From Candidatus Zhuqueibacterota bacterium (GTDB lineage: Bacteria; Zhuqueibacterota; Zhuqueibacteria; Zhuqueibacterales; Geothermadaptataceae), in contig JAUZRQ010000048.1 of NCBI GenBank assembly GCA_030950365.1, forward strand, positions 1 to 45,823: 45,823 bases of DNA, in the 5' to 3' direction. Shown here one piece after another: positions 1-45,823 of the stretch. The notes under the pieces are model-generated. The model made no database searches. It was not told the DNA's origin and worked only from the letters and a program-made list of their open reading frames with translations. The position numbers and the translations under genes were made by a program. The first letter of the stretch is position 1. Every line of letters begins with the position of its first letter.

Positions 1-720
1 CGATTCCGACAGGCCGAGCATGGCGGCGAGGCCGTTGCGGATGGGAATCGGCGCCTGGGTGGTGTCCCACACGGTGAGCTGCTGGCTGCGCGCGTCCCAG
101 TGCGCCACCACACCACGGTTTTCCAGCGCCGCCGCAGTGCCGCGGTCGTAAACAAAACGCTTTTTGATGATCAGGTCGGCCTTTTGCCGCGCCGCATCGT
201 GCTTTCCCTTGCGCTGGATTACGTGCGCTGCCAGGTTGGAGTCGAGATCATCGTGCACACGCGGCGCATCCGGGGACAGCGCCTGTTCCATGTCCACCAC
301 GGCATCCAGCGGCTCGAACGCCACGCGGATGCGCTGCAGGGCGTCTTCGGCGATGTAGCGGCTTTCGGCCACCACCGCCGCAATGGGCTCGCCGACGTGG
401 CGCACCTTGTCTTTCGCCAGGATGACCTGCGTGCGTTTGTTGAATACGATGCCGTCGATGGGCGGGGGCGGCACCAGCAGCGGTCCGGTCTGCCAGTAGT
501 CGCCGAGATCAGCGGCGGTGTACACGGCCACCACGCCGGGCACGGCCTTCGCCGCGCTCACATCGATGCGCTGGATGCGGGCATGCGCATAATCGCTACG
601 CAGGAAGGCCACGTGCTGCATGCCGGGCAGGTGCACGTCGTCCACAAACAGCGCCTGCCCAGTGAGCAGCCGCCGGTCTTCATTGCGGGGAATCGACTGG
701 CCAAAATAACGCGTCGCCAC
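1..720 (-). CDS. Molybdenum hydroxylase large subunit (CoxL/XdhA type), N-terminal 240 residues, truncated by window edge
   Basis: Start of the molybdopterin-cofactor-binding subunit of an aerobic CO dehydrogenase/xanthine dehydrogenase-type enzyme, which oxidises small carbonyl or N-heterocyclic substrates in the cytoplasm. It opens with a GTG codon at 720-718, preceded by AGGAGA at a suitable distance. The N-terminus carries the family pattern: R-N-E-D-R-R-L-L-T-G near residues 12-21, then V-D-D, then L-P-G-M, then R-S-D-Y-A-H-A-R-I-Q and a P-G-V-V-A-V-Y-T stretch. This is the a/b hammerhead domain seen before the Mo-binding domains. The C-terminal three quarters, including the Mo-site glutamate, lie outside the window. 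The small FeS subunit lies upstream on the same strand (1175-1687), but 454 nt away instead of the usual near-contact. Substrate cannot be assigned. Confidence 0.88.
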   Translation of the reverse strand, partial: MATRYFGQSIPRNEDRRLLTGQALFVDDVHLPGMQHVAFLRSDYAHARIQRIDVSAAKAVPGVVAVYTAADLGDYWQTGPLLVPPPPIDGIVFNKRTQVILAKDKVRHVGEPIAAVVAESRYIAEDALQRIRVAFEPLDAVVDMEQALSPDAPRVHDDLDSNLAAHVIQRKGKHDAARQKADLIIKKRFVYDRGTAAALENRGVVAHWDARSQQLTVWDTTQAPIPIRNGLAAMLGLSES

Positions 721-883
721 AGCTTTCTCCTGAATTCAACTTATATGAATGATGCGATTTTGTGTCAGAATCATACAAAGGAAATTAATCCCTCGCAGAG
801 GCGCGGGGCTCGAAGAGAGAAATCATGGTAAAACTGTTCGTCGCACCGCTTTGTGGGGCGCCGTGAGACATGTTTTTTGCCAT

Positions 884-913
884 GGGTCTCCCGCCCCTGT
901 GGGCGGGGGACCC
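884..913. repeat. GC-rich hairpin, 13 pairs, 4-nt loop
   Basis: GGGTC pairs with GACCC, then a T-G wobble, then CCCGCCC with GGGCGGG, around loop CTGT. There is no T-run on either side long enough to call an intrinsic terminator. Its core recurs inverted at 1117-1133. Confidence 0.75.
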
Positions 914-1077
914 AGTTCTTCAATCCGCGCCATCCTGCGAGGCCGCGAACGTTATGAGATAATATCGATTCCTCATCAGTGTTCCATCCGCGTCCATCCG
1001 CGGCTCAAAAAATTGCCGTTTTAAAAATCTGTGCCAATCAGTGAAATCTTTGGTTTTATGCATCCATTTCAGATGGT

Positions 1078-1095
1078 ACAAGCATGGATGCTTGT
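1078..1095. repeat. 8-bp inverted repeat ACAAGCAT-GG-ATGCTTGT
   Basis: The two arms are perfect and separated only by GG. A second, overlapping inverted pair (GCATCCAT at 1060-1067 with ATGGATGC at 1084-1091) can form an alternative stem. It lies in the spacer between the hydroxylase subunits and resembles the other hairpin cassettes of the window. Confidence 0.65.
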
Positions 1096-1174
1096 GCTAC
1101 TTCTTGCCACGACCTGCCGCCCACAAGGGGCGGGGGCTACATTTATCTTTGTGCTCTTTGTGCCTCTGTAGTGG

Positions 1175-1687
1175 TTACACTTTCTGCTTTCGCATCAGCT
1201 CTGCTGCCAGTTGCACGGCTTTCACGATGTTCTGGTAGCCGGTGCAACGGCACAGGTTGCCGCTCAGCGCCTCACGGATGACCTCTTCGCTCGGATTGGG
1301 ATTTTCTTTTAAAAACGGCAGTAGCGACAGCAAAATGCCGGGCGTGCAGAAACCGCACTGCAGCGCATGGGCGCGGTGAAAGGCCTCCTGCAGAGGATGC
1401 CAGGTTTCGCCGCGGGCGGCCAATCCCTCGATAGTGGTAATCTCCTGCCCGTGCGCCTGGATGGCGAACATCAGGCAGGAACGCACCGGTTCGCCGTCAA
1501 GAAGCACGGTGCAGGCGCCGCACACGCCGTGCTCGCAGCCGATGTGCGTGCCGATCAATTCCAATTGATGTCGCAGGAAATCGCTGAGCAGCAGGCGGGG
1601 CTCAACCGTAGCGTGATATGGCTGGCCGTTCACGCGCAGGCTAATGGCAATCTGGGCCGGTTCATTGGCGGCATGGCGTTCAGTCAT
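1175..1687 (-). CDS. (2Fe-2S)-binding small subunit of a molybdenum hydroxylase (CoxS type)
   Basis: The 170-residue electron-transfer subunit carries two [2Fe-2S] clusters from the Mo site to FAD or another acceptor. The plant-ferredoxin-like cluster ligands are visible as C51-x4-C56-x2-C59 and C71 (C-E-H-G-V-C-G-A-C). The second, helical-domain cluster uses C111-G-F-C114 and C146-R-C148. Length is typical of CoxS/XdhC/NdhS subunits. The ATG at 1687 follows GAAGGGAAC and is preferred over an in-frame codon 66 nt upstream, because the extra residues do not fit the family. No FAD-binding (CoxM) subunit is in the window; it could lie beyond the left edge. The large subunit follows at 720 on the same strand after an unusually long spacer. 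Confidence 0.93.
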   Translation of the reverse strand: MTERHAANEPAQIAISLRVNGQPYHATVEPRLLLSDFLRHQLELIGTHIGCEHGVCGACTVLLDGEPVRSCLMFAIQAHGQEITTIEGLAARGETWHPLQEAFHRAHALQCGFCTPGILLSLLPFLKENPNPSEEVIREALSGNLCRCTGYQNIVKAVQLAAELMRKQKV

Positions 1688-2172
1688 CGTTCCCTTCTCC
1701 GAAAGTGAGCTTGAAAGATTTTTCATTTTATAAAAAAATCCCCGAAGCGGCAAGTAAAAAAACGCAAAACTTCCATAAATTCAAACGATATTGTGGGGAG
1801 TGAAAGCAGCCTTATGCAAGAGTCTAAAATTCAAAAGGCGGACAACAGAGTTCTTCAATAGCGGTATCGGGTATCGTCATCGGTAGGCCCCACCGCTGAG
1901 AGCGCCGAGCGTTTATCTCTGCGCTTTTTGCACCCTCGGCGGTTTTTGTGCATATTGATTCAATGAAAGGATGATTTGTGGCTAGCCAGATGGTCCGGCC
2001 GTCAGGGACGGCCTCTATCCCCGTTTTATTAAAAATCAAAACACCGTTGCCAACGGTATTGGACCGCGGCTGTTTCAGCCTCTCGCAGGGACGCAGAGAC
2101 TGCCGTGTTTTTTCTTTGTGACTTTGTGCCTTTGTGTGAACATACAAACTGGCGATATACATCCGATCTGAT
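1688..2172. repeat. Intergenic region with three consecutive triloop hairpins and degenerate repeats
   Basis: No gene supported. Three hairpins with three-base loops follow one another: 1997-2013 (GGCCGTC-AGG-GACGGCC), 2043-2057 (ACCGTT-GCC-AACGGT) and 2068-2080 (GGCTG-TTT-CAGCC). TGGCTAGCCA at 1978-1987 is a further perfect palindrome. Flanking text (CTCGCAGGGACGCAGAGAC near 2082-2100; CTTTGTGACTTTGTGCCTT near 2115-2135) resembles the word-like repeats at 785-815 and 1145-1170. Confidence 0.7.
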
Positions 2173-4569
2173 TTACGGCTCGGTGGACAGGGCGCCCGCC
2201 TGGTAGTCCACCTGCACGATGATGTTGCGGCCCGGCGCATTGAAGCCGCTCAGATGCTCGCGGTAATTTTCATCTAGCAGGTTCATCACCGATGCGCGCA
2301 GACGCAGCCGCGGCGTGAGTTCGTAGCCCACGCGCAGGTTCAGGGTCGTCCAGCCCGGGGTGCCGCCTTCGGGAATGCGCAGGTCCTGCCGGTCTTCTGC
2401 AGACAGCCTCTGTTGCGCGCCGGCAAACCGCAGGTTCAGCTCCCACCAGAAATGCCCGCGCTCGTGGCGCACGCCAAAGATGCTCGACAGCGGCGGGATT
2501 CCTGAGAGCGGCTCATCGTGCGTCAGATCCTGCCCGTAGGTGTAGCTCAGGTTGCCAAAGCCCAACCAGCCGTCCGTGGGCCGCCATTCGAAGCCGGCCG
2601 CAAAGCCCGTGGTAAACGCGCGCCCGGCATTGGCCTTGTGATACACCCACAGAGTGTCGCCGCCTTCCAGCACGTACGATTTCCCGGTGAATGCCGCCGG
2701 CCGGCGTACCATCATATCGCGCAGGACGTTGTAATACACCACCGCCTCGCCCTTCAACTTCTCGCTGAGCCACTTGAAACCGGTATCTACGCTCCAGTTT
2801 TTCTCCGGCCGAAGTTGTAGATTGGGTACATCGTAAAAGCGGCCGCCTTTGCCCGGCCCCAGCTTGCTCACGTCATCGAGATTGGGCGCGCGGAAGCCCT
2901 GCGCCAGATTGGCCACCCAGGCAAGATTGGCCGCGACATCCACCTTCATCCCCAGACTGAAGGTCACTGCCGATGGCGACTGCTGCACGGTGCCAAACGG
3001 TTCCGTGGCTGGATGCGAGACCGAAAACGGTGCGGTAAGCCGGAACGCGCTGTACCGCCCGCCGAAATCCAGCTTGAACCGCGGCGCGGGCCGCCATTCA
3101 AACCAGGCATACAGGCCCAGGCCGCTGTAGCGCGAGCCATCCGGGAACAGCGGCGCGCGCGTTTGCACTACCTCGGTATCCGGGCTTTCGCGGAACGAGC
3201 GCGCGGCCACACGATCCCGGTAATAGTCCATGCCGTAAATCAGCAAATGATTGTCGGCCACGATGCGCGTGAACTGCAGTTGCGCGCCCAGGGTTACCGT
3301 GCGAAACGCATCGTAGGTGCGCCACGAGCTGGCACGTTTCTGGCGCACGCGCTGTTCGTACTGCCGGTGCCAGGACATCGTGAGCGCGGCCTGCTGGAAA
3401 AAGCAGTTCGGCCGTTTCCAGCGCAGCACCGCATAGGCCAGGTCGCGCTCCTGCGGCCGGTACTGCCAGAGCAGGTATTTCTGCACCTCGTACACGTCGT
3501 ACCGCGGCACCTCCGGCTGGCGACTGTTTTGATACGCCAGCACGATTTCGGCGTCGGCCGCGGGCTGCCACAGCGCTTTGACAAACAAATCATGCGCCTG
3601 ATAGCCGTTGGGCGATTGCGTGCGTTCCAGCCGGCGATCGGCGCGGCTGTCGTTGCGCAGCCGCTGCATGAGCACCTCGCCGCCGCGGCTACCGCGGGTT
3701 ACGTCGCCGTACGAACGCCAACCGCCGGACGCCAGCAGTCCCAGCCGGCGTCCGGCCACCATCACCTGCCCGTGCGCCATGCGACTCTCATCGGCGCTGG
3801 AGACCAGTCCGCGCAACGCTGCTTGCCAGCGCAGGCCGTTTGACGACAGCGCCGGCTTGCGCGTCACCAGATGGATCGCGCCTCCGAGGGCGTCGCTGCC
3901 GTACAATACCGACACCGGGCCGTGCACCACTTCGATGCGCTGCAGCGAAAACGGATCGACGGTGTTAAGATACTGCAGATTGCCGCCGCGGTAGGTGGCG
4001 TTGTTCATACGGATGCCATCGATGAGCAGCAGCACCTTGTTGGCCTTCAGGCCGCGCAAAATGGGCGAACCGCCGCCGTGGTTGGTTTTTTGCATGAACA
4101 CGCCCATGGCCTCGCGCAGCGCCTCGGGCGTCTGATTGGCCATGCGGTCGCGCAGGTGCTGCTGCGTCACCATGGAAATGAGCTGCGGAATATCGTACTC
4201 GAATTCTTCCACACGGGACGCGGTGACCACCAGCTCATCCATAGCGATGACCGCCGGTTCGAGGGCGATATCCAGCCGCAAGGTGTCGTCCGGGGTAATA
4301 CGCACTCCGGCAAGCGTGCGCGGCGAATACCCCTGCCGCCGCACCTGCAAGTCATATTCGCCACCGGGCAGTCCGCGGATGAGAAAAACGCCGCGAGCGT
4401 CCGAAGCGTCGCCGCGTTCATGGCCGATAACGATGATCTCTGCAAAGGGTATCGGTTTGTGGGTGCGGGCATCGGTCACCCTGCCGGTGATGACGCCCTC
4501 GCCCGGTTGTTGCGCCAGAAGCGGCGCGGTAGCCAGCCACAGACACAAGCTCCAAAATCTATCGCGCAT
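2173..4569 (-). CDS. TonB-dependent outer-membrane receptor with carboxypeptidase-regulatory-like N-terminal domain
   Basis: A 798-residue outer-membrane transporter, energised by TonB, for a large nutrient such as a siderophore, cobalamin or oligosaccharide. The start at 4569 (after CTGGAG) gives a clean signal peptide, MRDRFWSLCLWLATAPLLAQQ. Residues about 25-105 form a beta-sandwich regulatory-like domain (ITGRVTDARTHKPIPFAEI). A TonB-box-like MDELVVTAS is near 109-117, and the plug runs to about 240 (GGSPILRGLKANKVLLLIDG, VVHGPVSVLYGSDALGGAI). The rest is the barrel, ending PGRNIIVQVDY plus a short tail instead of a terminal aromatic residue. The neighbouring genes do not reveal the ligand. 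An earlier in-frame start would add 22 hydrophilic residues ahead of the signal peptide. Confidence 0.93.
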   Translation of the reverse strand: MRDRFWSLCLWLATAPLLAQQPGEGVITGRVTDARTHKPIPFAEIIVIGHERGDASDARGVFLIRGLPGGEYDLQVRRQGYSPRTLAGVRITPDDTLRLDIALEPAVIAMDELVVTASRVEEFEYDIPQLISMVTQQHLRDRMANQTPEALREAMGVFMQKTNHGGGSPILRGLKANKVLLLIDGIRMNNATYRGGNLQYLNTVDPFSLQRIEVVHGPVSVLYGSDALGGAIHLVTRKPALSSNGLRWQAALRGLVSSADESRMAHGQVMVAGRRLGLLASGGWRSYGDVTRGSRGGEVLMQRLRNDSRADRRLERTQSPNGYQAHDLFVKALWQPAADAEIVLAYQNSRQPEVPRYDVYEVQKYLLWQYRPQERDLAYAVLRWKRPNCFFQQAALTMSWHRQYEQRVRQKRASSWRTYDAFRTVTLGAQLQFTRIVADNHLLIYGMDYYRDRVAARSFRESPDTEVVQTRAPLFPDGSRYSGLGLYAWFEWRPAPRFKLDFGGRYSAFRLTAPFSVSHPATEPFGTVQQSPSAVTFSLGMKVDVAANLAWVANLAQGFRAPNLDDVSKLGPGKGGRFYDVPNLQLRPEKNWSVDTGFKWLSEKLKGEAVVYYNVLRDMMVRRPAAFTGKSYVLEGGDTLWVYHKANAGRAFTTGFAAGFEWRPTDGWLGFGNLSYTYGQDLTHDEPLSGIPPLSSIFGVRHERGHFWWELNLRFAGAQQRLSAEDRQDLRIPEGGTPGWTTLNLRVGYELTPRLRLRASVMNLLDENYREHLSGFNAPGRNIIVQVDYQAGALSTEP

Positions 4570-4676
4570 GGATCTCCAGTCAGTTGCGGCTTTGCCGCTA
4601 TTTTGGGTTATTTCAAATTTCGTTCGCCCTTTCATTTTCCGGAACTATTCAGTTATTCCCGTTTGATGAAATCTTG

Positions 4677-4790
4677 CCGGTCATCGCGAGCAGCCGCCAA
4701 AAGGCGGATGCGCCTGTCCGACTGCTGGCGGACGGCGATCTCAAATATAGCAATGAGATCGCGTCGTCGCTCCGCTCCTCGTGATGACGG
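4677..4790. repeat. 114-bp REP/MITE-like element with inverted ends and internal hairpins
   Basis: The left end CCGGTCATCGCGAG (4677-4690) matches the reverse complement of the right end CTCGTGATGACGG (4778-4790) with few differences. Inside are CCGCC-AAAA-GGCGG (4694-4707), GTCCG/CGGAC arms (4716-4733) and a perfect 9-bp pair GCGATCTCA/TGAGATCGC (4735-4743 and 4754-4762). The text resembles the GTCAT..CGAG-type intergenic repeats known from several bacterial phyla. No reading frame is supported across it. Confidence 0.75.
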
Positions 4791-4812
4791 GTAGAAGCCT
4801 GAACAGTTACCT

Positions 4813-4842
4813 TCAAAAAAACCGCCACCTGCCGGCGGCGGT
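4813..4842 (-). terminator. Rho-independent terminator for the sortilin-like gene (distal)
   Basis: Read on the minus strand, an ACCGCC stem pairs with GGCGGT and is followed by six T residues. It lies about 100 nt downstream of the stop codon at 4941. Confidence 0.7.
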
Positions 4843-4849
4843 GCATATG

Positions 4850-4884
4850 AAAAGATCGCCCTGCACCACCGGCGCGGGGCGATC
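4850..4884 (-). terminator. Rho-independent-like terminator for the sortilin-like gene (proximal)
   Basis: GATCGCCC pairs with GGGCGATC (8 bp, 15-nt loop), and on the minus strand a short TTTTC tract follows. It is 57 nt beyond the stop codon of the sortilin-like gene. A second terminator follows 8 nt further on, so this is a tandem pair. Confidence 0.6.
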
Positions 4885-4940
4885 CTTTCTTGCAGCATTC
4901 ATCCGTATCAGCCGCTTCGGCTCGGGAAACCGACGCGGGC

Positions 4941-7900
4941 CTATTTTTTCTTCGGCGTCCAGTTAAGATCCAGCGGCTGGTATTCCGGCACCAATTCGAG
5001 GTTGGCCGCCTGCACTTTCTCGCGGAAGGCCGCCACATCGGTGGTCAGCACCTGGTTGACATCTGCGAGCCGCTTTTCGAGCAACGCCTCGGCCTGGCGC
5101 AGGTAAGTCAGTTGCGCCTGCGTGGGCTTATCATACGAAGTGCTCAGGCTGCGCGCCACGTAGCCGAGTTTGGCGATGACCGTGCGGTCGCGCGGATAGA
5201 TGCCCTCGCGGTCGGGCGGATCCACGAACTGCGTGACCACCTTCATGAGCCGCTTTTTCAGGCGGCGCGCCGCCTTTTTCAAATCTTTGGCCGCATCGTC
5301 GTCACGGTCTTTGACCTGCTCCAACACCTGATCGATGCGCTTACGCAAGGTTTTGACGCGGTTCACCACCTCGGTGATGATCTCGATTTTCTGGCCCACG
5401 CGGCGGATGGTGTCAAACTTTTCCTTGCGATCGGCCAGCGGGATGTCCACGCGCGGATCGGGCAGTACCTGCACCTGGCCACTCACTTCGTGCTCGCCCA
5501 TTTTGATTTTCACCGCGTACACGCCGGGTAAGACTTCCGGGCCCTGCGGCGTGAACCGCCGGCGCTGGCGTTCGCCCAGGGAGGGAAATTTGAAGCCGTC
5601 GGTGCGCAGGTTCCAGGCCACGCGGTTGATACCCCTTTCCATCGGGCCGTCCATTTTCCGCACCACCTTGCCGGAACTGTCGAGAATTTCAATCTTCACC
5701 TTCGGCTTTTTCTTGTTCCGGTCCGGCGCATGCCTGTTTCGGTCACGCATCGGCCGGTCGGCCTTTTCGGACTGCTGTTTCACCTGCGACGGCTCGATGT
5801 AATACGTGATCAGCGCGCCGTACGGACGGCTTTTTCCCATGAACATGCCGCTGGCCGGAAACCGGTAGCCATCGACCTGCTTGATCTTATGCTGGTAGGT
5901 CCTGGGGATTTCGAACAGGTGCAGCGGCTTTTTCGTCAGCGCCGCGCTGATTTCGCGCAGCGGGCGCACGTCATCCAGAATATAGGCTGCGCGGCCGTGC
6001 GTGCCGATCACCAGATCATGGTCCCGCGGATGCACCACCAGCGCGCGCACCGCCACCGTGGGCAGGCCATGCGTCCACTTCATCCAGTGCTGGCCCTCGT
6101 CGAAGCTAATCCACAGACCGAATTCGGTGCCCAGATAGAGCAGCTCCTTTTTCACCGGATCCTGCTCGATCACGTGCGCATAGCCCCAAATTTCGTTCGT
6201 TTTGTTTCTGGTGGGATCATTTTTGGTCAGGCTGATCCATTTCTTGCCGTAGCCGACCACCTTGTACACGTAGGTCGTCCAATCGTTGCGACGGTGATTA
6301 TCGAACACCACGTACGCCGCATCCGGTTCGAATTTGGACGCCTCGATGTGCGGGCACCAGGTGTTGGGCGGCAGGCCGGGAATCTTGTTGGAAATCTTTT
6401 TCCAGGTCTTGCCGCCATCGGTGGTGACATGCACCAGGCCGTCGTCCGTGCCCACCCAGATCACGCCCTTTTTCACCGGGCTCGGCGCGATGGTCAGGAT
6501 CGAGGTGTAATTTTCCGCTGCGGTCACGTCGCGAGTCAGGCCGCCGCTCTCATCCTGTTTTTGCTTGCTCGGATCGTTGGTGGTCAGATCCGGGCTAATA
6601 ATTTTCCAGGTATCGCCGCGGTCCGGGCTCATGTGTACAAACTGGCTGCCGTAGTAGATTACCTTCGAGTCGAACGGGTCGATGGCGATGGCCGCGTTCC
6701 AGTTGAAACGCAGTTTCACCGTGTCCGGCCCCCACGGACGGATGTCCTTGCGCTCGCCGGTTTTAGTGTTGAACCGGCGCAGGTAGCCACCCTGCGACAT
6801 AGAGTAGCCGATGGTGGGATCGTCCGGATCGGCCAGGGTGGCGAAGCCGTCACCGAAGCCGACTTCCATCCAGTGGTAGTTGCGGATGCCGCCGTTCTCC
6901 CACACATCGCTGGGACCGCGCCAGGAGCCGTTGTCCTGCATGCCGCCGTACACATTGAACGGAATCTGATGATCGATATTGATATGATAAAACTGCGCCA
7001 GCGGCAGGTTTTCCACAAACCGCCAGGTCTTGCCGCGGTCGTGGCTGATGTACACGCCGCCATCGTTTCCATTGACCATAAAGCTGCCGTCCTCCGGGTG
7101 AATCCATAGCGCATGGTGGTCCGGGTGGATGCGCGCCCGGGTGAGCGGCTTGAAGGTCTTGCCTCCGTCCTCGCTCACGGTGATGGAGTTGTGCAAATTG
7201 TACACCCGATTTTCGTTCTGCGGATCGACCCGGATATCGGCAAAATAGAACGGCCTCGGCGCCACGTTGTTGGATTTGTTGACGATCTTCCAGGTGCGAC
7301 CGCCGTCGTCGGAGCGGCACAGCACGTTCTTTTTCGCTTCGATCAGCGCATACACCACATCGGGATTGCTACGCGCAATGGCCAGGCCGATGCGGCCGAG
7401 CTCGCCTTTGGGCAGACCGTCTTTGTCGGTGAGTTTTTTCCATGTTTCGCCGCCGTCGTAAGTCACATACAGGCCGCTGCCCGGTCCGCCGGACTGGAAG
7501 AACCACGGCCAGCGCCGGTGCTGCCACATGGCGGCAAATAGTTTGTTGGGATTGCGCGGATCCATCACCAGATCGGCGGCGCCGGTGGTTTCGTTCACGT
7601 ACAGTACTTTTTTCCACGTTTTTCCGCCGTCGGTGGTTTTGAACACGCCCCGTTGCGCGCTTTCGCCCCAGGTCGGACCGAGCGCTGCCACGTACGCAAC
7701 GTTCGGATTGGTGGGATGCAGGATAATGCGATGGATTTTCTCGGTGCCGGCCAACCCCAAGTACTGCCAGGCCTGGCCGCCATCCAGGCTTTTGTACAGG
7801 CCGTTGCCCACGCTGCTGCTGTTGCGCGGGTTACCCTCACCGGTGCCCACCCAGACAATGTCCGGGTTGGCCTGAAACACCGCCACCGCGCCGATGGACG

Positions 7901-8177
7901 CCACCGGCTGGTCGTCGAACAGCGGCTTCCAAGTGACCCCGCCGTTGGTGGATTTCCACAGGCCGCCGGTTGCGGCGCCGATATAGATGATATCCGGATT
8001 GCTCACCACCCCTTCCACAGCCGCCACGCGGCCGCTCATGCCCGCCGGCCCGATGGAACGGGCTTTCATGCCTTTAAACAGCTCGGCATCGAACTGAGCA
8101 AAGACAGCGGTGGCCAGGAACAAAAGCAGAAGCAACGCGGCCACGGCCCCCTGCCGCATACTGCGGTGTTGTTTCAT
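4941..8177 (-). CDS. Secreted sortilin/VPS10-like beta-propeller protein with ten Asp-box (BNR) repeats
   Basis: A 1078-residue exported protein. AGGAGG lies just before the ATG, and residues 1-28 are a signal peptide ending in V-F-A-Q. Ten Asp-box motifs of the S-x-D-x-G-x-T-W type are visible (for example KSTNGGVTW, KSLDGGQAW, KTTDGGKTW, VTYDGGETW, RSDDGGRTW, SHDRGKTW, SPDRGDTW, TTDGGKTW). They form one or two large propellers over roughly residues 30-720. A beta-sandwich segment follows near 840-920 (GKVVRKMDGPMERGINRVAWNL). The C-terminal 130 residues are lysine/arginine-rich helices that look coiled-coil. The family includes sortilin-like exoproteins of unknown substrate, some annotated as glycosyl hydrolases, but no catalytic residues can be named. 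Tandem terminators follow it. Confidence 0.88.
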   Translation of the reverse strand: MKQHRSMRQGAVAALLLLLFLATAVFAQFDAELFKGMKARSIGPAGMSGRVAAVEGVVSNPDIIYIGAATGGLWKSTNGGVTWKPLFDDQPVASIGAVAVFQANPDIVWVGTGEGNPRNSSSVGNGLYKSLDGGQAWQYLGLAGTEKIHRIILHPTNPNVAYVAALGPTWGESAQRGVFKTTDGGKTWKKVLYVNETTGAADLVMDPRNPNKLFAAMWQHRRWPWFFQSGGPGSGLYVTYDGGETWKKLTDKDGLPKGELGRIGLAIARSNPDVVYALIEAKKNVLCRSDDGGRTWKIVNKSNNVAPRPFYFADIRVDPQNENRVYNLHNSITVSEDGGKTFKPLTRARIHPDHHALWIHPEDGSFMVNGNDGGVYISHDRGKTWRFVENLPLAQFYHINIDHQIPFNVYGGMQDNGSWRGPSDVWENGGIRNYHWMEVGFGDGFATLADPDDPTIGYSMSQGGYLRRFNTKTGERKDIRPWGPDTVKLRFNWNAAIAIDPFDSKVIYYGSQFVHMSPDRGDTWKIISPDLTTNDPSKQKQDESGGLTRDVTAAENYTSILTIAPSPVKKGVIWVGTDDGLVHVTTDGGKTWKKISNKIPGLPPNTWCPHIEASKFEPDAAYVVFDNHRRNDWTTYVYKVVGYGKKWISLTKNDPTRNKTNEIWGYAHVIEQDPVKKELLYLGTEFGLWISFDEGQHWMKWTHGLPTVAVRALVVHPRDHDLVIGTHGRAAYILDDVRPLREISAALTKKPLHLFEIPRTYQHKIKQVDGYRFPASGMFMGKSRPYGALITYYIEPSQVKQQSEKADRPMRDRNRHAPDRNKKKPKVKIEILDSSGKVVRKMDGPMERGINRVAWNLRTDGFKFPSLGERQRRRFTPQGPEVLPGVYAVKIKMGEHEVSGQVQVLPDPRVDIPLADRKEKFDTIRRVGQKIEIITEVVNRVKTLRKRIDQVLEQVKDRDDDAAKDLKKAARRLKKRLMKVVTQFVDPPDREGIYPRDRTVIAKLGYVARSLSTSYDKPTQAQLTYLRQAEALLEKRLADVNQVLTTDVAAFREKVQAANLELVPEYQPLDLNWTPKKK

Positions 8178-8367
8178 GACTCCCTCCTGTTTGGACTAGA
8201 TGGATTTAATCAAGCGGCTTTTACCACCCTGCTCATTAATATAGTCTCAAAACACCGAATAAATGCGGGGAGATAAAACGATTTGGGAACCTTGCCAACT
8301 GCTTGTATCCGCACTTAGTTAGACGGTGAAGCCCCAAAAGTGTTTATTGGATTGGGTGGTCGGATTA

Positions 8368-9765
8368 TCAAAAATCATCATACGTAAGCACCACATTGTA
8401 AGTAGGTCGGAAAACCTGGTATGTACGTCCCCCATACCGAATGATCACACCGGGATAAATTGGACCACTAATTTCCACACGAATACCGGCTCGCAACCGG
8501 GATAGGCGCTCATTCAGGCTCGTAATTTCTTGTCGAAATTGTTCTATCGTCCGAATGTAATTTTCTTTGGTCTTCAACAAATTTTTCAATAGTTCATCGT
8601 ATTTTAGAGAACGGGACTGATAATTTGCTTTTGAACGAACAAACTGAAAAATTCGATCTTTGACCGCATTTAGCTGCTCTTCAAGCCGGGCTAGTTCCTT
8701 TTGTTTGGTGCTCAATCGTTGTACCAATTCCTGATTTGGGTCGATGTTAATAACCGTGCGTATGTTTTTTTCATTTCCTGCCCGATAAACACGTATGCTT
8801 TGGCCTATACATACGGTCCCTCCAATGAGACAGGACTTTTTACCAGCAAAAACCACCGCTCTTCCAGCCACCAGATTGCATTTCATGGCTTCGTCATGGA
8901 TGTAAATATTATTACTGGCCTGAATGGTCTGGTTATCGACATAGTGCACATAGACGTCGTTTCCTGCTTGAATTATGCCTTTGCCGCGCCCAATGAATCC
9001 CTTTAGTACATATACATCACCGCCGGCGATAATCTTCGCATCTTCAACTACTCCCATAACGAATACACTGCCTTTGGCATGAACACTGGAACCGCTCTTT
9101 ATATCTCCGTGAACCAGCAACGAATGTTCAACTTTGATTTCCCCCATTGCGGAAGAGATCGATCGAGGTATTTCCTCCAACGGCCAAATCGCTAACTCTT
9201 TCTCATTGGAGAATGTGATTGCTCCATTTAATCCGGCCACGTATAAAAAAGGATCCTGAGCATGGCGAATGACATTTTTCAATTCAGGTAATGGTGGGCT
9301 CTCCATTCTCGGAGCAGGAATAGGTTCTCCCTTTACGGTTATCCCGGGTTTCCCTTTGCCTGGTGGATGCACTCGCAAAACCGGTTGCCCTTTCTTTACA
9401 CGTAACAAAATCGCATCCAGAAAATCCTGCTCGTGATTTTGTATTGGAAATTTGCGCTTCAATGGAAAAAGGTATTCAACACGTCCAGGTGCTCCGGGAA
9501 CGGGTTCACGTCCCCTGGCAACAAGAATCGAATTTCGAGGTAACTGACCTTTGGCAAAGCGTTTAAACATGGGCTCCCAGTTTTCCAACGAAATACCGTA
9601 GGTAATACCACTCCGTTGTAAAATAGTCTTTACTGTTTGTGTGTCAATTTCCTTGCCCATATCTTTTTTGCCAAGCAGCATGTAAGCTCTTAGACCATTG
9701 TCCTGAGTTACTAATCGCATATGGCATTTACTCTTCGGATTAATTGTTTTAGAAGGAAATTTCAC
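8368..9765 (-). CDS. FapA family protein (DUF342)
   Basis: A 465-residue cytoplasmic protein of the FapA/DUF342 family, whose members are linked to polymerising or envelope-associated functions but have no agreed biochemical role. A conserved N-terminal alpha/beta region contains R-L-V-T-Q-D-N-G-L-R-A-Y-M and T-V-K-G-E-P-I-P. The middle is a right-handed beta-helix-like stretch with short repeats (VHGDIKSGSSVHAKGSVFVMG, IIAGGDVYVLKGFIGRG, IQASNNIYIHD) at about residues 210-330. A coiled coil lies around 345-420. The annotated start is GTG at 9765 with a weak ribosome site; ATG at 9720 (450 residues) is a real alternative. Codons are clearly more AT-rich than in adjacent genes. No terminator is seen. 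Confidence 0.87.
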   Translation of the reverse strand: MKFPSKTINPKSKCHMRLVTQDNGLRAYMLLGKKDMGKEIDTQTVKTILQRSGITYGISLENWEPMFKRFAKGQLPRNSILVARGREPVPGAPGRVEYLFPLKRKFPIQNHEQDFLDAILLRVKKGQPVLRVHPPGKGKPGITVKGEPIPAPRMESPPLPELKNVIRHAQDPFLYVAGLNGAITFSNEKELAIWPLEEIPRSISSAMGEIKVEHSLLVHGDIKSGSSVHAKGSVFVMGVVEDAKIIAGGDVYVLKGFIGRGKGIIQAGNDVYVHYVDNQTIQASNNIYIHDEAMKCNLVAGRAVVFAGKKSCLIGGTVCIGQSIRVYRAGNEKNIRTVINIDPNQELVQRLSTKQKELARLEEQLNAVKDRIFQFVRSKANYQSRSLKYDELLKNLLKTKENYIRTIEQFRQEITSLNERLSRLRAGIRVEISGPIYPGVIIRYGGRTYQVFRPTYNVVLTYDDF

Positions 9766-9941
9766 CCGGATGATTTCTTTTGGTGATGGACAAAACGTGC
9801 ATTATTTTAATCGTCCCCAAAAAGGTTATATTGACATTTTCTTGTACGATTTTGAACGGAATTCATGGAATAGGCTGTTGTCTGTAAAAAAAAGAAAAAC
9901 ATAGCCCACGCAGATCGCATAATAAATCGTAAATAGGTGGG

Positions 9942-11276
9942 ATGAAGTGGATGCCCATGAAAACACCATCTATAGCAGGAAAACTATTGCGAAGCTTTCT
10001 TAAAGGACTCGCATGGCTGTTATTGGGGCTGCTCATACTCATGCTGACGGTACTATTGCCAGCTTTTTTTCGCCACTTTGTAACCTTCCCGCAGCTCGAA
10101 CGCGAGCTTCGGGAATTGCAACTGCAACGGCGGCAAGCGAGGCGAGTGATCCCGTTGCAGGATTATAAAGGCGTGCTGCATGCGCATAGCTACTGGTCGC
10201 ACGACAGTCGCGGCGTGTTGGCGGAAATCATACCCGCCGCTCAGCGCGCCGATATCGATTTCATTTTTTTTACCGATCATCCGCGCTCGGATGTGGATTG
10301 CTTTCCGCGTAGCTACAACGGCATGTATGACGGCGTGCTCATCATTCCTGGCGCAGAAAAGCTGCGCCTGCTGGTCTGGCCGCTGGACACGCTGTGCATC
10401 AACTGGCGCGCCAATCGGGACACACTCATCCGGGGACTGGTGCAGCGCGGCGGCCTGGTGTTTTACGCCCACTCCGAAAAAGCGCACGACTGGGGAAATT
10501 CGGATTTTCAGGGGATGGAAATCTACAACATTCACACCGACATCAAGGATGAAGTCATGTGGAAGCTGCTGCCCGATCTTATTGTCAACAAGGGTCGTTT
10601 CCACCGCTGGATTTACCGCCGGATTTTCGATGAACAGCGTACCATCCTGGCGCTGTGGGATTCGCTGAACACACACCGCCGGGTGGTGGGGATTTCCGCC
10701 AACGATGCTCACAATAACCAAAACATTCGTGCGCGTCGGCTGAGCGACGGTCTGGTGGAATGGGTCGGGCCGAACGCGGATACCTGGCGAATTGGCAAAC
10801 CGGCCTGGTGGCAACAGTGGCTGTTTTCAGAGCCGGATACCTCCGGCTGGATCTTCAAATGGGAGATCGATCCCTATTTCGAATCGTTCCGATTTGTGAA
10901 TACCCACATCCTGGCCGACACGCTTTCGCCCGCCTCGCTGGCGCATCATCTCAAGGGTGGCCATGCCTTCATCGCCTTCGAGTCGCTGGCCCCGGCGGAC
11001 GGATTTCAGTTTTACGCCACCGCTGACGACCAGGTTGCCGCCATCATGGGCGATTCGCTGCGTTTCAGAGACGGATTGACCTTGCATGTGACATCTCCCC
11101 TGCCCGGACGCATCCGCTTTTTGCGCAACGGCCAACAAATCAGTCAGCACGATAAGACTTACTCCGCCGGGCTCGATGTGCAGCAACCGGGAGTGTATCG
11201 AGCCGAGGTAGCCATCTGGTTTAACGGCCGCTGGCTGCCCTGGATTTATGCCAATCCCGTGCATATTTTTCAATAA
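9942..11276 (+). CDS. Membrane-anchored PHP-domain metallohydrolase
   Basis: A 444-residue protein with one N-terminal transmembrane segment (about residues 22-42, very Leu-rich), followed by a PHP domain. Metal-ligand motifs of the PHP fold are visible: H80-x-H82 (GVLHAHSYWSHDS), F-F-T-D112-H113, P-G-A-E, F-Y-A-H-S and S-A-N-D-A-H. PHP domains hydrolyse phosphoesters with a two- or three-metal centre. The domain is predicted on the outer face if the helix is an uncleaved signal anchor. The C-terminal 100 residues look like a beta-sandwich. ATGs at 9942, 9951 and 9957 are all possible; AGGTGG at 9934-9939 is too close to the first and fits 9951 better. It is divergent from the FapA gene. The substrate is unknown. 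Confidence 0.84.
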   Translation: MKWMPMKTPSIAGKLLRSFLKGLAWLLLGLLILMLTVLLPAFFRHFVTFPQLERELRELQLQRRQARRVIPLQDYKGVLHAHSYWSHDSRGVLAEIIPAAQRADIDFIFFTDHPRSDVDCFPRSYNGMYDGVLIIPGAEKLRLLVWPLDTLCINWRANRDTLIRGLVQRGGLVFYAHSEKAHDWGNSDFQGMEIYNIHTDIKDEVMWKLLPDLIVNKGRFHRWIYRRIFDEQRTILALWDSLNTHRRVVGISANDAHNNQNIRARRLSDGLVEWVGPNADTWRIGKPAWWQQWLFSEPDTSGWIFKWEIDPYFESFRFVNTHILADTLSPASLAHHLKGGHAFIAFESLAPADGFQFYATADDQVAAIMGDSLRFRDGLTLHVTSPLPGRIRFLRNGQQISQHDKTYSAGLDVQQPGVYRAEVAIWFNGRWLPWIYANPVHIFQ

Positions 11277-11301
11277 AATCATGCATTAGACCTTTTTTTT
11301 C

Positions 11302-11330
11302 TTGACAAAGCGTCGATTCGTTAACATATT
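11302..11330 (+). promoter_or_regulatory. Candidate housekeeping promoter
   Basis: TTGACA (11302-11307), a 17-nt spacer, then CATATT (11325-11330), which matches TATAAT at four of six positions. A 7-bp hairpin follows at 11376-11394. If used for the operon starting at 11937, it implies a leader of about 600 nt. The promoter consensus of this lineage is not known, so this is tentative. Confidence 0.3.
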
Positions 11331-11375
11331 TTTCAAAAATTCAACAATTGACTGTCACTGTAAATTTGTTGGTTT

Positions 11376-11394
11376 TCGCAATTAACTATTGCGA
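11376..11394. repeat. 7-bp perfect inverted repeat TCGCAAT/ATTGCGA
   Basis: The loop is TAACT. It lies about 45 nt downstream of the candidate promoter -10 box, so it could be an operator or an early leader hairpin. Confidence 0.5.
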
Positions 11395-11873
11395 GCCGAT
11401 TGAATAACGCGCGCGAATTGCAGACCCGAGCGCTTATGCGCGCCTCCGACCTTGTAAAGAGGACGGGAATTCATCAGAGCACAGAAAAAATACTGCGGGC
11501 CACAGGGAATACATTACAGCACGCGCGGCACCATCGCGTACTGACCTTCCGCCTTTAACACCTTTCCACGTGATACTAGAAACGTTGCGCTTGTCGAGTA
11601 GAGAACCGAAATGCATGCTCAGCCTGAGGAGATGATCATGTCGCAACCTCTTGTCCTCAACGAGTCAACACCTGATTTTCATTAGTCTGTTCGGATTGGT
11701 CATTTAGCAGAAAGCCACAATTTGCGTTTGCCTTCCCTTCTGCGGATGGGGCGATCCAGAGCATCCGAATCATGCCGTATGGGGATCACTGTCTTCACTT
11801 CGGCGCGGCTTGTGGTTTCGTGGCCTGAACTGTTTTCCGGGAATCCTATGGACATTTCGTCATTCATCCTAAC

Positions 11874-11890
11874 TTTGCTTGCAAAGCAAA
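11874..11890 (+). repeat. Triloop hairpin upstream of the TonB receptor start
   Basis: TTTGCTT-GCA-AAGCAAA has seven perfect pairs and a three-base loop. It ends 46 nt before the ATG at 11937. The stem architecture matches the triloop hairpins at 1997-2080 and 35465-35721, but the sequence differs. Confidence 0.55.
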
Positions 11891-11936
11891 CCGCAGATTA
11901 AAATCAATGAATGTTCATTTTCATGGGAGATTTCCT

Positions 11937-14891
11937 ATGAAGCCCAGATCGATTTTTCTCTGCCTGCTGCTCGCAGGCCTGCTGCCATTGCAGATAGCGA
12001 CCGCCGGTACCACCGGCAAAATTCGCGGTACGGTGAAGGACAAACAAACCGGGGAACCGCTGCCCGGCGCCAATGTAATCATCCGCGGCACATCGCTGGG
12101 TGCGGCTTCCGATGCGAACGGGAACTTTGTGATCCTGTACGTGCCACCGGGCAAATACACCGTGGAAGCCAAAATGATCGGCTACCGAACCGAAGTGCGC
12201 ACCAATGTAAGAGTGGAGGTGGACCGCACGGCGGTGCTGGATTTCGAATTGGAACAAACGGCCATCGAAGTCGGCGAGATTGTAGTGGAAGCTAAACGCG
12301 ATCTCGTACAGGTGGATGTATCGGGAACGGAAAACTACATCACCAAAGAAGAATACGAAGCCACGCCCTTTGCCAACCGGCTCGAAGATGTGATCGGCCT
12401 GCAATCCGGCGTAACCGGCAACCTGATAGAGGGCGAGATCAAAATTCGCGAAGGCGAGGCCTACGAAGTCGGCGTGCTGGTGGATGGTTTCTCCACCGTG
12501 GATGCGAAATTCAACCGGCCGATCTTCAACGTGAGTCCGGGGGTAGTGCAGGAAGTCAAAATCATGCGCAATGGCTTCAACGCGGAGTACGGCATTTCGC
12601 GTTCCGGCATCATCAATATCATTACCAAAGATCCAGGGGAAAAATTTCATGGCACGTTCGACTACCAGCTTCTGCCAGCAGGGCGCCGACATGCCGGCCC
12701 TGATATATACGATCCCGACGTGCGATGGGAATACCGATTGTACGACGGTCCCAATGCCATGGAAGGCGACTCACTCATTTTGTACGAAGGCCGTCACCGC
12801 ATTGTGCGCGAGTGGATCGGTTGGAAAAAGCGCGCCGAACAGCTTTTAAATGACTCGAACCCCAACAACGATCTCACCGCGGAAGAAGCGCGCGAACTGT
12901 GGCGCTGGCGTCACCGCCCCATCACTTACGGCGATAGAATTGGTCATAACATCGATTTTACTTTAAATGGGCCATTGAAAATCACGCCGTGGAAAACGAG
13001 TTTTTTATTGGGCCTCCGCTATGAACGTCGGCCATTTGTACTCCCCCAACCCCGCGATTTTTTCGATGACCGTTCCGGAACCTTAAAACTCGTCAATCAA
13101 TTCGGGCCAAACGCCAAGTTGACCCTGTCCGCGTTTTATTCGGAAGTGCGGACCGTTCCGCAGGGATTCTCCTCCTCGAGCTGGTCCGGCGAGGACCGCA
13201 TTTCCTATGACGGCGGTTCGAGCGAAATTTTCTATCCCTTCCGCAAGCCGATCATCGATCGATATTCCACCCTGATCGGTGCCCGATTTGTATATACCAT
13301 GAGCCCCACGCGCTTTCTGGAAATCAACAGCAGCTTTTTCAACACCAAATATCATCTGGGCACGCCAAACGAATCTCCGGAAGACAAAGGCCGGGTTTTC
13401 GGCGGACGCCTCTTTCTTGATCCGCATGCCGGCTGGATCCCGAAGGAAAAAGGCGTGGATGATCTGGCATCCAGTTATCGCATGTACGGTGGAGCCAGCA
13501 CTTGGGACAATTCCTTTGGCCGCCGCGCCGATTTTCGCATCAGCTACACCGATCAGTTCCACCCCAGCCACGAGCTCAAAGCCGGCTTCGAACTCCGCTA
13601 TAACAATCTCAAAGAAGATCGCGTGCACTATAAAAACGATGATCCGGCGCAGAGCTTCATCTGGCGGTATCACGTCAAGCCCATTGAAATGTCCATGTTT
13701 CTTCAGGATAAAATCGAATTCAAGGGAATGATCGCCAACATAGGCGTGCGCTGGGATTATTACAACCCCAATGGCGAGTATCCGGATATCTCACAGGCGC
13801 TGGATCAACCCACGGACAAGGCCATTTATGAGGCCATGCTGAACGGCACCTATCCGAAAGTACGCGTGCGCGCCAAAACCTACATCAGTCCGCGCATCGG
13901 CGTGAGTTTTCCGCTCACCGAATCTAGCAAAATTTATTTCAACTACGGCCACTTTGTGCAAATGCCGCCCAACGAAGGGTTATACTCCAGCACCCTGGAC
14001 GGCGGCCGGCCGCGACTGCAGTGGCTGGGCAACATCCATCTCGATTTCGAAAAAACCATTGCTTACGAACTTGGCTATGATCACAGCCTGAACAACCAGT
14101 TCCAGATTCACGTTGGGGCTTATTACAAAGACTATCATGATGTGATCAACGGCATGGTGTACGCCCATTCCAACCAGTCGCTGATTCTCGAATGGCCGGC
14201 GCAGCGGGCCTATAAAGAAATTCGGGGGATCGAATTTGAGATTCGCAAACCGTATGGCCGTTGGATCACCGGCTTTCTCAATTTCAATATCACCAAAAAA
14301 AGTCAGGCGGACTTCCGGGTGCCACGGTTCGGTAGCTGCTGCCCGATCGTCACGGATGATCCGCAGGTGGGCATCGATGGCGAGCTCAAGGGCATTCCGC
14401 GTCCGGACATCACCGAGATCGCGCCTTATGGCCGTGGCGTCATCACCTTGCATGCGCCGGAAGGCTTTGGCCCCAAACTCGGAGGCATTTCGATTCTCGG
14501 CGGCACCAAAGCCAGCCTGCAGGTGTTCTATCAGGGACCGCAGCGGATTGATCACCCGAACCGCAAATTCCGCCTGGAGCATCCCGACGTGGTGTTCAAA
14601 ACCATCCCGTTCTTCAGCAGCAATCTGCGCATTTCGCGCCGTTTCGATTTCAAAACCATGAACATGGAAGTGTATCTGGATATCAGCAACTTTCTGGTCA
14701 GCAAGTACCGGAACCCACCTGGCTACGGTCCAGCTCGAGAGGATTATTTCAACGATTTGTATGAAAATGGCAAGACCGACCGCGTTGGCAGCGAAGAGGT
14801 CAGCGATCCGCTGCTCTTGCGAACCGAAGCCAAGGTAGTCTATCGCGGTCAGCTACGACTATGGGTGTTAGGCGTCCGCTATCGATTCTAA
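11937..14891 (+). CDS. TonB-dependent receptor with carboxypeptidase-regulatory-like domain (operon gene 1)
   Basis: A 984-residue outer-membrane receptor. The ATG at 11937, preceded by GGGAGA, gives a clean signal peptide (residues 1-23, ending I-A-T-A) and is preferred over the in-frame ATG at 11907. Residues about 27-105 are the CarboxypepD_reg-like beta-sandwich (GKIRGTVKDKQTGEPLPGAN, SDANGNFVILYVPPGKYTV). A VGEIVVEAKRD segment leads to the plug (about 125-235, with NAEYGISRSGIINIITK). The long barrel ends in L-G-V-R-Y-R-F with the usual terminal aromatic. It heads a four-gene operon with an FnIII protein, a PorV-like barrel and a sortable cargo, which suggests an envelope module for binding or exporting a polymer. 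The ligand is unknown. Confidence 0.92.
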   Translation: MKPRSIFLCLLLAGLLPLQIATAGTTGKIRGTVKDKQTGEPLPGANVIIRGTSLGAASDANGNFVILYVPPGKYTVEAKMIGYRTEVRTNVRVEVDRTAVLDFELEQTAIEVGEIVVEAKRDLVQVDVSGTENYITKEEYEATPFANRLEDVIGLQSGVTGNLIEGEIKIREGEAYEVGVLVDGFSTVDAKFNRPIFNVSPGVVQEVKIMRNGFNAEYGISRSGIINIITKDPGEKFHGTFDYQLLPAGRRHAGPDIYDPDVRWEYRLYDGPNAMEGDSLILYEGRHRIVREWIGWKKRAEQLLNDSNPNNDLTAEEARELWRWRHRPITYGDRIGHNIDFTLNGPLKITPWKTSFLLGLRYERRPFVLPQPRDFFDDRSGTLKLVNQFGPNAKLTLSAFYSEVRTVPQGFSSSSWSGEDRISYDGGSSEIFYPFRKPIIDRYSTLIGARFVYTMSPTRFLEINSSFFNTKYHLGTPNESPEDKGRVFGGRLFLDPHAGWIPKEKGVDDLASSYRMYGGASTWDNSFGRRADFRISYTDQFHPSHELKAGFELRYNNLKEDRVHYKNDDPAQSFIWRYHVKPIEMSMFLQDKIEFKGMIANIGVRWDYYNPNGEYPDISQALDQPTDKAIYEAMLNGTYPKVRVRAKTYISPRIGVSFPLTESSKIYFNYGHFVQMPPNEGLYSSTLDGGRPRLQWLGNIHLDFEKTIAYELGYDHSLNNQFQIHVGAYYKDYHDVINGMVYAHSNQSLILEWPAQRAYKEIRGIEFEIRKPYGRWITGFLNFNITKKSQADFRVPRFGSCCPIVTDDPQVGIDGELKGIPRPDITEIAPYGRGVITLHAPEGFGPKLGGISILGGTKASLQVFYQGPQRIDHPNRKFRLEHPDVVFKTIPFFSSNLRISRRFDFKTMNMEVYLDISNFLVSKYRNPPGYGPAREDYFNDLYENGKTDRVGSEEVSDPLLLRTEAKVVYRGQLRLWVLGVRYRF

Positions 14892-14925
14892 CGTTGCCAA
14901 TCTATGAAAAAAAGGAGTACTTGCT

Positions 14926-16992
14926 ATGCGTCGATGGCATTTAGCTTTGCCCCTCATAGGTCTAATCAGCCTGATGGTCTGGCAGACCGGGCAAGCGCAA
15001 ATCCGGTCGCATGAAATCGGCCGGTTGTGGGATTCCTTTTTCCCCACCGAGGCGCTGCCGGAATATGCCCCGGTACAAAACCAGATGACCTATCCGGCCG
15101 GCGACTTTTCTTCGCAACGCAACAAAAATTTAGAAGGCCGCGGCCTGTGGATCGGCGTGGCCAATTTCACCGACAAAAATGGCCGGTTCTGGGGAAAATA
15201 TGTTTCCGAGAATGGCATATTGAATTACGACTCACCCATTTACACCACCAAAATCCGCAACCGCAAATTCTTCCGCTCCCGGCGGCCGCGGGTGCTGGTC
15301 AACGGCGCCAGCGAGTTGCGAGTGCTCGATCCCCGCAGCGGCTCGGGCATCCTGCGCAGACGCAGCCTGCTTTCCGACGAACAGATCGAAACCATCTGGG
15401 CCATGGACGTCGGCATACAGGTGACCCGCCGCACCTACGCGTTTGCCAATCAGAATCACAACAGCTACATCATCATGGAGTACACGTTTAAAAACAACGG
15501 CAGCATTGATGAAAACCCGAGCACGGTGGAGCTGACGCAGCAGGACCTGACCGGCGTCTTTTTCGGCTTCTACTACAGCCTTATCCCTAGCGGCGATCGA
15601 GGTCACCTGCAGGTGGGCCAGCGAGATGAATGGTGCCACTATTACGGCAACCAGCCCGGCGACACCCTGCGCGGCCTGTGGTACGTGTACGACGGCGACG
15701 CCCAGACCAAAATCATCGATGACACCGGCGATCCGGATGAAAAAACCGGCGAATTTCTGGCCACGCAATATATCGGTATTGGCATTCTGCATGCCGACCG
15801 CGCTTACAATGATCCCCAGGACGACCGCAGCCAGCCTTACACGGTCAACTTTTTCCCCATGTCCAATCTAAAAACGCATGGCAGCTACACGGAAGAAGAC
15901 ATGTACCAGGACCTGGCTTCCGGTGAGCAGAGCCAGGGATCGGACACCGGCCAGTATGCCCGGCCAACCAATCCGGAAATCCAGGCGCCGGTGGTGATGT
16001 TCGCTTTCGGACCGTATGATCTGCCCTTCGGCGAGGAAATCAAAATTGTGCTGTACGAGGCCATTGGCTCCATTTCACGACCGCTGGCCATCCAGGCCGG
16101 GCAGGATTGGAAAGATGGCAAGCTCACCTTCAACGGATTGAGCGGCGATGCGGCGAAAAACGCGCTGATTGCCACCGGCCGCGATTCTCTTCTGATGATC
16201 GCCTCCCATGCCGAATGGGCCTGGCGCAATGGCCTGAAGACTATCCCCGATCCGCCGCCGTCGCCGGAGCTACGTATCGACTCCGGCCCGGGAAAAATTG
16301 TGCTGACCTGGGATGACGTTTCGCAGGAAAAGGACCCGGACACCGGCGCGCTCGATTTCGCCGGCTATCGCGTGTATCGCGCTGAGGGCAGCTTCCTGAA
16401 CGAATACCAGCTCATCTGGGATTCGGCCGAGAGTGGCAAACCCGACACCACCATGTATGTCGATCGCGACGTGGAACGCGGCAAATCGTATTTTTATTAC
16501 GTGACCGCCTACGACGATGGCACGCAAAACACCACCGGCCTGTTCCCCGGTCAGAAGCTGGAATCGAGTCCGTTCTATAACCGCAATTATCAGTTCGGCG
16601 CCTCGCCGTTTCTGGGCGCCCGCAAAGACCTCGACTCGGTTTACGTGGTGCCCAATCCGTATCATGTGGCCGGATTCGCCTATGGCGGCCGCCCGCGGGA
16701 TCAGTACTACATTGAGGACCGCGAGGTGCGCGATCAGATTGCCTTCGTCGGGCTGCCCACAAAAGCCATCATCCGCATTTTCACCGTGCATGGCGATCTG
16801 GTGGCCACCATTCACCACCCCGATCCCACCAATCCGCAATCGATCCCGGACTCGGCGGATGAAGCGTGGTTTCAAATCACCGATAGCTATCAGATCATCA
16901 AAAGTGGCGTATATTTTTACGTGGTCGAGGGGTGGGACCTGGAGGGCAATTACCTCGGCACCACATCCGGCAAGTTTGTCATCATCCGCTGA
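14926..16992 (+). CDS. Secreted protein with fibronectin type III and FlgD/T9SS-like C-terminal domain (operon gene 2)
   Basis: 688 residues, start after AAGGAG; residues 1-25 are a signal peptide ending in G-Q-A-Q. The first 430 residues are not recognised; they are Tyr/Asp/Gly-rich and probably beta-structured. A fibronectin type III domain lies near 440-545 (GKIVLTWDDVSQEKD, FAGYRVYRAEG, GKSYFYYVTAYDDG). After a V-V-P-N-P-Y motif (about residue 570), the last 115 residues form a beta-sandwich (IIRIFTVHGDLVATI, IIKSGVYFYVVEG, GKFVIIR) that resembles type IX-type sorting or FlgD Ig-like tails. It starts 34 nt after the TonB receptor, so co-transcription is likely. It may act as a surface partner of the receptor, by analogy with SusD-type partners, although it shows no SusD fold. 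Confidence 0.8.
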   Translation: MRRWHLALPLIGLISLMVWQTGQAQIRSHEIGRLWDSFFPTEALPEYAPVQNQMTYPAGDFSSQRNKNLEGRGLWIGVANFTDKNGRFWGKYVSENGILNYDSPIYTTKIRNRKFFRSRRPRVLVNGASELRVLDPRSGSGILRRRSLLSDEQIETIWAMDVGIQVTRRTYAFANQNHNSYIIMEYTFKNNGSIDENPSTVELTQQDLTGVFFGFYYSLIPSGDRGHLQVGQRDEWCHYYGNQPGDTLRGLWYVYDGDAQTKIIDDTGDPDEKTGEFLATQYIGIGILHADRAYNDPQDDRSQPYTVNFFPMSNLKTHGSYTEEDMYQDLASGEQSQGSDTGQYARPTNPEIQAPVVMFAFGPYDLPFGEEIKIVLYEAIGSISRPLAIQAGQDWKDGKLTFNGLSGDAAKNALIATGRDSLLMIASHAEWAWRNGLKTIPDPPPSPELRIDSGPGKIVLTWDDVSQEKDPDTGALDFAGYRVYRAEGSFLNEYQLIWDSAESGKPDTTMYVDRDVERGKSYFYYVTAYDDGTQNTTGLFPGQKLESSPFYNRNYQFGASPFLGARKDLDSVYVVPNPYHVAGFAYGGRPRDQYYIEDREVRDQIAFVGLPTKAIIRIFTVHGDLVATIHHPDPTNPQSIPDSADEAWFQITDSYQIIKSGVYFYVVEGWDLEGNYLGTTSGKFVIIR

Positions 16993-17021
16993 CCCCGGCG
17001 GAAATCGATTCTGGACTTAGA

Positions 17022-17056
17022 AAAAAATATGGCTGAAGGTCAAAAGCATATTTTTT
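17022..17056 (+). promoter_or_regulatory. Intercistronic 10-bp perfect A/T hairpin
   Basis: AAAAAATATG (17022-17031) pairs perfectly with CATATTTTTT (17047-17056) across a 15-nt loop. It sits between the FnIII gene and the PorV-like gene, just before the latter's GGAG ribosome site. It could be a weak terminator, attenuator or RNA-processing site; the stem has only one G-C pair. Confidence 0.45.
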
Positions 17057-17069
17057 CCGGAGATCAATC

Positions 17070-18110
17070 ATGAAAAATCAACGGATTCAATGGCCATTGC
17101 TGTTGCTTCTGATGTTGGCTTTGCCGACCAGCCTGTTCGCCTATAAGAAAAAAGTGGCCCAGGCCGGCATGACCTACCTGTCCATTAGCCTGGGCGCGCG
17201 TGAAAGCGCCCTTGGCGACGCAACGGTGGCCAGTGTGCGCGGCATTCAGGGGCTGTTTTACAACCAGGCCACCCTGGCCGATATCGAGGGATTTGCGCTG
17301 GTGGCCAACCAGGTCAACTGGCTGGTGGATACCAAACTGTATGGCATCGGTGCGGCCTATAGCCTGGGCGATTGGGGCACCATCGGCCTTGACCTGGTGT
17401 ACATGGATTATGGCGTCATTCAGGGCACGCGCCGGGTGGATAAAAGCATCGACGAGCGCGGCTTTGAGCTGACCGGAGACCTTGCTATTCAGGATTACGC
17501 CGTCGGCATCAGCTACGCCTACCGAATCAGCGATCGCTTCGCCTTCGGCGGCAAAGTGAAAATTGCCCATGAGGACCTGGGTGAAGCGGCCTACGCCACC
17601 GACATCTACGTCGATCCGGAAACCGGACAGGAAAAGCTGGTGTACGAGACCAAACGCTGGAAGGTCACGCATCTGGGATTTGATTTTGGCGGACTGTATT
17701 ACACCGGTTACAAATCGCTTGCATTTGCGTTCGCTTTTCAGAATTTTTCCACCGATATCAAGTTCTATGCCGAAGAATTTCAGATGCCGCTGGTGCTTCG
17801 CATGGGACTGTCGGCCGACCTGGCCGATTGGCTGACGCCGGACAACGATAATCTGCAGATCAATTTCGCCGTCGATGCCCTGCATCCCAACGACAATCTG
17901 GAGCGGGTCTATGTGGGCACGGAGGTGATTCTGATGAAAAAGTTCGCCATTCGCGGCGGCTACAAATTCAACCACGATGTGGAATCCTATTCCTTCGGCA
18001 TGGGCATTAACTTCAGTTATGCTGGCATGAACTACACTCTTGATTACGCCTACGGCAGCACCAATTACTTCAAAGATGTTAGCCGTTTTAGCCTGAAGTT
18101 TTCATTTTAA
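17070..18110 (+). CDS. PorV/PorQ-family outer-membrane beta-barrel protein (operon gene 3)
   Basis: 346 residues, start after CCGGAG. The signal peptide ends about residue 22 (SLFA). Just after it comes the family's N-terminal signature: G-M-T-Y-L-S-I-S-L-G-A-R-E-S-A-L-G-D-A, then L-F-Y-N-Q-A-T-L-A. The rest is a FadL-like barrel of amphipathic strands ending in R-F-S-L-K-F-S-F, with a terminal Phe for outer-membrane insertion. In Bacteroidota, PorV shuttles type IX secretion cargo on the outer membrane; PorQ and UPF0164 relatives are close, so the exact role is inferred. Its position next to a protein with a T9SS-type tail supports a part in secretion or surface attachment of that cargo. Confidence 0.85.
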   Translation: MKNQRIQWPLLLLLMLALPTSLFAYKKKVAQAGMTYLSISLGARESALGDATVASVRGIQGLFYNQATLADIEGFALVANQVNWLVDTKLYGIGAAYSLGDWGTIGLDLVYMDYGVIQGTRRVDKSIDERGFELTGDLAIQDYAVGISYAYRISDRFAFGGKVKIAHEDLGEAAYATDIYVDPETGQEKLVYETKRWKVTHLGFDFGGLYYTGYKSLAFAFAFQNFSTDIKFYAEEFQMPLVLRMGLSADLADWLTPDNDNLQINFAVDALHPNDNLERVYVGTEVILMKKFAIRGGYKFNHDVESYSFGMGINFSYAGMNYTLDYAYGSTNYFKDVSRFSLKFSF

Positions 18111-18146
18111 ATCATTCAATCCACAAACATTACAAGGAGGGTTACG

Positions 18147-19283
18147 ATGAGAAAATGGTTATTAGCCCTGTTGCTATTGGCGCTGATTGGCGCTGGCCAG
18201 GCGCTGGCCCAGGACCCTGCGCCGGTCGATACCATGTGGACCGATAATTTTGACGATACCGCAACCGATTCGCTGGGATTTGTCAATGTAGGATGGATCC
18301 GGTTTGGACCGGATGACGGCCTCACAGGCTCTGCGGTCAAACAAACGCCGGAGGGCCATTTCTACCTGCTCGCCGGTAGTTATTCGGTGGTTGGCGCGGT
18401 GGTTGCCGAAACCAACGGCCTACCGGTTCTTGATCCCACCGATCTGGTCAAAACCGGCCAGCTTTTGAAACAAAATAATTTCAATCATCCGAACCAGGTG
18501 GTTTCGTTTCAGTTCAACATGCTCAATATGCGGCCGGGATCGATTTTCGTGTTTGCCACCCGCATGACCCAGAACGATACCACCGGCGATCCCTTCCCGG
18601 TGTCCGACCCGACAGAACAGCCGGCCTACGTGCTGATGTTTGATCCCAACAATAGCATGATGCACATCGCCAAATACGAAGGCTCTTATGCCGTGCTGGA
18701 TCCGAGCAAATGGACCTACCTCGGTTCCGCTCAGTTTGACTTCGAGCCGGAAATCTGGTACCGGGCGAAATTTTATCTGCACGAAGACAAGCTGAAAGCC
18801 AAAATCTGGGAAGGCGATCCCATTGACGAGCCGCAGGATTGGATGATCGCCGCGGTGGATACGGCTGCACGCGTTTCTGGCAAATTCTGCATGTTCGCCA
18901 TTCTCGGTGCGCCTCCGGGCGGTGATGAGGTGCTAATCGATGATGTGGTTGTGCAGGGCTTTGGCGATCTCACCCCGGTGGAGACCGTTTCACCCGCCGT
19001 GCCCGATGAATTCGAGCTGGGACAGAACTATCCCAATCCGTTCAACCCGGAAACCGTGATTCGCTTCAGCATCACCAGGCCGGCGTTTACCTCCCTCGAA
19101 GTGTACACCCTGATGGGCCGGAGGGTCCGCACTCTGATCTGGGGCATGCAGCAAGCCGGCACGTACAAGATCGTCTTCGATGGCCGCGATGATTTCGGCG
19201 CACCGCTGCCCAGTGGCGTGTACTTCTACCGCCTCACCAGCGGCAACCAGGTGGCCACAAAGAAAATGCTGCTGATGAAGTAA
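18147..19283 (+). CDS. Secreted protein with T9SS type A-like sorting domain (operon gene 4)
   Basis: 378 residues; AAGGAGG precedes the start, and residues 1-22 form a signal peptide ending A-L-A-Q. Residues about 25-270 look like a concanavalin-like jelly-roll (D-N-F-D-D opening, W-Y-R-A-K-F-Y-L and V-L-I-D-D-V-V-V-Q-G near the end), a fold common in carbohydrate-binding modules. The C-terminal 90 residues are a sorting domain with F-E-L-G-Q-N-Y-P-N-P-F-N-P-E-T, G-R-R-V-R-T-L, S-G-V-Y-F-Y-R-L and a final K-K-M-L-L-M-K. This NYPNPFNP signature is typical of KSB1, Ignavibacteria and Calditrichota. It is the last gene of the operon, 36 nt after the PorV-like gene, and a terminator follows at 19373. 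Confidence 0.87.
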   Translation: MRKWLLALLLLALIGAGQALAQDPAPVDTMWTDNFDDTATDSLGFVNVGWIRFGPDDGLTGSAVKQTPEGHFYLLAGSYSVVGAVVAETNGLPVLDPTDLVKTGQLLKQNNFNHPNQVVSFQFNMLNMRPGSIFVFATRMTQNDTTGDPFPVSDPTEQPAYVLMFDPNNSMMHIAKYEGSYAVLDPSKWTYLGSAQFDFEPEIWYRAKFYLHEDKLKAKIWEGDPIDEPQDWMIAAVDTAARVSGKFCMFAILGAPPGGDEVLIDDVVVQGFGDLTPVETVSPAVPDEFELGQNYPNPFNPETVIRFSITRPAFTSLEVYTLMGRRVRTLIWGMQQAGTYKIVFDGRDDFGAPLPSGVYFYRLTSGNQVATKKMLLMK

Positions 19284-19305
19284 TGTGTCAAAATAGCGCT
19301 TACGG

Positions 19306-19357
19306 GATGGATTCGGAGACGAGCGGAACTGGAGCCGGAGATGGAAACGGATACGGA
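19306..19357. repeat. Degenerate tandem hexamer array, unit NNYGGA
   Basis: GATGGA and TTCGGA (19306-19317), a 4-nt interruption, then six contiguous units at 19322-19357: AGCGGA, ACTGGA, GCCGGA, GATGGA, AACGGA, TACGGA. Each ends in GGA with a pyrimidine before it. It lies between the stop codon at 19283 and the terminator, so it is likely transcribed as the 3' end of the operon mRNA. Confidence 0.6.
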
Positions 19358-19372
19358 AAACCCCCTTCATGG

Positions 19373-19411
19373 AAAAGTGGGGCAGCCTTTGCGCTGCTCC
19401 ACTTTTATTTT
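19373..19411 (+). terminator. Rho-independent terminator of the four-gene envelope operon
   Basis: AAAAGTGGGGCAGC pairs with GCTGCTCCACTTTT (core GTGGGGCAGC/GCTGCTCCAC, 10 pairs with one G-U), loop CTTTGC, followed by TTTTATTTT. Confidence 0.88.
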
Positions 19412-19526
19412 GTCCGGTTGCTCGATTAAAACGCGTTGATTGACCATAAGGTAGCTTACCAGGCCTATTTGCAAACAAGGACCTTCGCCCGGTCATTGAA
19501 CGGATCGGGGGCGGGGGATGAAATTC

Positions 19527-19566
19527 CGGCTTTCAGCGACTCTCCTCTGATCGCCGCTGAAAGCCG
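19527..19566. promoter_or_regulatory. Perfect 12-bp inverted repeat upstream of the GH57-like gene
   Basis: CGGCTTTCAGCG (19527-19538) and CGCTGAAAGCCG (19555-19566) are exact reverse complements, separated by 16 nt. There is no T-tract, so it is not a terminator. It may be an operator or a leader hairpin for the gene starting at 19686, or another hairpin cassette. Confidence 0.5.
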
Positions 19567-19685
19567 CGATAGCCACAATTGGCTTCCGTGCAACTGAATC
19601 GTACCGACAGACAAAAGCCCAAAACCGCAACCGCAGGAACCGGATGCCCACGACCATAACTTTTCAGCTCATGAGGTCGCTATTG

Positions 19686-21464
19686 ATGAAATGGATCCAC
19701 ACCACCATCGTTTTGCTGCTGACCAGCGTGTCCCTGTCCGCGGCGGAAAAGCCCAAATATGCGCTGAGCCTTTTCCACTTCAATCTGCAGTATGTGGCCG
19801 GTGACTTTCGCATTGAAAATCGAATTATCCGGCAATCGTTTTTGCCGCTGATGAAATTGCTGGATCAACATCCCAACTGGCGCATCAACCTGGAAATCCA
19901 GGGATGGGCTTTCGAAGTAATGCAGGAAAACCACCCCGAGGCGCTGGCCCTGTTCAAAAAACTCATCGAGCGTCAGCAGATTGAACTGACGGTGGCGCAC
20001 TATTCCGATCAATTTTTCCTTGCCTATCCCGCTCTCGACATGCGCCGCTCCATCGCCATTTCCGATCAAATTTTGCAGGACCTGGGGATTTCGCGTTCGC
20101 GCGTATTTGTCGCGCAGGAAATTCAGTGGTCGCCGGCGTTGCCATCGGTGCTGAAGGGAAACTACGATGTCATTGTCACCAGCTCCGGGCCGCACAGCTA
20201 TTACCGTCCTCCCACCCCTCCGCTGGTTCGAGCACGTTATGCCGGCAAGGATATGCTGGTGCTGATCGGCGGTGGCAAAAAAGACCTCAAAAATTTGCGA
20301 TGGACCTGGGCGTTTTTTGATGACGGGGAAGTGTTCAATACCACCGACTACCGCAGCGATTTTTTCCGTGTGCCGGAGCAGGAAAAGAAGAACATTGCGC
20401 GCTATCAAAAGCTGGAAGCCGAAAGCTATCGTTTCATTACCATCAGCGAATTTGTGGACATTTTGAAAAACGATCCTGATTACCGTATTCCAGATTATCC
20501 GTATGTGCCGGAAGGCACCTGGAACATGAACCAGGGCGGACCTTACATGTGGATGGGCAGGCAGCGCAGCGGCGTGGAGACCGATGGTTTCACTCGCGCC
20601 ATTTGCTACCGCACGCGCGGGCGGGTGCTGCTGGCGGAGCGGGTGGTGGAATACATCGAAAAGCTCGGCCAGCGCATTCAGGAATTGCGCGAGTGGTTGC
20701 TCAAGGCGTGGAAGCACCTGCTGCTGTCCGAAGTCTCCGATTCTTCGGGCTGGACACCGCTGCTCATCGAAGTGCGCTACACCGAGGACGAAGCGCATAA
20801 GGCCGACTTGATTGTCGATACCATGTTGCAAAATCTGGCCGATGCGTTGAAATTGCATCAAACCGGCTATATCGTCACCACCCGTGATGGCCGATTGCAG
20901 CCGGTCGGCCAAATTAAGTCACGCCGGCTTCAGCCGGATGCACCGCCCGTGCCAGTGTTCGTGCGCGCCGAAAGCGCCCGCATCACCTGCAAGCGCATCG
21001 CCAAAGGCCTTTGGGTGCTGGACATCGAGGCGCAGCGGCCCGACGATGGTGCCGTGGAAATCGCCTTTCCCACGGCCGAATCCGGGCTCATTTACTCCCC
21101 GCCCGGCGGTGAGGAAGCGCAAGTCGAAATTCCCACCGATACCAAACGGGATCCGATTCTGGCGCTGGCCAGCGGCTGGATCTATCTGGGCAATGGCATG
21201 AATTTGATCAAGGATACGTATGTGGAGCACCTGGCTGCCACCTGGAAGCGGGAGCAACAGCGACTGGTGTTTCGCGAGGAAATGAACGAGAACGAGCCAG
21301 CACTCAAGATGCGGTTTTATCTGCTGCAGGGCCAGCCGCTGCAAGGGCGCAAACTGGCCAACGCGCTCAACGTCTGGCCAACGTATTACCTGTTTTCGCT
21401 GAACGGAAAAATCAAAACCCGGCGGCTGCGGCCGGAAGATAAACCCTTTTTACTGCCGCAGTAA
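19686..21464 (+). CDS. Secreted glycoside hydrolase family 57-like protein
   Basis: 592 residues from the ATG at 19686, chosen because it begins a clean signal peptide (MKWIHTTIVLLLTSVSLSAA); an earlier in-frame ATG at 19644 adds 14 residues. The N-terminal 290 residues resemble the GH57/deacetylase seven-stranded barrel: S-L-F-H-F-N at the first strand, I-N-L-E-I-Q-G-W-A-F-E-V, L-I-E-R-Q-Q-I-E-L-T-V-A-H, and F-V-A-Q-E-I-Q-W-S-P-A-L-P-S-V-L. The usual H-x-H-x-P opening of GH57 is reduced to F-H-F-N, so catalysis is uncertain. A helical segment (about 320-410) and a C-terminal beta domain follow. It stands alone after the operon terminator. A GH38-like alpha-mannosidase relation is an alternative. 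Confidence 0.68.
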   Translation: MKWIHTTIVLLLTSVSLSAAEKPKYALSLFHFNLQYVAGDFRIENRIIRQSFLPLMKLLDQHPNWRINLEIQGWAFEVMQENHPEALALFKKLIERQQIELTVAHYSDQFFLAYPALDMRRSIAISDQILQDLGISRSRVFVAQEIQWSPALPSVLKGNYDVIVTSSGPHSYYRPPTPPLVRARYAGKDMLVLIGGGKKDLKNLRWTWAFFDDGEVFNTTDYRSDFFRVPEQEKKNIARYQKLEAESYRFITISEFVDILKNDPDYRIPDYPYVPEGTWNMNQGGPYMWMGRQRSGVETDGFTRAICYRTRGRVLLAERVVEYIEKLGQRIQELREWLLKAWKHLLLSEVSDSSGWTPLLIEVRYTEDEAHKADLIVDTMLQNLADALKLHQTGYIVTTRDGRLQPVGQIKSRRLQPDAPPVPVFVRAESARITCKRIAKGLWVLDIEAQRPDDGAVEIAFPTAESGLIYSPPGGEEAQVEIPTDTKRDPILALASGWIYLGNGMNLIKDTYVEHLAATWKREQQRLVFREEMNENEPALKMRFYLLQGQPLQGRKLANALNVWPTYYLFSLNGKIKTRRLRPEDKPFLLPQ

Positions 21465-21669
21465 CCAATTTGGAAAGGTAATTGTTTTATCTCATTCCCA
21501 GGTTAAACTTGGGAAGGAGAAGAGGAAGAAAATCAGTGCCAATCAATGAAATCCGGGGTTTTTAAAAGCCCATTCCGCGTTGCAGCTCAATTTCAGGCCG
21601 CTGCCGGAATGGTTGTTCGGTATGCGAGGATTCGCGGGGATTCGCTAAAGGCCCCCATCCCCGACGTTG
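21465..21669. repeat. Intergenic hairpin and shared repeat words
   Basis: TTCCCAGGTTAAACTTGGGAA (21495-21515) is a near-perfect inverted repeat; a related copy is at 31878-31904. GTGCCAATCAATGAAATC (21536-21553) matches 1031-1048 at 17 of 18 bases. A short direct repeat of GGATTCGC lies near 21623-21645. The genes on each side converge here. Confidence 0.65.
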
Positions 21670-22626
21670 TTAAAAAAAATCGGTTTGCCAGAAGGTAAAT
21701 TCTCCGGGACCAAACAGGTTTTCCATGATGCTGTCCGGATCATCGTCCCACAGCGAAAAGCGCTCGGTCAGCGATTCAGAATTGAGGATGTGTAGCATGA
21801 TGCGGTCTTCTTCATCCGCGCCAATGGGTACGGGAGCCGGCGCCTGGAACAGCTCCTCCGGCGTCAGCGGCAACCGCAGGCGGTTGCAACCCTGTTCTCT
21901 GGCAACATGACTGGCCAATTGCAAAACGTCGACCAGCGAATCGCGGTAGGCATATTCCATGAGGCGTAGCGTTTCACCGAGTCTGGCGCCGCGGATGTAA
22001 GCCACCAGGCGGCCCTGCCGGCGAAGCACGTAAAACAGCCCCTGCTCATCGCGCGCGAAGTCAATCTGGCCATTCCAGTAGGCTTCACTGCGCCGAATCG
22101 TGCCGGTCCGCGGCGGGGTGAAGGTTTCATAAAGCGCCATGACGTCCGCCAGGTCGGTTTTGCGCGAAAATAAACCGACTTCGCCACGCGGCGCTTCCGG
22201 CACTGGCTCGACATAAAATTCATTGCGCTCCACCGGCCGGAAACCGAATTCGGCAAAAAAATCGGGGATGCGCGTGAAAAGCATGGCCAGTTCGAACTCC
22301 TGCTGCAGCGACGTTTGCAGCACCTGGCGCATCAGGCCGGAGGCCAGGCCCTCGCCACGGAAATCCGGATGCGTGCCTACATTGCCGATGCCGGCCATGC
22401 GAACAGGGTTGCCGCGCACGTACATATCCCGTGGAAACCGCTGCACCACGGCCGCAATGCGGCCGTCCATTAGCGCCAGGAAGGTATCTCCGGGATTCAG
22501 CGTCGGGTCCAACTCCAGCCGCTTCCGGAAATAGTCGGCGGGGGTACGGTCAAAAGCCTTTTGCGTAACATCGAGCGACTGCATCACCTCATCCGGGGAT
22601 TCGGCCGGTCGGTACTGAATGTTCAT
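21670..22626 (-). CDS. GNAT-family N-acetyltransferase
   Basis: 318 residues; the ATG at 22626 follows AAGGAGA, and an upstream in-frame start would add 29 unlikely residues. The acetyl-CoA pyrophosphate-binding motif R90-G-E-G-L-A95 lies in a V-G-T-H-P-D-F-R-G-E-G-L context, followed by a helix, and D-F-F-A-E-F-G-F-R-P marks the end of the first GNAT fold. The length suggests a second, degenerate GNAT half (about 170-310), as in the Eis-like two-domain family. It transfers an acetyl group to an unknown amine. It is divergent from the symporter operon with 126 nt between starts, so shared regulation is possible but not shown. Confidence 0.85.
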   Translation of the reverse strand: MNIQYRPAESPDEVMQSLDVTQKAFDRTPADYFRKRLELDPTLNPGDTFLALMDGRIAAVVQRFPRDMYVRGNPVRMAGIGNVGTHPDFRGEGLASGLMRQVLQTSLQQEFELAMLFTRIPDFFAEFGFRPVERNEFYVEPVPEAPRGEVGLFSRKTDLADVMALYETFTPPRTGTIRRSEAYWNGQIDFARDEQGLFYVLRRQGRLVAYIRGARLGETLRLMEYAYRDSLVDVLQLASHVAREQGCNRLRLPLTPEELFQAPAPVPIGADEEDRIMLHILNSESLTERFSLWDDDPDSIMENLFGPGEFTFWQTDFF

Positions 22627-22752
22627 GATCTTGGTCTCCTTTATGATTCGCCATAGGGTTCCAGAGCACGTTTGGATTCTGCAGAGATGTATGCAAACTT
22701 TGAAATTACACACTCAATCTGAAATTCGCAACGGCAAAAGGAGTGGCGATCC

Positions 22753-24291
22753 ATGCTTTCGGGAATCGATTATGCCATCGTGATTGCCTATCTGCTGGGC
22801 GTTCTGTTACTGGGCATCTACTTTCGCAAATTCGTGCAAACGTCGCGCGATTACTTCCTCGGCGGCAGGCTCATGCCCTTCTGGGCCATCGGCATGTCTC
22901 TGGTGGTTTCGGACATCGGGGCGGTGGATTTCGTGGGCGCCGCCGGACAGGCTTACCGCTACGGGGTCGTGGTCGCCAATTTCGACTGGATCGGCTGCGT
23001 GCCAGCGATGATCCTGGCAGCATTCGTGTTTGTGCCGTACTACTGGCGCGCCGGCGTGTACACCATTCCGGAATACCTGGGCCGGCGTTATAATGATTAC
23101 GTGCGCGCCGCCGAGGCCCTCATCTGGATCGTGTTTCAGGCCTTTGGACTGGGCATCATCTTCTGGGCTAGCGCCATTCTGCTCAACACGCTCATGGGCT
23201 GGCCCAAGGGCGTGTCCATCATCATCACCGCCACCATTACCGGCCTGTACACCGTGTTCGGCGGGCTCGCCGCCGTGGTGATGACCGACGTGGTGCAGAT
23301 GATCATCATGTACATCGGCGCCGCCGCCATCCTCATTATGGGACTGATCTCGGTGGGCGGCTGGAACGGACTGGTGGATAAAGTCCTGGCCATGGGGCCG
23401 GAATACCAGAACCATTTCGAGCTGATTCTCCCGGCCGACACGCCCACCCCCTATCCCTGGACCGGCATTCTGTTCGGGCTCACCTTTGTGCTGGCCAACG
23501 CCTACTGGATCGGTAACCAGACCATCGTGCAGCGCTGCCTGGGCGCAAAAAACGAATGGCACGCCAAAGCGAGCATGCTTTGGGGCGCATTTCTCAAGCT
23601 CTTCATCCCTGTGCTGGTTATGTTTCCGGGGCTTATTGCGGTGGTGATCCATCCCGGGCTGGAAAATGGCGATGAAGCGGTGCCGCGGATGATCCGCGAC
23701 ATGCTCCCCCCGGGCCTCACCGGCCTGCTGTTCGCGGCGTTTTTTGCCGGCCTCATGTCATCAGTGGATTCCAGCCTCAACTCCACCGCCACTTTGTGGA
23801 CCAAGGACATCTACGAGCGCTACATACGCAGGGGCGCATCGGACCGGCATTATCTGATCATGGGCCGGCTGGTCACGCTGATAATACTTATTCTAGGCGT
23901 GCTCACCGCTCCACTCAGTGAGAAATTCCCGGGTATGTATGTGTATGTGCAAACGCTGCTGTCGTTTTTCCAGGGACCAACCCTGGCCATTCTGCTGTTC
24001 GGCATGTTCTGGTCGCGCACCACGCCGGCGGGCGGGCTGACTGGTCTTATCGGCGGGATTGCGCTGTCCGCCTTTTTGTACTGGAAAAAAGCGGTCTTTT
24101 TTACCATTGAGGATCCGTTCTTGTATATTTCATGGTGGTCATTTGTCGGGGCTTGCATCATCACCGTGACGGTGAGTCTGTTCACCCAACCCAAAGCCCG
24201 CGAAGAGCTGTACGGGCTCGTGTTCCGGCTGGAGGAACGAGACGTCGCGCTGCAGGCCAAATTACGAAATCGCCTGGATCGAAATAACTGA
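22753..24291 (+). CDS. Sodium:solute symporter (SSS/SLC5 family)
   Basis: 512 residues with about 13 hydrophobic segments; the start follows AAAAGGAG. Family features: early R-D-Y-F-L-G-G-R-L-M-P-F-W after the first helix, then S-L-V-V-S-D-I-G-A-V-D-F-V-G-A-A-G; I-P-E-Y-L-G-R-R-Y; T-V-F-G-G-L-A-A-V-V-M-T-D-V-V-Q; and the TM8/Na2-site region F-F-A-G-L-M-S-S-V-D-S-S-L-N-S. It imports a solute (sugar, acid or similar) with sodium; family membership alone does not give the substrate. Two very small membrane proteins and a 176-residue soluble protein follow in the same operon with spacings of 25, 12 and -4 nt, suggesting accessory subunits. Confidence 0.94.
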   Translation: MLSGIDYAIVIAYLLGVLLLGIYFRKFVQTSRDYFLGGRLMPFWAIGMSLVVSDIGAVDFVGAAGQAYRYGVVVANFDWIGCVPAMILAAFVFVPYYWRAGVYTIPEYLGRRYNDYVRAAEALIWIVFQAFGLGIIFWASAILLNTLMGWPKGVSIIITATITGLYTVFGGLAAVVMTDVVQMIIMYIGAAAILIMGLISVGGWNGLVDKVLAMGPEYQNHFELILPADTPTPYPWTGILFGLTFVLANAYWIGNQTIVQRCLGAKNEWHAKASMLWGAFLKLFIPVLVMFPGLIAVVIHPGLENGDEAVPRMIRDMLPPGLTGLLFAAFFAGLMSSVDSSLNSTATLWTKDIYERYIRRGASDRHYLIMGRLVTLIILILGVLTAPLSEKFPGMYVYVQTLLSFFQGPTLAILLFGMFWSRTTPAGGLTGLIGGIALSAFLYWKKAVFFTIEDPFLYISWWSFVGACIITVTVSLFTQPKAREELYGLVFRLEERDVALQAKLRNRLDRNN

Positions 24292-24316
24292 CATCACATG
24301 AGTCTCAGGAGGCCAT

Positions 24317-24526
24317 ATGCTGAATTTTGACTGGTTGCACTCCGTGTCCATCGGCATGGCCAAGGGCATCATCATTTCATTGTATGTGCTCATTGGCGTG
24401 GCCGTGTGGTTTTTGAAACGGGAATACATCGTGCTGGACGTGGAATCGCCGCGGCCGTGGCATAATTTGAAATGGTGGACCACCGGCGTGCTGACGCTGA
24501 TCATTGCCATTTACCTGTATTTTTAA
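24317..24526 (+). CDS. Small two-helix membrane protein, symporter operon
   Basis: 69 residues, strong AGGAGG ribosome site. Two hydrophobic segments (about residues 12-32 and 53-68) are joined by a polar loop K-R-E-Y-I-V-L-D-V-E-S-P-R-P-W-H. I do not recognise a family; it does not look like the DUF4212 small subunit of two-component symporters. It starts 25 nt after the sodium symporter and 12 nt before another small membrane protein, so an accessory or stabilising role for the transporter is likely but inferred. Confidence 0.8.
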   Translation: MLNFDWLHSVSIGMAKGIIISLYVLIGVAVWFLKREYIVLDVESPRPWHNLKWWTTGVLTLIIAIYLYF

Positions 24527-24538
24527 AAGGAGACGATC

Positions 24539-24790
24539 ATGTCGACACGTTCTGAAGAGAGCATCCGGGTGGGAGAAGCTGAGACCAAGCGCGCGCTGGG
24601 CCTGTTTTTGCTGTTTTTCGGTGCTGTGCTGCTGGTCGCCATTTTCTTCACGCCCGACTCCATCGGCAAGGTGCTGAATCTGGCATCGGGGGCATTGCTG
24701 GTGCTGATTGGCGGACTACTGGTGCGGCACGGCCAGCGCGTCCTCGATCAGCATCGCAACTCGCGCGGATCGGCTTCGGCGCAACCATGA
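24539..24790 (+). CDS. Small two-helix membrane protein, symporter operon
   Basis: 83 residues, start after AAAAGGAGAC. A charged N-terminus with an R-V-G-E-A-E-T-K-R motif is followed by two hydrophobic helices (about residues 20-38 and 46-62) and a basic, low-complexity tail. No family recognised. It overlaps the next gene by four bases (ATGA), implying translational coupling. Together with the previous gene it forms a pair of tiny membrane proteins behind a sodium symporter. Confidence 0.8.
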   Translation: MSTRSEESIRVGEAETKRALGLFLLFFGAVLLVAIFFTPDSIGKVLNLASGALLVLIGGLLVRHGQRVLDQHRNSRGSASAQP

Positions 24791-25317
24791 TGGAGGCTAT
24801 CCATATCGTGCGTGCCGGGCTTTCGCAAAGCCAGGCGCGCGACCGTCTCAGCCGCAAGCGGTTTCTGCGCGGCCGCCAATGGCCGGATGCGGTAGAACTG
24901 ACCCACCTGCCATTTTATGTCTTCGAAATGCAGTTGGAACCCGAGATGAAAGAATACGGTGCCGTGGATGGCATCCACGGCACCTTTTTGTACTTTGATC
25001 CGACGGGGGTGCAGGCCGATCCGGTGAAAGACGCTGCAGCATTGCCCCTGCCGCGCCTGGACTGGCAGCAGGCACGCGAACAGGCACTGGCCGAGTACCG
25101 CCGGGCGCTGCTCCATGCCAGCATGCGACGAGGCGGCCGGCCGTGGGAAATCAAACGTATCACTCCGCTCGGCCGGTTCTACCTTCCGTACTGGATCGGC
25201 TATTTTCGCCGCGGCGAGACTATCCGCATGGCGGTCATCGATGCCCTGTCCGGCGAGCCCCAGGGCCCCAAAATCCGCCGCGCCATTCTCGCCTGCTTGA
25301 GTAGCCCAACTGGCTAA
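24787..25317 (+). CDS. Hypothetical soluble protein, last gene of symporter operon
   Basis: 176 residues; its ATG overlaps the previous stop. No signal peptide or membrane segment. Two conserved-looking blocks are visible: L-T-H-L-P-F-Y-V-F-E-M-Q-L near residue 37, with a downstream V-D-G-I-H-G-T-F-L-Y-F-D, and a C-terminal R-F-Y-L-P-Y-W-I-G-Y-F-R-R-G followed by V-I-D-A-L-S-G-E-P-Q-G-P-K. The alternating aromatic strands suggest a small alpha/beta protein. Function unknown. The tight linkage to the symporter suggests a cytoplasmic regulator or a handler of the imported solute. No cysteine motif or ATP-binding loop is seen. Confidence 0.75.
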   Translation: MMEAIHIVRAGLSQSQARDRLSRKRFLRGRQWPDAVELTHLPFYVFEMQLEPEMKEYGAVDGIHGTFLYFDPTGVQADPVKDAAALPLPRLDWQQAREQALAEYRRALLHASMRRGGRPWEIKRITPLGRFYLPYWIGYFRRGETIRMAVIDALSGEPQGPKIRRAILACLSSPTG

Positions 25318-25359
25318 CTCACTCCGTTTCTTCTCCTGTTTCCATGCTTCCACTTTAGA

Positions 25360-26661
25360 TCAAAACATATAGCTTACGCTCACATTAAGCTGACTAAGAC
25401 CCGATCTTGCCGCAGTCGTTCGCTTCATATAATCGATTTTGAAAGAAACGTTGGAAATCGGTTTATATTGAATCCCCCAGACTAAATGAGTCCGATCATT
25501 CGCCGAATTAATGGTATATCCTGAAGGAACCTTAGCTTGAGTATTGACTCTTTCATATTGTACGAAAGGTGAAAATATGGCAGAGGAATTGGCCATGAAA
25601 TGGGGTAGAACATTGTAAGCCAATAAAAGGTAATACCCATATTGTTGCTCACCAATACTGGCCTGTCCGTTTAAATTCAGCACTTGATTCAAATCGGCCA
25701 CATCACCAATCTGAGTACGAGCATACAAAGCACGCGCCTCAATCCCTCTATGGCGGTAAATCGCATGAAATGATAAAATAGATACGGGGGCATCCAGTGC
25801 TTCTCCCAGAGCATTGGTCAATCCCTGGCCACTCTTACCATAGTAGAACGAGCCTCCAACAATGAACCCGGAAAGCCCGGAATAATCTAAACGGCCAGTT
25901 AGAGAGAAATTTTCAGCCTTGGCCTGAGCCCCGCTTTGCCGGCCTTTGCGGACCCCGGCGGCAGAAAATTTCCGAGCATCGAACCCCTCAAGCAAATAAA
26001 TACGGTAAGTCAAATCATCCGTGATGTTTCCTAATGCGCCAAAGCCATTGGCTCGCCAGGTTGTAGGTAGTATTGCCCTCTCTGTCTCTGGCCGGAGTGC
26101 TGTATAAAACGTTGGCGGTTCATGCCATTCATTCACAATCCCCATTGGGACGAGAATCATGCCAGCTCTCGCAATGAAATGAGGTGAAATCTCAAAATCG
26201 ACATAGCCAAACTCCATGGCTACTTCGCCAGGCCCCCCACCCCCGGCGATCCCATGCTCAATTTCAATCTCTGAATTAAAATAAATGCGATCATTGAATT
26301 TATAGCCAAGGTAGATGATATTTCGCAGGAAATCAATTTTATCAGACTTATTGGCAGGAGTACCATCTTCATAGCTGTTGGCGAAAGATTCATAAACCAC
26401 CTCGCCATACCCTGCCAGAGAAACACCGCTCTTCTCCACAAAATACACCTGAGAGGCAGCCGGCCCCAAACCACGATAACTTTTATAGGGCCTGTCGGCT
26501 ACTTCCTGCAGTTTGGACTTTTCGATTTCTTCCGTTAAAATTTCTATCCGGCGCATCAATTCCCGCAACGTATCCTGACGCGCTGTCTGCGAATACCCCC
26601 GGTGCTCTCCAACCGACATGAAAATCAGCAGCACAGTCAAACCTGCAAGCCATTTATACAT
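25360..26661 (-). CDS. Outer-membrane porin-like protein (phosphate-selective porin O/P-like)
   Basis: 433 residues with GGAGGA before the ATG and a signal peptide ending about residue 25 (GYSQ). A short coiled coil follows (about 28-52, R-E-L-M-R-R-I-E-I-L-T-E-E-I-E-K), as in porins with periplasmic trimerisation helices. From residue 75 it is a beta-barrel: S-L-A-G-Y-G-E-V-V-Y-E-S-F, I-I-Y-L-G-Y-K-F-N-D-R-I-Y-F-N-S-E-I-E-I-E, repeated aromatic girdles, and a final V-S-V-S-Y-M-F with terminal Phe. Substrate unknown. Codon use is markedly more AT-rich than in adjacent genes, like the FapA gene. It converges with the symporter operon, whose end is 42 nt away. Confidence 0.82.
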   Translation of the reverse strand: MYKWLAGLTVLLIFMSVGEHRGYSQTARQDTLRELMRRIEILTEEIEKSKLQEVADRPYKSYRGLGPAASQVYFVEKSGVSLAGYGEVVYESFANSYEDGTPANKSDKIDFLRNIIYLGYKFNDRIYFNSEIEIEHGIAGGGGPGEVAMEFGYVDFEISPHFIARAGMILVPMGIVNEWHEPPTFYTALRPETERAILPTTWRANGFGALGNITDDLTYRIYLLEGFDARKFSAAGVRKGRQSGAQAKAENFSLTGRLDYSGLSGFIVGGSFYYGKSGQGLTNALGEALDAPVSILSFHAIYRHRGIEARALYARTQIGDVADLNQVLNLNGQASIGEQQYGYYLLLAYNVLPHFMANSSAIFSPFVQYERVNTQAKVPSGYTINSANDRTHLVWGIQYKPISNVSFKIDYMKRTTAARSGLSQLNVSVSYMF

Positions 26662-27129
26662 GTATTTTCCTCCTTACTTAACTAATTATGCATATGAATT
26701 ACTATTCCACGAATACGGCGGTATGCCTGGCAATTTCAGGTTCTGGTTGCGTGATGCAACCGTACTGCAAAGCGGCCCCTCAAGCACAGTGCCCCCTGTC
26801 CTGGCCATTGCGGCGTCACCGCATTTTGGTTATGCTTTTGATTTACTTTAATTCTATTCGCATAATTACAATTCTTATGTTTTAATATTAAAACAATTAG
26901 ACTCAAAAAAAAGCAGAAATCGATTTCTGCCCATGGCCATGGAATTTGGAAACAGCAAAATTTAAGAAAAATTTACAGACAAGTCAAATACTTTGTCCTA
27001 TTTTTCTTGTTTGCATACAATTTTTTGATTATTATGCACCGTGTAATGGAATTGGCTAGCGACCTGCGCCCCGGTGGCCAAAGGTATCTATGAAGGCCCC
27101 GTTTTGAACCGATAGGAGACCGCTTGCGT
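26662..27129. other. AT-rich intergenic region with adjacent perfect palindromes
   Basis: No gene. Mostly AT-rich, with a GC-rich island near 26705-26820. GCAGAAATCGATTTCTGC (26913-26930) is a perfect palindrome preceded by eight A residues, and CCATGGCCATGG (26931-26942) is a second perfect palindrome directly beside it. The promoters of the divergent porin and SprT-like genes must lie here, but no clear -35/-10 pair stands out. Confidence 0.55.
26905..26930 (-). terminator. Terminator-like hairpin with T-tract, minus strand, upstream of the porin gene
   Basis: On the minus strand GCAGAA-ATCGAT-TTCTGC is followed by eight T residues. No minus-strand gene lies upstream for it to terminate, and the porin gene starts 244 nt downstream. 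It may therefore be a leader attenuator, or block read-through from an unseen transcript. Confidence 0.5.
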
Positions 27130-27843
27130 ATGAAACTCCGTTCCATCATTCAATGGATTCGCAATATAGATGATCCGCTTTCTTTGAGTGTCATTGCCAA
27201 AGCCGCCCACGACCGCTATGTTCAAATCATCAATAACCCATTACACCAATCTCAGGCGCTTTCGGTAGGCGATATTGTGTCGTTTTCGCTTTCGGATGGT
27301 AAAATGATTCGCGGCATTATTGAAGGATGGGGCAGGAAAAATTTGAAGGTGCTGGCGGAAAACGGCACCATTTATCGGGTACCCCGCGCATTCGTCAAAA
27401 AAGAAACCACCACGCCCGTTAAAGCGCGCCTGCGGCCGATCACCCAGGTGGAAAAAGTGCTGCCGTTGGTGTTATCGGAAAGCGAGCGCCTGTTAGGGGA
27501 CAGCGGCCTGAGTCTGCCCGTACGCTACAAACGACAGGTGTGGTCCACGCATTTTCGGCCAAACCGACACATTCAATACGGCGAACGCTGCCTGGCTTAC
27601 CAACTCACTCCCATCCGCGCTACAGATAATGTTGGAGCCAATTTACGGCGTTTTAAATTGCCCGCCGATATTCCCGGCCGGCTGGCCATGCTCGTCTGTC
27701 ACGAGGTGTCGCATGCTATTGCTTATAAACGCTACGGACCGAACATTGCCCCGCACGGCCGGCAATTTTTTTTGGTGCTTTCCGAACTGGTGGATAGCGA
27801 ATTTACCGAAATTCGCGCAAAATTTCGCCAGTTGCTTTCGTAA
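27130..27843 (+). CDS. SprT-like zinc metalloprotease domain protein
   Basis: 237 residues from the ATG at 27130; a TTG at 27124 is closer to the AGGAG ribosome site and is an alternative start. The zinc motif H-E-V-S-H lies near residue 191 in C-H-E-V-S-H-A-I-A-Y-K-R-Y-G, with a third ligand in P-H-G-R-Q-F, which fits the HExxH...H layout of SprT/Wss1-like peptidases. Bacterial SprT proteins are poorly characterised; eukaryotic relatives (Spartan) cleave DNA-protein crosslinks. Residues about 45-92 look like a small SH3-like barrel (VGDIVSFSLSDGKMIRGII), an unusual N-terminal addition. It stands alone, with no clear operon partner. Confidence 0.8.
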   Translation: MKLRSIIQWIRNIDDPLSLSVIAKAAHDRYVQIINNPLHQSQALSVGDIVSFSLSDGKMIRGIIEGWGRKNLKVLAENGTIYRVPRAFVKKETTTPVKARLRPITQVEKVLPLVLSESERLLGDSGLSLPVRYKRQVWSTHFRPNRHIQYGERCLAYQLTPIRATDNVGANLRRFKLPADIPGRLAMLVCHEVSHAIAYKRYGPNIAPHGRQFFLVLSELVDSEFTEIRAKFRQLLS

Positions 27844-27897
27844 TTGGACATCGGGTCCTTGTCCAGAGGTCCGGCCCGGCTCCGCTGACGCGTGAAA

Positions 27898-28080
27898 CTA
27901 TTCATCACAAACATCCGGCTCCAGGGCGATATCCATATCCACGTCATACCGGTGAAACGGCTTCTTCTCCACCTCGCGGTGCTGATGCTCCTGATTGGCT
28001 TCCTGCTGCTGTATGGCTGCCTCAGCCGGCGATGGCGTCGATCTGGCGAGGCAGTAAAGGTAATAAATGGATAGCCACAT
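27898..28080 (-). CDS. Possible small acidic protein (60 residues)
   Basis: Codons look coding-like (CAG, GAG, GTG-GAG-AAG-AAG, CTG-GAG-CCG). The predicted product is hydrophilic, with a Q/E/H-rich middle and an acidic tail. The ribosome site is weak and no family is recognised. A frame of similar length on the opposite strand (27892-28074, hydrophobic) has no ribosome site either, so at most one is real. It would end 54 nt beyond the stop codon of the convergent SprT-like gene. Confidence 0.3.
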   Translation of the reverse strand: MWLSIYYLYCLARSTPSPAEAAIQQQEANQEHQHREVEKKPFHRYDVDMDIALEPDVCDE

Positions 28081-28436
28081 GTTTTCCGCTCATAAGTTCC
28101 GTCGTTGGTGAATGCTCCAAAGTTGCACGCTCCTGCAACTCCCTTCGAACTTTAAACCGGCGCAAATCGCATGCCACCCGGGCTTAAAATTAATTTTGCT
28201 AATAACTCCATATTTTACAAGGTCCATTTTTGCACACATTTCATCCTCATGCGCCAAAAGCTTTTCACAATGATACAGAGTGTATTACCGCTATGCAAAA
28301 CATTGATGAATGGTGTCGAACAGCGCGATGGCAATGATCGTCAGCGCCCGTGGGACGGAGAAATTGCTTGTGGCTTCAGGAAATTTGCGCTATATTTGGT
28401 GCAGCAATGAATGGCAGGCAACCGGAGGATGATAGC
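28081..28436. other. Intergenic region with one hairpin
   Basis: AGTTGCA (28121-28127) pairs perfectly with TGCAACT (28134-28140) around CGCTCC, nested in AAAGTT...AACTTT (28119-28154). The rest is AT-rich with no supported gene; a 79-codon frame at 28171-28410 lacks coding character. TATATT at 28391-28396 could be a -10 box for the next gene, without a clear -35. Confidence 0.5.
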
Positions 28437-28814
28437 ATGGATCACGCCAAATTCGACGATCCGGTGGTTGAAAAGGATCTGGTTCTGATTCACATCAATG
28501 ATCAGCCGGCATTTTATGCCCGCGTGGAAGGCTTTGAGCCGGATCATAAGCCCAACTGGTGGCATATAAAGCTGCTGGCGCTGCTGTTTCCGCCCCAGCT
28601 CATCACATGGATTTTGCGCCGCGAACAAATCAATGGCGAACCGTTCACCATGCAGGGCACGCCGATCCGCATCGAGAAAGTCAAAGTGCCGCAGGAAGCC
28701 GCTGGCGACCCGGAGGGTGAAATGCAATCCAGTCATGACGACGCCGAGGAGCCTGCTGCCGGCGCGGGCAAGCAGGCCCGGATTCTGTCCCTTGGCGATC
28801 GAAAAAATTCCTAA
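28437..28814 (+). CDS. Conserved-looking hypothetical protein
   Basis: 125 residues from the ATG at 28437, preceded by GGAGG at good spacing; earlier in-frame starts have no ribosome site. The N-terminal 85 residues contain D-L-V-L-I-H-I-N-D-Q-P-A-F-Y-A-R-V-E-G, W-W-H-I-K-L-L-A-L, Q-L-I-T-W-I-L-R-R-E-Q-I-N-G and P-F-T-M-Q-G-T-P. This is a compact beta-rich domain; similar short proteins exist in delta-proteobacterial and FCB genomes, with no known function (from memory, not searched). The tail is acidic, alanine-rich and probably disordered. Its stop codon is two bases from the stop of the convergent ceramidase-like gene. Confidence 0.72.
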   Translation: MDHAKFDDPVVEKDLVLIHINDQPAFYARVEGFEPDHKPNWWHIKLLALLFPPQLITWILRREQINGEPFTMQGTPIRIEKVKVPQEAAGDPEGEMQSSHDDAEEPAAGAGKQARILSLGDRKNS

Positions 28815-28816
28815 TG

Positions 28817-30415
28817 CTATTCGTCCTTCCCTTTGGCCGTTATGGCTTCTCCCTCCGATGACAACTCCCGCAATAAAGCTTTCACTGCCGAATGGATCAC
28901 CGGAGCCGCATCCGCACCGAGCGAATTGACCTCACCGTACGGAGAGCTGGAAGCATTGTAAAGATAGGGTGGCTTCTCGTCCCACTCGCTCCGCGGAATA
29001 ATGTAGCCGATCTCATCGTTGGCCAGTCCGAAAACAAAGCGGAATTCCCCGGGCATCATCTCGCGAATCGGCGGTACTTCCAGCGGCTCGATCTCGAAAT
29101 CCTGGCCGGGCGGCGCTTCAATACCGCCATTGACGATCTCCGGATAGATTTCTCCAGGAATGGTGACGAAACTCGCCGGCCCGATAGTCCAGGCGGAGAC
29201 CTCCGAACGCAGTTTGATCCAGCCACTAAAGCCGCGATCCAGCACCCCCAGCGCGGCGGCCAGCCGGAAGTTGGGATTTTTCATGGGAATGAAAATGGTG
29301 CGCGCCTGCAAGCGAATGCCGCCCTCGTGGATGGTCGGCAGATCGGTTCGCTTCAGTAAATTGAACACCACTCTGGCCACCTGTGCCCCCTGCGCCCGCG
29401 CTTTTTCAAACGTGGCGCCGGCATACGTTGTGTCTGCAAACGGATCACGGATGCCAAATTCGGGCTTGGTGGTCATCAGGCCGCCGATGGCGCCGTTGAC
29501 GTAAACCGCCACGCCGCCGAGCCCTTCCAGCACGGTTTTGCCATCCTTTTTGATGCCTTCTTCCACAAATTTGCGGATGTAATGTGGGAAATCCGAAGTG
29601 ATGTATAGATTGTCGGACCACAGGGTTTCCGGGTGGTTGGCCCAGTTGATGAGCACGCCAAGGGTGGTGTCAGCTTCGGCATCCACGGCGTGCATTACGC
29701 GTATGCCTGGATCCAGCACATACGGTCGCCGGGAATCCTGCACCCAGGCCTTGCCGGACTCGAGGTCCTGGGCGAATCGCAGCTTTGCGGGCCGCAAGCG
29801 CTGCACCGCATCAACAACCGCGCCAGCGGCCTGCTCGATCACCATCTCCCGATACGCCGGATCGACGCCGCTTTTGAGAATCTTCGGTCCCCAGATGCCG
29901 ATCAGGTCCGGCGCTTCATGATCGTGGGTGCTGCAAACGATGGTGTAATCCACCTGCAGTTCCGCCGGGATGCGGTTGCGCACCTCGATCACATCATCAT
30001 GCAAAAAACCAATGGCATCGAGGACGACCAGTGCGATGCGGGTCTGGCCGTCATCCAGCACCATGGCGCGCGCCCACAGATCGTCGTGAATGCCGGCGGC
30101 TGGCCGATTGTTATGAAACCCGGCGATCCACACGCCGTCAAACTTCCCGTTGCGATTGCCATCCTGCCAGGTGTCGCCTTTTTCGGGATGGAATTTCGCG
30201 TCGCCATCCGCATCGGTCCAGGTATCGGGTACTTGCGGTGTGATTTTGCGCGCGGCGAAGCCGGCTTTGATCGGCGCCGGCGTTTGCGGCGGATCGATGC
30301 TCAGATTTTTGCTGTATCCCGGATGCCGATCGCGGACATTGTAACCAATCCAGAACAAGACGGCCACCAGCAACAGCAGAAACACCCCCCCGATTCGCAG
30401 CAACCATTTTTTCAT
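28817..30415 (-). CDS. Membrane-anchored neutral/alkaline ceramidase-like hydrolase
   Basis: 532 residues; the ATG at 30415 follows GGAGGG. One transmembrane anchor (about residues 8-25) is followed by an extracytoplasmic domain with the neutral-ceramidase N-terminal pattern: A-G-F-A-A-R-K-I-T-P, S-T-H-D-H-E-A-P-D (zinc region), N-W-A-N-H-P-E-T-L-W and Y-V-N-G-A-I-G-G-L-M. Neutral ceramidases split ceramide into sphingosine and fatty acid with a catalytic zinc. An insertion at residues 66-94 carries two calcium-loop-like motifs (D68-x-D-G-D72 and D85-x-N-x-N-G-x-x-D93). The substrate may be a different amide. It follows the parvulin-like lipoprotein by 17 nt and is probably co-transcribed. 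Confidence 0.8.
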   Translation of the reverse strand: MKKWLLRIGGVFLLLLVAVLFWIGYNVRDRHPGYSKNLSIDPPQTPAPIKAGFAARKITPQVPDTWTDADGDAKFHPEKGDTWQDGNRNGKFDGVWIAGFHNNRPAAGIHDDLWARAMVLDDGQTRIALVVLDAIGFLHDDVIEVRNRIPAELQVDYTIVCSTHDHEAPDLIGIWGPKILKSGVDPAYREMVIEQAAGAVVDAVQRLRPAKLRFAQDLESGKAWVQDSRRPYVLDPGIRVMHAVDAEADTTLGVLINWANHPETLWSDNLYITSDFPHYIRKFVEEGIKKDGKTVLEGLGGVAVYVNGAIGGLMTTKPEFGIRDPFADTTYAGATFEKARAQGAQVARVVFNLLKRTDLPTIHEGGIRLQARTIFIPMKNPNFRLAAALGVLDRGFSGWIKLRSEVSAWTIGPASFVTIPGEIYPEIVNGGIEAPPGQDFEIEPLEVPPIREMMPGEFRFVFGLANDEIGYIIPRSEWDEKPPYLYNASSSPYGEVNSLGADAAPVIHSAVKALLRELSSEGEAITAKGKDE

Positions 30416-30432
30416 CGTTCCCTCCAGCTCTT

Positions 30433-31836
30433 TTACAGTACTGGCCAGGGCGGCACAATCAGGTGCGTTACTCTCCCGGGCTCTATGGCAAACATCGGAT
30501 TCGGACTGATATATAGGGTATCCAGCATGGCCTGATTGATCCATATTTCGACTTCATCGCGCAACCGCTTCAGAGTGTCGGGGAAAACAATGTTGGGATT
30601 GTTTTGCGGCTTCAGGCCAACGGTACTGGCAAACACGCGCGAAAGGTAGTAACTGCTCCACATTTCTACCTGCCGCTGTACTTTGCCGCGCTTGTGAAAT
30701 CCCTGCCGCCGGGCCTCTTCAGCAATCAGCTCATCGCGCACGATGTTTTTGATGTCCGCCAGCAACTGTGAGCGCATCACCAGCGGCGAAGTTTTATTGA
30801 AATCGATGCGGCGCACGCGCAATTTGTTCAGCATCTCCCGCAGGGTGAAATGCCCGCCTTTGAAGGTGACCAGCGGCTCATCCAATTTGCTTTCGAACAC
30901 GGCTTTCACACTATCCGCGCCCAGTTCGCCCGTTTTTTTGCCATTGACCAGCTTTTCAGCTCCTTCCCGGTATTCCAAAATCTGGTCTAGCCAGTTGGCC
31001 AGCGCCGAGAACACCTCGCCCTTGACCACCACGTTTTTGTCGTTCATGTAGGATTCGATGAACTTCCCGGTGAGCGTGTCGGACTTGCGCTTCCGTAGCG
31101 TTTTTTCGATTTTGATACGCAATCGCTCCATCATAGCACGGTCCTGGGGCAGCTCCTGTTCCTCAATGGATACCACGCGCATCACCACAAAACCGTCTGG
31201 CGTTTTGATAACCGGTGAAATGTCGCCTTTTTGCATTTGATACAGCGGGATCTCCAGCTCATCGATCCAGTCGCCCCAGGTGACCTCGCGCGTGTAATCT
31301 TGCGATTTCAGCTCGTCACCGTAGAATTGGCCCATGGCCTCATCGAACGAGGTGCCATTTTCTAGTGTGCGGCGGAACTGGTCGGCCAGCTCTTTTTTGC
31401 GCGCCGCGAAGACCTGCACCCTAAACCGTTTCTTTTTTTTCTCCAACACATCGCGAATTTCACTTTTGCTGATTCTAATCTTTCGCCGCACCATATCGTC
31501 ATAAAATTCTTTTAAAGCAGCGCGGGTTTCGGCATAACGGCGCATTTCCTGATAGGAAGCGTTGGTGTCAAGATGCGCGCGTCGGGCGGCCACGGCCATG
31601 AGCTTTTCGGCGATGAGCAGCTCCAGCAACCCCTCACGCTCTTTTTTGCCATTGACCGTTTCGAACCGCGGCGGTGGGAAAAATTGCGTGCGGTACAAAA
31701 ATTCCCGCTGCGAGATTTCGATGCCGTCCACGCGCGCGAGCGGCTCATCAAGCGGATCTTTCTTTTTGCCACACTGGCTCAGTGCCAGTGACGCCAGCAT
31801 CAGAAGCATTATATAATGAAAGCGTTTTAAAACCAT
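30433..31836 (-). CDS. Parvulin/SurA-like (PpiC-type) lipoprotein, paralog A
   Basis: 467 residues; the ATG at 31836 follows AAGGA. Signal peptide with a lipobox-like L-A-L-S-Q-C (Gln before Cys is unusual) suggests a lipoprotein. The architecture is a SurA-like N-terminal helical domain (I-S-Q-R-E-F-L-Y-R, L-L-E-L-L-I-A-E-K-L-M), a parvulin-like middle (S-F-D-E-A-M-G-Q-F-Y, W-G-D-W-I, G-D-I-S-P-V-I-K-T-P-D-G-F-V-V-M-R-V), and a C-terminal helical region ending P-P-W-P-V-L. The R-H-I-L catalytic histidine region is replaced (V-Q-V-F-A-A-R), so a chaperone role without isomerase activity is likely. A paralog with the same ending is at 43651-45057. It probably helps fold outer-membrane or secreted proteins. 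Confidence 0.82.
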   Translation of the reverse strand: MVLKRFHYIMLLMLASLALSQCGKKKDPLDEPLARVDGIEISQREFLYRTQFFPPPRFETVNGKKEREGLLELLIAEKLMAVAARRAHLDTNASYQEMRRYAETRAALKEFYDDMVRRKIRISKSEIRDVLEKKKKRFRVQVFAARKKELADQFRRTLENGTSFDEAMGQFYGDELKSQDYTREVTWGDWIDELEIPLYQMQKGDISPVIKTPDGFVVMRVVSIEEQELPQDRAMMERLRIKIEKTLRKRKSDTLTGKFIESYMNDKNVVVKGEVFSALANWLDQILEYREGAEKLVNGKKTGELGADSVKAVFESKLDEPLVTFKGGHFTLREMLNKLRVRRIDFNKTSPLVMRSQLLADIKNIVRDELIAEEARRQGFHKRGKVQRQVEMWSSYYLSRVFASTVGLKPQNNPNIVFPDTLKRLRDEVEIWINQAMLDTLYISPNPMFAIEPGRVTHLIVPPWPVL

Positions 31837-32038
31837 TTTCCATTCCTTGATCATCATTAAAATTTACGCCAGGAATACCTTCCCAAATTAACTTGAGAAG
31901 GAGGTTTAAGGCGCGCTAAAATCCGTGACCATTTGTATCATTCGTATTCTATTCGGTCCTGGCCAACAGCGAATCATCAAAATTCATTTATTCTTAAAAA
32001 CGCCCGAATTGCAACGTTCCCGCTTCCGTCAAACGCCG
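31837..32038. repeat. Intergenic region with repeat word shared with 21495
   Basis: CCTTCCCAAATTAACTTGAGAAGGAGG (31878-31904, imperfect inverted repeat) resembles the hairpin at 21495-21520. It is followed by word-like CCGTGACCATTTGTATCATTCG. No clear terminator is seen for the nucleotidyltransferase ending at 32039. Confidence 0.5.
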
Positions 32039-33430
32039 TTACCAGCCGTAACGTTCCGGGCCCCAGGATTTCTTTTGAATCTGCTGCTCCACCCACACGC
32101 GCATGCGCTCCGGCACATCCTCGGAAATGATGGTGCCGGCGCCGAGCACGCTCCACGGCCCCACTTTCACCCCCGGCATAATAATGCAGTTGACGCCGGT
32201 GCGCACATAATCGCCGAGATAGGCCGCATTGGCACCCCAGTCCGGTTTCTCCTTATGGCCGCGGATGCGGTGTTCGGTCTGATCGTCATCAAAGCGCAAA
32301 TTGCCGCACACGGTGGCTGCGCCGAGATCGCAAGCAGTGCCCAGCACGCCCCAGTACTCGCCATAGTGATAATTATAGGTGCGATCCATCATGACGCCGC
32401 TAAATTCAGCCGCATGGCCGATGACGCAATGATTGCCGATCACCGAGCCCTTTTCAATCTGGCAGTACCGCTGAATGCGCGTATGATTCCCGATGATGCA
32501 ATTGGCTTCGATAATTGCGCCATCGGTGATGATGGTGTTGTCGCCCACAATCAGATTGCCTTTGATGATACACCGCGGCCCGATTTCGCTGCTTTCTCCC
32601 AGCCGTATATGACCTTCAATGATAGCGCTGTCATGCACTCTGGCCGTCGGCGCGATTTCGTCGCGGGTCAACCGCTCGGTACGATAGTGCGCCAGTTCGT
32701 AATTGGCGCGCATAAGGTGCCACGGTTTGTCGATGTCCACAAATGGAGCGCCGATTTCAACCGCCTGCCACTCCATCCCGGCTTCGATGCTCATCTGCAG
32801 GCTCTCTTCGAAATGCCATTCGTCCGGCGGCATCTGCCCCACCTCGATGGACTGCATCCGGCCGGGATTGGCTTCAAGAAACGGCATCAGTTCGGCTGGA
32901 CGAAAGCGAAAACCGCCGGCAAACCGGTGGGTCACGTCCTCGCGGGGATGACCGAGCACCTGCACGATCCGCCTCTTTTCCACGCGCGCACACAGCCAGT
33001 GTCGCGACTCGCCTGCGCTCACCGGGTACATCAGCGCCACCGGGCCCGCTTCCACGCGGACGAGCGCCTTTAGATGCTCCGGCGTCAGCACGACATCGCC
33101 ATAGAGTACCAGTATTTCATCGCCGGCCTGCCAGTTCTGCGCCTGCAGCGCGGTCAACAGCGCATGCGCCGTACCAATCGGATTTGCCTGCTCGATCCAC
33201 TGCACCGGCGCGAGATCGCGCAGGGCATAGCGCAACTGTTCCTGCCGGTAGCCGCAAACAACCGTGATCGCGTCGATGCCCGCTTCCCGCAGCAGATTCA
33301 CTGTCCAGCGGATCAGCGGCTGACCGGCGACCGGGAAAGCCGCCTTGTTCTGGGTCACGCCGTAGGGCCAGGCCTTTCGTCCTTCGCCGGCGGCGAGAAG
33401 AATCGCCTGTTTGATGGTTGTGTTCGCCAT
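32039..33430 (-). CDS. Sugar-1-phosphate nucleotidyltransferase with left-handed beta-helix domain (GlmU-like)
   Basis: 463 residues. An N-terminal Rossmann-like nucleotidyltransferase domain (about 1-235) activates a sugar-1-phosphate with NTP. The signature reads L-A-A-G-E-G-R-K-A-W-P-Y-G-V-T-Q-N-K, departing from the usual G-x-G-T-R...P-K pattern (T to R, R to K, P to N); L-Y-G-D-V holds the metal-binding Asp. The C-terminal half has hexapeptide repeats (I-I-E-G-H-I, I-I-K-G-N-L, I-I-T-D-G-A, V-I-G-N-H-C), a left-handed beta-helix typical of acyltransferases or trimerisation. The start is 11 nt after the oxidoreductase stop, so the two form an operon. The product sugar nucleotide cannot be named. 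Confidence 0.85.
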   Translation of the reverse strand: MANTTIKQAILLAAGEGRKAWPYGVTQNKAAFPVAGQPLIRWTVNLLREAGIDAITVVCGYRQEQLRYALRDLAPVQWIEQANPIGTAHALLTALQAQNWQAGDEILVLYGDVVLTPEHLKALVRVEAGPVALMYPVSAGESRHWLCARVEKRRIVQVLGHPREDVTHRFAGGFRFRPAELMPFLEANPGRMQSIEVGQMPPDEWHFEESLQMSIEAGMEWQAVEIGAPFVDIDKPWHLMRANYELAHYRTERLTRDEIAPTARVHDSAIIEGHIRLGESSEIGPRCIIKGNLIVGDNTIITDGAIIEANCIIGNHTRIQRYCQIEKGSVIGNHCVIGHAAEFSGVMMDRTYNYHYGEYWGVLGTACDLGAATVCGNLRFDDDQTEHRIRGHKEKPDWGANAAYLGDYVRTGVNCIIMPGVKVGPWSVLGAGTIISEDVPERMRVWVEQQIQKKSWGPERYGW

Positions 33431-33441
33431 GGAAATTTGGT

Positions 33442-34377
33442 TTATGCGTTTGGTAGGTGCTCGATCGCTTTCAGCGCCACCGCCACGGCGCGCGTAGCTT
33501 CTTCAAGGGAAACGCGCGGCCGGTGCCGTCCAGCCAGCCAGTCGAGAAAATGCAGCATTTGCAGCGCGTACGGATCCGGTAGCCCGCGCAGGGGCACATG
33601 TTTCTCCGATTCGCCGCGGGCAATCAACAGCTCTGGCCGTTCGCCCGGCCGGTTTTCGATGTATCCCTCCGTTGCCTCGATGCGGAACCGCTGCTCGAAG
33701 CCGTCATGCAGCCAGCTCCCCTCGACGGTGGCCTGCTTGCCGTCGTTCCAATGCCAGTGAACCAACGCATGCCGGACGCCATGCGGGTCTTTGTGTGCAT
33801 CAACTTCCACGCGGATGTCATCCGGCTCGCCGAAGGTCCATAACAACCAATCAAAATCATGAATAATCAAATCGAGGATGACGCCGCCGCTTTTTTCAAA
33901 GTCCAGAAACCAGTTCTGACTGCCTTCCGGGATGCTGTTGAGCCGATGACAGGCAATGCGCTGCACTTGCCCGAGGTCGCCGCGCCGGACAATTTCGTGC
34001 GACTGTTGATACGCATGAAAGAACCGCAGCACGTGCCCCACATACACCCGACCCTCGCCCAAGCGCCGGATCTGCTCACATTCTTCCAGAGTGCGCGCTA
34101 GCGGTTTTTCGCAGAACACCTTTTTGCCTGCTTGCACTGCGGCCCGGACATGCTCGAGATGCAAGTGCGTCGGCGAGCAAATCACCACGGCGTCGATGTC
34201 CCGCCGCGCCAGCATAGCATCGAGTGGCATCGGCTCGCCGCCGAACTGCTGCGCCCGTTTCTGCGCGCTTTCCGCCCGGCGGGAACTCCAGGCCACGATA
34301 TCGACGCGGTGCAGCGATTTCAGCGCTTCGGCATGCACGGCCGCAATGGCACCGGCCCCGATGAATCCCAGTTTCAT
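33442..34377 (-). CDS. Gfo/Idh/MocA family NAD(P)-dependent oxidoreductase
   Basis: 311 residues from the ATG at 34377, after GGAGCG; an upstream in-frame start would add 18 residues ahead of the Rossmann strand. The dinucleotide-binding motif G7-A-G-A-I-A-A is at the N-terminus (K-L-G-F-I-G-A-G). The family's E90-K91-P92 (F-C-E-K-P-L-A-R) provides the catalytic Lys. S-G-G-V-I-L-D-L-I-I-H-D-F-D marks the substrate domain, with the His and Asp usual for sugar substrates. It oxidises or reduces a sugar or inositol-like hydroxyl. It is followed directly by a nucleotidyltransferase, which suggests sugar-nucleotide or cell-surface sugar metabolism. Confidence 0.92.
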   Translation of the reverse strand: MKLGFIGAGAIAAVHAEALKSLHRVDIVAWSSRRAESAQKRAQQFGGEPMPLDAMLARRDIDAVVICSPTHLHLEHVRAAVQAGKKVFCEKPLARTLEECEQIRRLGEGRVYVGHVLRFFHAYQQSHEIVRRGDLGQVQRIACHRLNSIPEGSQNWFLDFEKSGGVILDLIIHDFDWLLWTFGEPDDIRVEVDAHKDPHGVRHALVHWHWNDGKQATVEGSWLHDGFEQRFRIEATEGYIENRPGERPELLIARGESEKHVPLRGLPDPYALQMLHFLDWLAGRHRPRVSLEEATRAVAVALKAIEHLPNA

Positions 34378-34495
34378 GAACGCTCCATTTTTTCTTAGCA
34401 AACAACTGTAAGAAAGCATATCATCGGACAAGAAACAAGAGAATTTTTACGGATGAGGAAAAAGGCGGGAGTGCATGCAATGAAATGAAGACCGC

Positions 34496-34918
34496 TTAAA
34501 AAATTCGCATAAACCCCATCTGATCGAAATGCCGATCCAGAGAAATCGCTTCATCAATGCCCATTTCCCGCATGATGGCAAACGAGGTGCAATCGGTAAA
34601 CGAGAATTGTTTATCGCGGTATTGCTTGAAAATTCCCCAGGCCAGGTTCCATAGTTCGCGGTCAACTTCGACAAAATTGCAGTAGCTTGACCTTGCCAGA
34701 TTTTCAACAAATTTGATCAAGGTATCCAATGGGATGCGCTTTCGAAGCATGGTAATGGTTTCGTCGAGAATAAAATTGCTGGTCACTAGAACATGCTCGC
34801 TGCGAATATAGGCTTCGATGACCGCTTTCACTTCCCGGTGCCACAAATCCTTTTTATGCAAGAAAGCCACCCATCCGCTGGTATCAACAAAAGCAGCTTT
34901 TTTATTTTTCATCGCCAT
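34496..34918 (-). CDS. PIN-domain ribonuclease toxin (VapC-like)
   Basis: 140 residues. The PIN acidic residues are in place: D12 (A-F-V-D-T-S-G-W), E53 (I-L-D-E-T), D109 (F-T-D-C-T-S) and D128 (S-L-D-R-H-F). They bind Mg/Mn for RNA cleavage. Length and order match VapC toxins. It overlaps the end of the antitoxin gene by 17 nt (11 nt if the second Met is used), so the pair is translationally coupled. The target RNA is unknown. Confidence 0.9.
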   Translation of the reverse strand: MAMKNKKAAFVDTSGWVAFLHKKDLWHREVKAVIEAYIRSEHVLVTSNFILDETITMLRKRIPLDTLIKFVENLARSSYCNFVEVDRELWNLAWGIFKQYRDKQFSFTDCTSFAIMREMGIDEAISLDRHFDQMGFMRIF

Positions 34919-35156
34919 AGATATATTTATCTACAAGCTCAGAAAAATTCCGGGGGACACCCTCAATATCTACTGGTTTGAAATTGAGAAGCGGATCTTT
35001 TTCCACGCTGGAAATGGTGAAACTAACCAATTGCAATTTGATATAAAATTTGGCCAGCTCTTCCGGTGTCGTATTCTTTTTTCTGGCCATTTCTTCAAGC
35101 CGTTCCATCCATTTCGGCTCAAGCTCAATCTTTAAAATATTTTTTTTCTTAGCCAT
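34902..35156 (-). CDS. Antitoxin partner of the PIN toxin
   Basis: 84 residues with GGGAGG before the start. A basic N-terminus (M-A-K-K-K-N-I-L-K-I-E-L) resembles a ribbon-helix-helix strand, followed by helices (W-M-E-R-L-E-E-M-A-R-K-K-N-T-T-P-E-E-L-A). The C-terminal half is acidic or amphipathic and could wrap the toxin. RHH assignment is from pattern only. Such antitoxins usually repress their own promoter, which would lie at 35157-35230. Confidence 0.75.
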   Translation of the reverse strand: MAKKKNILKIELEPKWMERLEEMARKKNTTPEELAKFYIKLQLVSFTISSVEKDPLLNFKPVDIEGVPRNFSELVDKYIYGDEK

Positions 35157-35612
35157 GACAACCTCCCGAGCGGATTATGTTTCGATGCAAGTTACATCGT
35201 GGCGACGCAAAATGCAATAAAATTTCATGGCCCCGTTGCTGTCCCGACAGGCCTATTGCTACTGTTTTTTCGCCGTGGATGAATGCGGATGTAGGGCTGA
35301 AGATAAAGCTGAATTGTTTTTTGAAACCGCCGAGTGCGCAAAGGAAGCAGGATGCTTACCTCTCTGCCCTCAATACACTCCTATGTTATACTCTGCGACT
35401 TCCCCTCCAATTCGCCAATGAGTAAACTACATCGTGGTCCAAAACGCGAGGAGAATCACCTCTCCGCTATCAGCGTATCGACGGTTGAAAACCCGCAAAG
35501 GCCTCCTAATTAGTGGAGATACATGCGACGCCTACGGCGTTAATCCATTTAAAGGCCATCTTGGATCTACTACCGTCCCTGACGGTGTTTGCAAGGCAAG
35601 AGTTCAGGTTAA

Positions 35613-35633
35613 TACACGGTCTCAGACCGTGTA
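35613..35633. repeat. Strongest hairpin of the array: 9-bp stem, TCA loop
   Basis: TACACGGTC (35613-35621) and GACCGTGTA (35625-35633) are exact reverse complements with a three-base loop. No T-tract follows on either strand. Confidence 0.8.
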
Positions 35634-35656
35634 GAATCGGGTGCCGCAACAAAAAA

Positions 35657-35721
35657 ACCGCGTAGCGGTGCCATGTTTGTAGCCCCCAGGCCACTCCCCA
35701 TTCACAAAACCGCGTAGCGGT
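35657..35721. repeat. Two direct copies of an ACCGCGTAGCGGT hairpin unit
   Basis: The copies at 35657-35669 and 35709-35721 are identical in the palindrome and share flanking AAA and G-N-CATGT; start-to-start distance is 52 nt. Confidence 0.8.
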
Positions 35722-36063
35722 GGCATGTATCCCCAAAAATCAGCTCCGCATGGCTGCTAAATGTATGCCAGTACAATAGCACCGCATTTATCCTACAATT
35801 CTTCCCTCTACGTCCTTTACGCACTCCGCGGTTCCCCCAAAGCCACAATTTCAGGCCAACCTCTCCGGCCCACAAAGGCCGAGGTTATAGAGATGATTAT
35901 TTTAGTAAAAGTTTGGACCAATAAACAGTCGGAGACAGTGTGTGATCTGGGACTGATATCCCAATAACCAACGAAGAAAACTTCGCGGAAGTCAAAAATG
36001 CCAAGATGAGTACTTCTGCGAGCCCGGTCTCTCTGCGAGAGTTTTTTTCCTTGCATTACCCCA

Positions 36064-39000
36064 TCACGGCAAAACGAGCAATTTGCGAATAAGGACCCGA
36101 TCCCGGGTTTGCATGCGCAGAAAATATACGCCCGGCGAAAGCACGGCGCCAACCGGGCCAGCCGCCGGCCAGCTTAAACGGTGAACGCCAGCCGGGAACG
36201 GCTGCGAGGCCAACAGCGCCACGCGCCGGCCCAGAACATCGTACACGGCCAGCTCCACCCGCGCTTCCTGTGGCAACGCGAACCGAATCACAGCGCAGTT
36301 CCGCACGGGATTGGGCGCGACCGGCCACAACTGAAAACCTTCTGGCAAAGATTCCGATTGGTCACGAATGGACGTAGTTTGTCCCGCCAGCGCGCGGATG
36401 TCGTCTTCGCTCAGCGCCCGGTTGTACAGGCGCACCTCATCCAGCACGCCCTTGAAATTGTAATGCGTATCGCCGGGCAGCATCTGCCCGAGGGTGAGCG
36501 CCAGCGGCGTGGTGAGCAAAGCGCCCTTCCAGGCGGCCTCGGCCTGAGGCTGGCCGTCGAGAAACAACCGCAGCCGCTGGCCGTCGTACGTGGCGGCCAC
36601 ATGGTAGAACCGACTGGCCTGCAAGGGCGCTGGCGAATCCAGATCGGCGATCCCCTGATCGGTTTTCACCGTCCAGCGCAGCTTTTTCTCCGGAGTGATG
36701 GAAATTTTCCAGCGGTTTTGCCAGCTTCCATGCGAAATGGGAAAGCTCTCACGCGCAAAAAAACCATCGATGCGCATCCAGAACGACACGGTTATGGCAT
36801 CCTGCACATTAAGCACCGGCGTGGACGGAACCTGCACGGCATCGTCCACGCCATCGAATGCGAGCGCAGCCCCCGGGCGTCCGTTTCGATCCGGCGTGGG
36901 CACCGCTTCCACCACTGCACCATAATGCCCAAAACCGCTGACATCCCGCGCATCGCCGTCCAGCGGCCAATGCGCGATGAGATGGCCGACGGTGATCGCC
37001 AGGCTATCTTCCGATGTGGCGTCGGCATCATCGCTCACGCGGACTCGAATGCCATAATAGCCCACCTGTTGCGGCGCATGCCACACGGCCACGGAATCGC
37101 TCGTCTGGAGTTCGCCGGCTTCGGCATACCACTGAAAAACCAGCGCTTCACCATCCGGATCGGTGGCCCGGCACACAAGGCGCGTTTGCTCTCCCGGCGC
37201 GAGAATCTCCTTTTCAGCCACAAGACTCACGATGCGTGGCGGCTGGTTGGCCAGCACGCGAAGGGGCACCGAAGCGCTGTCGCTTGCGCCCTTCGCATCC
37301 CGAACGATGCACTGTACAACCCGAATGCCTGCCTGTGCCGGCGCGATCCAGACCACCTGCGGTCCGTCGCCCATGATTTGGCCCGTCGCCGCCTGCCACA
37401 AATACGTCAGCGCATCGCCATCCCGGTCCTCGGCCGTGCAAAAAAGTCGCACCGAATCCCCGCGCGCGATTTCATGTTTACCTGCCGCCAGGCTTTTGAT
37501 CCGCGGCGGATAATTGGCCACCGGACGCCCGGCGCGGTAATCCACCACCACGCCGTTGACCCGCATCCGGTCGAGCTCATAGGTCACCTCTCCGCCAGCG
37601 GGCACGATCACGAGCTGAACCACGTCATCGCCGGGAATGCTCAGCGCATACATCCCGGCAACCCCCTTCGCGATGAACGCATTGGCCACAGCATCATAGA
37701 GATCATGCAGGCCCTCACCGGTTTCCACCAGAACGGTTCGCGGTTGATCGTAAGGATTGAAGTAAAGATACGTCGGATAGGCCGGTCGGCGAAAGAAGTC
37801 GGTTTTCAGCACATCCAATCGCAGAATCATCGGCACGTTGGTGGTATCGACCAGGGCGCCGAGATAGCCCACATGCGACGACGCGTACAGGGCCAGATTG
37901 GTGTTGCCCCAGCCGCCGCGGACGGCATCGCCGGTGGCAAAGGGACTCCGACCGAATTGCTCCTTACGCATCGCCTCATGACCGATGACCGATTGCGGAT
38001 CGTACTGATAGGACCAGTCCTCGCTGTCCTGGTTTTCGGCCGGCAAGAATCTGGGATAAAACAACCGCGAGGCATTGGCGAGATTCAGCACCCATTTGGC
38101 AATAGTCCGCGAAAACCGGTCATCATAGCGCGTAAGCGGCACCAGGGCCGCCGCCTGCTGAAAGCCATTCATCAAAAAGGCATAGTCGTTTCCCGACACC
38201 TCGCCAATAAGTCCTGAAACATCGTATCCTCCCCAGTTGCCGATGATCGCGCCCCAGCTCCGCAGCGGCCCGACCTCGAAGCACCAATTGACCAGCTTTT
38301 CCACATTATATTGCGTGCCCAGCTCCGCGTTCATACGCGCCGCCGTGTAAGCGCCGTAGGCCAGTTGCAGCTCATAAGCCGGATTTTGCGGCCACTGATT
38401 CAGAAACTCCATGGCCCATTCCGCGCCGAGGCGGTACTGCTCCTCGCCGGTTTCGACATAAGCGTGGTACAGAATCCAGGCGATGGCGCCGGCGGCCTCG
38501 GGCTCGGGCACGCCGTCGGTGCGCGGTTGCATGGTGGCGAAGGCCCAGGCGCGGTAATTCATGTACGGCACCTGCCAGGGCGTATCGCTGCCGCCCATGG
38601 CACGAACCGCTTGCAGCCAGCGCTCCGCCACTGTATGAAATTGCCGTTTGAAATCGCCCGTGGTTGGATACAGATCATAAAGCTGATAGAAAAACACATT
38701 GGGCATGGTTTCGTACCACCAGTCCTGCCCGCTTTGCGTCGCGGCGAGGTTGAGGTAAATGTTCTCCTGCGGCCGGCGATTGAAAAACTCTTCACACATC
38801 AGCACCCAGTTCTCGCCATGCTGCTGGCTCTTATCAATGCCTATCAGAGAGGCGCCGATGACCGCCGGCAGCACAGTGATGGCCTCGGCAAGCGGCTGTC
38901 CGCGCGGCCCCACCACCGCCGGCAGGCCAAAACTTTCATGCTCGGGGTAGTTGATGGGATTGGGAATTTTCCAGATCAGCGGCAGGTATTTCCCCTCGCG

Positions 39001-39219
39001 GTTCACATCGAAGACCAGCGAATCGTATTGTACGGCCACGCGTTTCCAATCGCGCATGGCATACGGCTGCGGTTGATTGGGCATGAGCTCAACGCGCGGG
39101 ATGCGAATTTGCTGTGCCTGCGCCATCAGTAGCGGCCACAGCCCGAAAAAAAGGGCGATCCGCCCTCCGCGCCGGAGTCGCGAACCGCCCCGCCCTTGCT
39201 GTCGGTTGTCTTCTGGCAT
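36064..39219 (-). CDS. Large secreted multidomain protein: alpha-helical N-terminal domain, two PKD/Ig-like, LamG-like, T9SS-type tail
   Basis: 1051 residues. ATG at 39219 is preferred over GTG at 39228 because GGTGG precedes it properly. A long Arg-rich n-region and signal peptide end near residue 36 (MAQAQ). Residues about 80-460 are helical and rich in Trp/Tyr, suggesting an alpha/alpha toroid as in polysaccharide lyases or glycoside hydrolases; no catalytic residue can be assigned. Two PKD/Ig-like domains start at N-Y-P-P-R-I-K-S-L and N-Q-P-P-R-I-V-S-L (about 560-740). A LamG/concanavalin domain (H-W-P-L-D-G-D-A-R-D, F-D-G-V-D-D-A-V-Q-V) follows near 745-930. The tail (A-P-N-P-V-R-N, G-R-R-V-A-L-L, S-P-G-V-Y-F-L-R-M, L-I-R-K-L-L-V-L-P) is T9SS-type. 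It is the last gene of the glycan locus, starting 1 nt after GH130. Confidence 0.85.
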   Translation of the reverse strand: MPEDNRQQGRGGSRLRRGGRIALFFGLWPLLMAQAQQIRIPRVELMPNQPQPYAMRDWKRVAVQYDSLVFDVNREGKYLPLIWKIPNPINYPEHESFGLPAVVGPRGQPLAEAITVLPAVIGASLIGIDKSQQHGENWVLMCEEFFNRRPQENIYLNLAATQSGQDWWYETMPNVFFYQLYDLYPTTGDFKRQFHTVAERWLQAVRAMGGSDTPWQVPYMNYRAWAFATMQPRTDGVPEPEAAGAIAWILYHAYVETGEEQYRLGAEWAMEFLNQWPQNPAYELQLAYGAYTAARMNAELGTQYNVEKLVNWCFEVGPLRSWGAIIGNWGGYDVSGLIGEVSGNDYAFLMNGFQQAAALVPLTRYDDRFSRTIAKWVLNLANASRLFYPRFLPAENQDSEDWSYQYDPQSVIGHEAMRKEQFGRSPFATGDAVRGGWGNTNLALYASSHVGYLGALVDTTNVPMILRLDVLKTDFFRRPAYPTYLYFNPYDQPRTVLVETGEGLHDLYDAVANAFIAKGVAGMYALSIPGDDVVQLVIVPAGGEVTYELDRMRVNGVVVDYRAGRPVANYPPRIKSLAAGKHEIARGDSVRLFCTAEDRDGDALTYLWQAATGQIMGDGPQVVWIAPAQAGIRVVQCIVRDAKGASDSASVPLRVLANQPPRIVSLVAEKEILAPGEQTRLVCRATDPDGEALVFQWYAEAGELQTSDSVAVWHAPQQVGYYGIRVRVSDDADATSEDSLAITVGHLIAHWPLDGDARDVSGFGHYGAVVEAVPTPDRNGRPGAALAFDGVDDAVQVPSTPVLNVQDAITVSFWMRIDGFFARESFPISHGSWQNRWKISITPEKKLRWTVKTDQGIADLDSPAPLQASRFYHVAATYDGQRLRLFLDGQPQAEAAWKGALLTTPLALTLGQMLPGDTHYNFKGVLDEVRLYNRALSEDDIRALAGQTTSIRDQSESLPEGFQLWPVAPNPVRNCAVIRFALPQEARVELAVYDVLGRRVALLASQPFPAGVHRLSWPAAGPVGAVLSPGVYFLRMQTRDRVLIRKLLVLP

Positions 39220-39220
39220 C

Positions 39221-40186
39221 TCATCCACCGGATTTCAGGAATTCCAGCAAATCGCTCATTTTAGCGGTGGCCACCGCCATGCAGGTATCGGCGGCGCCAT
39301 AGTACAACCGCAGCCGGTCCTGATCGCGATCGTAAATGGCGCCGCATGGGAAAGTCACATCGGCCACGTCACCGGTGCGTTCGTAGGGCTCTTTCGGGCC
39401 AAACACCCACTGATGGCTCCGATAGATGACTCTGGCCGGGTTCTCGAGATCGAGCAGCGCGAGCCCGATGCGGTACAGGTTGCCGGCGGCGGTTTCCCGC
39501 ACGCCGTGATAAATAATTAGCCAGCCTTCATTGGTTTCGATGGGCTGCGCGCTCAGCCCGATCTTATGAGCATCCCACCAGCCGCCGCGCCGCGCCTTGA
39601 ACAAAATCCGGTGTTCGCCCCAGTGAATCATGTCGGGCGAATAGGAGATCCAGATGTGCGCTTTGCCGGCGCGCATGGCCGGCATCGGCCGGTGGATCAA
39701 AATCCAGCGGCCGTTGAACCGCCGCGGAAATAGCGACGCGTCTTTGTCATCCGGCGGCATGATAGGCCCTTTGCGTTCGAACACTCGAAAATCACGCGTC
39801 ATGGCCAGCGAAACCAGCGGACCGCCTTCCGAATATGAGGTGTACACCACAGCAAACTTTTCCAGCTCATCGATGTACACCACGCGCGGGTCCTCGATGC
39901 CCCACAGTTCCTCAGGGTGATTTTCCACATCCGGCAGGAGCGTGGGCTTTTCGTCGATGATCCAGTTGGTGAAGCCATCCTTACTACGCGCCAGGGTCAG
40001 GTGCGACATGCCGCGCATATCTTCAACGCGCACCAACAGGTACGTCTCGCCATTCACTTCGGCCGCGGCTGCATTGAACACGGAATTGGCCTGATACGGC
40101 CACATGTCCGCCGTTAAAATGGGATTGCCCTCGTACCGTTGAAACAGTTCCGGATAGTTTCGATCACCATAGCCACGGTACTTCAT
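39221..40186 (-). CDS. GH130 family glycoside phosphorylase/hydrolase
   Basis: 321 residues; the ATG at 40186 follows AAGGAGGAG. A five-bladed propeller with GH130 signatures: Y-E-G-N-P-I-L-T near residue 18, N-S-V-F-N-A-A, V-R-V-E-D-M-R-G-M-S-H-L, and the catalytic-acid region W-G-I-E-D99-P-R. I-I-Y-H-G-V lies in the fourth blade. Characterised members phosphorolyse beta-1,2- or beta-1,4-mannosides to mannose-1-phosphate; some hydrolyse instead. No signal peptide, so cytoplasmic, which fits action on sugars imported by the neighbouring ABC permeases. Subfamily, and therefore linkage, cannot be settled by eye. Confidence 0.9.
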   Translation of the reverse strand: MKYRGYGDRNYPELFQRYEGNPILTADMWPYQANSVFNAAAAEVNGETYLLVRVEDMRGMSHLTLARSKDGFTNWIIDEKPTLLPDVENHPEELWGIEDPRVVYIDELEKFAVVYTSYSEGGPLVSLAMTRDFRVFERKGPIMPPDDKDASLFPRRFNGRWILIHRPMPAMRAGKAHIWISYSPDMIHWGEHRILFKARRGGWWDAHKIGLSAQPIETNEGWLIIYHGVRETAAGNLYRIGLALLDLENPARVIYRSHQWVFGPKEPYERTGDVADVTFPCGAIYDRDQDRLRLYYGAADTCMAVATAKMSDLLEFLKSGG

Positions 40187-40214
40187 TGCGCATCTCCTCC
40201 TTATCACCCTTGGT

Positions 40215-41513
40215 TCAGTTCGGCTTATCCAACTGCTGTAAAAATATCTGCTTGAGCCCTGCATCCGCATCCAGCTCCAGCATCACCATCAGAGCTTCAA
40301 TGGTCGATTCAGCCCCGGCATTGGTATTGATGCGCTTCTTTCCAATAATACCATCAAAACCGCGTCCGGTTTCCGGGTCGTACATGCGCGCCTTTGCTGG
40401 ATTTCGGCCCCAGAACCATCGGGCCACGTCCACCGCCATGCGCGCCAGCTCCGCATTCTGGGTCCGTCGATAAGCCGCCACCGCGGCCATAAACATCGGA
40501 CGGATATTATAGGCAATTTGCTCGTAATACCGTAATTCGGTGTTGTCCTCACGCACCGGTTGCGAAAACACCAGCTCGCGCGGAAATCCTTTTTCCACCA
40601 CGTATGGATAAAAATGGTGAATTTCGAGCAGGGCCGGTTCAAGCAGCCCACTGTTTTCAAGAACATCCGAGAGTTGCAGCAGGGCCCAGGCCTGGCTGTT
40701 GCCCCACGCATGCCAGATATGTTGCCAGGAAAGCAACGCACCATAAGGAAACGTATCCGCGTCGCCGAGCTGCATCATTCGAATGCCGTGCGCCAGATGC
40801 GCCGCATACGCCCGCGCCCTTTGTGAATCATTGACCCGCAAATACGCAGAAAGGCCGAGCAGCAATTCCGATGTGGCATCCGCGGCGCTGCCGTGCAGCA
40901 GCCAGGTAGGCACTTCAAATCCATTCACTACCTGCATCTGCGGATAGTGCTGTAGCAAGGTGTCCAGATGTGGAAAAATCCGTTCTATCGATGTTTGCAA
41001 TTGCCCGGCAAAGGCCGCATCGCGGTGGCGGAAGGCTTCCATGCCCCGGCCCAACGCCCATACCGCCCGGGCCGTCCACCAGCTCAGCCGGTTATGCGTG
41101 GTAGGTCCGTCTTTATGGATCGAATAATCCGCCCAGATGAAGTTGTAGAACAGCCCGTTTGTGGCCTGCATGCGCAGGATGAACCGCAACAGCAGACGCG
41201 CCCGGCGCAGGCTTTCCGGGACACGAAACACCTCAAAATGGCGCAGGTACACCACTGCGGCGCGCGCCGCGTCATCCACGCAGGCGATGCCCTCGTCGGC
41301 ATCCGCCACCCACTGGTAATCCGGCGCTTCAGAATAAATGTGCACGATGCCGACCGGCTCGCCCTGCAGGGTGATCTCTTCGAACAGGTGATTCAAATGC
41401 GCCAGATTGGTCAGCACCGGCAACCGGTCTTGCTCCCGGTCGGCGTAACATCCCGCCAGAGCCAGTAGCAGAAGGAGCGCCAGCCAACTCCAGTGTATGA
41501 GCTTGCGGTTCAT
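40215..41513 (-). CDS. Lipoprotein with probable alpha/alpha-barrel glycan-active domain
   Basis: 432 residues with a clear lipobox L-A-L-A-G-C, so membrane-anchored. The mature part is almost all helical with Trp/Tyr-rich repeats: V-A-D-A-D-E-G-I-A-C-V-D-D-A-A-R, R-L-S-W-W-T-A-R-A-V-W-A-L-G-R-G, W-G-N-S-Q-A-W-A-L-L, and N-T-N-A-G-A-E-S-T-I-E-A-L near the C-terminus. This is the look of an (alpha/alpha)6 toroid used by glycoside hydrolases, lyases and epimerases. I cannot name the family or catalytic residues. Its ATG overlaps the permease stop by four bases (ATGA), placing it firmly in the transporter operon, so it probably trims the oligosaccharide at the membrane. Confidence 0.75.
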   Translation of the reverse strand: MNRKLIHWSWLALLLLLALAGCYADREQDRLPVLTNLAHLNHLFEEITLQGEPVGIVHIYSEAPDYQWVADADEGIACVDDAARAAVVYLRHFEVFRVPESLRRARLLLRFILRMQATNGLFYNFIWADYSIHKDGPTTHNRLSWWTARAVWALGRGMEAFRHRDAAFAGQLQTSIERIFPHLDTLLQHYPQMQVVNGFEVPTWLLHGSAADATSELLLGLSAYLRVNDSQRARAYAAHLAHGIRMMQLGDADTFPYGALLSWQHIWHAWGNSQAWALLQLSDVLENSGLLEPALLEIHHFYPYVVEKGFPRELVFSQPVREDNTELRYYEQIAYNIRPMFMAAVAAYRRTQNAELARMAVDVARWFWGRNPAKARMYDPETGRGFDGIIGKKRINTNAGAESTIEALMVMLELDADAGLKQIFLQQLDKPN

Positions 41514-42319
41514 TCTTTCAATCCCGTGGTTGCCAGACTTTCAATGAAGTACCGCTGGAAGAACAGATACGCGATCAAAATCGGCAGAGCCAGCAGAGTG
41601 GCCGCGGCCAGTTGCACGCCCAGTTGGCCTTCCGAGGCGCCGCCGAGTGCGAACAGGGTCACCAGTTGCGGCATCACCATGAGCTCCTGTTTGTGGATCA
41701 CCATCAGCGGCCAGAGCACCTCGTTCCAGATGCCCATGAAACTGATAATGCCCACGGTGATGATGGCCGGAATGGACAGCGGCCAGAAAATGCGAAAAAC
41801 GATGCCCAGGTCGCTGCAGCCGTCGATGCGGGCGGCGTCGATCAAATCCTGCGGGATGCTTTTAAAAAACTGCCGGAACAGCAGGATCGCAAAACTGCTC
41901 ATCATGAACGGCACGATCAGGGCCAGATAGGTATCAGCCCAGCCCAGTTTCACCACCAGCAGGTACAGCGGGATCAGCGTCAATTGAAACGGCAGCACCA
42001 TGGTGAAGATGACCAGATTGGAGATGGCTTCCCGGCCGCGGAACTGCAACCGCGACAGCGCATAGCCCACCAGCGAACAGAACAGAATGACGCTCACCAC
42101 CACGCTCAGGGAAACCAGCAGGCTGTTGCCGAACGCGCGCAGAATGGGAATTTTGGTGAACACCGTGGCGTAGTTTTGCAGCGTCCAGGTTTTCGGCCAC
42201 AGGCCAAAGCCGCCGATTTCCTCCTCTGGCCGAAGGGTGACCGAAATCATCCACATAAACGGATAGACGAAAATCAGGGTGGCCAGAACCAGTACTGCGT
42301 AGCGCCAGAACGATTTCAT
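41510..42319 (-). CDS. ABC sugar transporter permease, MalG-like (CUT1)
   Basis: 269 residues with six hydrophobic segments; GGAGG before the start lies within the end of the upstream permease gene (1-nt gap). The ATPase-contact EAA loop is D-A-A-R-I-D-G-C-S-D-L-G-I-V-F-R-I-F-W-P, close to the consensus, with Cys in place of the usual Ala. N-terminal P-F-M-W-M-I-S-V-T and a periplasmic loop are typical of MalG/LacG. It pairs with the permease at 42321-43181 to import oligosaccharides in an ATP-dependent manner. The ATPase subunit is not in the window. Confidence 0.94.
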   Translation of the reverse strand: MKSFWRYAVLVLATLIFVYPFMWMISVTLRPEEEIGGFGLWPKTWTLQNYATVFTKIPILRAFGNSLLVSLSVVVSVILFCSLVGYALSRLQFRGREAISNLVIFTMVLPFQLTLIPLYLLVVKLGWADTYLALIVPFMMSSFAILLFRQFFKSIPQDLIDAARIDGCSDLGIVFRIFWPLSIPAIITVGIISFMGIWNEVLWPLMVIHKQELMVMPQLVTLFALGGASEGQLGVQLAAATLLALPILIAYLFFQRYFIESLATTGLKE

Positions 42320-42320
42320 C

Positions 42321-43181
42321 TCAGTAGCCCACCTCCTGTTCGATGAGTTTGCGCTGAATGAGCACCACCAGCATCACCAACATGGCGAACGCGAACCCCA
42401 GGGTGGCGGCATAGCCCATGTGGTAGAAGAAAAATCCCTGTTTGTAAATGTATAGCAGCGCCGACAGCGTGCGGTTGAGCGGGCCGCCGCCGGTCATGAT
42501 ATACGGCTCGATGAACAGCGAAAAGCCGCCGATGGTGGATAGGATGACCACCAGATACACCGTCGGATTGATCATCGGCAGAGTGATGTTCCAGAATTTC
42601 TGCCAGCCGCTGGCGCCTTCAATGTCCGCCGCTTCGTACAGATGGCGCGGCACGCCCTGTAGCCCGACCAGAAACAACACGATGTACAGGCCAACGTTCT
42701 TCCAGGTGGCCACCAGCGCAATGCTGGGCATGGCCAGCCGGTGGTCAATGAGCCAGCCGATTTTCGGCAGCCCGATGGAAGCCAGAAAATGATTGATCAG
42801 GCCGCTGTCGTAGGCCATGAGCTTGTCCCATAAAATGGCGATCACCACCCCGCTGACAATCACCGGCACAAAAAACGCCGCCCGGAAAAAGCCGCGCAGC
42901 GCAATGCGCTGGTTCAATTGCACGGCCAGAAACAACGCCACGACAATCTGCAGCGGGATGTGCAGGAACAGGAATACCGCGGTGTTCCACAGCGCCTGCC
43001 AGAACAGCCGGTCGTGAATCAGCCGGTGAACGTTCTTCAGCCCGACCCACTCCATCGGTGAAATGATGTCCCAGCGGTGAAAAATCAGCACAAAGGAAAA
43101 CACCAGCGGAAAGCCGATGAATACCGAAAAATGCAATAGATATGGCGCAATCAGCAAATAGGCCGGACGGTTATGTTTCAT
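42321..43181 (-). CDS. ABC sugar transporter permease, MalF-like (CUT1)
   Basis: 286 residues, six hydrophobic segments. EAA loop: Y-E-A-A-D-I-E-G-A-S-G-W-Q-K-F-W-N-I-T-L-P, near consensus. The N-terminal P-Y-L-L-H-F-S-V-F-I-G-F-P-L motif is typical of MalF/UgpA-type permeases. No strong ribosome site precedes the ATG. The partner permease follows after 1 nt. The 470-nt spacer upstream separates it from the lipoprotein and binding-protein genes of the same locus, so it may have its own promoter. Confidence 0.94.
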   Translation of the reverse strand: MKHNRPAYLLIAPYLLHFSVFIGFPLVFSFVLIFHRWDIISPMEWVGLKNVHRLIHDRLFWQALWNTAVFLFLHIPLQIVVALFLAVQLNQRIALRGFFRAAFFVPVIVSGVVIAILWDKLMAYDSGLINHFLASIGLPKIGWLIDHRLAMPSIALVATWKNVGLYIVLFLVGLQGVPRHLYEAADIEGASGWQKFWNITLPMINPTVYLVVILSTIGGFSLFIEPYIMTGGGPLNRTLSALLYIYKQGFFFYHMGYAATLGFAFAMLVMLVVLIQRKLIEQEVGY

Positions 43182-43650
43182 GCTGCGTCTTGATGTTTCG
43201 TTTTTGGGCGAATGCGGTTAATATTCGAATGTCGGTAATGCTTCAGTTGTTTTTATCCGTCATTTGAGATTTCCCTTGAGCCGGTTGCGTCACAATTGTC
43301 TCGCTGAGGCATGGAGACAGCAGTGGGCCTTTAAAGTCCCCTCCCCGGATGGGCTTCAGGGGTGGGTTCAATCACCCGTTTTGCTACAGCAGCGGCAATT
43401 TCGTTCTTCTGCAAGTGATCATAATTTGCAAAACCAACATCAATCCGGGCCAGAAGCTTTTTTTAACCTGCCTTCGCCCTCTCCCGGGAGGGGAGCCCAA
43501 AAGGCCAAACCCCGACAAATAACCGAACATGCTGAATCGTCACAAATGGCTGACTTTACTCCTATGAAATAAGGACAATTATACCATTCAACCGTTGTTG
43601 TGATCAGCTGGATAGCGCGTTTCCGGCGGACGCGGGCCTCAGGTTCTGCA
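43182..43650. other. 470-nt spacer inside the glycan-uptake locus
   Basis: No gene supported. It holds CTCCCGGGAG (43481-43490, perfect palindrome) within CCCTCTCCCGGGAGGGGAG, and a looser CCCC...GGGG pair near 43338-43365. Both are of the decayed GC-rich hairpin type seen at 884-913. A promoter for the permease gene may lie here, but none is convincing. Confidence 0.5.
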
Positions 43651-45057
43651 TCAATTCGGCCATGGCGGCGCCACCAGGGTCACGATCCGGCCAGGACGGA
43701 CGGCCATCATGGGCAAACCGGTGATATCCAATTTTTCAAGAAGCGGTTGGTTGATCCACACGTCGGCTTCGTTGCGCAGTCGCTGCAGCGGCTCCGGAAA
43801 CACCACCCGCCGCTGTGGCCCACCGCTCGCCTCCGGGAAAAGGCGCAACTGGCGCCGGTCGGCATACAACCGCGAGAGGTAATAATCCCGCCACAGGCGC
43901 ACATCAAATTGCACCGCAGGACGCCGGTCCAGGCCGCGGCGCAGCGCTTCCCGGGCCAGCAGCTCGTCGCGGGCGATCAGCTTCAAATCGGCCATGAGCT
44001 GCTTTCGCATAGCCCGCGGCGACGCGGTTTCAAACGGCATGTTGCGAATGCGCAGGGAGCGGATCATGTCACGCAGGCTAAATTCGCCGCCATCGTACGT
44101 AATCAGCGGTCGGTCGAGATAGCGGCCGAGGGCGGTTTTCATGCTATCCAGAATCACTTCGCGGTTTGGCGGCGCGCCTGGCCCGATGTCCGGCTCATCA
44201 TTATACTGTAGCATCAAATCCAACCAGGCCGCCAGCGCATTGAAGGTGTCGTGCTTGAGCACCAACTTTTTCGCGTTCATGAAATCCGCCACAAACCGCG
44301 CCGACAGGCTATCCATTTTTCGGAACCGCATCACCTTGCGGATGCGCCGCATGCGCTGCGCAATCTCACTCTGCGTTACCAGCGGCTGGTGATACACCTT
44401 GCGCACATGAAAAAAGGCATATCCCTGCGAGAAGCGGATCAGCGGCGAGATTTCGCCCTCCTGCAGCCGGTACAGCCACTGCTCCAGCGCCGGTTCCATA
44501 TCGCCCCACGACACCTCCTGCTCCACGCCACGGACATCGTCGCCGCGATCGGCGTCCGGCGGCCGCGATAACTGCGATTGCCAGCGCTGCCGCTCGCGCT
44601 GCGCCCGGGTTTTGCTGCGACTCTGGAAATATTCTATCACAAACCGTGTTTGCGATTGCTTCAGCGCCGCGGCCACTTCGGCCTCGCTGAGGCTGATCTT
44701 GCTTTGCACCTCGTCTTTGTACAGCTCGCGCAGCGCCGCATACTGCCGCACCAGCTCGAGCTGCTCGCGCAGGAACCGGGCGCTATCCATGCCGGCTTCC
44801 TCAGCGGCGGTCGCCATCAGCTTTTCCGCCACCAGCAGTTCAAGCAGCCCGGCCTTGCCCGATCGGCCATTCACGCTTTCGAACACTGGCGGCGGCATGA
44901 ATTCGACGCGAAACAGAAATTCTTTTTGCGTAATGGCCCGGTCGCCCACGCGCGCCAGAATCGGCTCCCGGTCGGCGTCATTTTTCGCGCAGGCAAAGAG
45001 CACCAGCGGCCATAACCACCCCAATTGCCGGGCCGCTTTGCCGAATTGCGGCATCAT
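43651..45057 (-). CDS. Parvulin/SurA-like (PpiC-type) lipoprotein, paralog B
   Basis: 468 residues; start at 45057 after GGAGG (a TTG nine bases upstream is too close to it). The signal peptide ends at a lipobox-like V-L-F-A-C. It aligns along its length with the gene at 30433-31836: E-F-L-F-R-V-E-F-M-P-P-P-V-F-E-S-V-N-G near the start, L-L-E-L-L-V-A-E-K-L-M, W-G-D-M, G-E-I-S-P-L-I, and the C-terminal D-V-W-I-N-Q-P-L-L...A-P-P-W-P-N. The parvulin active-site histidines are not evident. It sits 18 nt after the sugar-binding protein gene, so it is co-transcribed with the ABC locus, an unusual place for a periplasmic chaperone. It may assist folding of the secreted proteins of this locus. Confidence 0.82.
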   Translation of the reverse strand: MMPQFGKAARQLGWLWPLVLFACAKNDADREPILARVGDRAITQKEFLFRVEFMPPPVFESVNGRSGKAGLLELLVAEKLMATAAEEAGMDSARFLREQLELVRQYAALRELYKDEVQSKISLSEAEVAAALKQSQTRFVIEYFQSRSKTRAQRERQRWQSQLSRPPDADRGDDVRGVEQEVSWGDMEPALEQWLYRLQEGEISPLIRFSQGYAFFHVRKVYHQPLVTQSEIAQRMRRIRKVMRFRKMDSLSARFVADFMNAKKLVLKHDTFNALAAWLDLMLQYNDEPDIGPGAPPNREVILDSMKTALGRYLDRPLITYDGGEFSLRDMIRSLRIRNMPFETASPRAMRKQLMADLKLIARDELLAREALRRGLDRRPAVQFDVRLWRDYYLSRLYADRRQLRLFPEASGGPQRRVVFPEPLQRLRNEADVWINQPLLEKLDITGLPMMAVRPGRIVTLVAPPWPN

Positions 45058-45075
45058 GATTTCCAAACCTCCGTT

Positions 45076-45823
45076 TTATCGCAAAATCAGCCGCACGCGG
45101 GCCGCCGCATCGTGGATGGCCTGCTCCGCCGATTTGACCTGATACACCACGGCGGCCTCGTATTCCTGCGAAATGGCATCGAATACCTCTTTCATTACCG
45201 GCGCCTGATCCACGCCGCGCACATAATGCGCCTGCCGGGCAAATTGCGCCATCATCGGGTGTCGGCGAAAGTAATCCGCAAACAGCGAATCGGTGGTCAT
45301 GCCCACGCGCCGCGGCAACTGGCTGGTGATTTCTAAAAAACGCCGGTCATTTTCCCGCGACAGCATGAACCGGATGAATTCCCAGGCATCCTGCGGCCGC
45401 TTGCAGGTGGAGAAAATCACAATGTTCTTGGGATCGCCATAGGTGTAAATGGGGCCGTTGGTCTTTTCCGGCACCGGCAGTGGCGAAAACGCGTACTCGA
45501 AGCCTTCTGGTTTGAATCGCTCCAGGTGCGAAATCGTCCACGGGCCGGTAAACCGCGTGGCGATGCGCTCCAACAAAAAGAGATCGCCCACGGCCGAGGA
45601 TTTCTGTTTGGGAAACAGGCCCTGTCTGTACACCTCCTGCAAAAAGGCCATCACCCCCACCGCGGCCTCGTTTTCAAACAGCACGCTGTCCCCGCGCACC
45701 AGGGTCACGCCGCCGGACGCCGCCAGGTACAGGCTGTAAAAATCGAAAAAGCGCTGCCACCAGATGTTGCGGATGTCGGCGATGCCGATCCAGCGCTCGG
45801 CGCCGTTGGTGGCCCTGAGGCGC
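45076..45823 (-). CDS. ABC transporter extracellular solute-binding protein (family 1), C-terminal part, truncated by window edge
   Basis: The reading frame is open from the window edge (45822) to the stop at 45076, giving 248 residues; the N-terminus, signal peptide and start lie outside. Family 1 sugar-binding features: W-W-Q-R-F-F-D-F-Y near the edge, L-F-L-L-E-R-I-A-T-R-F-T-G-P-W, Y-G-D-P-K-N-I-V-I-F-S-T-C-K-R-P-Q-D-A-W-E-F-I-R and A-V-V-Y-Q-V-K-S-A-E-Q-A-I. This pattern is typical of CUT1 binding proteins for oligosaccharides. Together with the two downstream permeases it forms the uptake system. A GTG at 45708 is an internal codon, not the start. Confidence 0.9.
   Translation of the reverse strand, partial: RLRATNGAERWIGIADIRNIWWQRFFDFYSLYLAASGGVTLVRGDSVLFENEAAVGVMAFLQEVYRQGLFPKQKSSAVGDLFLLERIATRFTGPWTISHLERFKPEGFEYAFSPLPVPEKTNGPIYTYGDPKNIVIFSTCKRPQDAWEFIRFMLSRENDRRFLEITSQLPRRVGMTTDSLFADYFRRHPMMAQFARQAHYVRGVDQAPVMKEVFDAISQEYEAAVVYQVKSAEQAIHDAAARVRLILR

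Follow-up and report, generated by a model that had tools for sequence, protein, structure and literature searches.

What are the short hairpins crowded between positions 35465 and 35985 of the window, and do they belong together? The window is a 45,823-nt stretch of DNA from a draft bacterial genome (4.98 Mb, 136 contigs, 95% complete; hereafter the own genome, G000). The region is bounded on one side by the gene of a PIN-domain protein, preceded by a small ORF (34496-35156, minus strand), and on the other by a large Laminin_G/PKD-domain protein (36064-39228, minus strand). The PIN-domain gene and its small ORF, which adjoin the composite repeat described below, are likely a VapBC-like toxin-antitoxin pair. 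An earlier note, made from the sequence alone, had reported at least nine hairpins in gene-free DNA, and a count of perfect triloop hairpins agreed: nine with stems of at least 4 bp were found against 1.86 expected, a number reached in none of 2000 dinucleotide shuffles (P<0.0005). At stems of at least 5 bp there were five triloops against 0.46 expected (0/2000 shuffles; P<0.0005), and at 6 bp or more two against 0.11 (dinucleotide shuffles; P=0.0045). Annotation of the stretch gave the following features.

35652-35730, minus: A-B dimer, two triloop hairpins in direct orientation and the core of the finding (covariance model match E=3.9e-16, this copy being itself in the model; 16 own-genome copies aligned)
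35709-35730, minus: hairpin A, ATACATGCC-ACCGC-TAC-GCGGT
35657-35684, minus: hairpin B, GGCTACAAACATGGC-ACCGC-TAC-GCGGT, followed by T7 (35650-35656)
35515-35540, plus: solitary A-type hairpin carrying the second stem version, GGAGATACATGCG-ACGCC-TAC-GGCGT, an inverted repeat in opposite orientation to the dimer
35564-35638, minus: second family, GATTCTACACGGTC-TGA-GACCGTGTATT ... AAACACCGTC-AGG-GACGGTAGTAGATC, with triloops at 35614-35632 and 35572-35586 (27 own-genome copies of hairpin I)
35925-35947, minus: degenerate hairpin of the second family, GATCACACACTGTC-TCC-GACTGT, at the composite's opposite end (alignment with contig C21)
35555-35949, minus: composite dispersed repeat containing the dimer (73% identity over 405 alignment columns to own-genome contig C21, locus L002; partial copies at L003 and L009)
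1997-2062, plus: degenerate second-family pair, GGTCCGGCCGTC-AGG-GACGGCC ... AACACCGTT-GCC-AACGGTATTGGACC

Several details of the earlier description held: no ORF of 150 aa or more lies over the A-B dimer, the two near-identical copies 52 nt apart were recovered (35654-35676 and 35706-35728, 22/23 identical), and the design does recur at 1997-2080, where three triloops form a degraded copy of the second family. The proposal that six triloops share one design was not upheld, as the cluster comprises two separate repeat families, the ACGGTC/ACCGTC hairpins having other flanks, and likely chance hairpins. The statement that no T-tract is present was also incorrect, since seven T come directly after hairpin B on the minus strand. 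Among the nine triloops counted at 4 bp, some have probably arisen by chance. As an account of the whole, chance or base composition can be set aside almost completely, given the local P<0.0005 and the dispersed homologous copies of both the dimer and the second family throughout the genome, those of the dimer extending across phyla.

The dimer is a fixed unit of about 78 nt, in which A reads ACATGYC-stem-TAC-stem and B reads CTACAAACATGYC-stem-TAC-stem. In the own genome the consensus of A is (A)CATGYC-[5-bp stem]-TAC-[stem]-TT and that of B is GGCTACAAACATGTC-[stem]-TAC-[stem]-TTT. The order is A then B on one strand, with loops about 50-54 nt apart and a spacer of variable sequence. Two stem versions occur there, ACCGC/GCGGT and ACGCC/GGCGT, and both hairpins of a dimer are usually alike. 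A blastn search of the own genome (query 35640-35760, minus strand) returned 21 matches on many contigs, and a covariance model detected at least 18 dimers; 11 of 14 own-genome copies have no ORF of at least 150 aa across them, and the copies are mostly old and diverged. The earlier suggestion of a REP-like dispersed element was thus supported for the A-B dimer. Up to at least 58 dimers were detected in the highest-copy relatives, and copy number between relatives ranged from 0 to over 50; these covariance-model counts are lower bounds, from a model built with own-genome copies included. Across 31 aligned dimers the 5' flank was ACATGYC (A) or CTAYAAACATGYC (B), the loop was mostly TAC and also TAAC, and the length was nearly fixed, mostly 72-82 nt, with a variable middle.

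The second family has the consensus GATCCTACACGGTC-NNN-GACCGTGTATT-N~22-AACACCGTC-NNN-GACGGTGTTGGATC and holds the ACGGTC/ACCGTC triloops. It appears as a triloop pair bounded by GATC (window 35564-35638 and 1997-2062; loci L223-L242). Its hairpin I has 27 copies in the own genome at one mismatch or fewer, none in the same-genus genome G073 and four in G024, which belongs to another family; a search for a transposase of this family found none. Because 35555-35949 aligns at 73% with contig C21, it represents one copy of a composite repeat of about 395 nt, with the dimer nested inside. A degenerate repeat of the AACCGCGGAGTGCGTAAAGGACGTAGAGGG type, which is part of the composite (window 35803-35833; L002, L003 and L009), is scattered over many loci.

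The distribution of hairpin B was determined with the pattern CTACAAACATGNCNNNNCTACG, in which nothing is fixed except the B flank and the closing C-TAC-G, four stem positions being left free. At least 115 stretches matched among the matches listed, an arbitrary subset of which a few are chance, and they fell in at least seven phyla: Bacteroidota, Verrucomicrobiota, Desulfobacterota, Ignavibacteria/Chlorobi, KSB1, Acidobacteria and Cloacimonadota. What all phyla share is limited to the A and B motifs, and each genome has its own sequence around them. In 170 pattern matches, for which pairing was not required for inclusion, 609 of 680 free stem positions were Watson-Crick paired, compared with a mean of 408 and a maximum of 439 when the 3' arms were shuffled, and 13 different fully paired stems were present. 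Another alignment (A3) showed 100% pairing, which we do not count as proof because its rows were selected for pairing; the unselected set is the test of covariation. The idea of palindromic cassettes kept in shape and not in sequence thus stood for the A-B dimer, whose stems covary across phyla with fixed loops and flanks, and not for all six triloops lumped together. Carriage by phages was considered and rejected: nine pattern matches were found in 2.9 million viral contigs, a number judged close to chance on a rough reckoning of how large the collection is.

Covarying stems are also what RNA structures such as terminators, attenuators or small RNAs would display, and the T7 after B in the window copy fits a terminator. 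However, G-T pairs were nearly absent (13 of 680 stem positions), most relatives have CTTGAC, CTCTGA or similar sequence downstream in place of a T-tract, copies exist in both orientations and in tandem arrays, and no Rfam family was matched at gathering or permissive thresholds. The RNA reading, which the earlier note had offered, is therefore disfavored, and we consider it highly improbable. With loop and flank constant, the strict Watson-Crick covariation of the stems argues for a hairpin that acts as DNA and not as RNA, a DNA shape that covaries.

Clustering of all ORFs near element loci identified a Y1 transposase. In Desulfonema magnum, where tandem arrays reach up to 18 pattern matches, two Y1 genes carry A/B-type hairpins on their flanks, and one of them lies between an inverted array upstream and a direct array downstream. 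These long B-unit arrays (L031:3100-7060) have a period of about 50 nt, and remnants of the tnpA 3' end are found nearby. The protein matched Pfam Y1_Tnp (E=2e-25) and the NCBIfam IS200/IS605 transposase profile above cut-off. An AlphaFold model (pLDDT 92) had ISDra2/IS608 TnpA as best folds, followed by the REP-bound RAYT 4er8. The flanked protein is therefore an HUH/Y1 single-tyrosine transposase with an IS608-like fold and with HUH and Tyr intact. The flanked genes, of about 150 aa, carry DH[IV]H (here DHVH), WQ and Y---Q--HH (here YIxNQxxHH) and a C-terminal domain of their own, which places them in TnpA_Y1 subclass 1.2 (Quentin et al., 2018; PMC6006769); H55, H57 and Y115 are invariant in the alignment of this subclass (A4). 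A D. magnum member is encoded at L031:6519-6977. That survey gives subclass 1.2 a median of about 148 aa and the motifs DH[IV]H, WQ and YIKNQKEHH, places it mostly in Cyanobacteria and Bacteroidetes, and enters it in Table 1 as 'REP: no'. The motifs match those of the flanked genes; in contrast to the survey entry, cognate hairpins were seen here, and the subclass extends beyond the main groups that the survey names, with members in KSB1, Desulfobacterota, Verrucomicrobiota, Acidobacteria and Ignavibacteria too. As the subclass is listed without a REP and its genes are flanked by paired hairpins, the hairpins are likely the partner of an orphan enzyme.

The link between hairpin and gene was then evaluated by position. 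With this transposase as query, a Y1 match was present in 46 of 82 genomes of the window's phylum. Here B lay within 200 nt of 9/16 close subclass-1.2 genes, 0/30 class-2 RAYTs and 0/12 distant Y1 genes (Fisher P about 1e-5, close genes against class-2 RAYTs). Among 38 genomes of other phyla, which were reached through element loci and so were selected for having the element and not for its position beside tnpA, B lay within 220 nt of 14/25 close and 0/5 distant genes. Pooled, 22 of 41 close subclass-1.2 genes had a B within 220 nt; near the other 19 the strict B motif was absent, and some of these show variant hairpins on inspection. B faced outward in 36 of 45 cases (upstream 23 outward and 5 inward, downstream 13 and 4); as background, 64 kb of flank farther from the genes held 7 B. 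The usual layout is B'-A'-tnpA-A-B, facing outward with A proximal and B distal (L148, L153). Dimer copies had a median of 14 in genomes with a close tnpA and 1 in those without (lower-bound counts; P=1e-4).

The earlier note had also seen no transposase. None is encoded within the window, so this part was correct; related transposase genes elsewhere are nevertheless flanked by such hairpins. Subclass-1.2 tnpA had no match at E <=10 in the own genome, a 95%-complete draft in 136 contigs. We infer that it has been lost or lies unassembled, two cases that are not separable because of this incompleteness and because the repeats lie near contig ends. The same-genus genome G073 has dimers and only a distant Y1, whose flanking hairpins are different. 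Genomes rich in dimers with no close tnpA detected include G002 (at least 49 copies, 97% complete), G038, G051 and G055.

Such genomes are what would be expected if the dimers were stationary host sites, serving for instance a protein of the nucleoid, of replication or of supercoiling, or else a domesticated TnpA_Y1 in the role of maintenance nuclease, with the A-B spacing of about five helical turns as the working feature and slow spread by duplication. The constancy of this spacing among dimers whose spacers differ in sequence, and the mostly old and diverged state of the copies in G000, are compatible with such sites. They do not readily explain the tight linkage and outward orientation around one transposase subclass, the patchy occurrence across phyla with 0 to over 50 copies between relatives, or the tandem arrays in D. 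magnum, and we regard this explanation as unlikely.

In G038 and G002, dimers that are the same or nearly so were seen at separate sites, but the shared sequence there reaches beyond the dimer. In G038 this shared sequence runs to terminal inverted repeats of another type, ACTACCGGACAC.../...GTGTCCGGTAGT, and a target duplication is not clear. Since these dimers lie inside a larger inverted-repeat unit, another transposase may have spread those copies. In the same genome (L291-L297), a repeat with the ends ACTACCGGACACTTT / AAAGTGTCCGGTAGT and two inverted A-B dimers inside was found at several AT-rich sites and looks like a MITE of a transposon. Taken further, all dimers would be passive cargo of inverted-repeat transposons (DDE-type MITEs) and larger composites, and the HUH link would be incidental; insertion of the G038 unit at different places, the conservation in G002 well past the dimer and the nesting of the G000 dimer in its composite all agree with this. 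It is hard to reconcile with the fact that nothing beyond the A and B motifs is shared by all phyla, the surroundings being genome-specific, or with the presence of B at 22/41 tnpA genes, and we judge it quite improbable. Around the G000 dimers no terminal inverted repeats or target duplication were found. No clean empty site was obtained, and the one orthologous intergenic region compared (G075/G074) was wholly different.

The dimer is therefore probably a dispersed, non-autonomous REP-like DNA element cognate to TnpA_Y1 subclass 1.2, whose transposase is lost or unassembled here. As in REPtrons, cognate hairpins flank the subclass-1.2 genes and also occur dispersed elsewhere. As described in the REP/REPIN and RAYT literature (PMC6006769; PMC8266576; PMC3733652), REPtrons likewise comprise hairpins that are short, dispersed and for the most part intergenic, that vary in their stems and that form paired units, with inverted copies bracketing a TnpA_Y1 gene. 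Like GTAG REPs, the dimers are high-copy dispersed extragenic palindromes; unlike them, they lack GTAG (or GTRG) at the 5' foot, where the flank is CTAC/CTAT-AAACATGYC, so that a GTAG would be read from the opposite strand and on the 3' side of the hairpin. The dimers differ from REPINs in being direct and not inverted, with A and B unlike in flank, and from RAYT systems in having a transposase of subclass 1.2 instead of class 2, with stems of about 5 bp and a TAC or TAAC loop. IS200/IS605 elements (IS608, ISDra2) have in common with the dimers a pair of subterminal hairpins that point the same way on one strand, as well as the transposase fold and catalytic residues, and each hairpin here has a short 5' sequence at the guide position of IS608. 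In contrast to IS200/IS605, the genes here are bracketed by inverted dimers and not by a single hairpin at each of the left and right ends, YxxxQxxHH and the extra C-terminal helix region of subclass 1.2 are present in the protein, and the stems are not fixed. Copies within a genome are mostly diverged. CGTC-tagged REPs, according to PMC3733652, are also small hairpin repeats reported from Chlorobi and Bacteroidetes, but with an unpaired CGTC end tag, 8-9-bp stems and loops of 4-5 nt, which is not the case here. In the openly licensed literature, the flank sequence returned only unrelated papers, and the accessible portions of the REP/RAYT papers do not mention the element; an earlier description under another name is possible.

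Binding, cleavage and mobilization by TnpA are inferred from the adjacency and by analogy with IS608, ISDra2 and RAYTs, whose chemistry is known. By this analogy, the hairpins would fold when their strand becomes single, for example as lagging-strand template. TnpA may then bind them by shape and use the 5' flank as a guide, its tyrosine cutting beside the flank before the ends are joined. This could excise a dimer or a REPtron carrying tnpA, copy it elsewhere or amplify it in tandem. The flanks (CATGYC; CTAYAAACATGYC) and the loop are constrained, and the stems change by compensatory mutation. A broader proposal, on which our judgment is evenly divided, is a cross-phylum single-stranded DNA system in which subclass 1.2 reads a paired hairpin through shape, loop and 5' flank instead of stem sequence. 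With stems free to drift through compensatory change, lineages of the element would become specific to each genome yet rely on one enzyme type, and the direct A-B dimer would be the minimal mobile unit. The finding provides an orphan subclass of HUH transposases with a candidate substrate across seven or more phyla in which REP biology has received little study, and a general question becomes testable, namely how a single-stranded DNA transposase keeps recognizing an element whose stem changes freely. If confirmed, the dimer would define a REP-like class with flanks and polarity unlike those of GTAG REPs, account for a common repeat at the contig ends of draft genomes, and provide a compact hairpin-recognizing enzyme for comparison with IS608.

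Other Y1-type genes were seen with repeats of their own. NF047646 gave six RAYT-like matches in the own genome, and 784 kb of sequence around element loci of other genomes contained no RAYT gene. The own-genome class-2 RAYTs were rejected as the cause of the dimers because their flanks bear other repeats; one such gene (L023:1200-2300) has GTAG-type repeats on both sides, GTAGCCGCAAGCTTCAGCTTGCGG ... CCGCAGCCTGAAGGCTGCGGCTACC. At L164, L166 and L168 lie more distant Y1 proteins (YIATQAEHH type) that have small hairpins of other kinds on their flanks, such as AACCCTGAAAGGGTT and CGCCGTTGGCG, which are perhaps further classes of cognate repeats.
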